Shown: positions 1-64,000 of the stretch, piece by piece
How positions within the stretch are numbered: the first letter of the stretch is position 1
Layout: each line of letters starts with the position of its first letter
Source: Rummeliibacillus pycnus
GTDB taxonomy: Bacteria > Bacillota > Bacilli > Bacillales_A > Planococcaceae
Direction: 5' to 3'
Assembly: GCF_002884495.1 (NCBI RefSeq)
Contig: NZ_KZ614145.1
Span: forward strand, 3,672,423 to 3,736,422
Length of the DNA stretch: 64,000 bases
The notes under the pieces: model-generated
What the model was told of the DNA's origin: nothing
The model's database searches: none
What the model saw: only the letters and a program-made list of their open reading frames with translations
Program-made: the position numbers and the translations under genes

Positions 1-321
1 ATTTATCATTTAGAATCCGGAAAGAAAGTATCACAGATAAAATTACCGATGATGCCAGTGGGCTTTGTAAAAGGAACTAATCGTGTTTATGTTATTAGTC
101 ACGGGGATAGTGTACTTTCTGAAGTAACCTTTGATGGAAAAGTTAGACGTGAACTAGAGGTTGGTGCTAATCCGTTTACTGTGAATCTATTTAAATCCTT
201 TGTGGCAGTTGCTGGTTATGATGACCATTGTGTGTATTTTTTACGAAAAGGAAAGATCGCGAAGACAATTCAAGTTGGCAAAGGGCCATTTCAATTGCTT
301 GTAAGGGAGGCAGATCAATGA
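1..321 (+). CDS. C-terminal part of a YncE-like beta-propeller protein (cut by window edge)
   Basis: The reading frame is open from base 1, so the N-terminus lies outside the window. The visible 106 residues show repeated short beta-strand blades of the type 'vyvishgdsvlsevtfdGKV...v.vGanPftv...vav...ddhcvyfl.kgki.ktiqvGkgPf', as in YVTN/YncE-type seven-bladed propellers. Such proteins are often extracytoplasmic binding or scaffold proteins; the ligand is unknown here. The stop codon overlaps the start of the response regulator by ATGA, so the gene belongs to the same operon as the following two-component system and lipoprotein. The fold assignment rests on repeat pattern only. Confidence 0.6.
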   Translation: MYHLESGKKVSQIKLPMMPVGFVKGTNRVYVISHGDSVLSEVTFDGKVRRELEVGANPFTVNLFKSFVAVAGYDDHCVYFLRKGKIAKTIQVGKGPFQLLVREADQ

Positions 322-1001
322 CAACGATACTTATTGTAGATGATGAACAAGATATGAGAAATCTGATTAATGTCATGTTACGTCAATCAGGATTTCAAAC
401 ACTCCAAGCAAATAGTGGATACGAAGCACTAAAAGTTGTAACTGAGCATCCTATAGATTTAATAATATTAGATATTATGATGCCACATATAAATGGATTC
501 GAAGTATGTACGGAGATTAGAAGAACGTCAAATGTGCCTATAATTTTCTTAACAGCAAGGGATGCAAATGAAGATAAAGTTAAAGGGTTAACAATTGGTG
601 CTGATGATTACGTGGTAAAACCTTTTACAGCAAATGAACTGGTAGCACGTATCCAAGCTATACTTAGGAGATCAGGCAGTGATGTAATAGAAGTTAAAAA
701 TAAACTACTTGTAAAGGATTTGGTTGAGTTAGATGAAGTTTCTCGTAAAGTGTGTGTATCCGGTAAATTAGTCCCACTAACTTTAAAAGAGTTTGAATTA
801 TTGCATTTATTTATGAACAATGAAAATGTGGTATATACAAGGGAACAGTTATTAGAAACGATTTGGGGTTTACATTATGGTGGGGGGACTAGAACAGTAG
901 ATACCCATATTAAAACATTAAGATTAAAACTAGGTCCAGAAGCCGGTCAATTTATACACACTGTTTGGGGATTAGGATATCGCTTTGAGGTTGTAAAATG
1001 A
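318..1001 (+). CDS. OmpR-family response regulator
   Basis: This 227-residue protein has an N-terminal receiver domain (acidic pocket D8/D9, phospho-acceptor D52 in 'LDIMMP', T79, K101 in 'KPF') and a C-terminal winged-helix DNA-binding domain ending 'TVWGLGYRFE'. The ATG at 318 was chosen because AAGGGAGG sits 7 bases upstream and the start overlaps the previous stop (ATGA). An earlier in-frame ATG at 228 lies inside the upstream gene and would add residues that no receiver domain has. It overlaps the histidine kinase gene by ATGA, so the pair is translationally coupled. The target genes are unknown; the lipoprotein and propeller genes of the same operon are natural candidates. Confidence 0.93.
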   Translation: MTTILIVDDEQDMRNLINVMLRQSGFQTLQANSGYEALKVVTEHPIDLIILDIMMPHINGFEVCTEIRRTSNVPIIFLTARDANEDKVKGLTIGADDYVVKPFTANELVARIQAILRRSGSDVIEVKNKLLVKDLVELDEVSRKVCVSGKLVPLTLKEFELLHLFMNNENVVYTREQLLETIWGLHYGGGTRTVDTHIKTLRLKLGPEAGQFIHTVWGLGYRFEVVK

Positions 1002-2389
1002 CGAAATTATCCACAAGAATATGGCTAGTTATTGTAGCCTTTTTGGCTATTACAGTGTTATTTATGTATTTTCTTACAAATTTCCTTTATGAAGGACTAT
1101 ATGTAAAGGATGCTGAAAATTCAATGGTTGAAATTGGAGAGAAATTGTCAACCATGTATAGTGGAGGAAAAGTAACTGATGATTTTATCAACCAAATTGA
1201 CCACTATAACTCCTATTCCAATTTTAATGTATTTGCAGTTCGAAATCCTAGAGAGTTAAGTGCTTGCGTACCATTTGATATAGATTATGATGCTTTGATC
1301 GGTTCAGATGAAAGAGAGCAACTTTTAAACGGGAAAACGATCACAAAAAAAGGATATGAGAAGCGTTTTGATCGCCAATTGATATCTGCTATTATCCCCT
1401 TAACTGATCATCATCGATTAGAAGGAATTATCTATATTTATTATCCACTTGCTAAAATAACAGAAATGGCTTCAAAAGAAGTCTTCGTTTTATTAGGTAG
1501 TGCAGTCATTTTCATATTTTTAATGGGCTTTGGCGTATATAAAGGCATCAAACATATGATGAAACCATTAAATGAATTGCAAAATGCGGCAGAAAAAATG
1601 GCAGAAGGTGATTATGAAACTCGAGTGAATGTGAACTCTAAAGATGAGATTGGCCGTTTAGCCCAAACATTTAATAAAATGGCCAATTCAATTCAACAAG
1701 AGGATGAAATACAAAAGATATTTTTAGCTACGGTTTCCCATGAGCTAAGAACACCTATTAGTTATGTCAAGGGATATGGTGAAGCATTGGAACATGGTTA
1801 TATTGAAGCATCACAAAGACAAGAAACTCTAGCGCTAATTGTTCGTGAAGCTAATCGCTTGGAAAAATTGACGAACGAACTCTTGCAACTATCGAGAGCT
1901 GCAAACCAAAAAGAAATTGTTCCTTTGTATCCTTTACCACTCGCTGAAACAATACGAGAAGTAGTGCGTATAATCGAACAGCAGGCAAAACAAAAGGCAA
2001 TATCAATAGTTATAGATATTGACGAAGAAATTATTATTAATGCAGATGAAGAAAAAGTACAACAAATATTAATCAATTTATTAGAAAATGCCCTCCGTTA
2101 TTCAGAAGAGAATACTCAGATTATGATCAGTGCAAAAAAAGAAGGGGAATTCGCTAATATTACGATAAAAGACCATGGTATTGGTATTCCAGAAGAAGAT
2201 TTACCTCATATTGCCGAACGATTTTATCGAGTCAATAAAGCACGTAGCAGAAGTGATGGTGGTAGTGGGTTGGGACTATCAATTGTTGATCAACTTGTAA
2301 AATATCTTAAAGGAACTTGGCGTGTTACTAGCGAATTAGGTAATGGAACTGTTGTAACGATACAAATACCATTAATAGAGGAGTTTTGA
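998..2389 (+). CDS. Sensor histidine kinase
   Basis: The protein has 463 residues. A membrane segment at about 8-30 is followed by an extracytoplasmic sensor region (31-163) with one cysteine, a second membrane segment (about 164-182), a HAMP linker (about 185-238), a HisKA domain with the phospho-accepting H248 in 'SHELRTP', and a C-terminal ATPase domain (N box 'NLLENALRYS', G1 'DHGIGIP', G2 'GGSGLGLSI'). This is the classical orthodox kinase layout, partner of the preceding response regulator. The extracellular region resembles no family I can name, so the signal is not known. The downstream lipoprotein follows after 2 bases. Confidence 0.92.
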   Translation: MTKLSTRIWLVIVAFLAITVLFMYFLTNFLYEGLYVKDAENSMVEIGEKLSTMYSGGKVTDDFINQIDHYNSYSNFNVFAVRNPRELSACVPFDIDYDALIGSDEREQLLNGKTITKKGYEKRFDRQLISAIIPLTDHHRLEGIIYIYYPLAKITEMASKEVFVLLGSAVIFIFLMGFGVYKGIKHMMKPLNELQNAAEKMAEGDYETRVNVNSKDEIGRLAQTFNKMANSIQQEDEIQKIFLATVSHELRTPISYVKGYGEALEHGYIEASQRQETLALIVREANRLEKLTNELLQLSRAANQKEIVPLYPLPLAETIREVVRIIEQQAKQKAISIVIDIDEEIIINADEEKVQQILINLLENALRYSEENTQIMISAKKEGEFANITIKDHGIGIPEEDLPHIAERFYRVNKARSRSDGGSGLGLSIVDQLVKYLKGTWRVTSELGNGTVVTIQIPLIEEF

Positions 2390-2391
2390 AC

Positions 2392-2886
2392 ATGAAGAAA
2401 TTGTTAATTAGTCTAGCGGTAATTGCAGGTGTACTTACGGGGTGTAACAATGCAAATACTGCAAAAACAGATGATTCAACCTCTCATAATGAAGGAACTT
2501 TAGATGAAGTAAAAGTAGATATTCAAACACCTGAAAAAGTAGAAGTAGGAAAAGATGTAGATTTAGTTGCACATCTTACACAAGGTGGGAAGAATGTCGA
2601 TGATGCAGATGAAGTGAAATTTGAAGTATGGGAATCAGGGAATCGTGACAAAGGTCAAATGCTAGAAGGAAAATTGGATAAGGATGGCATCTATAAAGCT
2701 ACAACGAAATTTAATCATGATGGAGTTTACTATATGTACGCACACACCACAGCACATGGATTACACGCAATGCCTAAAAAGAAAATTGTTGTTGGAAATC
2801 CAGATATGAAAAAAGTAAAAGAAGATCAAGATGATGGAAGTATGGAAGGAATGGACATGAATAATTCTTCTGCAGACGATCATTAA
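2392..2886 (+). CDS. FixH/YtkA-like lipoprotein with Met/His-rich tail
   Basis: This 164-residue protein starts with a lipoprotein signal peptide and lipobox 'LTGC' (lipidated Cys near residue 19). A single YtkA/FixH-like beta-sandwich follows (about 45-140), with the typical order 'VEVGKDVDLVAHLTQ...V...ADEVKFEVW...DGIYKATTKFNHDGVYYMYAHTTAHGLH'. The C-terminus 'MEGMDMNN...DDH' plus the 'HTTAHGLHAM' loop is rich in Met and His, which could bind a metal such as copper; that is inference. The ATG at 2392 has AGAGGAG at 8 bases, better than the TTG at 2386, which lies only 2 bases from that site. It is the last gene of the sensor operon. Confidence 0.8.
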   Translation: MKKLLISLAVIAGVLTGCNNANTAKTDDSTSHNEGTLDEVKVDIQTPEKVEVGKDVDLVAHLTQGGKNVDDADEVKFEVWESGNRDKGQMLEGKLDKDGIYKATTKFNHDGVYYMYAHTTAHGLHAMPKKKIVVGNPDMKKVKEDQDDGSMEGMDMNNSSADDH

Positions 2887-2902
2887 TTTTTAAGAAAATA
2901 AC

Positions 2903-2931
2903 TTGAAAATAAATAGGATAAAGTGTAAAAT
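2903..2931 (+). promoter_or_regulatory. Sigma-A-type promoter of the TetR gene
   Basis: TTGAAA (2903-2908), a 17-base spacer and TAAAAT (2926-2931) form a good vegetative promoter. The expected transcription start at about 2938 lies directly before and inside the candidate operator, as expected for an autoregulated repressor gene. Confidence 0.6.
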
Positions 2932-2941
2932 AAATGACCAG

Positions 2942-2966
2942 ATGACCGAAAGTGTTCTCTGGTCAT
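2942..2966 (+). promoter_or_regulatory. Candidate TetR operator (site 1), within a larger inverted repeat
   Basis: ATGACC-N13-GGTCAT forms a 25-bp dyad just downstream of the promoter of the TetR gene. A further ATGACC at 2934-2939 extends it into an 11-bp-arm hairpin (2932-2942 with 2958-2968) followed by T5, so the same bases could also act as a terminator for the upstream lipoprotein operon. The identical half-sites and spacing recur at 3588-3612 before yhgE, which favours an operator role. Confidence 0.55.
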
Positions 2967-2997
2967 TTTTGTGGGAAGAAAGTAGGTGAGAAACAAG

Positions 2998-3567
2998 ATG
3001 GATAGGAGACAAGAAATTCTAGAAGCAGCTTCCAAATCCTTTTCTCTTTTTGGATATAAAGCAACGACAATGGACCAAGTGGCGAAAATTGCAAATGTCG
3101 GGAAAGGTACAATTTATACTTTTTTTGCGAATAAAGAAATACTTTTTCAAGAAATTGTCGTTAAAATGATATCGGAAATGAAATTGACAGCTGAAGAAGA
3201 GATTGTACCGGATCGTCCATTTCAAGAAAATGCACATAATGTTTTAATGAAAATATTGCAATTTAGAGAAGTTCATCAACTCTATGCAAAATTGGTAGAA
3301 GAAGAAAAAGAACTTCGAACACCTACAGTTAAAATGATGTTAGTTCGTATAGAAAAAGAAATTGTTTCATATATTGCTGAGAAAATAGATATTGCAATCG
3401 ATAAGAAAGAATTGCGCCCTTGTGATTCTGAACTGGTGGCATATTTATTATTTAAAGCATATATTGGTTTTGTAGCTGACTGGGGTGCAACGCATGATTC
3501 GGAATTATCGGAAGAGAGGATTGCGTTTTTGTTTCGAGATACTATTTTCAGAGGTCTCTTACCGTGA
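2998..3567 (+). CDS. TetR-family transcriptional repressor (YhgD-like)
   Basis: The 189-residue protein has an N-terminal TetR helix-turn-helix (about 10-55: 'ILEAASKSFSLFGYKATTMDQVAKIANVGKGTIYTFFANKEILF') and an all-helical ligand/dimer domain. The ATG at 2998 is preceded by AGGTGAG at 7 bases; a GTG at 2986 is in frame but has no good ribosome site. It lies directly upstream of a YhgE/Pip membrane protein, the same pairing as yhgD-yhgE in B. subtilis. Two copies of one dyad (2942-2966 and 3588-3612) flank the gene, so it probably represses itself and yhgE. The inducer is unknown. Confidence 0.88.
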   Translation: MDRRQEILEAASKSFSLFGYKATTMDQVAKIANVGKGTIYTFFANKEILFQEIVVKMISEMKLTAEEEIVPDRPFQENAHNVLMKILQFREVHQLYAKLVEEEKELRTPTVKMMLVRIEKEIVSYIAEKIDIAIDKKELRPCDSELVAYLLFKAYIGFVADWGATHDSELSEERIAFLFRDTIFRGLLP

Positions 3568-3579
3568 GACTCTTTTTTT
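3550..3579 (+). terminator. Probable rho-independent terminator overlapping the TetR 3' end
   Basis: AGAGgTCTC (3550-3558) pairs with GAGACTCT (3566-3573), with one bulged G, and is followed by T7. The stop codon of the TetR gene lies inside the hairpin. Confidence 0.55.
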
Positions 3580-3587
3580 GCAAGAAA

Positions 3588-3612
3588 ATGACCGTATGAG
3601 AGAAATGGTCAA
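3588..3612 (+). promoter_or_regulatory. Candidate TetR operator (site 2) before yhgE
   Basis: ATGACCG-N12-GGTCAA has the same half-sites and the same 13-base gap as the site at 2942-2966. It ends 23 bases before the yhgE start codon. Confidence 0.6.
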
Positions 3613-3635
3613 TTAGTTTTTAGGAGGCGTGATTC

Positions 3636-6107
3636 GTGATTAAAGCAGAATGGAGTAAGATTTTTCATTCTAGAAAAGTTCTGGTTGCTATAATTGCCGT
3701 GTTATTTGTCCCAGTACTGTATGCAGGTATGTTTCTTTGGGCATTTTGGGATCCCTATGCCCACTTAGAAGACTTGCCAGTAGCCATCGTTAATAATGAT
3801 GAAGGTGCTAAAATTGATGGCAAAGAAGAACAACTAGGGAAAGACCTAGTCGAAAATTTAGTGGATAGTAAGAAGTTTAAGTTTACTGAAACTTCACAAA
3901 CCCAAGGGAGTAATGGTTTAAAAAATCGAGATTACTATTTGGAAATTGTTATTCCAAAAGATTTCTCAAAAAATGCAGGGTCCATTTTAGAAGATAATCC
4001 TGAACAAATGAAAATAATTTATAAACCGAATGAAGGTTACAACTTCTTAGGTGGTCAAATTGGTAATTCTGCATTGGAATTAGTCCGTAAAGAAGTAAAC
4101 AAACAAGTTTCAGCAACTTATGCCAAAACATTATTTGCTAATATAAAGAAAATGGGCAACGGTTTTGGAGATGCAGCTGATGGAGCTGGTCAATTAGAAA
4201 AAGGTGTTGGAAAACTTGATAAAGGTGCCAATCAATTGAATGATGGTATCCAGTCTGCTAAAGACGGTGCCACAAAATTAGCTGATGGTACTAAGTCCGC
4301 AGCAACTGGATCAAACGATTTAAAAAATGGGATAGATTCAGCAGCAAATGGTGCTAGTCAAATAAATAATGGTACTAAATCTGCAGTAAATGGATCCAAT
4401 CAACTGAATAATGGTATTGTTTCAGCAAAAGATGGATCAACTAAATTACAAACTGGATCATCTGATTTGAAAAAAGGAACAGAAACTTTAGTTTCTGGAT
4501 TAGAAGGAAACACTTCTAATATCAATGCTTTAAATAATGGCGCACAAAAAATAAACACTGGTGTGGGTACATTAAGCACAGGTTTATCACAATTAGCACC
4601 TGGTGCGCGTAATGTGTCAGCTGGTGTTTCACAACTTGTTACGGGTTTAGGTGAAATGCCTGCACAAATTTCTTCATTACAAACAGGAGTAGCAACTCTT
4701 AATAATGGTGCATCAAACTTAACAAAAGGAACAGAATCACTTGCAGCAGGAACAAAACAATTAATTGCTCAAATAAAAGCAATGAATCTACCTGAAGATC
4801 AAGAAAATGCGTTACTTGCAACAGCTACTACAATTGATACAGGTGCGTCTAATGTCAATGCAGGTGCAGCAAAATTAAGTGAAGGTACAACACAACTGAA
4901 TAACAGTGTTGCAGGAATTAAAGCACCTACAACAAAAGATTTAACAGCATTAAAACAAGGTGCTGCTCAAGTTTCAGCTGGTCTAGATAAGATGAACAAA
5001 TCTGTTAGTAGTGAACTAGCTCCTGGAACCAAACAACTAGCAGCTGGTACAAATAAGCTTGCTTCTAATTGGAGCTCTTCTATTGAAGGTGCAAAAAAAT
5101 TGGATGCTGGAGCGGGTAATCTTAATAAAGGTCTTTCCTCACTTAATAATGGACTTGGTCAATTGCAAACAGGATCTGGAAAGTTAGTAAGTGGTTTAGG
5201 AACATTAAGTAATGGAACAGAGTCACTTGTGAATGGTATGGGCCAATTACAAACAGGATCAGGACAGTTAGCAACTGGCTTAGGAACATTAAGTAATGGA
5301 ACGCAATCATTAGTAAGTGGTGCACTAAAACTCGCAGATGGTTCGCAACAACTTGCAGACGGTACATCTAAATTGAAAAATGGGGCAGGTACATTACAAT
5401 CAAAACTTGCCGATGCACATAAGGAAGCTTCAAGTGTCAATGCAACTCAAAAAACATATGATATGGTTGGTGAACCAGTTGATGTTGAAAAACAAGAAAT
5501 CAACAAAGTACCAAACTATGGTACCGGTTTTGCACCTTACTTTATCTCACTTGGCTTATTTGTTGGAGCATTATTGATTTCAATTGTGTTCCCATTAGTA
5601 GAACCAGCGATTAAACCTAAAAACGGTTTCTCATGGTTTACAAGTAAGACTGTTGTATTGGCAGTAGTTGGTTTCATTCAATCCTTAATTGTGGTAGCAA
5701 TTGCTTTATTTGGTTTGAAAATTGAAATTGCCAATGTCGGAGCGTTTATGTTAATGGCATTGATCACTAGTTATGTATTTTTAGCGTTAGTTCAAATGCT
5801 TGTTACAGTATTAGGAGACCCAGGACGTTTCTTAGCCATTATTGTCCTAATTCTTCAATTAACAACAAGTGCTGGTACATTCCCATTAGAATTAGTACCA
5901 AAAGCATTGCATGTATTCAATACAATTTTACCGATGACCTATTCAGTACAAGGTTTTAAAGCTGCTATTTCAACTGGAGACATGGGCTTCTTTGGATTTA
6001 ATATGGGAATCTTATTGTTATTCATGGTTGTTTTCTTGGCGATTACATGTGGATTTTTTGCTCTACTATTTGCGAAACGTCACTCAAAAGAAGCAGCTGC
6101 AGAGTAG
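3636..6107 (+). CDS. yhgE: YhgE/Pip-family membrane protein with long coiled-coil repeat region
   Basis: This 823-residue protein has the YhgE/Pip (phage infection protein) layout. One N-terminal membrane segment (about 15-37) and an extracytoplasmic domain ('VAIVNNDEGAKIDGK') come first. Next is a very long low-complexity helical region (about 175-595) made of 'L..G...L..G' steps such as 'NQLNDGIQSAKDGATKLADG'. The C-terminal ABC-2-like membrane block has about five helices (from residue 635). Lactococcal Pip is a phage receptor and the family is related to EsaA of type VII secretion; function in bacilli is not settled. The GTG start has AGGAGG at 8 bases. It is probably controlled by the TetR regulator upstream and is followed by a strong terminator. 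Confidence 0.9.
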   Translation: MIKAEWSKIFHSRKVLVAIIAVLFVPVLYAGMFLWAFWDPYAHLEDLPVAIVNNDEGAKIDGKEEQLGKDLVENLVDSKKFKFTETSQTQGSNGLKNRDYYLEIVIPKDFSKNAGSILEDNPEQMKIIYKPNEGYNFLGGQIGNSALELVRKEVNKQVSATYAKTLFANIKKMGNGFGDAADGAGQLEKGVGKLDKGANQLNDGIQSAKDGATKLADGTKSAATGSNDLKNGIDSAANGASQINNGTKSAVNGSNQLNNGIVSAKDGSTKLQTGSSDLKKGTETLVSGLEGNTSNINALNNGAQKINTGVGTLSTGLSQLAPGARNVSAGVSQLVTGLGEMPAQISSLQTGVATLNNGASNLTKGTESLAAGTKQLIAQIKAMNLPEDQENALLATATTIDTGASNVNAGAAKLSEGTTQLNNSVAGIKAPTTKDLTALKQGAAQVSAGLDKMNKSVSSELAPGTKQLAAGTNKLASNWSSSIEGAKKLDAGAGNLNKGLSSLNNGLGQLQTGSGKLVSGLGTLSNGTESLVNGMGQLQTGSGQLATGLGTLSNGTQSLVSGALKLADGSQQLADGTSKLKNGAGTLQSKLADAHKEASSVNATQKTYDMVGEPVDVEKQEINKVPNYGTGFAPYFISLGLFVGALLISIVFPLVEPAIKPKNGFSWFTSKTVVLAVVGFIQSLIVVAIALFGLKIEIANVGAFMLMALITSYVFLALVQMLVTVLGDPGRFLAIIVLILQLTTSAGTFPLELVPKALHVFNTILPMTYSVQGFKAAISTGDMGFFGFNMGILLLFMVVFLAITCGFFALLFAKRHSKEAAAE

Positions 6108-6157
6108 GGAAAATAAATTAGCATATTAATTTGAGATCGGATATTCTTCTGGTCGTT

Positions 6158-6207
6158 GGCTGTAGATAAACTCAAGAAATTTTGAGTTTGTCTACAGCCT
6201 TTTCTTT
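6158..6207 (+). terminator. Strong rho-independent terminator after yhgE
   Basis: An 18-bp stem (6158-6175 with 6182-6199, one G-T pair) has a 6-base loop and is followed by TTTTCTTTT. Confidence 0.9.
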
Positions 6208-6224
6208 TAGATAAATAAACCGTT

Positions 6225-6461
6225 GATTTTCATTGCGTGTGGCGCTTCCTGCGGGGTCTCATCTAGTCCGTTTTCCCACAGGACATTGAATGAACTTCAC
6301 TGAATGAACATCGCACGAAGAAAATGCGAATGCATTTTCGAGGACTCTACGCTAATTCCACTTCAACTAAGATGGTTACACAAGATCTTTATCATAAAAA
6401 TCAAGCTATTTTTACTTTTTCAGTGCATTTAAAAACCCAAAATGGATTTATGAATTTGATT
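6225..6461 (+). repeat. Intergenic dispersed repeat (second copy at 35523-35755)
   Basis: The 460 bases between yhgE and the dioxygenase gene hold no gene. The part from 6289 holds a perfect 8-bp hairpin (GAAAATGC-GAAT-GCATTTTC) inside a block 'aacttcact.aa.ga.catcgcac.aag' to 'gaggactct.cgct.attccac'. The reverse complement of 35588-35661 matches this block. Further on, TTTTTCAGT (6416-6424) and an AATGGATTTATGAA block (from 6441) recur at similar distances in the other copy. The GC-richer left part (6225-6285) looks like a different, decayed Bacillaceae-type intergenic repeat. Confidence 0.75.
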
Positions 6462-6500
6462 CAAGTTGATTGAATTTGGCCCCTAAAAAAACAAAGTTAC

Positions 6501-6529
6501 TTGACATAATTTAATAACTAAAATATAGT
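6501..6529 (+). promoter_or_regulatory. Sigma-A promoter of the catE-like operon
   Basis: TTGACA (6501-6506), a 17-base spacer and TATAGT (6524-6529) make a near-consensus promoter. It sits 40 bases before the chosen start codon. Confidence 0.85.
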
Positions 6530-6549
6530 AAGTTACGAAAAGTAAGTTA
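6527..6549 (+). promoter_or_regulatory. Candidate operator: direct repeat AGTAAGTTA with internal TTAC-N5-GTAA dyad
   Basis: AGTAAGTTA occurs at 6527-6535 and again at 6541-6549, 14 bases apart. Inside lies the dyad TTAC-N5-GTAA (6533-6545). The site covers the -10 edge and the expected transcription start. The arms resemble those of the MarR/DUF24 quinone-sensing repressors (YodB/CatR) that control catE in B. subtilis; this link is from memory and unproven here. Confidence 0.45.
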
Positions 6550-6568
6550 AATGAAAAGGGGAATTGCC

Positions 6569-7405
6569 ATGAGGTATCATGAGAAACCAAATATGTATGT
6601 GAAACATGTTGAAATAAAAGTAGCAGATTTAGATCGTTCTATAAAATATTATACAGAGATAATAGGATTTCAAATTTTACAGCAAACAGCAGACCGTGTA
6701 GTTTTTACAACTGATGGGCAATCAAGCATTTTATCAATTGTCCAACCAGAAGGTGCGTATCAATCTCCACAAAAAACAACAGGTCTATATCATTTTGCGA
6801 TTCTACTACCAAGTCGTAAAGACCTAGCTAATATTATTAGACATCTGCAACAAAGAGGCATCTATTTTGGAGCATCGGATCATGATGTAAGTGAAGCACT
6901 CTATCTACGTGACCCTGACAACAATGGTATTGAAATTTATGCGGATCGAATACCAGAAGAGTGGACTTGGACAGGTGACCAAGTTTATATGAAAACAGAA
7001 CCATTAGATTTTAAGGATTTAATGCAAAATGCACAAGGTGAATGGAATGGACTTCCCGCTAAAACGGTTATGGGGCATATTCATTTGCATGTAGCAAATC
7101 TAGAAAAAGCGAAAGAATTTTATACGGCTCTAGGTTATCGAGTAGTGTTACGATACGGTGGAAAGGCGTTATTTATTTCTACAGGTGATTACCACCATCA
7201 TATTGGATTAAATACATGGAATGGCGAAGATGCACCTCAACCTGCTAGTAACCAAGTTGGTTTACAAAGCTTTACTGTGCAATTAGATGAAAGTGATGAG
7301 ACTATTATGAAACGATTAGCTTTTATTGGTGCACCGGTTGAACAAATAGAAAATGGTTTTATAACAGTTGATCCATCTGGTAATCGTATAATTGTAGAAA
7401 AATAG
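6569..7405 (+). CDS. catE: CatE-like extradiol ring-cleavage dioxygenase (VOC family)
   Basis: The 278-residue protein is built of two vicinal-oxygen-chelate modules (about 8-125 and 165-275). Diagnostic strings close to B. subtilis CatE (catechol 2,3-dioxygenase) are 'TGLYHFAILLPSRKDL', 'SEALYLRDPDNNGIEIYADR', 'MGHIHLHVANLEKAKEFY' and 'GDYHHHIGLNTW'. Candidate iron ligands are the His in 'MGHIHLHV', the His cluster in 'YHHHIGLN' and a late Glu. The ATG at 6569 has AAAAGGGGA at about 6 bases; an ATG at 6551 lies before that ribosome site. It is expected to cleave catechol-type diols, protecting against catechol/quinone stress. It shares an operon with the monooxygenase 13 bases downstream. 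Confidence 0.85.
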   Translation: MRYHEKPNMYVKHVEIKVADLDRSIKYYTEIIGFQILQQTADRVVFTTDGQSSILSIVQPEGAYQSPQKTTGLYHFAILLPSRKDLANIIRHLQQRGIYFGASDHDVSEALYLRDPDNNGIEIYADRIPEEWTWTGDQVYMKTEPLDFKDLMQNAQGEWNGLPAKTVMGHIHLHVANLEKAKEFYTALGYRVVLRYGGKALFISTGDYHHHIGLNTWNGEDAPQPASNQVGLQSFTVQLDESDETIMKRLAFIGAPVEQIENGFITVDPSGNRIIVEK

Positions 7406-7418
7406 GGGGCGGAATACG

Positions 7419-8453
7419 GTGGAATTTGGCGTATACACATTAGCTGATATTGGCCCAAATCCATACAATGGGCAAACCATATCGGCAAAGAAAAGAATTC
7501 AAGAAGTAATAGCAGCAGCAAAATTAGCTGATGAGTTAGGGCTGCAAATATTTGGTGTTGGAGAGCATCATCGTTTAGATTATGCGGTTTCCTCTGTGCC
7601 AGTTATGTTAAGTGCCATTGCTCAACAAACAAAGAATATTCATCTAACAAGTACTACAACAGTATTAAGTACAGTTGATCCTGTTCGATTATATGAAGAT
7701 TTTGCTACACTTGATTTGTTATCAGATGGACGTGCTGAAATAATTGCAGGTAGAGGGGCATTTATCGAATCTTTTCCATTATTCGGTTACAATTTAGAAC
7801 AATACAATGAGCTATTTGAAGAACATCTGGAACTTTGGCAAAGATTAAATAAGGAAGAACGACTAAGTTGGCAAGGTCATTTACGAGCATCGCTTCAAAA
7901 TGCAGAAATTTCTCCTCGAGCAACAAAGGAAATTCCAACATGGATTGGTGTTGGTGGGACACCAGAAAGTGCAATGAGAGCTGGACGATTTGGTACGGGG
8001 TTAGCACTTGCAATACTTGGTGGAAATCCACATTACTTTGTTCCGTTGGTAGAAGCATATAAACGTGAATTTATCGCGGCAGGACATCCAAAAGAGAAGT
8101 ATAAAGTAGCTGTGACTGGACATGGTTACTTTACAGAGGATGGTCATCAAGCGCGGAAAGAATTTTATGCTTACTATAAAAACTATTGGGGATATGTCAA
8201 TAAACAACGAGGTATGTCTTTTCATTTGAATCGAGAAAGTTTTGAAAAAATGACAGGACCGAATACAGCATTATTTGTAGGAAGTCCAGATGAAGTTGTT
8301 GAAAAGATATTGAAGCAGCATGAATTATTTGGCCATACTAGATTTTTAGCGCAGTTAGATATTGGTGGACAACCATTTGAAACAGTTACACACTCTATGG
8401 AACTATTAGCAACGAAAATTATGCCTCAAGTCAATCAATATATCAAAGGTTAA
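7419..8453 (+). CDS. Luciferase-like flavin-dependent monooxygenase (LLM family)
   Basis: The 344-residue protein has the bacterial luciferase-like TIM-barrel pattern: 'FGVYTLADIGPNPYNGQTISAKKRIQEVIAAAKLADELGLQIFGVGEHH', 'TSTTTVLSTVDPVRLYEDFATLDLLSDGRAEIIAGRGAF' and 'IPTWIGVGGTPESAMRAGRFG'. These proteins use reduced FMN to oxygenate organic substrates; the substrate cannot be read from sequence. The GTG start follows GGGGGCGGA. Its position 13 bases after the catE-like gene suggests the two act on the same aromatic or quinone-type compound, or answer the same stress. A strong terminator follows. Confidence 0.87.
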   Translation: MEFGVYTLADIGPNPYNGQTISAKKRIQEVIAAAKLADELGLQIFGVGEHHRLDYAVSSVPVMLSAIAQQTKNIHLTSTTTVLSTVDPVRLYEDFATLDLLSDGRAEIIAGRGAFIESFPLFGYNLEQYNELFEEHLELWQRLNKEERLSWQGHLRASLQNAEISPRATKEIPTWIGVGGTPESAMRAGRFGTGLALAILGGNPHYFVPLVEAYKREFIAAGHPKEKYKVAVTGHGYFTEDGHQARKEFYAYYKNYWGYVNKQRGMSFHLNRESFEKMTGPNTALFVGSPDEVVEKILKQHELFGHTRFLAQLDIGGQPFETVTHSMELLATKIMPQVNQYIKG

Positions 8454-8460
8454 TAAATAA

Positions 8461-8499
8461 AAAAGCGTAAAGAGAGGTTCAGGCTCTTTACGCTTTTTT
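8461..8499 (+). terminator. Rho-independent terminator after the monooxygenase
   Basis: A perfect 14-bp stem (8461-8474 with 8484-8497) with a 9-base loop is followed by a run of T. The A-rich left arm may also let it work for the opposite strand gene yhfH. Confidence 0.93.
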
Positions 8500-8616
8500 C
8501 GTAAGCAATTTACTTATAAGTTCATCTTTTGTGGTTCAGACAAAAGACAAAGGAGTGAGTTGCTAAATGGTGTTGGGAAATCATTTAGCTTTTAATTATA
8601 AAAAACTAGTAAAAGA

Positions 8617-8742
8617 TTAAAGAGAGTTACAATGTTCGCAAGTATTTGTATAACACTCGCTTTGTTCTTCAATTTTTTCGCCACATTCTACACAGTGTTT
8701 ATCAGGTAAGTTCTTGAAAAATTCAATAACGTTTTCTAACAT
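8617..8742 (-). CDS. yhfH: Small zinc-ribbon protein, YhfH family (41 aa)
   Basis: Read on the minus strand from the ATG at 8742, the frame encodes 41 residues beginning 'MLENVIEFFKNLPDKHC'. Two CxxC pairs follow ('CVEC' and 'CEHC') and would form a zinc ribbon. AAGGAGGC lies 8 bases before the start. The sequence matches my memory of the YhfH family, and in B. subtilis yhfH is also close to lplJ (yhfJ), as here. Function is unknown. It is too short for routine gene calls, but the ribosome site, metal motif and synteny make it convincing. Confidence 0.85.
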   Translation of the reverse strand: MLENVIEFFKNLPDKHCVECGEKIEEQSECYTNTCEHCNSL

Positions 8743-8881
8743 TGAAAATCGCCTCCTTATCAATACTGTTATATTACTGTTTTGTTATTATGTATTGTAT
8801 TATAACACAGATATTTATGTCAATACAAAAATTAAAAATTAAGTTAAAATAATTGAAGACAATATATTAGGAGTGACAGGC

Positions 8882-9874
8882 ATGTATTTTATTGATAACA
8901 AAGGAATTAATGATCCACGTATAAACCTAGCTATAGAGGAATATGCACTAAAAACAATGGATGTTGAAAAAGATTCATTTTTATTGTTTTATATTAATCA
9001 GCCTTCCATTATTATTGGAAGAAACCAAAATACAATAGAAGAAATTAATACTGACTATGTGGAAGAAAATGATATTATCGTTGTGCGCCGATTATCTGGC
9101 GGTGGAGCTGTGTATCATGATCTTGGCAATTTAAACTTTAGCTTTTTGACAAAGGATGACGGTGAATCCTTCCAAAACTTTAAAAAGTTCACGCAACCTG
9201 TAGTTGATGCTATGAAAAAATTAGGGATTAATTCCGAATTATCTGGTCGAAATGATATCCTGGCTGAAGGACGTAAAATTTCTGGGAATGCAATGTTCTC
9301 AACCAAAGGGCGTATGTTCAGTCATGGAACACTGATGTATAATTGCGATATTGATGCTGTTGTATCGGCTTTAAAAGTTAAAAAAGAAAAAATTGAGTCA
9401 AAAGGGATAAAATCCGTACGTTCTCGTGTTGCGAATATTGCTGATTTCATGGAAAATCCTATTTCAATCGAAGAATTCAGAATGGAAATATTAAAATCCA
9501 TTTTTGGTGGCGAGGAAAACATTCAATATTATGATTTAACCGAAGAAGATTGGAAAAATATTTATAAGCTATCCGAAGAACGCTATCAAAAATGGGATTG
9601 GAACTATGGTCAATCACCGAAGTTTAATATTCAACGTACAAAAAAATTCCCTTCTGGATTTATCGATTTGCGTTTAGAAGTAAATAAAGGAATTATGCAA
9701 GAAGTCCATATTTTTGGTGATTTCTTTGGTGTTGGAGAAATGGAAGATATCGAAAATGTGCTTCGTGGGAAGAAATATGAACCGCATACAATTTCAGATG
9801 CACTAGAAGAGATTGATATCCCAACTTACTTTGGTGGCGTTTCTAAAGAAGAATTTGTAAAACTAATTTATTAA
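8882..9874 (+). CDS. lplJ: Lipoate-protein ligase
   Basis: This 330-residue protein attaches scavenged lipoate, via lipoyl-AMP, to the E2 or GcvH proteins of 2-oxoacid dehydrogenases and the glycine cleavage system. It matches B. subtilis LplJ closely, including 'INDPRINLAIEEY', the lipoate-binding 'RRLSGGGAVYHDLGNLNFSF' loop and 'GRNDILAEGRKISGNA' with the adenylate-binding Lys. The ATG at 8882 is preceded by AGGAG at 8 bases; a GTG at 8873 would sit inside that ribosome site. It is transcribed away from yhfH, and the Bce-type module begins 41 bases downstream. Confidence 0.95.
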   Translation: MYFIDNKGINDPRINLAIEEYALKTMDVEKDSFLLFYINQPSIIIGRNQNTIEEINTDYVEENDIIVVRRLSGGGAVYHDLGNLNFSFLTKDDGESFQNFKKFTQPVVDAMKKLGINSELSGRNDILAEGRKISGNAMFSTKGRMFSHGTLMYNCDIDAVVSALKVKKEKIESKGIKSVRSRVANIADFMENPISIEEFRMEILKSIFGGEENIQYYDLTEEDWKNIYKLSEERYQKWDWNYGQSPKFNIQRTKKFPSGFIDLRLEVNKGIMQEVHIFGDFFGVGEMEDIENVLRGKKYEPHTISDALEEIDIPTYFGGVSKEEFVKLIY

Positions 9875-9915
9875 TCGTTCTATTAATATGGACTAAAAGA
9901 TGGAGGGGAGACAAA

Positions 9916-10620
9916 ATGAATACACATCGAATATTAATCGTAGAAGATGATTTGAAAATTGCTACATTATTAGGCGATACTCTTCGTAAGTATCATTATG
10001 ATGTAGAAACAGTTAAATCTTTTGACAATATACTTGATGACTTTAAAGCGTTCAATCCTCATCTTGTTTTGCTAGATATTAATTTACCTTCTTTTGATGG
10101 CTATTATTGGTGTCGTCAGCTTAGACTGCTGACGACATGTCCAATCATTTTCATCTCAGCTAGATCAGGTGAGATGGATCAAATTTTTGCTTTAGAGAAT
10201 GGTGGAGATGATTTTATCACAAAGCCTTTTAACTATGAAATTGTCTTAGCGAAGATTAAAAGCCATTTACGTAGGTCCTATGGAGAATATGCGACAAAGC
10301 AAGAAGAAAGAACGATTAAGCAAGGTCAGTTAGAATTATTTTTAGAACGTATGGAACTGCATACAAAGAATGCGGAAATTCCGCTTCAAAAAAAAGAATG
10401 TGTTATTTTAGAATTATTAATGGGACAAGCTCCAAAAGTTGTATCTAGAGAAAAACTATTAGAAGAATTATGGGATGATCAAGCTTTTGTAGACGAAAAT
10501 ACGCTGAATGTTAATATGACACGTGTCCGTAAAAAACTGTCTGATTATGGTGTTCAATCAACCATAGAAACTGTACGAGGTGCTGGATATCGCTTTGTTT
10601 TATGTGAAGAGGAGCAATAA
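9916..10620 (+). CDS. BceR-type response regulator
   Basis: The 234-residue OmpR-type regulator has D54 as phospho-acceptor ('LLDINLPSFDGYYWC') and a winged-helix C-terminus ('NTLNVNMTRVRKKL...ETVRGAGYRF'). The 'FDGYYWCRQLR' and 'GGDDFITKPF' strings are typical of BceR/PsdR/YxdJ regulators, which switch on peptide-antibiotic transporters. A strong ribosome site (GGAGGGGAG) precedes the ATG. It is the first gene of a four-gene RR-kinase-ATPase-permease operon; the gene pair spacing is 2 bases. The target promoter would normally lie before the ATPase gene, but only 18 bases separate kinase and ATPase here, so the whole operon may be autoregulated. Confidence 0.93.
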   Translation: MNTHRILIVEDDLKIATLLGDTLRKYHYDVETVKSFDNILDDFKAFNPHLVLLDINLPSFDGYYWCRQLRLLTTCPIIFISARSGEMDQIFALENGGDDFITKPFNYEIVLAKIKSHLRRSYGEYATKQEERTIKQGQLELFLERMELHTKNAEIPLQKKECVILELLMGQAPKVVSREKLLEELWDDQAFVDENTLNVNMTRVRKKLSDYGVQSTIETVRGAGYRFVLCEEEQ

Positions 10621-10622
10621 TA

Positions 10623-11612
10623 ATGGAGTCTTTAAAACTATTCATAAAAGATCATTTAGCTTATATTTTCTTTGATATATTGCTTGTGTTTTTTATCTTC
10701 TTATTATATTGGTTAGACGGATTTCGCAATATAGATACTGCTATTTATTCCTTTATTATTTCACTTGTGCTAACCATCACTTTTTTGTGTGCACGTTATA
10801 TAATGAGACGATCTTTTTACAAAAAAGTACTGCAATTACCCAGCGAAATGGAAGATGCATTACAACATAATGCGAAAACCCCAGAAAACATTGCAACAGA
10901 AAAGTACATTCACAAACTTTACGAAATCTATCAATTAGAGGCACAAGCATTGTATGCACAGCAAAGGCGGCATCTTCAATTTATGAATCAATGGGTGCAT
11001 CAGATGAAAACCCCAATTAGTGTTTTAGAGTTACTTTTGCAAGAAGATGATGAATTGGATAAGGTAAGTGTTCGAGAAGAAGTAGATCGTTTAAAACATG
11101 GACTGGAAACCGTTTTGATGAATGCACGTCTAGATACTTTTGAAGAGGATATGAAAATTGAACAAGTAGCATTACGACCGTTAGTAAGTTCACTTGTAAA
11201 TGAAAATAAACGATTATTTATCACGCATCATGTGTACCCTAATATTGATATCGCAGAGGATTGTATCGTACCAACGGATCCAAAATGGATAAAGTTTATT
11301 ATCGGGCAATTTATCACCAATGCGGTGAAATATACTTTCGAAGATGGCAAGAAACTATATTTATCTGCGTCAATTAAGGGTACACAAGTTATTTTAACGA
11401 TTAAAGATGAAGGGATCGGGATTCCACCATCTGATTTAAAACGTGTAACAAAAGCGTTCTTTACGGGTGAAAATGGGCGTAAAACAGGTGAATCTACTGG
11501 AATGGGCTTATATTTAGCAAAAGAAGTGTGCGATAAGCTTGGTCATCAATTGGAAATTGAATCTGAAGTAGGAAGAGGTACAACAATTCGAGTGTACTTC
11601 CAGCACTCATAA
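10623..11612 (+). CDS. BceS-type intramembrane-sensing histidine kinase
   Basis: The protein has only 329 residues: two membrane helices (about 13-31 and 39-60) joined by a very short outside loop, a linker, a HisKA-type domain with H126 in 'NQWVHQMKTPIS', and an ATPase domain ('GQFITNAVKYT', 'KDEGIGIP', 'GMGLYLAKEV'). The lack of a sensor domain and the 'HQMKTPIS' H box are hallmarks of BceS-like kinases. These read the flux or state of their partner ABC transporter rather than binding the peptide themselves. Confidence 0.93.
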   Translation: MESLKLFIKDHLAYIFFDILLVFFIFLLYWLDGFRNIDTAIYSFIISLVLTITFLCARYIMRRSFYKKVLQLPSEMEDALQHNAKTPENIATEKYIHKLYEIYQLEAQALYAQQRRHLQFMNQWVHQMKTPISVLELLLQEDDELDKVSVREEVDRLKHGLETVLMNARLDTFEEDMKIEQVALRPLVSSLVNENKRLFITHHVYPNIDIAEDCIVPTDPKWIKFIIGQFITNAVKYTFEDGKKLYLSASIKGTQVILTIKDEGIGIPPSDLKRVTKAFFTGENGRKTGESTGMGLYLAKEVCDKLGHQLEIESEVGRGTTIRVYFQHS

Positions 11613-11630
11613 AAGAATTGAGGTAATCGC

Positions 11631-12404
11631 ATGTCGATATTGAAAATCCGAGATGTAACAAAAGTATACGAAGGGAAAGTTACACATCGTGCTGTCAATC
11701 AACTAAGTTTCGAAGTAGAAAAGGGAGAGTTTCTAGCGGTAATGGGGCCATCAGGAAGTGGTAAAACAACTCTCCTCAATATGATTTCCACTATAGATAC
11801 GCCAACATCAGGAGAGATTGTCATTAATGACGTAAACCCTCATAGCTTGAAGAAAAATGATTTGGCTTATTTTAGAAGACGTCAGTTAGGATTTGTCTTT
11901 CAAGATTTCAATTTGTTGCAAATGCTAACTGTTGAAGAAAATATCGTATTACCCTTAACACTCGATGACCAAGACCTTGATACGATGCAAACGAGGATAA
12001 AGGATGTTGCGAGACAATTATGTATTGAAAGTATCCTTGATAAAAGACCAAATGAAATCTCGGGTGGACAAGCTCAAAAAACTGCTATTGGCCGTGCTAT
12101 TATTCACAAGCCCTCCTTGTTATTAGCAGATGAACCAACTGGAAATTTAGATTCTAATTCATCAAGAGATGTTTTAGAACTTCTTGGCAGTATTAATAAG
12201 CAAGAGAACACAACAATTGTAATGGTAACACATGATCCAATTGCTGCAAGTTATTGTGATCGTGTTTTGTTTATAAAAGACGGAGAGTACTTCAATGAAA
12301 TTTATAAAGATAATCATCGTCAGACATTTTTCCAAGCCATTTTAAATGTGTTGAGTTTACTAGGGGGTCATGTCGGTGACTTTTCGGCAGTTCGCTTTCC
12401 TTAA
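11631..12404 (+). CDS. BceA-type ABC transporter ATP-binding protein
   Basis: The 257-residue ATPase has Walker A 'GPSGSGKTT' (about 39-47), a Q loop in 'FQDFNLL', the signature 'SGGQAQKTAIGRA' and Walker B 'LLLADEPTGNLDS', with 'MVTHD' as switch. It belongs to the MacB/BceA group that works with a single large FtsX-type permease to remove peptide antibiotics from their lipid targets. The last 35 bases overlap the permease gene. The C-terminus runs on for about 30 residues after the usual end, partly as a result of that overlap. Confidence 0.93.
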   Translation: MSILKIRDVTKVYEGKVTHRAVNQLSFEVEKGEFLAVMGPSGSGKTTLLNMISTIDTPTSGEIVINDVNPHSLKKNDLAYFRRRQLGFVFQDFNLLQMLTVEENIVLPLTLDDQDLDTMQTRIKDVARQLCIESILDKRPNEISGGQAQKTAIGRAIIHKPSLLLADEPTGNLDSNSSRDVLELLGSINKQENTTIVMVTHDPIAASYCDRVLFIKDGEYFNEIYKDNHRQTFFQAILNVLSLLGGHVGDFSAVRFP

Positions 12405-14313
12405 TGTCATCAGAAATTTCCGTGTCTATGCGGCCTTTTTCTTATCGAGTGTGGCATCTGTTATGGTGTTTTTTATATATTCTATGCTGATGTTTCACCC
12501 AAAAGTTGAAGATGAATTTCTACGAGAGATTGCCTTTCAAGGAATGTTTGTAGCAGAGGTTATTCTGGTGCTCTTTACATTGTTTTTCTTGTTTTATTCT
12601 ATGAGAGCTTTTTTAGAAGCACGTTCAAAGGAATTTGGTATATTACTGCATTTAGGAATGGAGAAAAGACAACTCAATAAGCTAATATTGTTTGAAACAA
12701 TGATCATAGGGTTTACTTCGATTGTAGTTGGCATCATTTTTGGCTATGCCTTTTCAAAGTTTTTCTTTATGATTGTACGAGAAATACTTCAAATCGATAG
12801 CCTACCGTTGTATTTTTCGTGGAAGCCATTTGCGTTAACAATTGGTACATTTACTAGTTTGTTTATCATAATTTCCTTAATAAGTGTGATGTTTATTAAG
12901 GATAATAATTTAGTAAGTTTATTGCGACTCTATTGGAAGAACGAAAAAATTGCAAAGTATTCAGTGTGGAAAGGGATTGTAGGATTACTTTTCTTAATTG
13001 CTGCCTATGTTATGGCTGCAAATATTCGGAAGGAATATCTTATTGTTTTTACAACTTTAACACCGCCTTTTGCAATGATTGGTACATACCTATTTTTTAC
13101 AGATTCAGTACCATTTATATTATCCCGTATCCGAAAACATAAGAAATGGTATTGGCACAAGTATCGTATTGTATCAATGGCAAAGACGTCTTCTATTATG
13201 CGTGAAAATGCAAGAATGTTCTTTATCTCTTGTATGGTATCAACATTAGCTTTTTTAGCGATTGGTACATTAAGTTCTATGTCGACTTTTACGCATCAAT
13301 ATCACCAGCTAAATCCATTAGGTTTAGTCTATTCAAGTAAATTAGATAATCCATATGAAAAAGAGCATATTACAGGGTTGATTGATGAATTACAAGATAA
13401 AGGACTTAGTTATCATCTCAATAAATTTGATATTAAGCGTCAAACTTCATCAAATACACAAAAACCTGTAAAAATTATTACGCAATCAGATATTAACAGA
13501 TTAGCAGTTGTGTTTGGTTATCCGGTAGTTCGTTTAAAACCTGGAGAAGCGATGTTTTTGCCATATTCTGAGGATTCTATCAACGAACTTCAGAATAAAA
13601 AAGTAGAAACGGTTTTACAGGAAAATAATGTGCCACTTTATATTGATAAAGTATATCCAAAGGTACTATTTTCACCGACAGAGCTTGGGACAAATGTGAT
13701 TGTTGTTAGTGATCAAGATTTTCGTTTGATAAAAGAGCCTATGGTAGGGGCAAATGCCAATCAATCTACTAACCATATTTTTGTTTTCTATGTACCACAA
13801 TGGACTAAAACAAAGGATATTGGCACAAATTTAGATGCAATTATGACGGAAGCATATATGACAAATCATGAAAATGATTTACCTTTTTACTTTGAAAACC
13901 CAGGTTTAGATTATTCCTTTATACGTTCAACGTTTGCATTATTATTATTTATTGGATTATTAGCTGCGACAGTCTTTTTCCTTGCTTCAGGTAGTTTTAT
14001 ATACTTCAAACTTTATACAGGACTTGAAGAAGATAAAAAACAATTCGATGCATTACGTAGAATGGGCATTACAGATAGGGAGTTACGTAAGATCGTTAAT
14101 AGTCAGCTCATACCGCAGTTCTTTCTCCCATGGGGATTAGCAATGTTCCATAGCACATTTGCTTTTATGGCACTTCAAGTGTTTTGGAAAGGTATTGCAG
14201 ATCTATCTATAATAAGAGAGATTTTCCTCGTATTAGCAGCAATTACTTGCATACAGTTGTGTTATTTCTATTTAATACGTTGGCGATACTTATCACATAT
14301 TCGGGCTATATAA
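12376..14313 (+). CDS. BceB-type ABC transporter permease
   Basis: The protein (645 residues from GTG 12376) has about ten membrane helices: one near the N-terminus, groups up to about residue 300, and three at the C-terminus (from about 515). A large extracytoplasmic domain of about 200 residues (about 310-510) lies between, the site of peptide binding in BceB/PsdB/VraE. GTG 12376 is favoured over ATG 12370 because AGGGGG then lies 8 bases away and the product starts 'MTFRQFAFLNVIRN', as in YxdM/PsdB. Together with the three upstream genes it forms a complete sensing and detoxification module. The exact peptide cannot be predicted from sequence. Confidence 0.9.
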   Translation: MTFRQFAFLNVIRNFRVYAAFFLSSVASVMVFFIYSMLMFHPKVEDEFLREIAFQGMFVAEVILVLFTLFFLFYSMRAFLEARSKEFGILLHLGMEKRQLNKLILFETMIIGFTSIVVGIIFGYAFSKFFFMIVREILQIDSLPLYFSWKPFALTIGTFTSLFIIISLISVMFIKDNNLVSLLRLYWKNEKIAKYSVWKGIVGLLFLIAAYVMAANIRKEYLIVFTTLTPPFAMIGTYLFFTDSVPFILSRIRKHKKWYWHKYRIVSMAKTSSIMRENARMFFISCMVSTLAFLAIGTLSSMSTFTHQYHQLNPLGLVYSSKLDNPYEKEHITGLIDELQDKGLSYHLNKFDIKRQTSSNTQKPVKIITQSDINRLAVVFGYPVVRLKPGEAMFLPYSEDSINELQNKKVETVLQENNVPLYIDKVYPKVLFSPTELGTNVIVVSDQDFRLIKEPMVGANANQSTNHIFVFYVPQWTKTKDIGTNLDAIMTEAYMTNHENDLPFYFENPGLDYSFIRSTFALLLFIGLLAATVFFLASGSFIYFKLYTGLEEDKKQFDALRRMGITDRELRKIVNSQLIPQFFLPWGLAMFHSTFAFMALQVFWKGIADLSIIREIFLVLAAITCIQLCYFYLIRWRYLSHIRAI

Positions 14314-14317
14314 TTGA

Positions 14318-14360
14318 AAAACAACAGATGGCTAAAAATGGCTGTCTGTTGTTTTATTTT
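14318..14360 (+). terminator. Terminator after the Bce-type operon
   Basis: AAAACAACAGA (14318-14328) pairs with TCTGTTGTTTT (14345-14355), followed by ATTTTT. The right arm also contains the likely -35 of the lcfB promoter. Confidence 0.8.
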
Positions 14361-14409
14361 TCTAATTTCTATATAATAGATTTGGATGGAGAATGAATGA
14401 CCATTCATT
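14349..14409 (+). promoter_or_regulatory. lcfB promoter with FadR-like operator
   Basis: TTGTTT (14349-14354), 17 bases and TATAAT (14372-14377) form the promoter. A perfect dyad AATGAATG-AC-CATTCATT (14392-14409) follows directly after the expected start. It contains TGAATGA and ATTCA elements like the FadR box of B. subtilis (TGAATGANTANTCATTCA), whose regulon includes lcfB. Confidence 0.7.
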
Positions 14410-14435
14410 TTTATTCTTACAAAGGGGATGAGGAG

Positions 14436-15992
14436 ATGAATTTAGTATCAGCAGTTTATAAGACATCCACAGAAAAAGCAGAAAAAGTAGCGTATCATTT
14501 TGGGGGAAAAGATACGACCTACGCAGAGTTCGAAGATTCAGTGTCTAAAATGGCAACTACATTAAAGGAATTAGGGGTTGAAAAAGGGGATCATGTAGCG
14601 TTCTTATTGGGCAATACACCTCATTTTGTTATTTCTTTATATGCAACCATGCGAATTGGAGCGACGGCTATACCAATCAATCCTCTTTATACGCCAGATG
14701 AAATTACATATATTATACGTAATGGTGATGTAAAAACAGTGATTGCATTAGATGCCTTACTGCCATTAGTGGAAACGTGTATCACCGTCTTTCCAGATGT
14801 ACATTCGTATGTAGTATGTGAAACAAAACCTGATACAATTGAGAAAATGCAAACATTACCTCAAAATGTAAGAGAGAAAGTCTATTCTTTTACACAACTA
14901 ATTGCAAAATCTGAACCAACAGTTAAACCAGAAGAAATTGATGAAAATGATACTGCCATTATTTTGTACACATCAGGTACTACTGGCCATCCAAAAGGTG
15001 CAATGTTAACGCATAAGAATTTATATTCAAATGCTCGAGATGTATCTGAATACCTACAATTTAATGCGAATGATCGTGTCATTACAACATTACCAGTTTT
15101 TCACGTATTTGCTCTAACAGTCGCAGTAAATGCACCTTTATTAACTTCAGCACAACTAATTATTTTACCAAGTTTTAGTCCAAAAGAAATTTTTAGAATT
15201 GGCAAAGAACTAAGACCAACTGTTTTTGCAGGTGTTCCGACAATGTTCAATTTCTTATATCAATTCCCTGAAGGTCATCCGGAAGATTTAAAATCATTAC
15301 GTTTAGCTATTTCCGGAGGCTCTTCTATGCCGGTGGCATTATTGCATAATTTTGAAGAGAAATTTAATGTTAGAGTATCAGAAGGTTATGGGTTATCAGA
15401 GGCTTCACCTGTTACTTGTTTCAATCCTTTAGATCGAGATCGTAAGGCAGGGTCTATTGGTACAAATATTGTAAATGTAGTAAATAAAGTAGTTAACGAA
15501 TTTGGGGAAGAGGTGCCAGTAGGTGAAGTTGGGGAACTAGTAGTAAAAGGACCCAACGTCATGAAAGGATACTATAAAATGCCTGAAGAAACAGCAGTTG
15601 CAATTCGTGATGGATGGTTATACACTGGAGATTTAGCTCGAATGGATGAAGAAGGTTATTTTTTCATTGTTGATCGTAAAAAAGATATGATTATTGTAGG
15701 TGGATATAATGTTTATCCACGTGAGGTCGAAGAAGTACTATACTCCAATCCAGGCGTGCTAGAAGCAGCGGTAGTTGGTATTCCTGATCCAAACCTTGGT
15801 GAGGAAGTACTTGCTTATGTTGTGTTAAAAGACAAATCAATTACAGTAGAAGATTTGCATGAATATTGTAAACAGCACTTAGTAAAATATAAATGTCCAA
15901 AGGAAATACTATTACTCGACGAATTACCAAAGAATACTACTGGCAAAATTTTACGACGTAATTTGAAAGACCAAGCTCTTTCTCGCGCGTAA
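14436..15992 (+). CDS. lcfB: Long-chain fatty-acid-CoA ligase
   Basis: The 518-residue enzyme activates long-chain fatty acids with ATP and CoA for beta-oxidation. It has the AMP-binding motif 'ILYTSGTTGHPKGAMLTHKNL', 'GYGLSEASPVTCFNP' and 'GDLARMDEEGYFFIVDRKKDMIIVGGYNVYPREVEE', with the catalytic Lys in 'KNTTGKILRR'. Similarity to B. subtilis LcfB is high. The ATG at 14436 has AAAGGGG at 8 bases and gives 'MNLVSAVYKT'; an ATG at 14397 lies within the operator and has no ribosome site. The upstream dyad suggests repression by a FadR-type regulator that releases DNA on binding acyl-CoA. Confidence 0.94.
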   Translation: MNLVSAVYKTSTEKAEKVAYHFGGKDTTYAEFEDSVSKMATTLKELGVEKGDHVAFLLGNTPHFVISLYATMRIGATAIPINPLYTPDEITYIIRNGDVKTVIALDALLPLVETCITVFPDVHSYVVCETKPDTIEKMQTLPQNVREKVYSFTQLIAKSEPTVKPEEIDENDTAIILYTSGTTGHPKGAMLTHKNLYSNARDVSEYLQFNANDRVITTLPVFHVFALTVAVNAPLLTSAQLIILPSFSPKEIFRIGKELRPTVFAGVPTMFNFLYQFPEGHPEDLKSLRLAISGGSSMPVALLHNFEEKFNVRVSEGYGLSEASPVTCFNPLDRDRKAGSIGTNIVNVVNKVVNEFGEEVPVGEVGELVVKGPNVMKGYYKMPEETAVAIRDGWLYTGDLARMDEEGYFFIVDRKKDMIIVGGYNVYPREVEEVLYSNPGVLEAAVVGIPDPNLGEEVLAYVVLKDKSITVEDLHEYCKQHLVKYKCPKEILLLDELPKNTTGKILRRNLKDQALSRA

Positions 15993-16016
15993 GGTTGAGT
16001 TTTATAGAATAACAAG

Positions 16017-16053
16017 GAGATGTTCATTTAAATACTTTTGAACATCTCTATTT
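16017..16053 (+). terminator. Terminator after lcfB
   Basis: GAGATGTTCA (16017-16026) pairs with TGAACATCTC (16039-16048), followed by TATTTTT. Confidence 0.85.
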
Positions 16054-16112
16054 TTGTATACGAAATAATTTTATCAGGTGAGACCGATTCATACAGAGTA
16101 AATAATTACTAA

Positions 16113-16152
16113 AAAAAGTCTATTCACCATCCCAATGATGAATAGACTTTTT
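16113..16152 (-). terminator. Terminator of the amino-acid permease gene (bidirectional)
   Basis: A perfect 14-bp stem (16113-16126 with 16139-16152) has A and T runs at both ends. It sits 5 bases beyond the permease stop on the minus strand. Confidence 0.9.
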
Positions 16153-16157
16153 GATTT

Positions 16158-17510
16158 TTATGCTTTTTTATATTTTGCATAATATAAAATAACTAACGCT
16201 AGGATCCAAATTGGACCAACAATTAATGCAATTTGTGTATCTGGGAAAATCCCCATAAGGGCAACTACTAAAAGAAGGAAGACTATTGCTAAGTAGGAGC
16301 CAAATGGATACCAAAATGCTTTATAAGTAAGCTTAGAAACTTGTGTTTTAGTTAATGATTTACGGAATTTGAACTGACTGATTAATATAATCATCCAAGT
16401 CCAAATCGCACCAAATGTAGAGATGCTTGTTAACCAAGTAAATACTTTTTCAGCTACAAAGTAGTTTAATACGACACCTATTAAAAGTACAAATGTAGAT
16501 GCTAGAATTGCTACTGTAGGTACGCCACCTCGTCCAACCTTTTTAAAGATAGCAGGTGCTTGATTTTGTTCAGCAAGGTTAAATAACATGCGGCCAGTGC
16601 TGAAAATTCCACTGTTACAGCTTGATAAAGCAGCAGTTAGAACGACAAAGTTGATAATGCCTGCTGCGTATCGTATACCGACTTGACTGAACATTAACAC
16701 AAATGGACTATTGTTTGTATTGATTTCATTCCATGGATAGATGGACATAATAATTGTTAATGCACCAATATAGAATATCAAAATTCTCCAAAGTACTGTA
16801 TCGATTGCATGAGGTATAACTTTTTTAGGGTTTTTTGCCTCACCAGCAGTAGTCCCAATCATTTCGACTCCAAGATATGCGAACATAACAATTGGTAAGG
16901 ACATAAATATACCTTTTATACCATTTGGCATAAATCCACCATGACCCCATAAATTACTAAAGCCAACAGCTATACCATCATTACCGATCCCAAATAGGAT
17001 GATCCCTAATCCAATAACAATCATTGCGATAATTGCAAAGATTTTAATGAAAGCAAACCAAAATTCAAATTCGCCAAATGTTTTTACTGCAATTAAATTG
17101 ACGATTGTCATAACTATTAGCGCAATGAGCGCCCACAACCATTTAGGTGAACCTGGGAACCATAATTGCATGTATATTCCGACTGCTGTAATTTCAGCCA
17201 TACATGTCACAATCCACAAAAACCAATAGTTCCATCCGGTTATAAATCCCGCGAGTGGTCCTAAATAATCTCTTGCATAGCGACTAAAGGATCCGGCGAC
17301 AGGGTTTTCAACCGCCATTTCACCAAGTGCACGCATAATAATGAAAATTACGATACCACCAAGGGCATAAGCGATTAAAATAGCAGGACCAGCCAATTGG
17401 ATTGCTCCTGCAGAACCTAGAAATAAACCGACTCCTATGGCAGCACCGAGCGACATTAGCGTGATATGTCGCGACTCCAACCCTCGTTGGAGCTGTGGTT
17501 TCTTGTTCAT
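16158..17510 (-). CDS. Amino-acid permease, APC superfamily (AAT family)
   Basis: The 450-residue protein has twelve membrane helices and the AAT-family signature near the start: 'RGLESRHITLMSLGAAIGVGLFLGSAGAIQLAGPA'. Later come 'GEMAVENPVAGSFSRYA' and 'LSSCNSGIFSTGRMLFNLA'. Members such as AapA, YtnA/ProY and RocC take up neutral or basic amino acids by proton symport; the substrate cannot be fixed here. The ATG at 17510 has AAGGAG at 8 bases; an upstream ATG at 17549 would put that site inside the coding region. It is a single gene, divergent from the peptidase gene, with which it could share a peptide/amino-acid use role. Confidence 0.9.
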   Translation of the reverse strand: MNKKPQLQRGLESRHITLMSLGAAIGVGLFLGSAGAIQLAGPAILIAYALGGIVIFIIMRALGEMAVENPVAGSFSRYARDYLGPLAGFITGWNYWFLWIVTCMAEITAVGIYMQLWFPGSPKWLWALIALIVMTIVNLIAVKTFGEFEFWFAFIKIFAIIAMIVIGLGIILFGIGNDGIAVGFSNLWGHGGFMPNGIKGIFMSLPIVMFAYLGVEMIGTTAGEAKNPKKVIPHAIDTVLWRILIFYIGALTIIMSIYPWNEINTNNSPFVLMFSQVGIRYAAGIINFVVLTAALSSCNSGIFSTGRMLFNLAEQNQAPAIFKKVGRGGVPTVAILASTFVLLIGVVLNYFVAEKVFTWLTSISTFGAIWTWMIILISQFKFRKSLTKTQVSKLTYKAFWYPFGSYLAIVFLLLVVALMGIFPDTQIALIVGPIWILALVILYYAKYKKA

Positions 17511-17627
17511 GACTAAAACTCCTTCGATGCTATAAAATTGTAACTTCATAATGGTACCACAAAATGCTAATAATAAAAATGGACATGTCGTACTAAATGA
17601 AAGAAATATTCTGAATGATTATTTTAT

Positions 17628-17643
17628 ATAACGTTTACGTTAT
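17628..17643. promoter_or_regulatory. Perfect palindrome ATAACGT-TT-ACGTTAT between divergent genes
   Basis: Seven-base perfect arms flank a 2-base centre, between the permease and the YuxL-type peptidase genes. TATAGT at 17658-17663 is a plausible -10 for the peptidase gene, which would place the palindrome at its -35 region. The binding protein is unknown. Confidence 0.45.
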
Positions 17644-17706
17644 GTATATGCTTAAGGTATAGTGAAATTACATTAGTTGTAAAATTAGAGAAAGGGAGTA
17701 AATAAG

Positions 17707-19680
17707 ATGAAAAGAATCCTTGAGAAAGAAGATTTGTACAAATTAACTTCCATTTCATCGCCTGTGTTGTCACCAAATGGTCAAGAGGCAGTTGCAATTC
17801 GAACTATTATGGATCAGGGAAAGAATAAATACTTATCGTATTTAATCCATATTCATGTTGATACAAATGAAGTATCTCAATGGACATTCAGTGAAGAAAG
17901 AATTTCAGCACTTTCTTGGTCACCAGATGGAAATTTTGTTGCATTTTTATCTACAAGAGATAAACAAAAACAACTTTTTATACTATCCAAAAATGGTGGG
18001 GAAGCAAAACAAATTACCAAATTTGTGGATGGTGTGAATTCATACCTATGGGATCCAAGTAACGAAAAAATTTGGTTTTCTGCAAATGTTCAAGAGGGGA
18101 AAGAATTTACGGAAGCAAAAGAAGAGAAAAAAGATGAACTTCCTACGGCATATGTTGTAGAAGGTATGAGATATAAAATGAATGGTGTCGGATTAATTAA
18201 ACGAAAAAGCTATAACCAAATCGGAGTCGTAAGTCTTGCAGATCTTCATGTATCTCGTTTTATAACGGATACATATAATTATAGTTTGCTATCTATTTCT
18301 CATGACGGTCGTTTTCTTGTAGTAGGAGTAAACCGCACCAAAGATCAAGACAATGATTGGCATTCGCCAATTATATTAATAGATATCAAATCAAAGAAAG
18401 AAACCGTAATAGCTAATGAAGAAGGGTATATTGGAGGAGCAGCTTTTTCATTTGACGATCGTTATATAGCATTTGTTAGTAGCGACTTTACTTATCGAAA
18501 TGCAGGTCATGCACATCTTTATATTTATGATGTAGAGCAAAAACGTTATTGGAATTTAACGGAATCGCTAGATCTTCCAATAGGTGATTATTCGGTAGCA
18601 GATGTTCAACAAAACGTTTCAGCTCCAAGTTTAGTTTGGACTGAAGCAAACGATCTATACTTCCAGTTATCCACTTCAGGAGATGTGCGTTTATATTATG
18701 CTACATTAGAAGGTGCTATTTATCCTGCGAGTCCAGAAGACGAGCATGTCTATGGGTATGATGTATCTAGGAAAGGTGATATAGCTATACTTGCGATTAG
18801 TAATCCTGTTTTTCCAGGAGAATTATTTAAATATGAAATTGCGTTAGGAGAAAGAAAGCAAATAACGTATTTTAATGATGAATGGTTACAAGAAGTGAAA
18901 GTTGTCGAACCGCAGCCAATTAGTTATGAAGGATCTAATGGGTGGACCATTCATGGATGGTTGATGAAACCTGCTAACTACAAAGAAGGTGAAAAGTATC
19001 CATTAATTGTTGAGATTCATGGCGGTCCACATACTATGTATGCAAATACTTTCTTTCATGAATTACAGTTATTGGCGGCTCAAGGATACGGCGTGTTATA
19101 TGTAAATCCAAGAGGCAGTCATGGTTATAGCCAACAATTTGTGAATGCATGTCGTAATGATTATGGCGGTGGTGATTATGAAGATATTATGGCAGGAGTA
19201 GACTATGTTCTTGCACAAAATAATTGGATCAATGCAACGCGGTTAGGTGTAACCGGAGGCAGTTACGGTGGTTTTATGACCAACTGGATTGTAGGGCATA
19301 CAAATCGTTTCAAAGCTGCGGTTACACAACGTTCTATTTCCAATTGGATTAGCTTCTTTGGTGTTTCTGATATTGGTTATTACTTTACAGAATGGCAAAT
19401 TGGGAAAGATATGAACGATATAGATAAATTATGGAATCATTCACCTTTAAAATATGCGAATCACGTTGCAACGCCTTTGCTTATATTACATGGAGAAAAA
19501 GATGATCGTTGTCCAATTGAACAGGCTGAACAATTCTATATAACATTAAAATCTATGGGGAAAGTCACTCAATTTGTACGCTTCCCAAAAGCTGATCATA
19601 ATTTATCCCGTGAAGGTATTCCAAATTTAAGACAACAACGTCTGGAACACATTATAGATTGGTTTAAAGAATACCTATAA
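17707..19680 (+). CDS. yuxL: S9-family prolyl-oligopeptidase-like peptidase (YuxL-like)
   Basis: The 657-residue protein has an N-terminal beta-propeller (about 1-380, with WD-like 'LSWSPDGNFVAFLSTRD' blades) and a C-terminal alpha/beta-hydrolase domain. The catalytic triad reads S519 in 'GGSYGGFM', the Asp pair near 599-600 in 'HGEKDDRCP' and H631 in 'KADHNLS'. It matches acylaminoacyl-peptidase/YuxL proteins that trim short or blocked peptides in the cytosol; no signal peptide is seen. AAAGGGAG precedes the ATG. The upstream palindrome and the neighbouring amino-acid permease hint at shared nutritional control (inference). Confidence 0.92.
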   Translation: MKRILEKEDLYKLTSISSPVLSPNGQEAVAIRTIMDQGKNKYLSYLIHIHVDTNEVSQWTFSEERISALSWSPDGNFVAFLSTRDKQKQLFILSKNGGEAKQITKFVDGVNSYLWDPSNEKIWFSANVQEGKEFTEAKEEKKDELPTAYVVEGMRYKMNGVGLIKRKSYNQIGVVSLADLHVSRFITDTYNYSLLSISHDGRFLVVGVNRTKDQDNDWHSPIILIDIKSKKETVIANEEGYIGGAAFSFDDRYIAFVSSDFTYRNAGHAHLYIYDVEQKRYWNLTESLDLPIGDYSVADVQQNVSAPSLVWTEANDLYFQLSTSGDVRLYYATLEGAIYPASPEDEHVYGYDVSRKGDIAILAISNPVFPGELFKYEIALGERKQITYFNDEWLQEVKVVEPQPISYEGSNGWTIHGWLMKPANYKEGEKYPLIVEIHGGPHTMYANTFFHELQLLAAQGYGVLYVNPRGSHGYSQQFVNACRNDYGGGDYEDIMAGVDYVLAQNNWINATRLGVTGGSYGGFMTNWIVGHTNRFKAAVTQRSISNWISFFGVSDIGYYFTEWQIGKDMNDIDKLWNHSPLKYANHVATPLLILHGEKDDRCPIEQAEQFYITLKSMGKVTQFVRFPKADHNLSREGIPNLRQQRLEHIIDWFKEYL

Positions 19681-19835
19681 TGATTGCTTGTAAAATTAGT
19701 GTAAAGTTAATGGGAATCTAGCAACTTTCCTTCTAACCAATCGTTACTATTAAAAGAACGCATGTGAAAACTGTGACATAAAACAAATTTAATAGTATGA
19801 TGAATAAGAAAATTCATGGATTGTGAGTGGAAGTA

Positions 19836-20480
19836 ATGATTGATCTGATAAGAAGTTTGTTTGATTTTATTATGCACATTGATGTGCATTTAAGAGACAT
19901 TGTTACCCAATATCATGGGTGGGTATACGGCATTGTATTTTTAATTGTATTTATTGAAACTGGTGTAGTAATTATGCCATTTTTACCTGGTGATTCATTG
20001 TTATTTGCAAGTGGTGCCTTAGCTTCTTTAGGTGCACTAAATTTGTGGATTTCAGTAGCTGTATTTTTTGTAGCAGCTGTTTTGGGAGATTCGTTAAACT
20101 ATGAAATTGGCCATAAAATTGGGAAGTCCATTCCGGAGAACAGCTTTTTAGGACGAGTAATTAATAAGGAACGTATGCAAAAAGCACAAGACTTCTTTGA
20201 CAGACATGGTGGTAAAACCATTGTGATTGCTCGATTTATGCCAGTAATTCGGACTTTCATACCATTTATAGCAGGCGCAAGTAAAATGAGATATCGCCAT
20301 TTTATTGTGTACAATATTACAGGTGCACTTTTATGGGTGTTAATCGGAGTATTTAGTGGCTATTTCTTCGGTAATATTCCATTTGTAAAAAATAACTTTT
20401 CAACAGTTATTTTAGCGATTATTGTATTATCATTACTACCAGCTATTATTGGTATGTTACGTACAAGTTTTAAAAAATAA
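19836..20480 (+). CDS. DedA-family membrane protein
   Basis: The 214-residue membrane protein has the DedA/SNARE-associated domain. Characteristic strings are 'FIETGVVIMPFLPGDSLLFASGALA', the half-helix 'GDSLNYEIGHKIG' and 'DRHGGKTIVIARFMPVIRTFIPFIAGASKMRYRHF'. Recent work links DedA proteins to recycling of undecaprenyl phosphate or flipping of phospholipids; which applies here is open. The ATG at 19836 gives the usual family N-terminus; GTG 19827 is in frame, and neither start has a strong ribosome site. A long terminator follows. Confidence 0.9.
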   Translation: MIDLIRSLFDFIMHIDVHLRDIVTQYHGWVYGIVFLIVFIETGVVIMPFLPGDSLLFASGALASLGALNLWISVAVFFVAAVLGDSLNYEIGHKIGKSIPENSFLGRVINKERMQKAQDFFDRHGGKTIVIARFMPVIRTFIPFIAGASKMRYRHFIVYNITGALLWVLIGVFSGYFFGNIPFVKNNFSTVILAIIVLSLLPAIIGMLRTSFKK

Positions 20481-20538
20481 TCAAAAACATCTCTTATTAG
20501 TATTTAATTAAAAATATTGATAAAGAGATGTTTTTTGA
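20481..20538 (+). terminator. Terminator after the DedA gene
   Basis: TCAAAAACATCTCTT (20481-20495) pairs with the arm at 20523-20538, with a long AT-rich loop and T6 inside the right arm. Confidence 0.8.
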
Positions 20539-20650
20539 TTTTTATTGATTTCAAACTATCTATAAATTATAAAACGAAAGAAATAAGATAATTATATTTA
20601 TTGTAAATAATGCTATAATACTAGTAAAAATGTATTAAAGGAGAAAATTG

Positions 20651-21883
20651 ATGGAGGTTTTTATTGGTAGGCAACCAATTTTTAACACCCTAGAAGAAGT
20701 CTATTCGTATGAATTATTATATAGAAATGGGATTGAAAAAAATCAATTTCCAGAAATTGATTCAGATTTAGCAACGGTTGATGTTATCGTCAATTCATTT
20801 TTTTCAATTGGATTTGAAGAATTGGCAAATGGTAAACCATGCTTTATCAATTTTACTGAAAATCTGTTAATGAGTGAAATTTTTGATCACCTTAATCCTT
20901 CTCAAATTGTTGTTGAAATACTTGAGGATGTACCAATTTCTGAACAATTAGTACAACGTGTAAAAGAACTAAAAGCAAGAGGCTTTCGAATTGCTTTGGA
21001 TGATTTTGTCATGCAAGAAGATATTCATTATTATCAGGAATTGTTTACATATACAGACATCATTAAAGTCGACTTCTTAATTTCTACGAAAGAAGAAAGA
21101 AAGCAAATTGAAAAACGGGTGAAAAATGAGTATCCTCATATCGCATTACTAGCAGAAAAAGTTGAAACTAGGGAACAATATCAAGAAGCAGTTCAAATAG
21201 GCTATAAATTATTTCAAGGCTATTTCTTTATGCAACCACAAATTATTAAAGGAAATGAAATCCCTGCAAACTTATTGCAATATTACCGAGTAATTGCCCT
21301 ACTTCGTGTTGAAGAACCTGATATTGACCAGATCGCTGAAGGGATTGAACACGACTTAGCTTTGTCCTATAAACTAATGCAATTGATTAATTCTTCATCA
21401 AAACGTTCAAGATCCAAAATTCGATCGATTAAGCAAGCAATATTACATTTAGGATTAGAAGATTTAAAAAAGTGGATTTATATTCTAACCTACCGTGAAT
21501 CTCAAAAATTCAATTCTTGTGGTACGTTTGATGAGTTAATGAAAACATCTTTATGTCGTGCGAAGATGTGTGAATTATTAGCGAAATATAACAGAAAACG
21601 TAATACGTCCGAATATTTTTTAGTTGGAATGTTTTCCTTAATAGATGCACTCTTGCAAAGACCAATGAATACCATTCTTATGAAGTTACCGTTGTCAGAT
21701 GAAGTAGTAGAAACAATATCAGGTAGTAGTTCATTCATGCAACCATATCTACAATTAACGATTGCATTAGAACGAATGGATCTAAAAATGGCTTATCTAA
21801 TTGCTGAAGATTTGAATATTAATATTGATGATCTTTTAGAAATGTCAAAAGTAGCAAATAAATGGTCGAATACAATTTGCTAG
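20651..21883 (+). CDS. yuxH: EAL-HDOD two-domain signalling protein (YuxH-like), EAL motif degenerate
   Basis: The 410-residue protein has an N-terminal EAL domain (about 1-200) and a C-terminal HDOD domain (about 205-390). The EAL signature is 'YELLYR', the 'DDFGTG' loop is 'DDFVMQ' and 'AEGVET' is 'AEKVET', while 'IKVDFL' and 'FQGYFF' remain. These losses make cyclic-di-GMP hydrolysis doubtful, so the protein may bind the nucleotide or act only through HDOD. This EAL-HDOD architecture is that of B. subtilis YuxH. The ATG at 20651 has AGGAG at about 7 bases. It stands alone, with no operon partner. Confidence 0.88.
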   Translation: MEVFIGRQPIFNTLEEVYSYELLYRNGIEKNQFPEIDSDLATVDVIVNSFFSIGFEELANGKPCFINFTENLLMSEIFDHLNPSQIVVEILEDVPISEQLVQRVKELKARGFRIALDDFVMQEDIHYYQELFTYTDIIKVDFLISTKEERKQIEKRVKNEYPHIALLAEKVETREQYQEAVQIGYKLFQGYFFMQPQIIKGNEIPANLLQYYRVIALLRVEEPDIDQIAEGIEHDLALSYKLMQLINSSSKRSRSKIRSIKQAILHLGLEDLKKWIYILTYRESQKFNSCGTFDELMKTSLCRAKMCELLAKYNRKRNTSEYFLVGMFSLIDALLQRPMNTILMKLPLSDEVVETISGSSSFMQPYLQLTIALERMDLKMAYLIAEDLNINIDDLLEMSKVANKWSNTIC

Positions 21884-22081
21884 AGAAATTCGATTCAAAA
21901 AGGAAAACGGTAACATATCACGATATACTTCAAGAAATTGTATAAATTAGAGGTATATATTTATATGTATTTTCCAATATTAAGTGCACTAAACCCTTTG
22001 TAACTGTTTGGTATATGTTGACCAAACCTTCCATGTTAGTGCTATTGGCATAAAAGAGACACAAATACATAAATTAGTCAG

Positions 22082-22110
22082 GTTTAATTTATACTTGAAT
22101 TTGGTATACT
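22082..22110 (+). promoter_or_regulatory. Candidate sigma-B-type promoter of cccB (overlapping sigma-A -10)
   Basis: GTTTAA (22082-22087), 14 bases and TGGTAT (22102-22107) match the general-stress sigma-B consensus (GTTTAA-N12-15-GGGTAT) at 11 of 12 positions. TATACT (22105-22110) could be a sigma-A -10 with a weak -35. The rest of the 268-base gap after yuxH shows only a short GTTTGG/CCAAAC hairpin near 22010-22030. Confidence 0.45.
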
Positions 22111-22151
22111 TACTACGTAAGATATTATAATTTCTTATAGGAGGGTTCTTC

Positions 22152-22547
22152 ATGAAAAAAGCACTACTTGCTTTGTTACTGGGTTCTGCATTAGTTTTAG
22201 GCGCTTGTGGTACGACAAATAAAGAAAAAACCACAACAAATGAAACTACTACTACAGAAACAAAAAATAACACAGCAAACAATACAACAACAACTGAAGA
22301 AAAAACCACCGAAACAACAAAAGTTGACGCTGAAGCAGTTGCTAAACAAAAATGTATCTCTTGTCACGGTAACGATTTATCAGGTGCTGTTGGCCCGAAT
22401 TTAACAAAAGTAGGATCAACATTATCAGAAAGTCAAATCAAAGATATTTTGAAAAATGGTAAAGGTAGTATGCCTAACCAATCTGGTACAGGCCTTAGTG
22501 ATGATGAATTAAATGCTGTTGCTAAATGGCTTTCTGAAAAAAAATAA
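22152..22547 (+). CDS. cccB: Cytochrome c551-type lipoprotein
   Basis: The 131-residue protein has a lipoprotein signal with lipobox 'LGAC' (Cys about 19), a Thr/Asn/Glu-rich linker (20-58) that tethers the domain, and a small class I cytochrome c domain. The haem site is 'CISCH', and 'GSMPNQSG' supplies the methionine ligand. It is expected to sit on the outer face of the membrane and carry electrons to a cytochrome oxidase, like CccB of B. subtilis. AGGAGGG precedes the ATG. A stress-type promoter may drive it. It is monocistronic, with its own terminator. Confidence 0.93.
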   Translation: MKKALLALLLGSALVLGACGTTNKEKTTTNETTTTETKNNTANNTTTTEEKTTETTKVDAEAVAKQKCISCHGNDLSGAVGPNLTKVGSTLSESQIKDILKNGKGSMPNQSGTGLSDDELNAVAKWLSEKK

Positions 22548-22556
22548 GAATTTTTT

Positions 22557-22590
22557 AACTAGCTTTCATTGAGGGGGAAGCTAGTTTTTT
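22557..22590 (+). terminator. Terminator after cccB
   Basis: AACTAGCTT (22557-22565) pairs with AAGCTAGTT (22578-22586), followed by a T run. Confidence 0.88.
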
Positions 22591-22669
22591 ATTGCCTTCA
22601 AAATGTGTTACCCTGGGTAAGGAAACCTTATTTGGCTTTTGCTAGTTAAATATAAAGGAGATAGAGCGT

Positions 22670-22819
22670 GGAGCTAAACGAGCGTGTTTCGCTTTTAATT
22701 TATCTAGTTGCACACGCTAGCTCCTCGGGGTTAAATAACCTCACCACGGTGAGGCAAAGAGCGCCTCTTCGTGTTGAGAACATTTACCTGTCGGAGCTAA
22801 ACGAGCGTGTTCCACTTTT
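22670..22819 (-). repeat. 124-bp hairpin repeat, one full unit plus partial (copy inverted to the right-edge array)
   Basis: One unit of about 123 bp (22670-22792) and the first 27 bases of a second lie between cccB and hprK. The reverse complement aligns along its whole length with the units at 63720-63967. Conserved parts are the ACACGC...GCGTGT outer arms, the AGCTCC...GGAGCT inner arms and a GAGGC...GCCTC hairpin. The gap of 335 bases between cccB and hprK holds nothing else but the cccB terminator and the hprK promoter region. Confidence 0.85.
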
Positions 22820-22882
22820 AATTTTATGCTAAAATATGTTCATGTTGTTTCTATTTATTGTTATTTGGAAGGTGGAGTGATG

Positions 22883-23818
22883 ATGGCTTTGGATCAGGTT
22901 TGTACGAAAGATGTAATGGAAGTATTGAATCTGAAGCTTATTAGTGGTGAGGAAGGAATCGGTCGACATATATTAACGAGTGATATCTCACGTCCGGGTC
23001 TTGAAATGGCGGGGTATTTTACACATTATCCTGCAAAACGTGTGCAACTTTTAGGGAAAACGGAACTATCTTTTTTTGAGATGTTATCTCGGGAAGTTCA
23101 ATTTGATCGGATGAATAAGTTATGTTCTCAAGATACACCTGCAATTATTATCTCGCATAATATGGAAGTTCCAGAAGCTTTGGTCGTGGCTTCTCAAGAA
23201 CATCATGTACCGGTTTTAACAACAAAATTACCAACTACCCGTTTTTCTAGTTTATTGACAAATTATTTGGAAAGCCGATTAGCACCAACAACTGCTGTTC
23301 ATGGTGTGTTAGTGGATATTTATGGAATTGGTGTTTTAATCACAGGGAAAAGCGGAGTAGGGAAAAGTGAAACTGCTCTTGAACTTGTAAAAAAGGGTCA
23401 TCGTCTTGTTGCAGATGATTGTGTAGAAATTCGCCAAGAAGGTGAAAATACATTAGTAGGAAATGCACCACCTTTAATCGACCATTTACTCGAAATTCGT
23501 GGAATCGGCATTATCGATATTATGACGTTGTTCGGAGCTAGTGCTGTTCGAAAGCATAAGCGAATTTCATTGGTGATTGATTTAGAAACATGGGATTCTG
23601 ATAAAACCTATGACCGTTTAGGTTTAGAAACAGAAACGATGAAAATTATTGATACAGAGCTACCTAAGTTAACAATACCAGTACGACCTGGGAGAAACTT
23701 ATCTGTTATTATAGAGGTTGCTGCAATGAACCATCGGTTAAAGAATCTAGGAATAAATGCAGCAGAAGAATTTTCACGTAGATTAGATAGTGTTATTGAA
23801 GCAAACGATGAAGTATAA
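22883..23818 (+). CDS. hprK: HPr kinase/phosphorylase
   Basis: The 311-residue enzyme phosphorylates Ser46 of HPr and Crh in response to glycolytic intermediates, and also removes the phosphate. It is the sensor of carbon catabolite control. Residues 155-162 are the Walker A 'GKSGVGKS', H140 is the catalytic His, and the HPrK signature '[21 protein letters not shown]' is present. The start at 22883 (ATG; ATG 22880 is also in frame) has AAGGTGG at 7 bases. An upstream ATG at 22826 has no ribosome site. Its substrate Crh is encoded at 39.3 kb. An extended -10 (TGC-TAAAAT, 22827-22835) lies right after the repeat element. Confidence 0.96.
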
Positions 23819-23862
23819 CTAGATTTGTCTTGCTAGTAGGCTGAAAGGAGTAACAGAATATT

Positions 23863-24672
23863 ATGGATTCAATTTTAATGGCTATTAATCCTGTTGCACT
23901 GCAACTTGGTCCGATATCCGTTCGGTGGTATGGAGTTATCATTGCGAGTGGGATTATTATTGCCTACTTTGTAGGTCAAAAAGAAATGGTGAAAAGAGGC
24001 TTTGGAGAAGATCTTTTAACGGATCTACTGATCTGGGCTGTGCCGATTTCAATTATTTGTGCTCGTATATATTATGTATCATTTGAATGGCCATATTATT
24101 CATCACACCCTGGTGAAATCATTCAGATTTGGCATGGTGGTATAGCAATACACGGTGCAATTATCGGTGCATTAATTACAGCTCTTATTTTCTCAAAAAA
24201 ACGAGGAATAAGCTTCTGGAAACTTGTAGACATATTAGCACCATCCCTAATTATTGGACAAATTGTTGGTCGTTGGGGTAATTTTATGAACCAAGAAGCT
24301 TACGGTGGTGTCGTAGATCGTTCATTTTTAGAAAATCTTCATTTACCAAATTGGCTTATCGAGCAAATGAATGTCAATGGTTTTTATCATCATCCTACAT
24401 TTTTATATGAATCTTCATGGAATTTTGTTGGTTTAATTATTTTACTCCTACTAAGAAAAGCGAACTTACGTCGTGGAGAATTATTTTTAACATATATCAT
24501 GTGGTATTCATTTGGTCGTTTCTTTATCGAACATATGAGAACAGATAGTTTATTAATTGGTAATTTACGTATAGCACAAATTGTTTCCCTAATTGGTTTA
24601 GTAGTTGGAGCTATTTTAATTATTTACAGAAGACTTACTATCAAACCACCTGTTCGATACAAGGATCAATAA
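23863..24672 (+). CDS. lgt: Prolipoprotein diacylglyceryl transferase
   Basis: The 269-residue integral membrane enzyme adds diacylglycerol to the lipobox cysteine of prelipoproteins, the first step for the lipoproteins encoded in this window (FixH-like, CccB, GerAC). It has about seven membrane helices, the 'HGGIAIHG' motif (91-98) and the Lgt signature 'GRWGNFMNQEAYGG' (136-149). AAAGGAG lies rather far (about 12 bases) from the chosen ATG; ATG 23878 is a possible alternative. It follows hprK by 44 bases, as in B. subtilis. Confidence 0.95.
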   Translation: MDSILMAINPVALQLGPISVRWYGVIIASGIIIAYFVGQKEMVKRGFGEDLLTDLLIWAVPISIICARIYYVSFEWPYYSSHPGEIIQIWHGGIAIHGAIIGALITALIFSKKRGISFWKLVDILAPSLIIGQIVGRWGNFMNQEAYGGVVDRSFLENLHLPNWLIEQMNVNGFYHHPTFLYESSWNFVGLIILLLLRKANLRRGELFLTYIMWYSFGRFFIEHMRTDSLLIGNLRIAQIVSLIGLVVGAILIIYRRLTIKPPVRYKDQ

Positions 24673-24872
24673 AAATTTTATAAAAAATAGATTCGTCGAT
24701 ATTGCAATAGATGATATCTTTAACTTCCTTTCTTACAAGAATTTTAAAGTTTCTATCGTAATACGGCGATTTGTTTATATTAGGGGAAATTTATTGAGAT
24801 TAAAAAACGTAATAATCGAAAGAATAGACATAAACGAATATTAACTTTTTTACGAAGGAAAAAGGAAGTTGA

Positions 24873-25538
24873 ATGAATATGACAACTAAAGAAATTAAAG
24901 GCTTACTATTCGATTTTGATGGTACATTACTAGACACAAACGAATTAATAATCCAAACATTTTTACATGTACTGGAACCTGAATTTCCTGGGAAATTTAC
25001 AAGAGAAGACATGATTCCGTTTATTGGGCCATCATTAATGGAATCATTTTCTACAATTGATCCAAACAGAGCGGAAGAGTGGGTTCGACAATATCGTATA
25101 TGGAATGACAAACATCATGATGAATTAGCAAAAGAGTTTGATGGGGTAACATCAACATTATACGCTTTGCGAGAGAAAGGAATAAGATTAGCAATTGTTT
25201 CAACGAAGGCTTTAGAATCTTTATCAAAAGGAATTCGCTTATTAGGTATTGAAGATTTAATTGAAGTAGTCGTAAGTATGGATGATGTAAAAAATGTCAA
25301 ACCTGATCCAGAACCTATACTTCTAGCACTAAAGAAATTGCATTTAGAGAAAGAAAATGTTTTGATGATTGGTGATAACTCACATGATATAATTGGTGGC
25401 CAAAATGCTGGTGTTAAAACTGCAGGTGTAGCTTGGTCTTTGAAAGGAGAAGAATTTTTAATGCAATTTAAACCAGATTACATGTTGCATCACATGTCAG
25501 ATTTATTATTAATAGTAGGGGACCAAGAAAATGCGTAA
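24873..25538 (+). CDS. ppaX: Pyrophosphatase PpaX (HAD family)
   Basis: The 221-residue HAD hydrolase has the nucleophile motif 'DFDGTLLDTNELI' (residues about 14-26), motif II 'IVSTKA', and the late 'KPDPEPI' and 'MIGDNSHDI' motifs. In B. subtilis PpaX hydrolyses the pyrophosphate made by HprK when it dephosphorylates HPr by phosphorolysis, and lies in the same cluster. ATG 24873 and ATG 24879 are both possible; AAAGGAAG lies just upstream. The 200 bases before it show no clear promoter or hairpin. It overlaps the acyltransferase gene by 8 bases. Confidence 0.93.
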   Translation: MNMTTKEIKGLLFDFDGTLLDTNELIIQTFLHVLEPEFPGKFTREDMIPFIGPSLMESFSTIDPNRAEEWVRQYRIWNDKHHDELAKEFDGVTSTLYALREKGIRLAIVSTKALESLSKGIRLLGIEDLIEVVVSMDDVKNVKPDPEPILLALKKLHLEKENVLMIGDNSHDIIGGQNAGVKTAGVAWSLKGEEFLMQFKPDYMLHHMSDLLLIVGDQENA

Positions 25539-26055
25539 GACAGAGAGATTTTCAGTGTCAGGGTCTACTTCATTATGGCAAATTTATAAAACGGTATCTT
25601 TTTGGAAAGTTGTAAAATGCTTTATGGTTATAGAAATAGCTCGCTACACACCATTTCTATCCGTAAAGAACTGGTTGTATCGTACTTTTTTGAAGATGGA
25701 GGTTGGAGAAAAGACATCGTTTGCTTTAAAGGTAACGCCAGATACGATGTTTCCGGAACGGATAAAAGTGGGCAGTGATACAATTATTGGTTTTAATACA
25801 ACAATCCTTGCACATGAATATTTAGTAAATGAATATCGACTTGGTGATGTGGTAATTGGAGATCGTGTAATGATTGGAGCGAATACGACGATTTTACCTG
25901 GGGTTGTAATTGGAGATGATGCCATCATCTCTGCTATGACATTAGTAAATAAAGACGTACCTCCTGGTGCATTTGCTGGTGGTAATCCAATGAGAATTAT
26001 CTATACAAAGGAAGAAATGGCTTTGAAAGAATCAGTTAATTCTAAAAAGTCTTAA
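25531..26055 (+). CDS. yvoF: Left-handed beta-helix acyltransferase (YvoF-like)
   Basis: The 174-residue protein carries hexapeptide repeats ('IKVGSDTIIGFNTTILAHEY', 'VVIGDRVMIGANTTILPGVV', 'IGDDAIISAMTLVNKDV') and the closing 'PPGAFAGGNPMRII' of O-acetyltransferases of the LacA/CysE fold. The N-terminal 60 residues are helical and specific to YvoF-type proteins. The substrate is unknown. The gene overlaps ppaX by 8 bases and closes the hprK-lgt-ppaX-yvoF cluster, the same order as in B. subtilis. Confidence 0.88.
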   Translation: MRKTERFSVSGSTSLWQIYKTVSFWKVVKCFMVIEIARYTPFLSVKNWLYRTFLKMEVGEKTSFALKVTPDTMFPERIKVGSDTIIGFNTTILAHEYLVNEYRLGDVVIGDRVMIGANTTILPGVVIGDDAIISAMTLVNKDVPPGAFAGGNPMRIIYTKEEMALKESVNSKKS

Positions 26056-26067
26056 CTTATGCGCATT

Positions 26068-26145
26068 TTTGCTAGAGGCACTTGACTTGCTGATTTTCTT
26101 AGTATAGAATACTTTCATACATCATCACTCTAACACTCTAGCAAA
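26068..26145 (+). promoter_or_regulatory. his operon promoter bracketed by a perfect 10-bp inverted repeat
   Basis: TTGACT (26082-26087), 17 bases and TAGAAT (26105-26110) form a sigma-A promoter. TTTGCTAGAG (26068-26077) and its exact complement CTCTAGCAAA (26136-26145) flank it, with half-site CTCTAAC at 26128-26134. No T-box leader is present; the leader is only about 60 bases. Confidence 0.65.
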
Positions 26146-26174
26146 CTAAAGTATATAGATTAGGAAGTGTAAAA

Positions 26175-27344
26175 ATGTCACCAATTCGAAAGTTTGAAAA
26201 GCCGCTTGGAATGCGCGATACATTTCCAAAGATTTTCGAGAAGAAGGAAGTTATTCGACAAACTGGTCGTGAATTTCTTCGCTTAAGAGGGTTCGATTTT
26301 ATCCAAACACCAACACTTGAGTATTACGATACTGTTGGTAAAGCATCAGCTATCGTTGACCCTTCACTCTTTAAACTAGTAGATAGTCAAGGGAATACAT
26401 TAGTACTTCGTCCAGATATGACGACACCCATTGCACGTGTCGCTTCTTCAAAATTATTAAAAGAGAAAATTCCATTGCGTCTTTCTTATTTTGCAAATGT
26501 CTTTCGTGCTCAACAATTAGAAGGTGGACGTCCTGCAGAATTTGAGCAAATGGGAATTGAAATTATTGGAGATTCATCAGTATATGCAGATGCGGAAGTC
26601 ATCTTAACAGCTATTCATTTATTAAAAGTATTAGGAGTAGAAGAATTTAAGATTACAATTGGCAATGCAGGCATTTTAGATGCCATTATTAAAAAGAATG
26701 TCCAAAACGAAAAACAGTTTGAGGAATTACATAGCTTGCTCGTATTCAAGAATATTGTAGGGTTTGAGGAAGCAGTTGGATCCTATAACTTACCAATTGA
26801 AAATGAGCAAACATTATTATCCTTTATCGAAGATGCCTCAGAGATGAAAAGTATTCGAGAGATTTCAAAATATGTATATGAAAAAGATGCTTTTATTTAT
26901 ATGGAACAATTAGCATCTATATTAGAAATCGCAGATGCTACTTCTTATATTGCTTTTGACTTTACCTTAGCAAGTCATATGAATTATTACACAGGTATGC
27001 TTTTTGAAGTTTTTGCAACAGGCTCTGGGTTCCCACTTGGAAATGGCGGAAGATATGATGGATTACTAAAGGATTTTGGAACAGAAGTTGGTGCGATTGG
27101 ATTTGGTCTTCGGGTAGATCATTTATTGGAAGTAGTTTCTCGAAAAGTGGATGCTACTGATGAAGTTCTTGTTTTATTTGTAGCACCACAACTTGCTGAA
27201 GCACTTAAAACAGCAGAAAAACTACGTGCACAAGGAAAACGTACTACATTGCAGTCGATGGAAGGATTAGAAAATTTAGCAGCATTTGAGAAATACTTTG
27301 CAGAAATTGTGCGAATTGGACAAGGAGGAATCGTCCATGAATGA
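26175..27344 (+). CDS. hisZ: ATP phosphoribosyltransferase regulatory subunit
   Basis: The 389-residue protein is a histidyl-tRNA synthetase paralogue that forms a complex with the short HisG and gives it histidine feedback control. Class II synthetase motifs are recognisable ('[24 protein letters not shown]', '[31 protein letters not shown]', '[12 protein letters not shown]'). No anticodon-binding domain follows. AGGAAGTG precedes the ATG. It is the first gene of the histidine operon; its end overlaps hisG by 8 bases. Confidence 0.95.
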
Positions 27345-27960
27345 GTTAACGATTGCCATGCCAAAAGGTCGTATTTTCGAAGAAGCATATGAAATGTTAA
27401 TAGAGGCAGGATTCGAATTACCTGAAAATGTTGAAATGTCACGCAAGTTAATGATTGAAATCCCACAAGAGAAAATACGATTTATATTAGCGAAGCCAAT
27501 GGATGTTCCGACTTATGTAGAACATGGTGTAGCGGATATTGGAATTGCAGGAAAAGACGTTTTGTTAGAACAACATCGAGAAGTGCATGAACTGCTTGAT
27601 CTGAAAATTAGTAAATGCCATATTGCTTCTGCTGGATTACCGAATACATCATTAAATGAAATTGCACCTAGAATTGCGACGAAATATCCAACTGTAGCAT
27701 CAGATTACTATCGCGAAAAAGGAGAGCAAGTAGAAATCATTGGTTTAAATGGCTCTATCGAATTAGCGCCTATGATTGGTCTTGCAGATCGTATTGTCGA
27801 TATTGTATCTACAGGTCAAACCTTAAAAGAGAATGGACTTGTCGAATATGAATTTATCACAGATGTTTCATCAAGATTAATTGCGAATCCAGTTAGTTAT
27901 CGGATGAAAAATGAACGGATTTTAGATTTAGTGAAACGACTCAAAAAATGTGTGAAATGA
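27337..27960 (+). CDS. hisG: ATP phosphoribosyltransferase, short form
   Basis: The 207-residue catalytic subunit joins ATP and PRPP in the first step of histidine synthesis. It is the short form without the C-terminal regulatory domain, consistent with hisZ next to it. Motifs include '[11 protein letters not shown]', '[21 protein letters not shown]' and the PRPP loop '[18 protein letters not shown]'. The ATG at 27337 follows AGGAGGAA; an upstream ATG at 27286 lies inside hisZ. Confidence 0.96.
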
Positions 27961-27974
27961 GAGAAGGATTGGCT

Positions 27975-29255
27975 ATGAAGATTGAAGTGTTAACAGATAA
28001 TATTTCATTAAAAAGACCTTTAGAAGGTGGCAATGAAGAACAGTTAAAAACAGTGCGTCAAGTATTAGCGGATGTACGAGAAAAGGGAGATGCAGCAGTT
28101 AAAGCCTATAGTAAGAAATGGGATGGCATCGCACTTGATGATTTACGTGTTACTGAGCAAGAAATAAAAGAAGCTGTTGCATCATTAGATCCTCAATTAG
28201 TACAAGATTTAACAGAAGCTGCGGCCAATATTCGTGCATATCATGAACAACAAAAACGAAATGGTTACCAACTAAATCTTGATAATGGTTCTTGGCTTGG
28301 ACAAAGGATTCTACCACTCGCATCTGTAGGATTATATGTTCCAGGTGGTTCAGCTGCGTATCCTTCTTCTGTTTTAATGAACGTTATTCCAGCGCAAGTT
28401 GCAGGTGTTAAACGCATTGTTTTAGCAACACCTTGTGATCAGAATGGTAAGCTTCCAGCAGCTGTATTAACAGCGGCCTCTATTTTAGGAATTGAAGAGA
28501 TTTATAAAATGGGTGGAGCTCAAGCAATAGGAGCATTGGCTTATGGTACTGAAACGATACAAGCAGTAGATAAGATTACTGGACCGGGGAATATTTTTGT
28601 AGCACTGGCAAAGAGAGAAGTATTTGGCGAAGTAGCCATAGATATGATTGCTGGTCCAAGTGAAATAGCCATTATTGCTGATGAGACGGCATACGCAGAT
28701 GAAATTGCTGCAGACTTACTTTCACAAGCTGAACATGATGCAATGGCATGTCCAATTCTTGTAACAACAAGTGAACACCTTGCTGAAAACGTACAAGCTA
28801 AAGTCGAAGAACAATTGCAATCCTTACCACGCAAAGATATTGCAAAGAAATCTGTTGAAAACTTCGGAAGAATCTATATTGCTGAATCCATTCACCAGGC
28901 TATAAAAGCAATCAATCAATTAGCCCCAGAACATTTAGAAATTGTTACAGAAGACGCACAAAAAGTGAGTGAACAAATTCGAAATGCAGGTGCTATTTTC
29001 TTAGGAAGATATAGTTCAGAACCAGTTGGTGATTATTTTGCAGGTACGAATCATGTACTGCCAACAAATAGTACCGCTCGTTTTGCTAGTGGACTAAATG
29101 TAGATGATTTTATCAAAAAAACAAGCGTTGTGTATTATACAGAAAAAACTTGGAAAGTAAATGCACCTAAAATTGCTAGACTAGCTCGTCTTGAAGGATT
29201 AGAAGGGCATGCAAGAGCAGTGGAGTCAAGAGGTTGGGACAAAGGAGAGAAATAG
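27975..29255 (+). CDS. hisD: Histidinol dehydrogenase
   Basis: The 426-residue zinc enzyme carries out the last two NAD-dependent oxidations, histidinol to histidine. Conserved parts are 'YVPGGSAAYPSSVLMNVIPAQVAGV', 'GGAQAIGALAYGTETI', 'ITGPGNIFVALAKREVFG', 'DMIAGPSEI' and the zinc ligands in 'LLSQAEHD' and 'GTNHVLPT'. The ATG at 27975 has AGAAGG at about 7 bases; an ATG at 27948 lies within hisG. Length equals that of B. subtilis HisD. Confidence 0.96.
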   Translation: MKIEVLTDNISLKRPLEGGNEEQLKTVRQVLADVREKGDAAVKAYSKKWDGIALDDLRVTEQEIKEAVASLDPQLVQDLTEAAANIRAYHEQQKRNGYQLNLDNGSWLGQRILPLASVGLYVPGGSAAYPSSVLMNVIPAQVAGVKRIVLATPCDQNGKLPAAVLTAASILGIEEIYKMGGAQAIGALAYGTETIQAVDKITGPGNIFVALAKREVFGEVAIDMIAGPSEIAIIADETAYADEIAADLLSQAEHDAMACPILVTTSEHLAENVQAKVEEQLQSLPRKDIAKKSVENFGRIYIAESIHQAIKAINQLAPEHLEIVTEDAQKVSEQIRNAGAIFLGRYSSEPVGDYFAGTNHVLPTNSTARFASGLNVDDFIKKTSVVYYTEKTWKVNAPKIARLARLEGLEGHARAVESRGWDKGEK

Positions 29256-29256
29256 A

Positions 29257-29847
29257 ATGGCACGCTATGCAACAATAGAACGTAAGACAAATGAAACGCA
29301 AATTGCTGTTGAAATTGAGTTAGATGGTGAAGGAAAAGCTACTGTGGAAACAGGTGTACCTTTCATGGACCATATGCTAGATCTCTTCATGAAACATGGC
29401 CTTTTTAATGGCAAAATTGTAGCACATGGTGATACAGAAATTGACGATCACCATACAACAGAAGATTTAGGAATCGTACTTGGTCAGGCCATTAAGGAAG
29501 CGCTGGGTGATAAAAAAGGGATAAAACGTTATGGTAATGCATTTGTGCCAATGGATGATGCACTTGCACAAGTAGTCATCGACTGTTCAAACCGACCTCA
29601 TTTAGAATTTCGTGCAGAAATACCAGCTCAGAAAGTGGGGACATTCGATACTGAACTTGTACATGAATTTTTATGGAAATTTGCACTAGAAGCTCGTATG
29701 AATGTTCATGTAATTGTTCCATATGGCCATAATACACATCACATTATTGAAGCTATTTTCAAAGCTTTAGCAAGAGCAATCGATGATGCTGTTCAAATTG
29801 ATCCACGGGTTAAAGGGGTACCATCAACGAAGGGGTTGTTAACATGA
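29257..29847 (+). CDS. hisB: Imidazoleglycerol-phosphate dehydratase
   Basis: The 196-residue monofunctional enzyme removes water from imidazoleglycerol phosphate. Metal-binding histidine clusters are visible in 'GVPFMDHMLDLFMKHGLF', 'DTEIDDHHTTEDLGI' and 'YGHNTHHIIEAIFKALARAI'. No phosphatase domain is fused, unlike enterobacterial HisB. The ATG at 29257 has AAGGAGAG upstream and lies one base after the hisD stop. Confidence 0.96.
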   Translation: MARYATIERKTNETQIAVEIELDGEGKATVETGVPFMDHMLDLFMKHGLFNGKIVAHGDTEIDDHHTTEDLGIVLGQAIKEALGDKKGIKRYGNAFVPMDDALAQVVIDCSNRPHLEFRAEIPAQKVGTFDTELVHEFLWKFALEARMNVHVIVPYGHNTHHIIEAIFKALARAIDDAVQIDPRVKGVPSTKGLLT

Positions 29848-30491
29848 AAATCGGCGTAATCGATTATGGAATGGGAAATCTTTTTAGTGTTGAGCAAGCG
29901 ATTAAGCGTTTAGGCAATGAAGTTGTCATATCTGCTGATCAAAACAGATTGTTGCAATGTGATGCACTTATCTTACCAGGTGTTGGCGCATTTCAAGATG
30001 CGATGAAGAAATTACAAGATACAGGTCTTGTATCATTGTTTCAAGAAGTAATAGCTACTAAAAAACCTCTTCTTGGTATTTGCCTTGGAATGCAGCTACT
30101 GTTTCAAGAAAGTGAAGAAAATGGAGTTTGGCAAGGACTAGGTATTTTCAAAGGACGTATTAAACAATTTTCTGGTAAAGATTTATCTGGAAAATCATAT
30201 AGAGTACCGCATATGGGATGGAATAACTTACAATTTACTAAATCTCCGACATGGTTAGATCAATTACCAAAGGAACGCTATGTTTACTTTGTGCATTCTT
30301 ATTTTGCAACAGATATGGACGAGGAAGATTTAGTCGCTTTTGCGGAATACGGAGATATGAATGTTCCAGGGATTGTCCAAAAAGGGACCGTAACAGGTAT
30401 GCAATTCCATCCTGAAAAATCTGGTGAATGTGGCGTTTATTTATTGCAACAATGGCTTCGAGCAGTATCGAAAGGGGTTGTCGTTTCATGA
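29844..30491 (+). CDS. hisH: Imidazole glycerol phosphate synthase, glutaminase subunit
   Basis: The 215-residue class I amidotransferase feeds ammonia to HisF. It has the nucleophile elbow 'LLGICLGMQLLF' (Cys about 77), the oxyanion strand 'LPGVGAFQDAM' and the His-Glu pair in 'GMQFHPEKSGECG'. ATGA overlaps with hisB and hisA couple the three genes. Confidence 0.96.
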   Translation: MKIGVIDYGMGNLFSVEQAIKRLGNEVVISADQNRLLQCDALILPGVGAFQDAMKKLQDTGLVSLFQEVIATKKPLLGICLGMQLLFQESEENGVWQGLGIFKGRIKQFSGKDLSGKSYRVPHMGWNNLQFTKSPTWLDQLPKERYVYFVHSYFATDMDEEDLVAFAEYGDMNVPGIVQKGTVTGMQFHPEKSGECGVYLLQQWLRAVSKGVVVS

Positions 30492-31222
30492 GTATTCAAA
30501 TTTTCCCAGCCATCGATATGAGAGGTGGCAAATGTGTACGACTATTTAAGGGAGACTACGAACAAGAAACTGTCTATGCAGACTCTCCATTTGAAATGGC
30601 CAAGAGTTTTGCAGAGGCAGGAGCAAGTTATGTACATATGGTAGACCTAGATGGTGCAAAAGATGGTGAACGTACACACGCTGCAGAAGTTATTCGTGTA
30701 GCAAAAGAGTTACCTATAAAAGTTCAGATTGGCGGGGGAATACGTTCTGAAGAGGATGTTCGTTATTATCTAGAAAATGGTGTAGATCGCGTTATTATCG
30801 GAAGTTTAGCCATCCGTGAACCGGAGCTAGTAAAAGGGTTTATCAGAACGTTTGGACCAGAACGAATTGTGATTGGACTAGATGCAAAAGATGGAATGGT
30901 AGCAACTCACGGTTGGATTGAAACCTCAGATCGTTCAGCTATAGAAGTTGGACAAGAATTTGTAAACGCTGGAGCTAAGTATTTTATTTTCACTGATATT
31001 GCAACAGATGGTACATTAGCTGGCCCAAATATTGAAGCGAATCTTCAATTAGCACAAGAAACAGGTGCAGAAGTTATTGTTTCTGGTGGTATTAGTACTT
31101 TAGAAGATATTGCGAAGGTGAAAGCAGCAGCACAAAATACCTCAGTTGGTGGCGTAATTATTGGTAAAGCATTATATGCAGGACGCTTTACCTTACAAGA
31201 GGCATTGAAGGAGGCCGAATAA
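30488..31222 (+). CDS. hisA: Phosphoribosylformimino-5-aminoimidazole carboxamide ribotide isomerase
   Basis: The 244-residue TIM barrel opens ProFAR to PRFAR. The catalytic Asp lies in '[18 protein letters not shown]', the second acid in '[14 protein letters not shown]', and phosphate sites are '[10 protein letters not shown]' and '[10 protein letters not shown]'. The ATG at 30488 overlaps the hisH stop (ATGA) and has AAAGGGG upstream; the in-frame upstream ATG at 30428 lies inside hisH. Confidence 0.96.
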
Positions 31223-31980
31223 TGTTAACAAAACGAATTATTCCCTGTTTAGATGTCAAGGAGGGACGTGTTGTTAAAGGGGTTCAATTTGTCTCACTTC
31301 GTGACGCGGGAGATCCAGTAGAACTAGCAAAATTTTATAACGAACAAGGTGCTGATGAACTTGTTTTCCTTGATATCTCAGCTTCTCATGAAGGCAGAGA
31401 GACGATGGTAGATGTTGTACGTAAAACTGCCACAGCTCTAGCAATTCCTTTTACAGTAGGTGGAGGGATCAGAACGCTAGAAGATATGAAACGACTACTT
31501 CGAGCAGGTGCAGACAAAGTTTCGATTAACTCCTCAGCGATTAATCGTCCTGAATTGATCAAAGAAGGCTCTGATTATTTCGGTGCACAGTGTATTGTTG
31601 TGGCCATTGATGCAAAATGGAGCGAGGAAGATGGTACATGGATGGTCTATACACATGGAGGACGAAATAAGACGGATAAAGAAGCGGTAGCATGGGCAAA
31701 GGAAGCTGTCGCACTAGGAGCAGGTGAATTACTTGTAACAAGTATGGATCAAGATGGTGAAAAGAGTGGATTCGATTTACCACTGACAAAAGCGATCAGA
31801 GATGCTGTGAATGTACCGATTATCGCTAGTGGTGGCGCAGGGAAAGCAAATGATTTTTATGAAGTATTACATGATGTTGATGCAGATGCAGCACTAGCCG
31901 CTTCAATTTTTCACTATAAAGAGACAAGTGTTGCAGAAGTGAAAGTTAGCTTAAAACAAAGAGGAGTGGCAGTAAGATGA
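31222..31980 (+). CDS. hisF: Imidazole glycerol phosphate synthase, cyclase subunit
   Basis: The 252-residue TIM barrel forms imidazoleglycerol phosphate and AICAR from PRFAR and ammonia delivered by HisH. It has '[18 protein letters not shown]' with the catalytic Asp, '[15 protein letters not shown]' with the second Asp, and the phosphate loops '[11 protein letters not shown]' and 'ASGGAGK'. The start shares one base with the hisA stop (TAATG), and GGAGG precedes it. Confidence 0.96.
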
Positions 31981-32597
31981 TTGAAAATCTAAAATTTGAT
32001 GATAAAGGTTTAATAACAGCAGTTATACAAGATGCACAAACAAAAGAAGTATTAACAGTTGCCTATATGAATAAAGAATCTCTAGAAAAAACAATTGAAA
32101 CAGGTGAAACATGGTTTTACAGCCGCCGAAGACAAGAACTTTGGCATAAAGGTGAAACAAGTGGCAATACTCAAAAAGTAGTTGCACTACGTACAGATTG
32201 TGATCAAGATGCTCTAGTTGTGGAAGTTTTACCAAACGGACCAGCTTGCCATAATGGAACTGTTTCATGTTTTACCAAAGTACTAAAAGAAAAGGATTCT
32301 TCAATTGGTTCATTAGATATTTTGGAAACATTAAAAAACGTCATTCAAGGACGTGAAAAAGAAATGCCTGAAGGTGCTTATACTACTTATTTATTCAATG
32401 AAGGCGTTGATAAAATTTGTAAGAAAGTTGGCGAAGAGGCAACTGAAGTCGTTATTGCTTCGAAAAATCGAAATCCTGAAGAATTAAAATGGGAAGCAGC
32501 AGATTTAATTTACCATTTATTAGTATTACTACAAGAACAAAAATTAGATATGTACGAAGTTTTAGGAGTTCTTCAAAAACGTCATGAAAAGCACTAA
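31977..32597 (+). CDS. hisI: Phosphoribosyl-AMP cyclohydrolase / phosphoribosyl-ATP pyrophosphatase fusion
   Basis: The 206-residue bifunctional protein performs steps two and three of the pathway. The HisI part (1-110) shows '[20 protein letters not shown]' and the zinc/magnesium cluster '[12 protein letters not shown]...[10 protein letters not shown]'. The HisE part (115-206) shows '[37 protein letters not shown]'. It is the last gene of the operon; hisC and a histidinol phosphatase are absent here and must lie elsewhere, as in other Bacillales. Confidence 0.95.
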
Positions 32598-32626
32598 ACT
32601 ATGTTATAATATAGGATACTATGTCT

Positions 32627-32659
32627 AAGGAACGTATAATAACGTTCCTTATTGTTTTT
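32627..32659 (+). terminator. Terminator of the his operon
   Basis: AAGGAACGT (32627-32635) pairs with ACGTTCCTT (32642-32650) around a 6-base loop, followed by ATTGTTTTT. TATAAT at 32605-32610 upstream may belong to a promoter for the next gene. Confidence 0.82.
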
Positions 32660-32678
32660 CGGAGGAAAATTTCAGGAT

Positions 32679-34199
32679 ATGAAAAGTGAAGAAAATACTC
32701 GAAAAAATGTTGTGTCCTTTATTCCAAATGGCGAATTTTATTATAAAAAAGCCGTACAAGCATTAAATCGTGATCAAGAAGAAAAAGCACTTAAATATTT
32801 GCGAAGAGCAGTGGAACTTAGTCCAGATGATTCTTTAATTTTACTACAATATGCCATTGTTGAAATGGAAGCGGGCCGTTTAGATCATGCGTTGGAATTA
32901 TTAAGAAAAGCAAATGAGATAGATCCGAACGAGCCAGAAATATTGTTATTTTTGGCAGAAGCCTCTGCACAAGTTGGTTTAACAGAAGATGCAAAGTATT
33001 TTGCTGAAGAATATTTACACCTTGATGAAATGGGAGAATATGCAGATGAGGCAATAGACATCATTGATTTTGCTACATCTATCGAGGGGAGTATCGCTCC
33101 AGGAAATTCTGCGAATCGTGAAGTCGTTTATTTACAAGAAAAGGCTAGAAAATTAATGGAGTCAGGAAAACTTGACGAAGCAATTGAGATATTAGAAAGT
33201 ATCATAACAGATCATCCAGATTTCTGGGCAGCTTATAATAATTTAGCACTTGCATATTTTTATCAAGGTGATTCTGAACAAGCCAGAGCATTATTGCATG
33301 AAGTATTAAAAGGAAATTATGGGAATTTACACGCTCTTTGCAATTTAACAGTAATGGCTTATTACGAAAAAGATGAAGAAGAATTAAAGGATTTAACAGA
33401 TTTACTTGTAAAACTTAGCCCATTTTCTTTTGAACAACGGTATAAACTCGGTGCCACTCTTGCTCTAATTGGCTGTTATGAGGAGGCTTACAAATGGTTG
33501 CGTAGTATGATGCGACATGGCTTTGAAGAAGATCCGGGACATTATTTTTGGCTTTCTCACGCAGCTTATTTCTCCGGAAACGAAAAAGAAGCACGAGTAA
33601 CTTGGGAGAAATTGATAGAAATTGATCCTGAAAAAGCTGGCTACGAACCTTGGGCTATGAATCATACAAATCTTGATCATGACTCCATTGAGAGAAATCG
33701 AGATTTTATCGTAGGAAAATTAGAGAGTGAATATAGAAGCGATCGTTTACTAGGAATATTTTTAGTTGGAAAATCACCACATCAACAAGAAATTTTAGCA
33801 CATCCTAAATGGATTCGAATTGATAATTATTCTGCAATCGAAAAGCTATTTTTAGCCTACACACTAGATCATGATTTCCTAGAAGATGATGGTACTTTAA
33901 AACCGTTTTTACGTTCAGTAGAAGTTGCAGAAATTCTGTACAGAGACGTTAAACCACTTAAATTAAATGATACATTCCTATTCCAAATGTGGTTTGTATT
34001 ATGTGAGCGTGCATTAGAAGATGGCTATGCATTTAAGAACCCTAAAGCGATAGCTGCAGCTACTGAATACATGTATAAATCATCTCGTATAAAAAATGTT
34101 ACCAAAAAGTCTATTGCAACATATTATGGCATTTCTCCTGCAACATTAACAAAATATGTGAACGAATTAATACAATTTTTGCCTCTTTTCGATAAGTAA
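32679..34199 (+). CDS. yvcD: Tetratricopeptide-repeat protein (YvcD-like)
   Basis: The 506-residue protein has TPR units at about 25-130 and 155-260 ('EEKALKYLRRAVELSPDDSLILLQYAIVEMEAGRLDHALELLRKANEIDPNEPE' style). A helical C-terminal half follows and ends in a helix-turn-helix-like segment 'KKSIATYYGISPATLTKYVNEL'. That end could bind DNA or a protein; function is unknown. It sits between the his operon and trxB, the place of yvcD in B. subtilis. The ATG at 32679 is 13 bases from GGAGG, longer than usual; no better start is seen. Confidence 0.85.
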   Translation: MKSEENTRKNVVSFIPNGEFYYKKAVQALNRDQEEKALKYLRRAVELSPDDSLILLQYAIVEMEAGRLDHALELLRKANEIDPNEPEILLFLAEASAQVGLTEDAKYFAEEYLHLDEMGEYADEAIDIIDFATSIEGSIAPGNSANREVVYLQEKARKLMESGKLDEAIEILESIITDHPDFWAAYNNLALAYFYQGDSEQARALLHEVLKGNYGNLHALCNLTVMAYYEKDEEELKDLTDLLVKLSPFSFEQRYKLGATLALIGCYEEAYKWLRSMMRHGFEEDPGHYFWLSHAAYFSGNEKEARVTWEKLIEIDPEKAGYEPWAMNHTNLDHDSIERNRDFIVGKLESEYRSDRLLGIFLVGKSPHQQEILAHPKWIRIDNYSAIEKLFLAYTLDHDFLEDDGTLKPFLRSVEVAEILYRDVKPLKLNDTFLFQMWFVLCERALEDGYAFKNPKAIAAATEYMYKSSRIKNVTKKSIATYYGISPATLTKYVNELIQFLPLFDK

Positions 34200-34263
34200 T
34201 TTGAAGATCTAAGGCAGATATCTTGTCATAAACAATGGCTATACTCTAAGATTAAACTAGTGA

Positions 34264-35238
<975 letters not shown>

Positions 35239-35338
35239 CACTTTAACGTTTTCTTAATAAAGTTGTCATCATGTTGCAATAAAAATTGTGTATAGTATTT
35301 ACTGTAATAACCCCTTTTTATAATAGGAATATTGTTGT

Positions 35339-35386
35339 GGCTGTTTCTATCGGTTCCCTCGACTGACAGAAGCAGCCCTCTTTTTA
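35339..35386 (+). terminator. Terminator after trxB
   Basis: GGCTGTTTCT (35339-35348) pairs with AGAAGCAGCC (35368-35377, one G-T), followed by CTCTTTTT. Confidence 0.82.
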
Positions 35387-35522
35387 TTTTGAGGTTTTGT
35401 TTCATGATTTTGTTGATTCTTTTAATGTATCTTACTTGAGCGAAAGGTACGACTCCTTAATACTAACATTTCAGTACCTATTTGAATCAATTTTATAACT
35501 AATGCAAAATTTATTAAAAGAC

Positions 35523-35755
35523 ACTGAAAAATTATAAAAATGAAGATTTACACTAAAAATTTGGTATAGCTATCTTTGTTGATGTGGAATGAGCGAAGAG
35601 TCCTCGAAAATGCATTCGCATTTTCTTGGTGCGATGCTCGTTGAGTGAAGTTAATTCCACATCATGCAGCAAGCAGTTTAATACTATAAATATTTGTATG
35701 TAAACAATTTTTCAGTACTTTAAACTTAACCAATAATGGATTTATGAAATTGATT
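35523..35755. repeat. Nested inverted-repeat intergenic element
   Basis: ACTGAAAAA (35523-35531) and TTTTTCAGT (35708-35716) form outer arms. GATGTGGAAT (35581-35590) and ATTCCACATC (35654-35663) form perfect middle arms, and a perfect 8-bp GAAAATGC/GCATTTTC hairpin is the core. The three sets share almost one centre (about 35620). The core is repeated, inverted, near 6290-6361. The rest of the 627-base trxB-nudix gap (35387-35522) shows nothing I can name. Confidence 0.7.
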
Positions 35756-35798
35756 TATTTACATTAAATATCCAAAATAGTGTTTTTAGATTATTCCT

Positions 35799-35828
35799 TT
35801 GTACTCGAACAACGGAAAAATGTATAAT
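35799..35828 (+). promoter_or_regulatory. Promoter of the nudix-rapZ-yvcK-whiA cluster
   Basis: TTGTAC (35799-35804), an 18-base spacer and TATAAT (35823-35828) lie 38 bases before the nudix start. Confidence 0.6.
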
Positions 35829-35865
35829 AAAGATTATAAGAATTGTTAGAAAAGAGGTGTCGTGT

Positions 35866-36348
35866 GTGCAGAGAATCGCTAATTTACTCGTAAAAAAAGA
35901 CGACAAAGTACTTTTATTAAAAAAACCACGACGCGGTTGGTATGTAGCACCAGGAGGGAAAATTGAAAGTGGAGAGTCTGTATTCGAAGCAGCAAGTCGC
36001 GAATTTCGGGAAGAGACAGGCACTATAGCAATAAAACCACATCTAAAAGGTGTATATACAATGGTCATTAGACGTGGAGAAGAGGTAGTAAATGAATGGA
36101 TGCTCTTCACTTTTTTAGCAGAAGATTTAGAAGGAATGCCTTATAAAGAAACACGAGAAGGGGTTTTAGAATGGCATTCTATAGAAAATCTCAAACATTT
36201 ACCAATGGCAGAAGGAGATCGCACGAATTTATTATTTGCAGTTGAACAATCTGGTACACAATATGGAACTTTTACATATACAGAAGAATTTCAATTGTTA
36301 GAACAAAAAATACAGATATCGTGTGAAGGGGATGGATTGAATGCCTAA
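35866..36348 (+). CDS. yvcI: NUDIX hydrolase (YvcI-like)
   Basis: The 160-residue protein has a complete NUDIX box '[23 protein letters not shown]' with the catalytic REEXG core, so it should hydrolyse a nucleoside-diphosphate-linked substrate. The substrate is unknown. GTG 35866 gives 'MQRIANLLV', matching the YvcI start, with AGAGGTG upstream; GTG 35857 is less well placed. It overlaps rapZ by 8 bases, as part of the conserved yvcI-rapZ-yvcK-whiA-crh cluster. Confidence 0.92.
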
Positions 36349-37222
36349 TCCACATTCGGTAAACGAACTAATCATAATAACGGGAATGTCTGGTGCTGGG
36401 AAGTCAGTAGCTATCAGAAGTTTTGAAGACCTAGGGTTTTTTTGTATCGATAATTTACCGCCAGCATTATTACCGACATTTTTAAATTTAATGAAAGAAT
36501 CTAAAAAAGAAATTTCACGTATAGCAGCTGTCATGGACTTGCGTGGGGGGGATTTCTTCTCATCATTAATTGAAGCATTAGATCGTATCGAAAGAGAAGA
36601 TCTAGTTGCAACAAAGATATTATTTTTGGATGCAGATGATGAAACATTAGTGAGTAGATACAAGGAAACTCGTCGCTCTCATCCATTATCAGAGAATGGT
36701 CTACCTCTAACAGGTATTCATTATGAACGTGAGTTATTAGCAGATGTAAAAGAACGTGCTCAATATATTTATAATACGTCAAGTATGAAACCTAGAGAAT
36801 TACGACAAAGAATTATTGCGCAATTTTCTGGTGTGGATTCACGTAAGTTTACAGTAAATGTAATGTCTTTTGGGTTCAAATATGGTATGCCAATCGATGC
36901 TGATTTAGTTTTTGACATCCGTTTTTTACCAAACCCGTACTATATAGAGGAATTAAGGCCTAAAACGGGGTTAGACGAAGAAGTTTCATCATATGTATTA
37001 AAATATGATGAAACAACTACGTTAATTAATAAATTAACGGATTTGTTTGAATTTATGATACCGCTTTATAAAAAAGAAGGAAAAACGCAATTAATAATTG
37101 CTTTTGGATGTACAGGTGGGCAACATCGTTCGGTTACTTTAGCTGAATACTTTGGTAACCACCTAGATCAGCATGCACCGACAGTGATTACCCATCGTGA
37201 CATTGCAAAAAGAAAGGGATAA
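36341..37222 (+). CDS. rapZ: RapZ/YvcJ nucleotide-binding protein
   Basis: The 293-residue P-loop protein has Walker A 'GMSGAGKS' near residue 15, 'DNLPPALLP', 'MDLRGGDF' and the C-terminal '[16 protein letters not shown]'. In E. coli RapZ delivers the small RNA GlmZ for decay in response to glucosamine-6-phosphate. In B. subtilis YvcJ hydrolyses GTP and affects competence. Which role applies here is unknown. It is joined to the nudix gene by an 8-base overlap. Confidence 0.95.
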
Positions 37223-37226
37223 CCTT

Positions 37227-38213
37227 ATGCAAAAAAAACAACCACGGATTGTTCTTATCGGTGGCGGCACAGGTCTGTCTACATTACTTCGTGGGTTAAA
37301 GAAATACCCAGTAGATTTGACAGCAATTGTAACTGTTGCAGATGATGGTGGAAGTTCAGGGAGAATACGAGATGACTTCGCGATTCCACCACCTGGTGAT
37401 ATTCGCAACGTTATCGCAGCTTTATCTGAAGTGGAACCGTTAGTTGAAGAGATGTTTCAGTATCGTTTTAAAGGGAAAGAAGAATTGGGAGGACATTCTC
37501 TCGGTAATTTAATGCTTACCGCATTAACAGAAATAACGGGAGATTTTTCGCATGCTATTCGAGAAATGAGTCGGGTATTAAATGTACATGGAAAAGTGCT
37601 GCCAGCAGCTAACCAGCGAATCACATTGCTAGCTGAGTTGGTAGATGGAACGATTGTAAAAGGAGAATCTAAAATTCCTACATTTAATACACGTATTAAA
37701 CGTGTGTACTTATCACCTCCAGATGTATTACCTTTACAGGAAGCAGTCAACTCAATTGAACATGCCGATATAATAATAATAGGACCTGGAAGTTTGTATA
37801 CTAGTATTCTTCCAAATCTTCTAGTAGAGGGTATTAAAAAGGCCGTATTGGAAGCAAAAGGTCATAAAATTTATATATGTAATTTAATGACCCAATCTGG
37901 TGAGACATCAAATTACACAGCTGGAGATCATGTTCAAGCACTGTATGACCATGTAGGTGAGAATTTTATCCAAACAATTTTAATTAACGATGAAGAGGTA
38001 CCTAAGGCAATTAGGGAAGCTTATATTAAAGAATCGGCAGAGCCTGTACAATTCGATGTAAAACGTCTAGAAAGTATGGGCCTTGAAGTGGTTAAGAAGG
38101 ATATAGCGAATATCCATGATGGTGTTGTACGCCATGAAGCGAACCGAGTGGCTGCATGGCTAGTAGAGTATGCGATGAATGATCAACAAAACAAGCATAA
38201 ATTGTCGAATTAG
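37227..38213 (+). CDS. yvcK: Gluconeogenesis factor YvcK (CofD-related)
   Basis: The 328-residue protein has the CofD/YvcK fold signature 'IGGGTGLSTLLRGLKKYP' at the N-terminus, followed by 'VTVADDGGSSGRIRDDF' and 'PPGDIRNVIAALSE'. YvcK binds UDP-sugars and is needed for normal growth and cell shape on gluconeogenic carbon in B. subtilis. The ATG at 37227 has AAAGGG at about 8 bases; an upstream ATG at 37197 lies within rapZ. Confidence 0.95.
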   Translation: MQKKQPRIVLIGGGTGLSTLLRGLKKYPVDLTAIVTVADDGGSSGRIRDDFAIPPPGDIRNVIAALSEVEPLVEEMFQYRFKGKEELGGHSLGNLMLTALTEITGDFSHAIREMSRVLNVHGKVLPAANQRITLLAELVDGTIVKGESKIPTFNTRIKRVYLSPPDVLPLQEAVNSIEHADIIIIGPGSLYTSILPNLLVEGIKKAVLEAKGHKIYICNLMTQSGETSNYTAGDHVQALYDHVGENFIQTILINDEEVPKAIREAYIKESAEPVQFDVKRLESMGLEVVKKDIANIHDGVVRHEANRVAAWLVEYAMNDQQNKHKLSN

Positions 38214-38249
38214 CGTACAATAAATAATTGATAGAGAGGGGGAATGGAT

Positions 38250-39197
38250 ATGTCATTTGCTTCGGAAACAAAAAAAGAACTTACTCAAGTTGAAGTAGAA
38301 GATGCAAGCTTAAAAGCAGAATTATCTGCCCTAATTCGAATGAATGGTTCTCTGTCATTTACTAATCGTCAATTGAGTCTTGATGTGCAAACGGAAAACG
38401 CAGCAATTGCTCGTAGAATGTACACCATTATGAAAAAATTATATAATTATCGAATCGAGCTTCTAGTGCGTAAGAAAATGCGACTTAAAAAAAATAATGT
38501 TTATATTTGTCGAGTACGTGAAGGTGCAAAAGAATTACTAGAAGAGCTACATATTCTCTCGGGTAATTTTCTTTTTAATCATACAATTTCAGCAGAGTTA
38601 ATCCAAACAGTTGAAAATAAAAAAGCTTACTTACGAGGTGCTTTTTTAGCAGGAGGCTCTGTCAATAACCCGGAGACATCTTCTTATCATTTAGAAGTAT
38701 ATTCTTTATATAAGGAACACGGGGAAGCGTTGATGGATTTAATGAATTATTTTGAACTCAATGCAAAAACGATTGAACGGAAAAAAGGCTTCGTTACGTA
38801 TTTAAAAGAAGCAGAGAAGATCTCAGATTTTCTAAGTCTTGTAGGTGCACACCAAGCCATGCTAAAATTTGAAGATGTAAGGATTGTACGTGATATGCGT
38901 AATAGTGTAAATCGACTGGTCAATTGTGAAACAGCAAACTTAAACAAAACAATTGGAGCTGCAATTCGACAAGTAGAGAATATACGCTATATTGATAACG
39001 CAATTGGAATTGAACAATTACCAGAAAAGTTGCGTGAAATTGCAAGATTACGGGTAGAATATCAAGAAGTTACCTTAAAAGAACTTGGTGAAATGGTTTC
39101 AACAGGTATCGTTAGTAAATCAGGTGTAAATCATCGTCTACGCAAAATTGATGAGATTGCTGATGCACTAAGACGAGGAGAAAAACTGAAAATTTAA
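38250..39197 (+). CDS. whiA: WhiA, DNA-binding cell-division/sporulation regulator
   Basis: The 315-residue protein has an N-terminal degenerate LAGLIDADG homing-endonuclease-like domain (about 15-215, '[24 protein letters not shown]') and a C-terminal helix-turn-helix ('[25 protein letters not shown]'). In bacilli WhiA supports Z-ring formation and chromosome segregation. ATG 38250 gives '[12 protein letters not shown]', as in B. subtilis, with AGAGGGGG at about 8 bases; ATG 38244 is too close to that site. Confidence 0.95.
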
Positions 39198-39344
39198 AGT
39201 CATTTTTTCATCAATCGGAGATCGTTACTATTGACCAAGATTTATATTAGTAGATGTAAACGGGTTCGAACTTTAAAAACCCTATTATTTCAGAAATTGT
39301 AAAAGTGATGTAAAATGTATTTATTAATAAAAGGGGGAGCACTC

Positions 39345-39602
39345 GTGGTAGAAAAACAAGTAGAAGTAAAACTAAAATCAGGCTTACAAGCCAGACAAGC
39401 GGCATTATTTGTCCAAGAAGCAAATCGACACACTGCCGATGTCTTCCTACAAAAAGATGATAAAAAAGTAAATGCAAAAAGCATCATGGGCATAATGAGT
39501 TTAGCAATTGCAAGAGGAACTTTAGTTACTCTAAGTGCAGAAGGCAACGATGAAGAAAAAGCATTAGAAAAACTTGTTAAAATAATTGAAGACGAAAACT
39601 AA
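39345..39602 (+). CDS. crh: Crh, catabolite-repression HPr-like protein
   Basis: The 85-residue HPr paralogue has Gln at position 15 instead of the His phosphorylated by enzyme I ('SGLQARQAA'). It keeps Ser46 ('NAKSIMG') for phosphorylation by HprK. It therefore cannot act in sugar transport and serves as a CcpA co-repressor and regulator. Position 18 is Gln where B. subtilis Crh and HPr have Pro. GTG 39345 has AAGGGGGAG at about 5 bases. Its kinase gene hprK lies 16 kb upstream in the same window. Confidence 0.94.
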   Translation: MVEKQVEVKLKSGLQARQAALFVQEANRHTADVFLQKDDKKVNAKSIMGIMSLAIARGTLVTLSAEGNDEEKALEKLVKIIEDEN

Positions 39603-39615
39603 GTATTTCAAAATA

Positions 39616-39659
39616 AACGCGGTGTAGGAACAATTTAGTTGTTCTGCACCGCGTTTTTT
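39616..39659 (+). terminator. Terminator after crh
   Basis: AACGCGGTG (39616-39624) pairs with CACCGCGTT (39647-39655), with an inner GGAACAA/TTGTTC extension, followed by T6. Confidence 0.93.
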
Positions 39660-39696
39660 GGTTATTTATAAGAGACAACAGGAAATGAAAACTTGA

Positions 39697-39945
39697 ACGT
39701 GGATATAATTTGTAATTCCGCAGAAAGTAGGACGAAAACCGCGGAAAGCCGGTCAAAAACCGCGGATATAACCAGAGAAACCGCGGAAAACCGAACAAAA
39801 ACCGTGGATACAACAGAAATCGCGGAAAGCCAGTCAAAAATCGCGGATATAACCAGAGAAACCGCGGAAAGCCGGTCAAAAACCGCGGATATAATCAGAG
39901 AAATCGCGGAAAGACCATCAAAACCCGCGAATAACCCCAGAATCC
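39697..39945. repeat. Minisatellite: twelve 21-bp units of two alternating types
   Basis: Twelve units start with CCGCGGA or a close variant. Type A (CCGCGGAAAGCCGGTCAAAA) and type B (CCGCGGATATAACCAGAGAA) mostly alternate, giving a 42-bp higher period; one unit is 18 bp. All length changes are multiples of three, so an open frame runs through (39693-39956, Ala-Glu-Ser-Arg-type heptads). That frame begins with TTG and lacks a clear ribosome site, so I do not call a gene. The array fills the gap between the crh and clpP terminators. Confidence 0.93.
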
Positions 39946-40010
39946 AGATAAACTAAATTTCATGGCTTGACTATAGAAACAGTAGATCGCCCAAAAATTC
40001 AATGTATAGT

Positions 40011-40046
40011 AAAAAAACAGCAAGGCTCAATTGGAGCCTTGCTGTT
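40011..40046 (-). terminator. Terminator of clpP
   Basis: AACAGCAAGGCTC pairs with GAGCCTTGCTGTT (40016-40028 with 40034-40046). On the minus strand it is followed by seven T. Confidence 0.93.
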
Positions 40047-40060
40047 CCCAATGTTCTAGC

Positions 40061-40654
40061 TTATTTTTTTAATTCGTTGCGTTCCATGATATGGTCGATT
40101 AAGCCATATTCTTTTGCTTGTTCTGCTGTCATGTAGTTGTCACGATCTGTATCGCGAGCGATGACTTCAATTGGTTGACCAGTACGTTCAGAAAGAATAC
40201 CGTTCAATTTTTCACGTGTTTTAAGGATGTGTTTTGCAGCAATTTCGATTTCTGTTGCTTGACCTTGTGCTCCACCAAGAGGTTGGTGAATCATAACTTC
40301 ACAGTTTGGAAGGGCATAGCGTTTGCCTTTTGTACCAGCAGTAAGTAAGAATGAGCCCATTGATGCACACATACCCATACCAACTGTTTGCACATCAGGT
40401 TTGATGAATTGCATTGTATCATAGATTGCCATACCAGCTGTTACACTACCACCTGGAGAGTTAATGTAAAGGTAGATGTCTTTTTCAGGATCTTCAGCTT
40501 CAAGGAATAGTAATTGAGATACAACTGCATTTGCTACATTGTCATCAATTGCACTTCCAAGCATAATGATGCGGTCTTTTAGTAAACGAGAGTAAATGTC
40601 ATATGCACGTTCACCGCGGTTTGTTTGTTCAATAACTGTAGGTATTAAGTTCAT
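40061..40654 (-). CDS. clpP: ATP-dependent Clp protease proteolytic subunit
   Basis: The 197-residue serine protease forms the two-ring ClpP chamber fed by ClpC, ClpX or ClpE. The catalytic triad is S98 ('[11 protein letters not shown]'), H123 ('[13 protein letters not shown]') and D172 ('DTDRDNYM'). The start at 40654 (ATG, minus strand) has GAGGAGG at 7 bases and gives 197 residues as in B. subtilis; an upstream ATG at 40696 is not supported. A CtsR box overlaps the promoter, so heat or protein-damage stress should induce it. Confidence 0.97.
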
Positions 40655-40716
40655 GTGAATAGCCTCCTCAAGTAAATAAGGTAATTTCGTTTTCAAAATG
40701 CTGAAATTCTATCAAT

Positions 40717-40770
40717 ATTTCAGCTGTAACTTTATCATACACATGATGGTCAATAAAGGTCAAATGTTAC
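40717..40770 (-). promoter_or_regulatory. clpP promoter with CtsR operator
   Basis: On the plus strand GGTCAAT-AAA-GGTCAAA (40748-40764) matches the CtsR heptad direct repeat with its 3-base spacer. On the minus strand TTGACC of this box is the -35, and TATGAT, 18 bases further on, is the -10. Confidence 0.88.
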
Positions 40771-40788
40771 GATTGTTTTTTTACCTTA

Positions 40789-40817
40789 TTGAATTGTTCC
40801 TAAATAATTTGTATAAT
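40789..40817 (+). promoter_or_regulatory. Promoter of tRNA-Arg
   Basis: TTGAAT (40789-40794), 17 bases and TATAAT (40812-40817) lie 23 bases before the tRNA. Confidence 0.75.
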
Positions 40818-40840
40818 AGATGAGTCGCAATACTTATTTT

Positions 40841-40912
40841 GCCCACGTAGTTTAACGGATAAAACATAAGATTCCGGTTCTTAGGCTGGGGGTTCGATTC
40901 CCTCCGTGGGCG
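40841..40912 (+). tRNA. trnR: tRNA-Arg (anticodon CCG)
   Basis: The 72-base cloverleaf has acceptor GCCCACG/CGTGGGC, a D arm GTTT...AAAC, an anticodon stem TAAGA/TCTTA with loop TTCCGGT (anticodon CCG, reading CGG), a 4-base variable loop, and a T arm with loop TTCGATT. The discriminator base is G. The 3' CCA is not encoded. A weak hairpin (40926-40955) and a strong terminator follow. Confidence 0.93.
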
Positions 40913-41010
40913 TACATAAACAAATCACAAACCCTTTATAATAGAAGGGCTTGTGAATATAAGGGAGTAGAACTGTTAATAATTATAACCAAATTTTCCC
41001 TAATAAAATC

Positions 41011-41044
41011 ATCCTCTAATCAATTTTTTGATTAGAGGATTTTT
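41011..41044 (+). terminator. Rho-independent terminator downstream of tRNA-Arg
   Basis: A 13-bp perfect stem ATCCTCTAATCAA/TTGATTAGAGGAT (41011-41023 with 41028-41040) is followed by TTTTTG. The following 140 bases up to the ger operon show no clear promoter. Confidence 0.88.
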
Positions 41045-41186
41045 GTTTTTATAAAAAATTATTTTTCGTAGTAAGTTGATGCACGAATAACTAAATATTA
41101 TATGAATGTCTATTACATACTTACTTATAAAATTATGTATTGTTGTCAAAACTATTGTGTATCAACAAACGATGGAAGGTAAATGA

Positions 41187-42335
41187 ATGAAGAACGTTGG
41201 AACGATTAGTATCTTACATGTCATATTCTTGACTATGACGTTCATTGGATTAAAAAATCATGTAACAGTTATTCCATCCATTATAAAAGCGGCTGGAAGA
41301 GACGGATGGGCATCTGTGTTTTTAAGTGCATTTGTAACTTTTATTTGGTTGTTTCTTTTAGTTTATGTCCATAATAAATCTAATCAAGAGCCGATTAAAG
41401 ATTGGTTAAAACAAAGAATAGGGAAATTTTTAACAGCTATTGTTTTATACGGTACCGTCTTTTATTTATTATTACTTGCTGCGTTTACAATGAGAGAAAC
41501 GTTACTTTGGGTTTCGACAACCTTTTTATTGAAAACACCATTTCTCTTTTTGTTAATCCTTTATTTAGTACTTGTTATATTTTTAGCTACATCAGGTATA
41601 CAAACGATTGCGATCGTAAATGTATTTGTATTAACAGGCGTAGTTATTTTTGGGTTTTTTGTAGCATTTGTCAATATACAAGTAAAAGACTATACGTTAT
41701 TACGACCTTTTTTTGAACATGGATTTGAACCAGTTTTAAGGGGAATGGTATATCCAACATCAGGATTTGTTGAGTTATTATTGCTTCTATTTATTCAACA
41801 TGAAATACAACACCGAATGCGATGGTATCATTTTGCGATCATGCTCTTCTTATTAAGTGGTTTAACGGTAGGTCCTCTCATCGGTGCTATTACTGAGTTT
41901 GGACCAACTGAGGCAGCAAAACAAAGGTATCCGGCATATGAAGAATGGGGACTTGCAACAATTGGGCGTTTTATTGAGCATGTAGATTTCTTCTCTATTT
42001 ACCAGTGGCTAACGGGGACATTTTTAAGAGTAGGACTAATCCTATATATTTGTTCGGATATTTTGAATATTTCCAGAGATAAAAAACAAATCTGGTCTAA
42101 ACTTGCTCCACCATTTTTTTTCATATGTTTATCACTAACTCTTTTGAGAGATAATGTTTTTTTAAATATTAATGGAAAATATTTTTTAGTAAGTACTTTG
42201 CTCTTCTTTCTCATATTATCCTTATTTTTTGTAATTGTTGCATTAACTTCAAGAAAATCTTCTAAAAAAGATAAAGATAAAAATGACCAGAAAAGTGGTG
42301 AAGAACAATCGAACCAAGTAAAACCAACTCAATAA
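41187..42335 (+). CDS. Spore germination protein, GerAB family (B subunit)
   Basis: The 382-residue integral membrane protein has about ten helices of the GerAB/YndE branch of the APC superfamily ('ISILHVIFLTMTFIGLKNHVTVIPSIIKAAGRDGW', 'SGFVELLLLLFIQHE', 'GPTEAAKQRYPAYEEW'). GerAB subunits bind the amino-acid or sugar germinant in the inner spore membrane. The C-terminal 35 residues are a charged Lys/Asp/Gln tail. It is the first gene of an AB-AA-AC operon, not the usual AA-AB-AC order. GGAAGGT precedes the ATG at 6 bases. Confidence 0.9.
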   Translation: MKNVGTISILHVIFLTMTFIGLKNHVTVIPSIIKAAGRDGWASVFLSAFVTFIWLFLLVYVHNKSNQEPIKDWLKQRIGKFLTAIVLYGTVFYLLLLAAFTMRETLLWVSTTFLLKTPFLFLLILYLVLVIFLATSGIQTIAIVNVFVLTGVVIFGFFVAFVNIQVKDYTLLRPFFEHGFEPVLRGMVYPTSGFVELLLLLFIQHEIQHRMRWYHFAIMLFLLSGLTVGPLIGAITEFGPTEAAKQRYPAYEEWGLATIGRFIEHVDFFSIYQWLTGTFLRVGLILYICSDILNISRDKKQIWSKLAPPFFFICLSLTLLRDNVFLNINGKYFLVSTLLFFLILSLFFVIVALTSRKSSKKDKDKNDQKSGEEQSNQVKPTQ

Positions 42336-42355
42336 ATTTAAATACCCTGCAGCAG

Positions 42356-44257
42356 TTGTTTAAGAAATCTGCTGATGTTAAATTTCAACAGTATACATTT
42401 GATGGGCACACAATTCACCTTATTACGTGTGAGGCAATGATAGATTTACAGTTATTAAATGAAGTTATTGTCCCACGTGTTGGTTTCTTATGTAGTAATT
42501 TGACGGATGAGCCCCTTGAAACACAAGTGGAATCACAATTATATGTTCCAGATTTAAAAAAAGTAAAAGATGAACAAGAAGCAATTTTACTAGTCTATAC
42601 AGGTTTTGTTCTTCTCTATTTTGAAGAAGGAGAGCTTCTTTTTTCTAGCAATATTGCTAAAAAACCTAATCGTAATCCTGAAGAGACAAATGTAGAAGTT
42701 ACGATAAAAGGACCAAGGGATAATTTTATTGAAGATGTGGCTGTAAATATCGCAATCATAAGAAAACGGTTACCAACGAATTCACTGTGTGTGGAAAAAT
42801 TTGAATTAGGAACACGATCAAAGACAAAGGTAGCCATTCTATACTTTGACGATATCGCAAATAAAGATCTATTAAATGAGTTAAAAAAGCAGTTAGAGAA
42901 AGTGAATACAGACGCAGTATTTAGTGGTGATATATTAATGGAGCGAGTCGATAAGAGTGCTCCTCTCTTTCCTAGACATGATTATACTGGGAGACCCGAT
43001 TATGTTGTCCAATGTCTAGTGAGGGGGAGATTTGTACTGTTTGTAGATGGTGCTTCATACGCAATGATTACACCAGTGAATCTATTCTTATTATTAAAGA
43101 CGAGTGAGGATGATGAATATCCAGTTCTGTATGGTTCAGTAGAACGGGCAATGCGAATAGTCGGATTGCTAATTGGAGCACTTCTACCGGCATTTTGGCT
43201 TTGCTTAACAACATTTCATCAAAATCAATTGCCGTTCCAACTTTTAGCAACGGTTGTTCAAGCAAGTACAGGCCTCCCTTTCCCGACAGCCATTGAGATG
43301 CTTATTATGTTAGCAATGTTTGAGTTATTCCGTGAAGCAGGATTACGTCTTCCTGTTGTCTTAGGTGGTACGATTGGTGTTGTAGGAGGATTAATTATCG
43401 GAGATGCGGCTATTCGAGCAGGTATTACAAGTCCAGCAATGGTTGTAATTATTGCTACTTCTACCATTGCATCATTTACGTTAGTAAACCAGAACCTTGC
43501 AACGGCAATTAGTTTAATGCGCGTTTTTTTTATTTTACTTTCGGCATTTTTAGGGCTCTTTGGCTTTTTTTTGTCGTATTTCTTCACGCTTGTTTATTTA
43601 TCCAACATCCGAATATTTGGATATCCTTATATGAATATTGCAACAGATTTAAGTTGGTCAACCATAGCTAAAGCTATATTTCGATTACCAGCAAAGAAAT
43701 ATACGAAGCGGCCAGAAGCTTTAAAAACTATAGATAATACAAGAACCCAAGTTCAAACTGAAAACCAAGGACAAACAGAGAGTCAAAATCAAGGGGCTCA
43801 AAATCAAACAGAGAGCCAAAATCAAGCGACCCAAACACACACAAACACCCAAAATCAAGGAACTCAAACACAAACAAATATTCAAAATCAAGGAACTCAA
43901 GGACAAACAGATAGTCAAAAGCAAGGGACTCAAGGACAAACAGAGAGTCAAAATCAAGGGGCTCAAACTCAAACAAATACCCAAAATCAAGGGGCTCAAA
44001 ATCAAACAGAGAGTCAAAATCAAGGGACTCAAGGACAAACAGATAGTCAAAATCAAGGGACTCAAACACAAACAGAGAATCAAAATCAAGAGACTCAAGG
44101 GCAACCGGATAGTCAAAATCAAGGAACCCAAAATCAAACGAATACTCAAAATCAAGCACAAACAGAGAGTCAAAATCAAGGAAATCAAAATAAAATAAAT
44201 ATCCAAAATCAAGGAACTCAAGATCAAAACAAAACTAAAGAGGAAGAAAATGAATAA
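42356..44257 (+). CDS. Spore germination protein, GerAA family (A subunit), with Gln-rich repeat tail
   Basis: The 633-residue protein has an N-terminal cytoplasmic domain, the GerA core with about five membrane helices ('RPDYVVQCLVRGRFVLFVDGAS', 'PFPTAIEMLIMLAMFELFREAGLRLP', 'GGTIGVVGGLIIGDAA'), and then, from about residue 462, a tail of 11-residue repeats of the type 'QNQGTQTQTNT'. The start is doubtful: TTG 42356 has no ribosome site. The frame is open upstream and reads 'INLNTLQQ' from ATA 42332, where an ATG overlapping the gerAB stop would be expected. The last 8 bases overlap gerAC. Confidence 0.85.
   Translation: MFKKSADVKFQQYTFDGHTIHLITCEAMIDLQLLNEVIVPRVGFLCSNLTDEPLETQVESQLYVPDLKKVKDEQEAILLVYTGFVLLYFEEGELLFSSNIAKKPNRNPEETNVEVTIKGPRDNFIEDVAVNIAIIRKRLPTNSLCVEKFELGTRSKTKVAILYFDDIANKDLLNELKKQLEKVNTDAVFSGDILMERVDKSAPLFPRHDYTGRPDYVVQCLVRGRFVLFVDGASYAMITPVNLFLLLKTSEDDEYPVLYGSVERAMRIVGLLIGALLPAFWLCLTTFHQNQLPFQLLATVVQASTGLPFPTAIEMLIMLAMFELFREAGLRLPVVLGGTIGVVGGLIIGDAAIRAGITSPAMVVIIATSTIASFTLVNQNLATAISLMRVFFILLSAFLGLFGFFLSYFFTLVYLSNIRIFGYPYMNIATDLSWSTIAKAIFRLPAKKYTKRPEALKTIDNTRTQVQTENQGQTESQNQGAQNQTESQNQATQTHTNTQNQGTQTQTNIQNQGTQGQTDSQKQGTQGQTESQNQGAQTQTNTQNQGAQNQTESQNQGTQGQTDSQNQGTQTQTENQNQETQGQPDSQNQGTQNQTNTQNQAQTESQNQGNQNKINIQNQGTQDQNKTKEEENE
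43745..44240 (+). repeat. 33-bp tandem repeats inside the gerAA gene
   Basis: About fourteen copies of a 33-bp unit encode 'QNQG(T/A)Q(T/G/N)QT(E/D/N)(S/T)' blocks; one unit is shortened. The product tail is almost only Gln, Asn, Thr, Ser and Gly. The repeats keep frame throughout, so they behave as coding DNA. Confidence 0.93.
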
Positions 44258-45416
44258 GAAAATACTGATATTCCTTATTATGCTTATGACACTAATTTCG
44301 GGATGTTGGGATACAAAAGAATCTGAGCGAATGCTCTATCTTTATGGGATTGGTGTGGATTATAAAGATGGAAAATACCAAATATATACCCAAATTATTG
44401 ATTTTGCCAACGTAGCAAAATCTGAACAACCTGCTAACCCTGATACGATTCAGGCTGAAATAGGGCATTCTTCTGGTAAAACCGACCATGAAGCATTTTA
44501 TAATTTGTACAAATCATTGGATGAAGAACTTTATTGGGGACATCTCACATATATTGTTTTTTCAGAGGATTTGTTGAAGTCTGGGGAGATGAATACATTT
44601 ATTAATTCGTTTATGCGATTTCATGATACAAGATATCAAACTTGGGTGTACAGTACGAAAGAACCTATGGAAAATGTCTTACTAGTAACACCAATTCTGA
44701 ATAAAGCCATATCATTATCCAAATTATCAGATCCATTAAATTCATATAGACAAGATTCTACAATTGAACCGATGAATCTCCGTAAATTAATACTGAAGTT
44801 AGATGAACCAGGTTATGAAGCGAATATTCCCAAAATATCCATTTTGAAAAATTGGGAGACAGAAAAAGAGAAGAACGCGATCACTAATATTAATGGTGTT
44901 AGTGTCGTTTCTCCAAAGGGATTTAAAGGAAACATCACAGGAGATAAAGTTAAAGGATTAGGATGGATGAGTAAGAAAACTAAAAGAGCGGAAGTGTCAA
45001 TATTGCTCAATGATACTGAGACGAGAAGAAGGCAATTTATTACAGCTAATGGAAAAGTGGATGATGTTAAAATAACACCTATTGTAAAAAATAATTCAGT
45101 TTCCTTTGACGTAAAGGTGAAGATGGAAGTAGAGCTAAGGGGATTTCAAGGTAGTATAAAAGAGGATGAAGTTAGAAAAGAAGTGAAAAAGGAAGTGAAA
45201 AAGGAAATTAAAGATTCATTTACAGCAGGATTAAATATTGGAAGCGATGTCTTTAGTTTATCGGAATATTTATATCGAAAGGATCTAAAGGCATGGAAAA
45301 GACTTCAAAAGAATGGAAAAGTAGCGTTAAATGAAAACACATTACGTAATATAAATGTGGAAATTACCTCTGTATATTCAGGAAGAAAGAATTTTAGTGA
45401 AACAATTAGAAGATAA
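44250..45416 (+). CDS. Spore germination lipoprotein, GerAC family (C subunit)
   Basis: The 388-residue lipoprotein has signal peptide and lipobox 'LISGC' (Cys about 19), followed by the family start 'WDTKESERMLYLYGIGVDYKDGKYQIYTQIIDFANVAK' and the C-terminal domain 'SLSEYLYRKDLKAWKRLQKNG'. GerAC is anchored on the outer face of the inner spore membrane and completes the receptor with the A and B subunits. A Lys/Glu-rich repeat 'EVKKEVKKEIK' lies near residue 310. The ATG overlaps the end of gerAA. Lgt, encoded at 24 kb, would be needed for its lipidation. Confidence 0.92.
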   Translation: MNKKILIFLIMLMTLISGCWDTKESERMLYLYGIGVDYKDGKYQIYTQIIDFANVAKSEQPANPDTIQAEIGHSSGKTDHEAFYNLYKSLDEELYWGHLTYIVFSEDLLKSGEMNTFINSFMRFHDTRYQTWVYSTKEPMENVLLVTPILNKAISLSKLSDPLNSYRQDSTIEPMNLRKLILKLDEPGYEANIPKISILKNWETEKEKNAITNINGVSVVSPKGFKGNITGDKVKGLGWMSKKTKRAEVSILLNDTETRRRQFITANGKVDDVKITPIVKNNSVSFDVKVKMEVELRGFQGSIKEDEVRKEVKKEVKKEIKDSFTAGLNIGSDVFSLSEYLYRKDLKAWKRLQKNGKVALNENTLRNINVEITSVYSGRKNFSETIRR

Positions 45417-45422
45417 TTTATT

Positions 45423-45465
45423 AAAAAGCAGTTCATCCTCTTTTTAAGGGGGCGAGCTGCTTTTT
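45423..45465. terminator. Bidirectional terminator between gerAC and the TetR gene
   Basis: AAAAAGCAG (45423-45431) pairs with CTGCTTTTT (45457-45465). Convergent genes end on both sides. Confidence 0.75.
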
Positions 45466-45466
45466 G

Positions 45467-46366
45467 TTAATTTTTATCAAGTGGATGTTCTTCTTTGATA
45501 AGACGCCAGATATAATTTGCAATTTCTCGTGCTTCAGAAGCATGAGTTGTTTTTGTAAAAGATTTACGAAAAGGTGTTAGAAGTGCTTCAATGATCAATA
45601 ATTTAGGGTCTGTTTGTTGCAATTCTTTTAGAATAAAATTAGCATATTCAATTCCCGATTTGGAATCATTCTTTGATAGACCTTCAATAAAACCTTTTAG
45701 TTGTTGAATGATCATGTTTTTATCCACAACGATATGTTCAACACTATTTTTTATATAGTGAATGGTTTCAACGCCAATTAAAACTTCTTTTGTTTCTAAC
45801 ATACGGGGGATAATGGCATCGATATTTCTAAGTGCCATTTTGACAACAGATTCAGGGTCTACACAACGATCCTCAGCTACTAGTAATGTTCGTATAGTGT
45901 GTTGAATCATTGCGATTACTTGAACAGCACATTCGTAGCTCATAATACTAATTTCTTCACCATAGACTTCAACTAACCGAGTAGAGAGCCAATCAAGTTC
46001 TTGTAAATGATGCTTCATGACGACCTTTTTAACACCAATGTCTCTTGAATGGTAAATCGATTCAAAGATTTGCAAAAGGTTTTGTTCACGATTAATTTGC
46101 ATGAGGACAGCTATTTGTTTTGCAAGGATATTAATATCTTTTGGATCTTGACCAAAAATAAGTTCATGTCTACGATTGCTAGCATCTTCTCGACTCTCCT
46201 GCAAAATAGCAATTAAACATTCGTTTTTCGAAGTGAAGTAATTATAGAAAGTTCCCTTAGAGATTTTTGCCTCATGGATAATATCCATTATAGAGGTTTC
46301 ATGGAAGCCCTTTTCAATAAATAAACTACGTGCAACGTCGAGTACTTTTCTTTTACGCGTATTCAT
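45467..46366 (-). CDS. TetR-family regulator of the adjacent drug-efflux gene
   Basis: The 299-residue protein has an N-terminal TetR helix-turn-helix ('KVLDVARSLFIEKGFHETSIMDIIHEAKISKGTFYNYFTSKNECL') and a long helical C-terminal region. It is about 100 residues longer than most TetR proteins, perhaps two ligand-binding-like halves. AAAAGGTGA precedes the ATG on the minus strand. It is divergent from an MFS exporter gene, the normal layout for a local efflux repressor. The inducing compound is unknown. Confidence 0.88.
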   Translation of the reverse strand: MNTRKRKVLDVARSLFIEKGFHETSIMDIIHEAKISKGTFYNYFTSKNECLIAILQESREDASNRRHELIFGQDPKDINILAKQIAVLMQINREQNLLQIFESIYHSRDIGVKKVVMKHHLQELDWLSTRLVEVYGEEISIMSYECAVQVIAMIQHTIRTLLVAEDRCVDPESVVKMALRNIDAIIPRMLETKEVLIGVETIHYIKNSVEHIVVDKNMIIQQLKGFIEGLSKNDSKSGIEYANFILKELQQTDPKLLIIEALLTPFRKSFTKTTHASEAREIANYIWRLIKEEHPLDKN

Positions 46367-46397
46367 AAGTTCACCTTTTCACATTGTTTATACCATT

Positions 46398-46482
46398 ATT
46401 CTATAGGAAAAACGCTTTCAAATCAACGTTCTAAGTTTGGTGACATTTTTTTGTTGAAAAAATTAGACCGTCAGTATAAAAT
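46398..46482. promoter_or_regulatory. Divergent promoters of the TetR and MFS genes
   Basis: On the minus strand TTGATT-N17-TAGAAT (46426 down to 46398) serves the TetR gene. On the plus strand TTGAAA (46454-46459), 17 bases and TAAAAT (46477-46482) serve the MFS gene. I see no clean dyad operator between them. Confidence 0.55.
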
Positions 46483-46533
46483 ATAAATCATCACAAAATA
46501 CAAGAATATAAATAGAAAGAGTGAGGGGAAATA

Positions 46534-48051
46534 ATGGACTTACAGAAAAAACCACCTTATGGCATGATTGCGATCCTGTTTATAGGTGCTTTTGTTTCTT
46601 TTTTAAATAATACGTTGATGAACGTAGCTTTACCAACGATTATGAAAGATTTTGATATAACCTATTCACAGGTACAATGGTTAACAACAGGGTATATGCT
46701 CGTAAGTGGTGTCTTAATACCGGCATCAGCTTTTTTTGTTGTAAGATTTAAAAACCGCAATTTGTTTATTACAGCAATGTCAATCTTTACAATCGGTACA
46801 ATTTTGGCAGCTCTTGCTCCAAACTTTGGCGTACTGATTACTGCACGTATGATACAAGCAGCTGGTTCAGCAGCCATTTCTCCATTATTGATGAATGTTA
46901 TGCTTACAAGCTTCCCAATCGAGAAACGTGGTACAGCAATGGGGATGTTTGGTCTTGTAATGATTGCAGCACCTGCTATTGGACCAACATTGTCTGGTTA
47001 TATTGTAGAACACCACGATTGGCGTATGTTATTCGAAATGATTATTCCATTTGCCGTACTTAGTCTATTATTTGGTATTTGGAAATTACAAAATGTCATG
47101 GAAACTCGTAAAGTTTCACTAGATTACTTGTCATTAGTACTTTCAACAATAGGCTTTGGTGGCCTATTATATGGTTTTAGTGTAGCTGGGGATAAAGGTT
47201 GGAGTAGTCCATGGGTATACGGCACAATTGTTGTAGGTGCAATCTCTCTCATCATTTTCATTATTAAACAATTGAAAATGGAAGAACCATTACTAGATAT
47301 TAGTATATATAAATATCCAATGTTCGCATTAGCTTCTGTTATTTCTATTGTGGTTTCAGTAGCGATGTTCTCAGGCATGATTCTAACACCTGCATATGTT
47401 CAAAATGTGAGACATATTTCTCCTTTCCACGCGGGTTTGATGATGTTACCAGGTGCTCTTGTTATGGCAATTATGTCACCAATTACTGGTAAATTATTCG
47501 ATAAATTTGGTCCACGTGTTTTAGCGTTTATTGGTTTAACTATTATGACGGTTTCTACGTATTTCTTAACAAAATTAAAAATGGATTCAAGTTATGCGTA
47601 CATTATTTCTGTCTATACTGTTCGTATGTTGGGGATGTCAATGGTTATGATGCCAATCATGACGAATGGTTTAAACCAACTACCAATGAAGAAAAATCCA
47701 CATGGTACAGCAATTAATAATACAGCACAACAAGTGTCTGGTGCTATTGGAACTGCGATTCTTGTAACAATAATGGATAATCATATTAAAACTAGAGCGA
47801 CTGAATTAGCAGCTGAAGCAAAAGCAAAAGCAGTTAAAGCAGCAAAAGCAGCAGCAGAAGCTGGTCAAGCGCCTTCTTCACCAACAGCAGAACAAATGGC
47901 ACAATTAAAAGCACATATCATTCAAACTTCGTTGTTAGACGGTATTAACTATACGTTTATGGTCGCTACAGGTATTTCAGCTGTAGCCCTAATACTTTCT
48001 CTGTTCCTTAAACGTGTTAAAGTAAATAAAGAAGCACAAGTGCAAAAATAA
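46534..48051 (+). CDS. Multidrug efflux MFS transporter, DHA2 family
   Basis: The 505-residue protein has fourteen predicted helices and the DHA2 signatures 'NNTLMNVALPTIMKDF', motif A-like 'VVRFKNRNLF' and motif C 'GLVMIAAPAIGPTLSGYIV'. It would export drugs by proton antiport. An Ala/Lys-rich loop near residues 425-455 ('AEAKAKAVKAAKAAAEAG') lies between the last helices. The relatives are LmrB/EmrB-type pumps. It is probably repressed by the divergent TetR protein. Confidence 0.92.
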   Translation: MDLQKKPPYGMIAILFIGAFVSFLNNTLMNVALPTIMKDFDITYSQVQWLTTGYMLVSGVLIPASAFFVVRFKNRNLFITAMSIFTIGTILAALAPNFGVLITARMIQAAGSAAISPLLMNVMLTSFPIEKRGTAMGMFGLVMIAAPAIGPTLSGYIVEHHDWRMLFEMIIPFAVLSLLFGIWKLQNVMETRKVSLDYLSLVLSTIGFGGLLYGFSVAGDKGWSSPWVYGTIVVGAISLIIFIIKQLKMEEPLLDISIYKYPMFALASVISIVVSVAMFSGMILTPAYVQNVRHISPFHAGLMMLPGALVMAIMSPITGKLFDKFGPRVLAFIGLTIMTVSTYFLTKLKMDSSYAYIISVYTVRMLGMSMVMMPIMTNGLNQLPMKKNPHGTAINNTAQQVSGAIGTAILVTIMDNHIKTRATELAAEAKAKAVKAAKAAAEAGQAPSSPTAEQMAQLKAHIIQTSLLDGINYTFMVATGISAVALILSLFLKRVKVNKEAQVQK

Positions 48052-48061
48052 TGAAATCACA

Positions 48062-48097
48062 AAAAAGCTCTCGACAGTATTTTGTCGAGAGCTTTTT
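48062..48097. terminator. Bidirectional terminator between the MFS gene and the coat gene
   Basis: AAAAAGCTCTCGACA (48062-48076) pairs with TGTCGAGAGCTTTTT (48083-48097). It serves convergent genes on both strands. Confidence 0.92.
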
Positions 48098-48106
48098 CAA
48101 TTTGTA

Positions 48107-48751
48107 TTAGTTAAATTGAGATGGTTGGTGAGAAGATGTACTTGTAGTCGCTTCACCAAAACAATTTGTCATTGTCGCCATATCTTGAGGGGACAGCTGT
48201 GGAACTTGGTAGTAGCCTTTTCTGTTTTGGTAAATTGACACTTCGTATGCCATTTCAATGCAGTTTGGAATCGAGTCGGCTAAAACACGACGTACAACGG
48301 GATTTGTTGTTTCCAATGCTGTAGCTAGTTTAACTGTAGCCATCTCTTTGTGGATTCCAAGAAGAAATCCTGAAATAATTTCATCACTAATCTCGCTAGC
48401 TTGTGTAATTGGTTTCGTCGGTTGGCCCGCTTTTACACCATAAGTGAATTTGTTGTTTTCCTTCATTTCATAATGCCCAGTAGGACGAGAAGGATCACGT
48501 CCTGTTTTAAAACACTCCACCAATGTATTGTACTCATCTACGCTGAATTTGTACTGGCGGTCTAAAATATCGCGCAGTTCGGTATCTTGGATTTGATCGC
48601 GTAATAATACGCATTGATTTAATCCACCAACAATTGTGGATAGCGTTTCGTGCATATCCATTACTTCATGACCACCATGATTGAACTTAGCTGAGTCCAC
48701 ATGATACATTGGATTGTTATTCATCTGATTTTGTGATTGTTGTTGAGTCAA
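48107..48751 (-). CDS. yhcQ: Spore coat protein, CotF/YhcQ family
   Basis: The 214-residue protein has a Gln/Asn-rich start and one coat-F domain (about 30-190) with 'NHGGHEVMDMHETL', 'DILDRQYKFSVDEYNTLVECFKTG' and 'NPVVRRVLADSIPNCIEMAYEVSIYQNRKGYYQVPQL', very close to B. subtilis YhcQ. It is expected in the developing or mature spore. The TTG start at 48751 (minus strand) is supported by AAGGAGG at about 7 bases. A forespore-type promoter sequence lies upstream. Confidence 0.92.
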   Translation of the reverse strand: MTQQQSQNQMNNNPMYHVDSAKFNHGGHEVMDMHETLSTIVGGLNQCVLLRDQIQDTELRDILDRQYKFSVDEYNTLVECFKTGRDPSRPTGHYEMKENNKFTYGVKAGQPTKPITQASEISDEIISGFLLGIHKEMATVKLATALETTNPVVRRVLADSIPNCIEMAYEVSIYQNRKGYYQVPQLSPQDMATMTNCFGEATTSTSSHQPSQFN

Positions 48752-48796
48752 AATAGTACCTCCTTATTTAAGTTAAGCGCTTATGTCACGCAGAAA

Positions 48797-48825
48797 TAGT
48801 ATGGACTATGACTTCACTTCAATAC
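48797..48825 (-). promoter_or_regulatory. Candidate sigma-G/F-type promoter of the coat gene
   Basis: On the minus strand GTATT (48825-48821), 17 bases and CATACTA (48803-48797) fit the forespore consensus, with the -10 (CATWHTA) matched at all seven positions. The remaining 386 bases up to csbB (48826-49211) are AT-rich and hold no gene or clear hairpin; TATAAT at 49128-49133 may be a -10 with a weak -35. Confidence 0.5.
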
Positions 48826-49211
48826 ATCTAAAATAAAATTTTCGAATAACGATTTAAAATGTTTTTGGGGACCAAAAAGTTTTATGGACTTAAGTTATCT
48901 GTTTCATGGATTGGAATGCTTATTTCGTGAATAGCTGCACGATGCATTTTTACTAAGAAATTGAAGCCAATCTTCTAGTGGAAAGCAAAGTTATTACTTA
49001 GTAATCATTCGTATTTTTAAGATGAAAATCAGTTTATGAAATGGATTCATTTAAACAATTAATAATTATTTTTGATTTGTTAATAATTTGTTTATCTTTT
49101 TTTATGAATCCGTTAAGAAATGCTTTTTATAATAAATAATACATAAAGGGAATAACAAAATAGGTCATTAATAGACAAAACGAAATTGACATTCTAACTG
49201 AGGTGCAAAAA

Positions 49212-50234
49212 GTGAAGAAAATAACATTCATTCTCCCAGCGTTTAACGAGGAAGAAAATATTGAAAGATTATATAAATCAATTGTAGGTGAGTTTAACAC
49301 AATAGATTATATATATGAAATATTACTAGTAAATGATGGGAGTACAGATCGAACATTAGAAAAAATAAAAGAAATAGCCACTCATGATAAGCAAGTAAAG
49401 TATGTTTCGTTTTCTCGTAATTTCGGAAAAGAGGCCGCAATTTATGCGGGATTACAAAACGCAACAGGAGATGCAGTTATATTAATGGATAGTGATTTAC
49501 AACATCCTGCATCATTAGTACAAGAAATGATTAAAGGATATGAACAAGGTTACCATCAAGTGGTAGCATGTCGAAATCGAAAAGGAGAATCTAAAATTCA
49601 TCGTCTTTTGACAGGTATATTTTACTCTTCCGTAAACAAGTTAAGTGAAGTGCAACTAGAAAATGGTGCTGGAGATTTTCGTTTGTTAAGTCGTAAAGCG
49701 GTTGATTCCTTATTACAATTAAGTGAAAATAATCGTTTTTCAAAAGGTTTGTATGAATGGATTGGTTTGTCCAAAAAAACATTCCATTATGACAACGTAG
49801 AACGTCAATTTGGGGAAAGTAAGTGGTCTTTTTCAGATTTGTTTTCGTATGCATTGGATGGAATATTATCATTTAATACAAAGCCACTCCGAGCTTGTTT
49901 ATATATAGGTGTTTTTATATTGTTTTGTGGATTATTGTATATTGCAACAACATTCGTTGGAATTGTTACTAAAGGAATAACAGTGCCTGGATATTTTACG
50001 ACAATTTCAGCGGTTCTTTTACTAGGTGGTATACAACTTCTAAGTTTGGGGATTATTGGTGAATATATTGGACGTATCTATAATGAAGCAAAACACCGTC
50101 CTCACTATATTGTTGAAGAATCGAATATGCAAAGTCCATCTAAAAAAGTACCACGCGATGTATCACCAGAAGATATTAGAATGATCTTCACCAAAAATGG
50201 AATTTCGTATAGAACAAAAGAGGAACAACGATGA
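49212..50234 (+). CDS. csbB: Family 2 glycosyltransferase making a lipid-linked sugar (CsbB/GtrB-like)
   Basis: The 340-residue protein has a GT2 domain (1-225: 'ILPAFNEEENI', 'LLVNDGSTDRTL', 'FSRNFGKEAAIYAGL', acceptor motif 'LMDSDLQHP', 'GESKW') and two C-terminal membrane helices (about 230-290). Such enzymes load a sugar onto undecaprenyl phosphate at the inner membrane face. GTG 49212 has GAGGTG at 6 bases; GTG 49203 lies inside that site. The ATGA overlap with the GtrA/GtcA gene and the YfhO gene behind it identify a surface-polymer glycosylation set. Confidence 0.92.
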   Translation: MKKITFILPAFNEEENIERLYKSIVGEFNTIDYIYEILLVNDGSTDRTLEKIKEIATHDKQVKYVSFSRNFGKEAAIYAGLQNATGDAVILMDSDLQHPASLVQEMIKGYEQGYHQVVACRNRKGESKIHRLLTGIFYSSVNKLSEVQLENGAGDFRLLSRKAVDSLLQLSENNRFSKGLYEWIGLSKKTFHYDNVERQFGESKWSFSDLFSYALDGILSFNTKPLRACLYIGVFILFCGLLYIATTFVGIVTKGITVPGYFTTISAVLLLGGIQLLSLGIIGEYIGRIYNEAKHRPHYIVEESNMQSPSKKVPRDVSPEDIRMIFTKNGISYRTKEEQR

Positions 50235-50608
50235 ATAAGGAATTGTTTAAATTTATAATAGTGGGTGGTATCAATACTGCACACTATTATGCGTGGTATG
50301 TACTGTTCTACTCAATATACCATATAAATTATTTACCTAGTCATATTATAGCGACAGTTTTAAGTATGATCGGCTCCTATTTTCTCAATGTATTTTTTAC
50401 ATATAAAGAAAAACCTTCATGGAAGTCGTTTTTACTATTTCCACTTACACAAATTACAAATACTATTGTGCAATTACTTTGCCTCGTACTATTTGTTAAC
50501 ATGTTGCATATGTCAGCATATCTCGCACCGATTGCAACAGCTATCGTGAGTGTACCGATTACATTTATTGTCACTAGGAGGGTAATTCGTGTTTCAAAAC
50601 CAATCTAG
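50231..50608 (+). CDS. gtcA: GtrA/GtcA-family flippase
   Basis: The 125-residue protein has four membrane helices and the family start 'FKFIIVGGINTAHYYAWYVLF', then 'ATVLSMIGSYFLNVFFTYKEKPSWKSFLLFPLTQITN'. GtcA-type proteins are thought to flip the undecaprenyl-phosphate sugar across the membrane. It overlaps csbB by 4 bases and yfhO by 20 bases, so the three products are probably made together. Confidence 0.92.
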   Translation: MNKELFKFIIVGGINTAHYYAWYVLFYSIYHINYLPSHIIATVLSMIGSYFLNVFFTYKEKPSWKSFLLFPLTQITNTIVQLLCLVLFVNMLHMSAYLAPIATAIVSVPITFIVTRRVIRVSKPI

Positions 50609-53165
50609 ATGGAAAGAAAGAGGCTTACTTATAGGAAGTATGCTCCTTATTTCAATCATGGCACATAGCTTTTTTATTGGGCAACAGCCGAATGGATTGC
50701 TGATGAAAGGCGTTAACGATGGTCTGTCACAAATGTTGCCTTTCAAGCAATTCATTTATAAAAACTATGCTCAAGGAAACTTCTTTTATGCAGATAATTT
50801 TGGAATCGGTGGAGGTATTTTTTCTCAACTAGCTTATTATTTCTCCACAAATATCTTCTTTTTAATAATCGCATCATTGTTATTTATAGTGGAATCTATG
50901 ACAAAGTATCAAGTGAATTTAAATACTTGGGTACAACTCATTTTGCCTATGAGTATTTTAAAACAAACTTCCATCTTACTTGTTGCGTACCATTATTTTA
51001 AAACGATGAAGTTATCCAAAAAAGCTGCGTATGTTGGAGCGATTATTTATGGATTAAGTCCCTTGTTTTATCGCCATGAAATGTATTGGGATATCTTAAC
51101 AGATGCAATGTTTTGGCTTGTTTTATTATTAATAGGTATTGAGAAAATTATACGAAAAGAATCATCAACTACATTCGTAGTTGCGGTTGCGCTTATTTTT
51201 ATCAATAATTTCTATTTAGCTTATGTGAATTTACTAATTGGTTTCTTTTATATAATCGTTCGTTTTTTCGTTCATTGTTCACAGCATGAACTTTCAGTAA
51301 AAAAACAATTAAAACGTTACGTAAGTGGTGGATTGTTAGGATTAGGAATTGGATGTTTTGCATTTATACCAGCGGCTATTGGTTTCCTACATAACTCTCG
51401 TCCGCCATATAAAGACGCAATCCCATTAATAGATCTTCAAGATAATATTGTATCTAATCCACGAATTCTTTGGTTACCTGTCTTTATAGTGGTAGTGTTA
51501 TGTATGAAAAAGTTATACCAAAACCAACCATTTCGATTCTTTGCCATTATTGCAATTGGTGGGACTGTTTTGCACTTTATCCCCCATGTAGGCAGCATGT
51601 TTAATGGTTTTTCAGCTCCGCAAAACCGTTGGGAAGCAATTGTCGTTTTAGGCTATGCTGGTGCATTTGCAGTTGCAGTGGATCATGTTCAATATTGGGA
51701 AGTAAGACAAGTTAAAAGAATATCCGGTATGTTTTTATTATTCATGATCATCATTAGTATGATTGACCCAACCTTTAAGTGGGGAAAAGAAAGTATTATT
51801 TTTGTTATGACGGCTCTATGGATGATTGGAATTAGCTATCTATTTGCAAAGCGAAAATCTCAAAATACCGTTATCTTACTAGTAGTAATTTTTGTGCTAG
51901 GGTATGCCAATGTGTTTCAAGCAATTCGTTTAACCGAAGTAGAGCAGAATTCATATGCTTCAACAAAACAATTCATGGAATCAGATAATTATAATGCACC
52001 TGAACAAAATCGTTTAATTCAATATATGAAACGTCATTTATCAAGCGATCGTTCAAGAATCGATTGGATGGTAGAAGATCGAAATAACACACCAATTGTG
52101 CAAAACTTTAAAGGGATAAGCGTTTATTCAAGTGTGTTGAATGGTGATATTCTCAATATGTATCAAAAAGACCTCCAAATTGATATGGAGAGGGAAAGTG
52201 TTAGTAGATATGCAACTATGGGAGCGAGAACAAACTTAATGTCTTTATGGCAATCACAGTTTTATATGCGAAAGAATACAAATCTATCGATTCCTTATCA
52301 TTATCATTTGGTGAAACGTTCTCCAAATTATAATGTCTACGAGAATAAAGCATTATTACCTGCTTTTCGTGTAACGAATACTTTATTTTCAGCGAAAGAC
52401 CTGGAAAGTCAACCTGTATTGGCGAAAGAACATGCAATGCTACGAGGCGTCATAACGGAGGATACGCAGAATACAAAAGTATCAAAAGTACCTGAGACAC
52501 CTATTAAAAAAATACGTACAGTTCATGCAAATTGGAATGGTGATATTTTAGATGTAAGGAAGGATAACGGAGGAATAGATCTCCACATAACACCTTCTCC
52601 TAATACAAAAGATCTCTATGTTAATTTCTATATAGAAGGTATTCATAAAAAGGAAACATTTACGCTTAATGTCAATGAAGACCAAACGACTCGTAAAAAG
52701 TCAGACTCTATCTATCGAACAGGGTACAATGACTTAACATTTGCCGTTAATCGAGCAAATCTCGTCCATATTCGCTTAGCAAAAGGAAAGTATCGTTTAA
52801 ATAAACTTCATGTTTATGAAGAAAGCTACGCTACACTTGCCGATGCATTAAAAAACAGTAAGCGTGCAGCTATCAAATGGCAAAATAATCATGCGAATGG
52901 AGTCGTAAATGCAACTAAACCTCATCAAATGTTAGTAACACCAATTCCTTATGAAAAAGGTTGGGTAGCACATATTAATGGAAAGAAAGTAGCGATAGAA
53001 AAAGTAAACTATGCGTTTATTGGTATTCCATTAACAAACGGGGGAAATAGAGTTGAACTAGATTATCAACCACCTTATTGGACAATCTGTTTGTGGATCT
53101 CGTTTATTTCACTTGTACTCTTTATATATGGAGAGTATCGACAACGAAAGAGAATAAACCTATAA
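50589..53165 (+). CDS. yfhO: YfhO-family membrane glycosyltransferase
   Basis: The 858-residue protein has about twelve to thirteen membrane helices in the first 430 residues, an extracytoplasmic domain (about 440-835) and a final helix. GT-C-like features are the early acidic loop 'MKGVNDGLSQMLPFKQFIYKNYAQG' and 'PLFYRHEMYWDILTDAMFW'. In B. subtilis YfhO works with CsbB (and GtcA) to put GlcNAc on lipoteichoic acid; the sugar and polymer here are inferred. GTG 50589 has AGGAGG at about 7 bases. Confidence 0.92.
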   Translation: MFQNQSRWKERGLLIGSMLLISIMAHSFFIGQQPNGLLMKGVNDGLSQMLPFKQFIYKNYAQGNFFYADNFGIGGGIFSQLAYYFSTNIFFLIIASLLFIVESMTKYQVNLNTWVQLILPMSILKQTSILLVAYHYFKTMKLSKKAAYVGAIIYGLSPLFYRHEMYWDILTDAMFWLVLLLIGIEKIIRKESSTTFVVAVALIFINNFYLAYVNLLIGFFYIIVRFFVHCSQHELSVKKQLKRYVSGGLLGLGIGCFAFIPAAIGFLHNSRPPYKDAIPLIDLQDNIVSNPRILWLPVFIVVVLCMKKLYQNQPFRFFAIIAIGGTVLHFIPHVGSMFNGFSAPQNRWEAIVVLGYAGAFAVAVDHVQYWEVRQVKRISGMFLLFMIIISMIDPTFKWGKESIIFVMTALWMIGISYLFAKRKSQNTVILLVVIFVLGYANVFQAIRLTEVEQNSYASTKQFMESDNYNAPEQNRLIQYMKRHLSSDRSRIDWMVEDRNNTPIVQNFKGISVYSSVLNGDILNMYQKDLQIDMERESVSRYATMGARTNLMSLWQSQFYMRKNTNLSIPYHYHLVKRSPNYNVYENKALLPAFRVTNTLFSAKDLESQPVLAKEHAMLRGVITEDTQNTKVSKVPETPIKKIRTVHANWNGDILDVRKDNGGIDLHITPSPNTKDLYVNFYIEGIHKKETFTLNVNEDQTTRKKSDSIYRTGYNDLTFAVNRANLVHIRLAKGKYRLNKLHVYEESYATLADALKNSKRAAIKWQNNHANGVVNATKPHQMLVTPIPYEKGWVAHINGKKVAIEKVNYAFIGIPLTNGGNRVELDYQPPYWTICLWISFISLVLFIYGEYRQRKRINL

Positions 53166-53284
53166 GGAAATTGGGCTGTGTGAAAGCTTGAAAGGAAAGT
53201 AGTGTGTAAATAAGTCACAGCTAGTGGCGATACAGACTTCAACAAGGAGATTAAAGCTAAAAAAGCATTTGGGGGAGACGTAAA

Positions 53285-54706
53285 ATGAAAATAAATAAAG
53301 TGATTTTCCAATCCAATACGCTTATGGTATTACTCCCCTTAATGTTATTGTTTATAGTGGGTGGGACACTCGTTAGTATTTTTAACAAAGATTATATTGA
53401 TAATCGAATCGATAAAGTGCAATTAAATAAGAATGTCTATGAAATACAGACTATATTTAATAACATGAAGACTACCAATCCAGATTGGCAAGGAATTAGT
53501 AGAGAATTTTCGAAGTATGGATATCATTTATACGTAGCAAAGGACCAAAACATTATCTATTCCAATTTAAAAAACAATGAATCTGAATATATTGAAGGAT
53601 TACGTAAAGTAAAAAAAGGACAATTAAATGCAGTATATCATTGGGATTACGCAACGATTGTTCGTAAAGGATTTGATGTGAATGGGCGTCATTATGATTT
53701 GATCTCCATCAATATTAAGAAAAAATCATTCTGGACCATTCTCGACCATGGTGGATTGGAAACAATATTTGGAATGTATTTTATTATTGGGTTAGTTGCG
53801 ATGATGATTATTATTGTTATTAGTCAAATGTTTACAAAACGTTTGGTGAAGAAAGTAACAGAACCCATCAACCATCTAATAGAAGCAGAAAAACGTATTG
53901 AGGCAGGTAATCTTCGAGAACCCATCGTCTACGAAGGGATTGAAGAGTTTGAATTACTATGTGGCACGTTTAACCAAATGCAAAGTCATTTACTAGAAGA
54001 AAGAGAACGCAATGAAAAATATAAAAAGGCTAGAACTGACATGATTTCTGGGATTTCACATGATTTGCGTACCCCGTTAACTTCTGTAAAAGGTTATATT
54101 AAAGGCTTATTAGATGGAGTTGCGAAAACACCAGAAAAGCAACATCAATATCTAACTATTGCCTATAACAAAGCAGGTGATATGGATGTGTTACTTCAAC
54201 GGCTTTTTGATTTTTCGAATTTAGAAACTGGTAATATGCCCTTTGTTAAGAAAACACTAGCTTTTGATTTATTTCTAGAGCAATTTGTTGATGAAATTCG
54301 TGATGATCTTGCAAACAAACAAGTTAAATTGGCATTTTTCTCAACAAAAGAAGAACATAATGTCGAAATCGATACGGTATTAATTAAACGTGTGCTAATT
54401 AATATCATTGAAAACAGTCTAAAATATGCAGAAAGTGAACAGTTGAAAATTACTGTGACTTTATCAAAAATCAATCGTTTAGAAGTACTTGAAATCAAAG
54501 ATAATGGTAAAGGGGTAGATGAAGGTAAGTTGTCACGTCTATTCGAACAATTCTATCGTGGTGATGAATCACGTAATAGCCAAAACGAAGGAAATGGACT
54601 AGGATTATATACATCCAAATATATTATCGAAGAACATGGTGGTACAATTTCAGCTGCAAATCAGGATGGGCTGAATATCATTATTACATTGCCAACTATT
54701 TATTAA
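53285..54706 (+). CDS. Sensor histidine kinase
   Basis: The 473-residue kinase has two membrane helices (about 12-33 and 160-182) around a 125-residue extracytoplasmic sensor domain, a HAMP domain (183-240), a HisKA domain with H259 ('SGISHDLRTPLTSVKGY') and an ATPase domain ('NIIENSLKYAE', 'KDNGKGVDEG', 'GNGLGLYTSK'). The sensor domain has no name I can give. GGGGGAGACG precedes the ATG. The response regulator follows after 13 bases, with kinase first, the reverse of the other two systems in this window. Confidence 0.92.
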   Translation: MKINKVIFQSNTLMVLLPLMLLFIVGGTLVSIFNKDYIDNRIDKVQLNKNVYEIQTIFNNMKTTNPDWQGISREFSKYGYHLYVAKDQNIIYSNLKNNESEYIEGLRKVKKGQLNAVYHWDYATIVRKGFDVNGRHYDLISINIKKKSFWTILDHGGLETIFGMYFIIGLVAMMIIIVISQMFTKRLVKKVTEPINHLIEAEKRIEAGNLREPIVYEGIEEFELLCGTFNQMQSHLLEERERNEKYKKARTDMISGISHDLRTPLTSVKGYIKGLLDGVAKTPEKQHQYLTIAYNKAGDMDVLLQRLFDFSNLETGNMPFVKKTLAFDLFLEQFVDEIRDDLANKQVKLAFFSTKEEHNVEIDTVLIKRVLINIIENSLKYAESEQLKITVTLSKINRLEVLEIKDNGKGVDEGKLSRLFEQFYRGDESRNSQNEGNGLGLYTSKYIIEEHGGTISAANQDGLNIIITLPTIY

Positions 54707-54719
54707 TTGAGGGAAGACT

Positions 54720-55415
54720 ATGTATAAAATATTAATTGCAGAAGATGATAGCGAAATTGCAATGTTAGAACAAGATTATCTAGAAATTGATGGATTTGAA
54801 ACGCGGATCATTCAGGATGGTAATTCTGTACACCAATTACTAAATCAAGAACATTTTGATTTATTGATTCTAGATATTATGCTTCCCGGAAAGAATGGTT
54901 ATGAACTTTGCAAAGAAATACGTGCTGAATCAGATGTACCCATTCTAATGGTGACAGCCAAGACAGAATCAATTGATAAAATTAGAGGGTTAGGACTTGG
55001 GGCAGATGATTACATTTCAAAACCATTTGATCCTGCAGAACTTGTAGCACGCGTAAAAGCTCACATCGCTCGTTATGAAAGATTAGTTCATCATAATAAT
55101 GAGAAAACAGATAACATCATCCAAATTGGACACATCAAGATATTGAAAAAAAGTTGGAAAGTATTTGTGAACAATGAGGAAGTAAAGTTTCCTAATAAGG
55201 AATTTGAAGTACTTGTCTTCTTGGCAGAAAATGCAAATATCGTCTTTTCTAAAGAGCAAATCTTTGAGAAAATTTGGGGATACGGCTATATAGGGGATAG
55301 TTCAACTGTGACAGTACACATTAATCGAATACGTGAAAAAATTGAAGAAGATAGTAATAATCCTAAGATTATTGAAACAGTATGGGGAGCTGGCTATCGT
55401 TTGAATTTAATTTGA
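54720..55415 (+). CDS. OmpR-family response regulator
   Basis: The 231-residue protein has a receiver domain with D52 ('LILDIMLPGKNGYELC'), a TAKTES switch region and Lys in 'ISKPFDPAEL', and a winged-helix domain ('GDSSTVTVHINRIREKI...ETVWGAGYRL'). It is the partner of the preceding kinase. Its targets are not visible; the teichoic-acid-type glycosylation genes directly upstream are one possibility. Confidence 0.93.
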   Translation: MYKILIAEDDSEIAMLEQDYLEIDGFETRIIQDGNSVHQLLNQEHFDLLILDIMLPGKNGYELCKEIRAESDVPILMVTAKTESIDKIRGLGLGADDYISKPFDPAELVARVKAHIARYERLVHHNNEKTDNIIQIGHIKILKKSWKVFVNNEEVKFPNKEFEVLVFLAENANIVFSKEQIFEKIWGYGYIGDSSTVTVHINRIREKIEEDSNNPKIIETVWGAGYRLNLI

Positions 55416-55529
55416 GATTAGTCTGTTGTACCAATTATTAATCGTTACGCCTCGTTATTACTTTAGGTATCAATCGAGTATTTTTGTTTATAATATATAA
55501 AAAATATAAAAGAGAGGAACATCATAATT

Positions 55530-55766
55530 ATGGAAATTACATATTATAGCAGACCAAATTGTGGGCTTTGCGAAGATGGTAAACGTATGCTGAATTTGGT
55601 ACGTGAAGATATTCCTTTTCAGATTAAAGAACTGAACATTGAAGAGGATGATGCACTCCATGAAAAATATATGTTGATGATTCCTGTTGTTGAAAAAAAT
55701 GGGCAGATTATTCAGTATGGTGTCCTGGATTATATAACTTTGTTAGAAGGAATTGGAGAAGAATAG
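55530..55766 (+). CDS. Glutaredoxin-like thiol protein
   Basis: The 78-residue protein has the thioredoxin/glutaredoxin fold start 'MEITYYSRPNCGLCEDGKRML' with an active-site C-G-L-C pair, and the cis-Pro loop 'LMIPVVEKNGQII'. It belongs to the small glutaredoxin-like (DUF836-type) proteins. It could act in thiol-disulfide exchange; the partner is unknown. TATAAT at 55489-55494 is the probable -10. Its stop lies in the left arm of a hairpin. Confidence 0.85.
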   Translation: MEITYYSRPNCGLCEDGKRMLNLVREDIPFQIKELNIEEDDALHEKYMLMIPVVEKNGQIIQYGVLDYITLLEGIGEE

Positions 55767-55792
55767 AATAGGTTATCATGTCTATTCTTCTC
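55756..55792 (+). terminator. Hairpin overlapping the end of the glutaredoxin-like gene
   Basis: An 11-bp perfect stem (GAGAAGAATAG, 55756-55766; CTATTCTTCTC, 55782-55792) has a poor T run (GTTTC), so termination is likely but not strong. Confidence 0.55.
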
Positions 55793-55869
55793 GTTTCATG
55801 GTGAATTTAAGTTGCATATGATGACATGAAATTGTATACTCAAATCAGGAAGTATATTTTTTTGCAGTA

Positions 55870-55911
55870 AGTGGGACATAATAATTTTCAGTGGGATAAA
55901 ATACATCCCAC
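55870..55911 (+). promoter_or_regulatory. CggR operator region
   Basis: AGTGGGA occurs at 55870 and 55890, 20 bases apart, giving a tandem like the CggR operator of B. subtilis (CGGGACN6TGTC repeats). The second copy is also a perfect dyad, GTGGGAT-N7-ATCCCAC (55891-55911). TATATT (55853-55858) is the probable -10 just upstream, so bound CggR would block elongation. Confidence 0.75.
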
Positions 55912-55935
55912 AAGTGAGAAGGAGAGTTAAAAGAC

Positions 55936-56961
55936 ATGACAACATTATCTGAAGCTCAATTGAAAATAATGCCTGAAATGTCTGAGCTTCTTCATACTCG
56001 ATATCGTTTTTTACAAATGATCGAAATGTTGGGTCCCATCGGAAGAAGGGGGCTTGCAGATAATCTTTCTGTAGCAGAAAGAGAAGTACGTAAGGAAACT
56101 GATTTGCTACGTGAGCAAGGGTTGATCATAGCTAGTCGATCTGGTATGAGAATTTCTAATTTAGGATTGGAAGTATTAGAAGTGTTAAAGCCTCTCGTGT
56201 ATGAATGGTCAGGGATTTCTACAATGGAAAAACAGCTAATTCGGAAGCTTGGTATCCAAAAAGTGATCATAGTAGATGGAAATCTTGATGAAGTTCCTTC
56301 TATTAAATCATTGTTAGGGTTGGAAGCGGCAAAACAATTAGAATTAGTAGCAAAGCAGAGCAAAATCGTCGCTGTAACAGGTGGAAGTACATTAGCTGCC
56401 ATTGCAGATAGTCTTACTCCTTCAGAAGAGTTAACAGATTTAAACTTTATTGCTGCCAGAGGTGGTATGGGAGTTGAGATGAGACTACAAGCAAACACCA
56501 TTGCTGCAACATTTGCAGGAAACACTGGTAATGCATATCGTACTTTGTACTTACCAGAACATTTAAGCGAGACAGCTTATAATGCACTTGTTGAAGAACC
56601 AATCGTAAAAGAAATGCTTTCTCTATATGATCAAACAGATATCGTCATTCATGGTATTGGCTTAGCACTTGAAATGGCAGTAAGACGTGAATCAAGTGAA
56701 GAGGAAAAACAAGCTTTAATCGATAAAGGGGCTGTCAGTGAGGCCTTTGGCTATTATTTTGATGAACATGGAAAGGTAGTACAAAGAATTCGTACTGTAG
56801 GAATCCAATTAGAACAAGTAAATAGATGTAAAAGTATTATTGCTGTTGCAGGTGGGAAGAATAAGGCTAAAGCCATTTTGTCTTACTTTAAACAAGGAGC
56901 AAAGCAATCTGTATTAATTACAGATTCAGCTGCTGCTGAAGAAATGCTTCTCTTACTATAA
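55936..56961 (+). CDS. cggR: Central glycolytic genes regulator
   Basis: The 341-residue SorC/DeoR-type repressor has an N-terminal winged helix ('RYRFLQMIEMLGPIGRRGLADNLSVAEREVRKETDLLREQGLI') and a sugar-phosphate-binding domain ('VAVTGGSTLAAIADSL', 'ARGGMGVEMRLQANTIAATFA', 'VAGGKNKAKAILSYF'). Fructose-1,6-bisphosphate releases it from DNA, so glycolytic flux induces the gapA-pgk-tpiA-gpmI-eno genes downstream. The operator lies directly in front of the gene. Confidence 0.95.
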   Translation: MTTLSEAQLKIMPEMSELLHTRYRFLQMIEMLGPIGRRGLADNLSVAEREVRKETDLLREQGLIIASRSGMRISNLGLEVLEVLKPLVYEWSGISTMEKQLIRKLGIQKVIIVDGNLDEVPSIKSLLGLEAAKQLELVAKQSKIVAVTGGSTLAAIADSLTPSEELTDLNFIAARGGMGVEMRLQANTIAATFAGNTGNAYRTLYLPEHLSETAYNALVEEPIVKEMLSLYDQTDIVIHGIGLALEMAVRRESSEEEKQALIDKGAVSEAFGYYFDEHGKVVQRIRTVGIQLEQVNRCKSIIAVAGGKNKAKAILSYFKQGAKQSVLITDSAAAEEMLLLL

Positions 56962-56973
56962 AGTGAAATTTTT

Positions 56974-56998
56974 ATCAGTGGATCTTCAAACCGCTGAT
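56974..56998 (+). promoter_or_regulatory. Hairpin between cggR and gapA
   Basis: ATCAGTGG (56974-56981) pairs with CCGCTGAT (56991-56998), with one G-T, and no T run follows. In B. subtilis the cggR-gapA mRNA is cut near here and a 5' stem-loop stabilises the gapA part; this hairpin could play that role. Confidence 0.5.
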
Positions 56999-57088
56999 GG
57001 TTAGTTGAATTATTTCTTTCTCAATCTTGAAGTTAGTGTTTTACAACCCGAATATTTGAGATCAACTCATTAAATGGAGGAATAGATT

Positions 57089-58093
57089 ATGACTTTAAAA
57101 TTAGCGATTAATGGATTTGGACGTATTGGACGATTAGTTTTCCGTACAGCGATCAAACGTCAAGATATTGAAATTGTAGCGGTAAATGATTTAACTGACG
57201 CAGCAATGCTTGCTCATCTTTTAAAATATGATTCAGTTCACGGCGCTTTTGATGCAGAAGTAACATCTGAAGGTGAATACCTTGTAGTAGATGGCAAAAA
57301 TGTTCGTGTCTATGCTGAAACAGATCCTGCAAAACTTCCTTGGGGAGAATTAGACGTTGATATTGTAGTAGAATCTACAGGTCGCTTTACGAACTATGAA
57401 GATGCACATAAACACGTAGAAGCAGGCGCTAAAAAAGTAATCGTATCTGCTCCAGGCAAAAACATGCCAACTTATGTAATGGGTGTTAACAACGAACAAT
57501 ATGATGCAGCAAATGATGTAGTTGTATCAAATGCTTCTTGTACAACAAACTGCCTATCTCCAGTAGCAAAAGTATTGGATGAACAATTTGGCATTAAACG
57601 AGGTATGATGACAACTGTTCACTCATACACAAATGACCAAAAAATATTAGACCTTCCACATAAGGATTACCGCCGTGCTCGTGCAGCTGCGCAATCAATG
57701 ATTCCAACTACTACAGGTGCTGCTGTTGCAGTCGCAAAAGTTTTACCACAACTGAAAGGTAAACTTGATGGAATGGCTATTCGCGTGCCAACACCAAATG
57801 TATCACTAGTAGACTTAGTTGTAGAATTGGAAAAAGACGTAACGCCAGAAAAAGTAAACGCGGCTTTAAAAGAAGCATCAGAAAATCAATTAAAAGGTAT
57901 TCTAGCATATTCTGAATTACCATTAGTATCAATCGATTATAACGGTAATAGATCTTCATCTACAGTAGATAGTCTCTCTACAATGGTTCTTGAAGGAAAT
58001 CTTGTAAAAGTATTAGCTTGGTATGATAATGAATCTGGTTATTCTACTCGCGTCGTTGATTTAGCTGAATACATGGCAAAACAAGGTTTGTAA
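57089..58093 (+). CDS. gapA: Glyceraldehyde-3-phosphate dehydrogenase, glycolytic
   Basis: The 334-residue NAD-dependent enzyme has the Rossmann start 'INGFGRIGRLVFR', the acidic Asp in 'VAVNDLTD' typical of NAD preference, and the catalytic C151 in 'SNASCTTNC'. The His lies in 'TVHSYTNDQ'. It follows cggR by 127 bases and is followed by a terminator, which would lower transcription into pgk. Confidence 0.97.
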   Translation: MTLKLAINGFGRIGRLVFRTAIKRQDIEIVAVNDLTDAAMLAHLLKYDSVHGAFDAEVTSEGEYLVVDGKNVRVYAETDPAKLPWGELDVDIVVESTGRFTNYEDAHKHVEAGAKKVIVSAPGKNMPTYVMGVNNEQYDAANDVVVSNASCTTNCLSPVAKVLDEQFGIKRGMMTTVHSYTNDQKILDLPHKDYRRARAAAQSMIPTTTGAAVAVAKVLPQLKGKLDGMAIRVPTPNVSLVDLVVELEKDVTPEKVNAALKEASENQLKGILAYSELPLVSIDYNGNRSSSTVDSLSTMVLEGNLVKVLAWYDNESGYSTRVVDLAEYMAKQGL

Positions 58094-58143
58094 TTCAAAA
58101 ACAATAGCCATAAAGTAAACATATGTATATAATGGATTAGGGT

Positions 58144-58180
58144 AAAAAGGAGAAGCATTTTTTGTACTTCTCCTTTTTTT
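58144..58180 (+). terminator. Terminator/attenuator between gapA and pgk
   Basis: AAAGGAGAAG (58146-58155) pairs with CTTCTCCTTT (58167-58176), followed by a T run. The 150 bases after it up to pgk contain AAGCGCTT and AAACGTTT palindromic hexamers, but no full cre site. Confidence 0.88.
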
Positions 58181-58334
58181 ATGAAATAAGTAAGCGCTTC
58201 ATTCATTTCTGAAAATATTCGAAATAACTTGAAACGTTTGAAGAAGCTCTATTTGTTCATCATAATATGATTAAAGTTATATGCTTATTTCATCATAATT
58301 GAAAAGGCTATAGATAATTGGAGGAAGCACGATT

Positions 58335-59519
58335 ATGTATCAAAAAAAGACAATGAATGATATTGAAGTGAAAGGAAAACGCGTATTTGTACGTGTGGAT
58401 TTCAATGTACCAATGGAAGATGGCAAAATTACCGATGACACTCGTATTCGAGCAGCGCTTCCTACAATCTCTTATTTAGTAGAAAAAGGGGCAAAAGTAA
58501 TTTTAGCTAGCCATCTAGGACGTCCAAAAGGTGAAGTAAAAGAAGAACTACGCTTAACAGCTGTTGGTGAACGTCTTTCAGAACTTATGGGTAAACCTGT
58601 CACAAAACTAGATGAATCTATCGGTGAAACAGTGGAACAAGCTGTAGGAAACATGAACGATGGTGATATTGTTCTATTAGAAAACGTTCGCTTCCATAAA
58701 GGTGAAGAAAAGAACGATCCTGCACTTGCTGAAAGCTTCGCAAAATTAGCAGACGTTTATGTCAATGATGCATTTGGTGCGGCACATCGTGCACATGCCA
58801 CAACAGCAGGAATTGCAGAATTTTTACCAGCAGTTTCTGGTCTTTTAATGGAAAAAGAAATTGATGTTTTAGGTAAAGCATTATCAAATCCAGAACGCCC
58901 ATTCACTGCTATTATCGGTGGTGCAAAGGTTAAAGATAAAATCGGTGTAATTGAAAATCTTCTAGAAAAAGTAGATCACTTAATCATTGGTGGTGGTTTA
59001 TCTTATACATTCTCAAAAGCACAAGGTTATGATATCGGTAAATCATTATTAGAAGAAGATAAAATCGAATTAGCGAAAACATTTATCGAAAAAGCAGCTG
59101 AAAAAGGCGTTCAATTACATATGCCAGTGGATGCTGTGGTAGCAAACGAATTTTCAAAAGATGCAGAAACAAAAGTTGTTGATATTGATCAAATTCCAAG
59201 CGATTGGATGGGACTAGATATCGGACCAAAAACAGCAGCAGAATATGCAAATGTTATTAAAAGCTCAAAATTAGTCATTTGGAATGGACCTATGGGTGTA
59301 TTTGAAATGGATCCTTTTGCAAATGGTACAAAAGTAGTTGCTAAAGCAGTAGCAGAAACAAAAGGATATACAATTATTGGTGGTGGCGATTCAGCAGCTG
59401 CAGTGGAAAAATTCAATGTAGCTGACAAAATGGATCACATCTCAACTGGTGGCGGTGCCTCTCTTGAATTTATGGAAGGTAAAGAGTTACCAGGAGTTGT
59501 CGCATTAAACGATAAATAA
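58335..59519 (+). CDS. pgk: Phosphoglycerate kinase
   Basis: The 394-residue enzyme makes ATP from 1,3-bisphosphoglycerate. Signatures are '[31 protein letters not shown]', 'ASHLGRPKG', '[17 protein letters not shown]', '[11 protein letters not shown]' and '[15 protein letters not shown]'. It is followed by tpiA after 26 bases. Confidence 0.97.
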
Positions 59520-59545
59520 TACTTACTATACGGAGGTTGTTCACA

Positions 59546-60307
59546 ATGCGTAAACCAATTATTGCAGGTAACTGGAAGATGTATAAAACGTTATCTGAAG
59601 CAATTGATTTTGTAGATGCAGTTAAATCATCTGTTCCGGTAGCAGATCAAGTAGACGCAGTTATTTGTGCACCAGCACTGTTTTTACCTTCACTTGTAAA
59701 TCAAGCAGAAGGTACAGATCTAGCAATTGGTGCTCAAACGATGCATTATGAAAACGAAGGGGCATTTACTGGTGAAATCAGCCCAGTTCAATTAGAAGAT
59801 ATCAAAGTCCAATATGTTATTTTAGGGCATTCAGAACGTCGCCAATACGATAACGAAACAGATGAAGGCGTAAATAAAAAAGCACATGCTGCATTTGCTC
59901 ATCATTTAACACCAATTATCTGTGTAGGTGAAACATTAGAAGAACGTGAAGCAAGTAATACTGTTGTAAAAGTTTCTTCTCAAGTAGGCGCGGCACTAAA
60001 AGGTTTGACTGCTGAACAAGTTGCGAAAACCGTTATTGCATATGAACCAATTTGGGCAATTGGTACAGGTAAAACGGCAACTGCTCAAGATGCCAACGAA
60101 GTATGTGCTGCAATTCGTAAAACTGTACAAGAAGTAGCAGGCGAAGTGGCTGCAGAAATGATTCGTATTCAATATGGTGGTAGTGTTAAACCGGAAAACG
60201 TAGTAGAATTACTATCAATGGAGCATATTGATGGTGCTCTAGTTGGTGGAGCAAGTTTAAAACCAGAATCATACTTAAAATTATTGGAGGCCGGGGCAAA
60301 TGCCTAA
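59546..60307 (+). CDS. tpiA: Triosephosphate isomerase
   Basis: The 253-residue TIM barrel has Lys in 'AGNWKMYKT', the catalytic His in '[10 protein letters not shown]' and the catalytic Glu in '[17 protein letters not shown]'. The ATG at 59546 has CGGAGG at about 9 bases; an ATG-like start at 59537 would lie in that site. It overlaps gpmI by 8 bases. Confidence 0.97.
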
Positions 60308-61826
60308 TAAACCAGTAGCATTAATTATTTTAGATGGTTTAGGCTTACGCGACGAAATATTCGGTAATGCAGTAGCGCAAGCGAAGAAACCAAATTTGGA
60401 CCGTTATTGGAATTCTTTTCCGCATAACACATTAACAGCATCAGGTGAAGCAGTAGGACTTCCAGCGGGACAAATGGGGAATTCAGAAGTTGGACACCTT
60501 AATATTGGTGCTGGACGTATTGTCTATCAAAGCTTAACAAGAATTCACAAGGCTATTAAAGACGGTGATTTCTTTACAAACAAAGCATTATTAGATGCAG
60601 TTCAACACGCTAAACAAAATCATTCAAAACTACACATCATGGGGCTATTATCAGACGGTGGTGTTCATAGTCATTATGAGCATTTATTTGCCTTACTGAA
60701 ATTAGCAAAAGACCAAGGATTAGAAGAAGTATATGTTCATGGTTTCCTTGATGGACGTGATGTAGGTCCAAAAACAGCTGTAGGGTATATCGAAGAAACA
60801 GAACGACAAATGACTGAAATTGGTGTAGGTCAATTTGCTTCTATTAGTGGTCGTTATTACGCAATGGACCGAGATAACCGCTGGGATCGTGAAGAAAAAG
60901 TTTATAAAGTATTAGTAGATGCACAAGGTATTGAGGCATCTTCAGCAATAGAAGGTGTAGAAGCATCTTATGCAAATGATGTTACAGATGAATTTGTTAT
61001 ACCATTTGTGATTAAAAAAGATGGCAAACCAGTTGCTACAATTCAATCAAATGATGCGGTGATTTTCTTTAACTTCCGACCAGACCGTGCGATTGAATTA
61101 TCAACAGCTTTTACAAATCCAACATTCGATGGTTTTACACTTAGTGAAAATCATCCACAAAACTTGAAATTTATTTGTTTTAAGAAATATAGTGATAAGG
61201 TAATCGGTGAGATTGCTTTCCATGATGACGATTTAAAAAATACCATCGGTGAAGTATTATCAAACAATAATCTTCGTCAACTACGTATTGCAGAAACTGA
61301 AAAATACCCTCATGTTACTTTCTTCATGAGTGGTGGTCGTGAAGAAACATTCCCAGGAGAAGAACGTATTCTGATTAATTCTCCGAAAGTCGCAACATAT
61401 GATTTAAAACCTGAAATGAGTGCTTACGAAGTAACAGATGCACTTGTTGAAGCCATCGAAGCAGATCGTTTTGACGGCATTATCTTAAACTTCGCAAATC
61501 CTGATATGGTTGGTCATAGTGGTATGCTTGAACCAACTGTTAAAGCCATCGAAGCAGTAGATGAATGTTTAGGTAGAGTAGTAGATGCACTTCTTGCAAA
61601 AGGTGGAGCAGCAATTATTACTGCGGACCATGGTAATTCCGATGAAGTGGTAACACTTGAAGGACAACCAATGACAGCTCATACAACAAATCCAGTCCCT
61701 GTTATTATCACAAAAGAAAATATTGTGGTGAGAAATGGAGGAATTTTAGCCGATTTGGCCCCTACCATGTTAAAATTATTAGGAGTGGAACAACCACTTG
61801 AAATGACTGGAAAACCATTATTTTAA
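60300..61826 (+). CDS. gpmI: Phosphoglycerate mutase, 2,3-bisphosphoglycerate-independent
   Basis: The 508-residue manganese enzyme has the alkaline-phosphatase fold. Motifs are '[12 protein letters not shown]', the phospho-Ser in '[16 protein letters not shown]', '[11 protein letters not shown]', '[13 protein letters not shown]', '[12 protein letters not shown]' and '[10 protein letters not shown]'. Manganese dependence makes this type pH-sensitive during sporulation in bacilli. It is translationally coupled to tpiA and lies 18 bases before eno. Confidence 0.97.
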
Positions 61827-61841
61827 ACTGAGGAGAGTTAA

Positions 61842-63140
<1,299 letters not shown>

Positions 63141-63160
63141 GAGAGAGTTGTAAATATACT

Positions 63161-63206
63161 AAAGACGCTATCTTCCACAAAATACAATGGGAGATGGCGT
63201 CTTTTT
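63161..63206 (+). terminator. Terminator after eno
   Basis: AAAGACGCTATCTTCC (63161-63176) pairs with GGGAGATGGCGTCTTT (63189-63204) with few mismatches and runs into T5. TATAAT at 63302-63307 may be the secG -10. Confidence 0.85.
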
Positions 63207-63425
63207 CTACATAAGTAAAAGTAGGAACTACAGTTTTTAAAGCAAAGTCGATATTGTATCTTTTTTACTTTTTTATCGTCAAAATATATTAGGAATGTTA
63301 CTATAATAGAAAAGTGTGTATTTTATAGGCTTGAGTAACTGCTAAAAGTAGAACTTTGTTGTCATTACGTACAGTTTTTGGTAAGATAAGACTGTTGTGA
63401 TGTTTCGAATCAGGAGGTGGAACAT

Positions 63426-63653
63426 ATGCATACAGCGATTATGACTTTACTTCTTATCGTGTCTGTAGCATTGATTATCGTAGTATTGTTGCAATCTAGT
63501 AAAAGTGCTGGTCTTTCAGGAGCCATCTCTGGTGGGGCTGAACAACTTTTTGGTAAGCAAAAAGCTAGAGGAATAGATTTAGTTTTACACCGCGTTACGG
63601 TTGTGTTATCAATCTTATTCTTTGTATTAGCCGTAGCTATTGCGAAAATCTAA
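63426..63653 (+). CDS. secG: Protein translocase subunit SecG
   Basis: The 75-residue protein has two membrane helices joined by the conserved '[29 protein letters not shown]' loop. SecG assists the SecYEG channel. ATG 63426 has AGGAGGTGG at about 7 bases; GTG 63417 lies inside it. The eno-secG order is conserved in Bacillales. Confidence 0.95.
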
Positions 63654-63666
63654 TGCACACAAAATC

Positions 63667-63694
63667 CGCCTGGCCGCTAATGGTTAGGCGTTTT
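63667..63694 (+). terminator. Terminator after secG
   Basis: CGCCTGGCC (63667-63675) pairs with GGTTAGGCG (63682-63690) with one mismatch, followed by TTTTC. Confidence 0.8.
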
Positions 63695-63719
63695 CTATTT
63701 TATAGCTTATAATTAATAT

Positions 63720-64000
63720 AAAAGCGGAACACGCCCGTCAAGCCCCGACAAGCAAATGTTCTTCACGCGAAGAGGCGCAATATGCCTCAAAGCGTGGAGG
63801 TTATTTGACCTCGAGGGGCTGGCGTGTGGAGCTGGATAGAAATAAAAGCGGAACACGCCCGTCAAGCCCCGACAAGCAAATGTTCTTCACGCGAAGAGGC
63901 GCAATATGCCTCAAAGCGTGGAGGTTATTTGACCTCGAGGGGCTGGCGTGTGGAGCTGGATAGAAATAAAAGCGGAACACGCTCGTTCAGCTAGATCTGA
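63720..64000 (+). repeat. Tandem array of a 124-bp hairpin repeat (two full units and a partial third)
   Basis: Unit 1 (63720-63843) and unit 2 (63844-63967) read as identical. A third begins at 63968 and diverges after about 20 bases before the window ends. Within a unit ACACGCC pairs with GGCGTGT, AGCCCC with GGGGCT, GAGGC with GCCTC, and GAGGT with ACCTC, so one strand can fold into a branched hairpin. No open frame is convincing. The 347-base end of the window holds only this array and the secG terminator. Confidence 0.93.

Follow-up and report, generated by a model that had tools for sequence, protein, structure and literature searches.

In the Bacillus cereus group, bcr1 and further MITE-like repeats are structured, mobile intergenic repeats of about 150 nt (PMC3446304, PMC2267715), and in E. 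coli REPs that lie within 15 nt of a stop codon stall ribosomes (PMC12306157). Here we describe what is apparently a large, mobile and undescribed family of repeats of Bacilli, with a unit of about 124 bases, as it is represented in a 64,000-nucleotide stretch of the Rummeliibacillus pycnus genome (the window, used here for the whole stretch of DNA analysed). At the right edge of the window two 124-bp units without a single sequence difference stand in tandem, head to tail, followed by the start of a third, and another full unit lies on the reverse strand. The features are given below, together with scores from a covariance model (R1) that we built from 31 diverse units; S1 and S2 are the stems that a sequence-only reading of this DNA had called outer and inner.

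about 22664-22700, minus strand: half unit, 5' arms only, behind the full reverse-strand unit (from the sequence)
22701-22818, minus strand: full unit, S1 ACACGCT/AGCGTGT, S2 AGCTCC/GGAGCT (R1 101.6 bits and sequence)
63667-63690, plus strand: secG intrinsic terminator, upstream of the right-edge array (positions 290-313 of locus L008)
63718-63841, plus strand: right-edge array unit 1, identical to unit 2 (model match 63721-63838; R1 108.3 bits)
63730-63736, plus strand: S1 5' arm of unit 1, ACACGCC (sequence and S1 covariation)
63742-63747, plus strand: S2 5' arm of unit 1, AGCCCC (sequence and S2 covariation)
63816-63821, plus strand: S2 3' arm of unit 1, GGGGCT (sequence and S2 covariation)
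63822-63828, plus strand: S1 3' arm of unit 1, GGCGTGT (sequence and S1 covariation)
63842-63965, plus strand: right-edge array unit 2, identical to unit 1 (model match 63845-63962; R1 108.3 bits)
63966-64000, plus strand: third unit, divergent and partial (start only), with 5' arms ACACGCT, CGTTC and AGCT; the window edge cuts the rest

The outer and inner arms of the right-edge units are present just as the sequence-only reading gave them, and both of the paired C-to-T and G-to-A changes that it saw between these units and the reverse-strand unit are real. Two paired changes alone are thin evidence; the observation is far stronger in a test with 31 diverse units. The outermost element of the fold is a short stem, S0, of 2-3 bp. 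A purine-rich internal loop (GGA/GGA or GA/GA) separates it from S1, whose 7 bp vary greatly in sequence, and a bulge of 5 nt (CGTTC-like) lies between S1 and the 6-bp stem S2. Further in come a conserved internal loop (GACAAGC opposite GACCTCGA), S3 and a variable upper stem. In a MAFFT alignment of the 31 units (A1), double compensatory changes were found in 18 of 20 stem pairs, and 146 cells had changed on both sides as compared with a mean of 42.9 in shuffled alignments, none of 500 of which reached 146. Paired cells made up 95.3% of A1 (71.1% when shuffled), the covariation score was 0.634 (0.189 when shuffled), and the signal collapsed, leaving nothing comparable, once pairing partners were slid by 1-3 columns, the second part of our null. 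The choice of units took no account of pairing in S2 and S3, but for most of the units in A1 pairing in S1 had been one of the criteria. S1 was therefore tested again on matches recruited through a start motif and the sequence of their 3' side, irrespective of pairing; here 45 of the 52 free positions paired, against a mean of 30.6 and a maximum of 42 in shuffles. The check that had been proposed, aligning many copies and testing for covariation, thus finds both named stems covarying massively, which supports the suggestion that a folded form is selected or mechanistically needed.

Whether that form was an RNA or a cruciform had been left as an alternative. Among 137 distinct units, G-U pairs outnumbered A-C pairs on the sense strand by 86 to 21 across S1 to S4 (the upper stem accounts for 60 against 9, and S1-S3 for 26 against 12), a comparison to be read with the fact that alignments made with a model, as are A2 and A3, which were fitted to R1, lean somewhat towards G-U. 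Because G-U exceeds A-C on this strand, and a two-strand cruciform predicts symmetry, we conclude that one strand, the sense strand, folds, as RNA or single-stranded DNA; the single folded strand is retained, and the symmetric cruciform is disfavored. The window unit folded better than its dinucleotide shuffles on the plus strand (-57.6 versus -36.1 kcal/mol, z -6.1, 0 of 200 as good) and, more weakly, on the minus strand (z -4.6).

Three observations show that the unit is mobile: empty sites are clean and lack target duplication, identical copies are dispersed, and arrays have gained units. On the 3' side of groEL, one genome (G154) has a unit where another that is 95% identical there (G222) is empty (ATGATGTAA^GGAAAAC), and at the 3' end of the 23S rRNA gene an insert of exactly 120 bp splits GACTTGACCT^CAATACAAAG; there is no clear target duplication at either pair, both of which concern tail-less units. 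At the secG locus, the congener G001 carries a different unit, and G002 and the more distant G059 carry none. G154 moreover contains more than 10 near-identical dispersed copies of a 190-bp element that consists of GAACA, the unit and a tail ending TTATCCACA...TTTTATAATTTCCTAAG, the tail end nearly always abutting an A-run and a terminator-like stem. A genome of another family (G323) likewise contains many elements built in this way, and in these two lineages the unit sits inside elements of about 190 bp with a common tail. In G154 an insert of about 60 nt is shared by the hairpin apices of two tailed copies at different loci (L209, L210), which indicates that hairpins with larger apices are mobile as well. 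A second tail type, TTTATACTTTCTTATC, follows single units at L349 (first copy), L353, L360 and L133, and resembles the IS91-like tail TTTATAATTTCCTAAG.

Both ends of the tailed element of G154 are the ends of a 1.6-kb insertion sequence in the same genome, the protein of which matches Y2_Tnp (E 3.8e-36) and Zn_Tnp_IS91 (E 1.4e-20). This insertion sequence is without a unit; what it has in common with the element is confined to the two ends, about 24 nt of one and about 45 nt of the second. Judged from these matches, an HUH Y2 rolling-circle enzyme is the best candidate mobilizer of the tailed form. The GAAC/NWAG flank of the units resembles IS91 targets, the rule for which we take to be GTTC, CTTG; a literature search on IS91 ends found nothing. 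The IS91-type transposase (PF04986) was detected in 4 of 61 genomes of the family, in which units are nearly ubiquitous, and was not found in the R. pycnus genome (G000), and a tail-like motif follows 5 of 122 arrays. This distribution does not support IS91 as a universal mobilizer, and since most host genomes are without the enzyme, a general role in mobilization is something that we infer. Because the window copies have no tail, and no GAAC/NWAG flank (their flank is AATATA), we do not file them as IS91 elements.

The reading we prefer, to which we give about an even chance, is that the unit is a small, non-autonomous, REP-like mobile element the folded strand of which is the substrate of an HUH-type, IS91-like rolling-circle transposase. 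The transposase would recognize the hairpin by its shape, next to the cleavage end (the AAAGC end), and would join the cleaved end to a short target motif, for instance GAAC or NWAG. Since a TAA stop followed by G gives TAAG, and the 5' edge of each unit is itself target-like, insertions would be expected to collect behind genes and in front of existing units. Copies that do not fold would fail to spread, giving rise to covariation, and the copies in R. pycnus, where the IS91 transposase was not found, would be either relics or moved by another enzyme.

Arrays often begin at a stop codon, a tRNA end, the 23S end or a terminator. In a set of 121 arrays, the stop codon of the upstream reading frame falls at -66 to +2 nt relative to the unit start in 59 cases. 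Of these 59 stops, 54 are concentrated in an 11-nt interval, -8 to +2 (p about 2e-37 under a uniform distribution). The element itself contributes to this excess, since its opening bases (TAAGA, TTAAATG) can provide a stop; the groEL stop is native. Another 15 frames continue into the element. Each of the four tRNAs found immediately upstream has its end no more than 1 nt from the element start, and three copies lie at the 23S end. The base preceding AAAGC is nearly always A, and in 55 of 122 cases that A is preceded by an NWAG tetranucleotide (AAAG, TAAG, CAAG, ATAG, TTAG or CTAG). This placement close behind stops, in the sense orientation of the upstream gene, would also be expected, as would the G-U excess on the sense strand, if the unit were an RNA element of 3' UTRs, with a hairpin behind the stop affecting ribosome release, mRNA stability or 3' processing, host selection as the driving force and spread as secondary; the ribosome stalling by E. 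coli REPs cited above provides a precedent. However, the same gene end in close relatives can be with or without a unit, or carry one of different sequence, units are found behind tRNAs, the 23S rRNA gene and terminators, and antisense to neighboring genes, and G-U pairs amount to about 1% in S1 to S3, which is unusually few for an RNA. We therefore regard an RNA function of this kind as possible, though rather unlikely.

Units within an array share one orientation. Among species that are about 92-96% identical, G141 has one unit, whereas both G220 and G183 carry, between the identical flank and that distal unit, one additional and different unit. The comparison of L326 with L250 and L095 shows gain of a unit beside an unchanged gene-proximal flank, and the direction is the same in L324/L329 and L331/L255. 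There is no 5' gain in two of the compared pairs, one of which (L322/L265) looks like a tandem duplication and the other of which (L327/L252) differs distally; about five events underlie the gene-proximal polarity of growth. Of 120 arrays, 72 have the start of another unit behind their last full one, as against 4 in the control.

The third, degenerate unit of the right-edge array has embedded in it a match to Bacillaceae-1 RNA (RF01690) that starts at 63995 and runs past the window edge (L008 618-684), and such nesting recurs in Viridibacillus. Bacillaceae-1 RNA has been listed since 2010 and, to our knowledge, has no known function. Compared with the array loci, about 14 of 17 matches in G008 lie in or adjoin arrays on the same strand, and in R. 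pycnus, where there are 28 matches genome-wide, a match lies within 300 bp of 3 of 7 arrays (p about 4e-7). Over the unit itself the RF01690 gathering cut-off is not reached, the matches lying beside or inside units. On this evidence, units may be frequent landing sites of Bacillaceae-1 RNA, which would then be a second mobile element. We also entertain, as a doubtful proposal, that the gene-end arrays are of a new kind, in which single-stranded, shape-recognized units would be added singly on the gene-proximal side by another enzyme, with Bacillaceae-1 RNA as a second resident element.

Other repeats lie nearby. At several loci of G363 (L365, L366, L367) units form part of a larger, composite repeat in which a Bacillaceae-1-like hairpin lies upstream and GATCGGGCGTTTACTTTAA marks the border. 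A different interspersed palindromic repeat, with the core GCGGGGTCTCGTCTAGTCCGTTTTCCCACAGGA, is found in the window (6240-6398 and 35547-35666) and adjoining the arrays (L008 around 755-880, and L010). The window also contains a short intergenic tandem array, possibly structured, with a 21-bp period around AAACCGCGGAAAGCC (39694-39936), and 33-bp tandem repeats (43739-44222) in a long open reading frame (42356-44257) that amount to an 11-residue protein repeat.

Less probable still is that the unit is a REP-like element moved by a RAYT or an IS200/IS605-type (Y1) transposase acting on folded single-stranded DNA. The unit resembles REP/BIME in its size class, in its palindromic fold, in lying at gene ends and in forming tandem arrays, and Y1_Tnp is present in 38 of 61 genomes of the family, but a search for PF01797 (Y1_Tnp) in two unit-carrying genomes, G008 (rich in similar copies) and G001, found none, and the mobile tailed copies bear IS91-like ends instead. 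We reject a requirement for RAYT/IS200 on the first of these grounds.

In the closest pairs of units (1-4 bases apart), all 11 differences in S1 and S2 are one-sided and none is two-sided; between near-identical units, changes are rarer per position in S1/S2 than in the loops, and double stem changes appear only with increasing distance. The one-sided and rarer stem changes in near-identical units argue that the stems are under purifying selection and that double changes accumulate over time. Template switching in the palindrome, which would copy one arm onto the other without any function, would account for double changes that are nearly all Watson-Crick with few G-U intermediates, but near-identical copies show the opposite of such correction and the excess of G-U over A-C is not expected from it, and we reject this very improbable explanation.

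Searches with R1, the E-values of which are rough, detected 11 copies in seven arrays in the R. pycnus genome, units in 162 genomes of a sample of 200 from the order, all 162 in the family of the window, and matches at E 1e-8 in 31 of 250 genomes from across the class, spread over nine families of Bacilli. Hosts named by an exact pattern scan include Viridibacillus, Rummeliibacillus, Rossellomorea, Metabacillus, Mesobacillus and Jeotgalibacillus. Phage and viral-contig collections contained no unit and plasmids one match, and we reject carriage by phages or plasmids. No family of Rfam 15 matches over the unit, which rejects a known Rfam RNA as its identity and bears out the remark in the sequence-only reading that no described family was known to it; our literature searches, subscription papers excepted, found no earlier description of the repeat.

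If the unit is indeed a mobile element with a folded strand as the transposase substrate, then a repeat family that abounds between the genes of Bacilli depends on its fold for mobility, its position behind stops is explained, and Bacillaceae-1 RNA gains a genomic setting. Insertions would then be recorded naturally in the polarized arrays, and recognition by shape alone could be tested directly on the S1 stem.

By analogy only, the unit recalls integron attC sites, which are likewise folded single strands of fixed shape and variable sequence, and its arrays, like those of integrons and CRISPR, grow at one end, although we saw no common leader or attI, and no cassettes or spacers. Bacillaceae-1 RNA is also structured and multi-copy, and is found in the same genomes, on the same strand and often inside the arrays, but it differs from the unit in sequence and fold. 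The bcr1-like repeats, compared by description only, are of a similar size class, intergenic, structured and mobile. With non-autonomous derivatives of the IS91 family the unit has in common the two insertion sequence ends shared by the tailed copies of G154, the lack of target duplication and the GAAC/NWAG flank; unlike these derivatives, most units are without a tail and most host genomes without the transposase. REP/BIME elements measure 20-40 nt, as compared with about 124 nt, two covarying stems and a fixed bulge for the unit, for which the Y1_Tnp search gave no RAYT link. As regards the GTAG or CGTC tag that adjoins a short palindrome in REP/RAYT systems, CGTC/CGTT is present in the unit in the S1-S2 bulge, and not in an outer position. 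Like the unit, however, the REP/BIME elements are palindromic, intergenic and in tandem, many lie close behind stop codons, and they are presumed to be substrates as single-stranded DNA.
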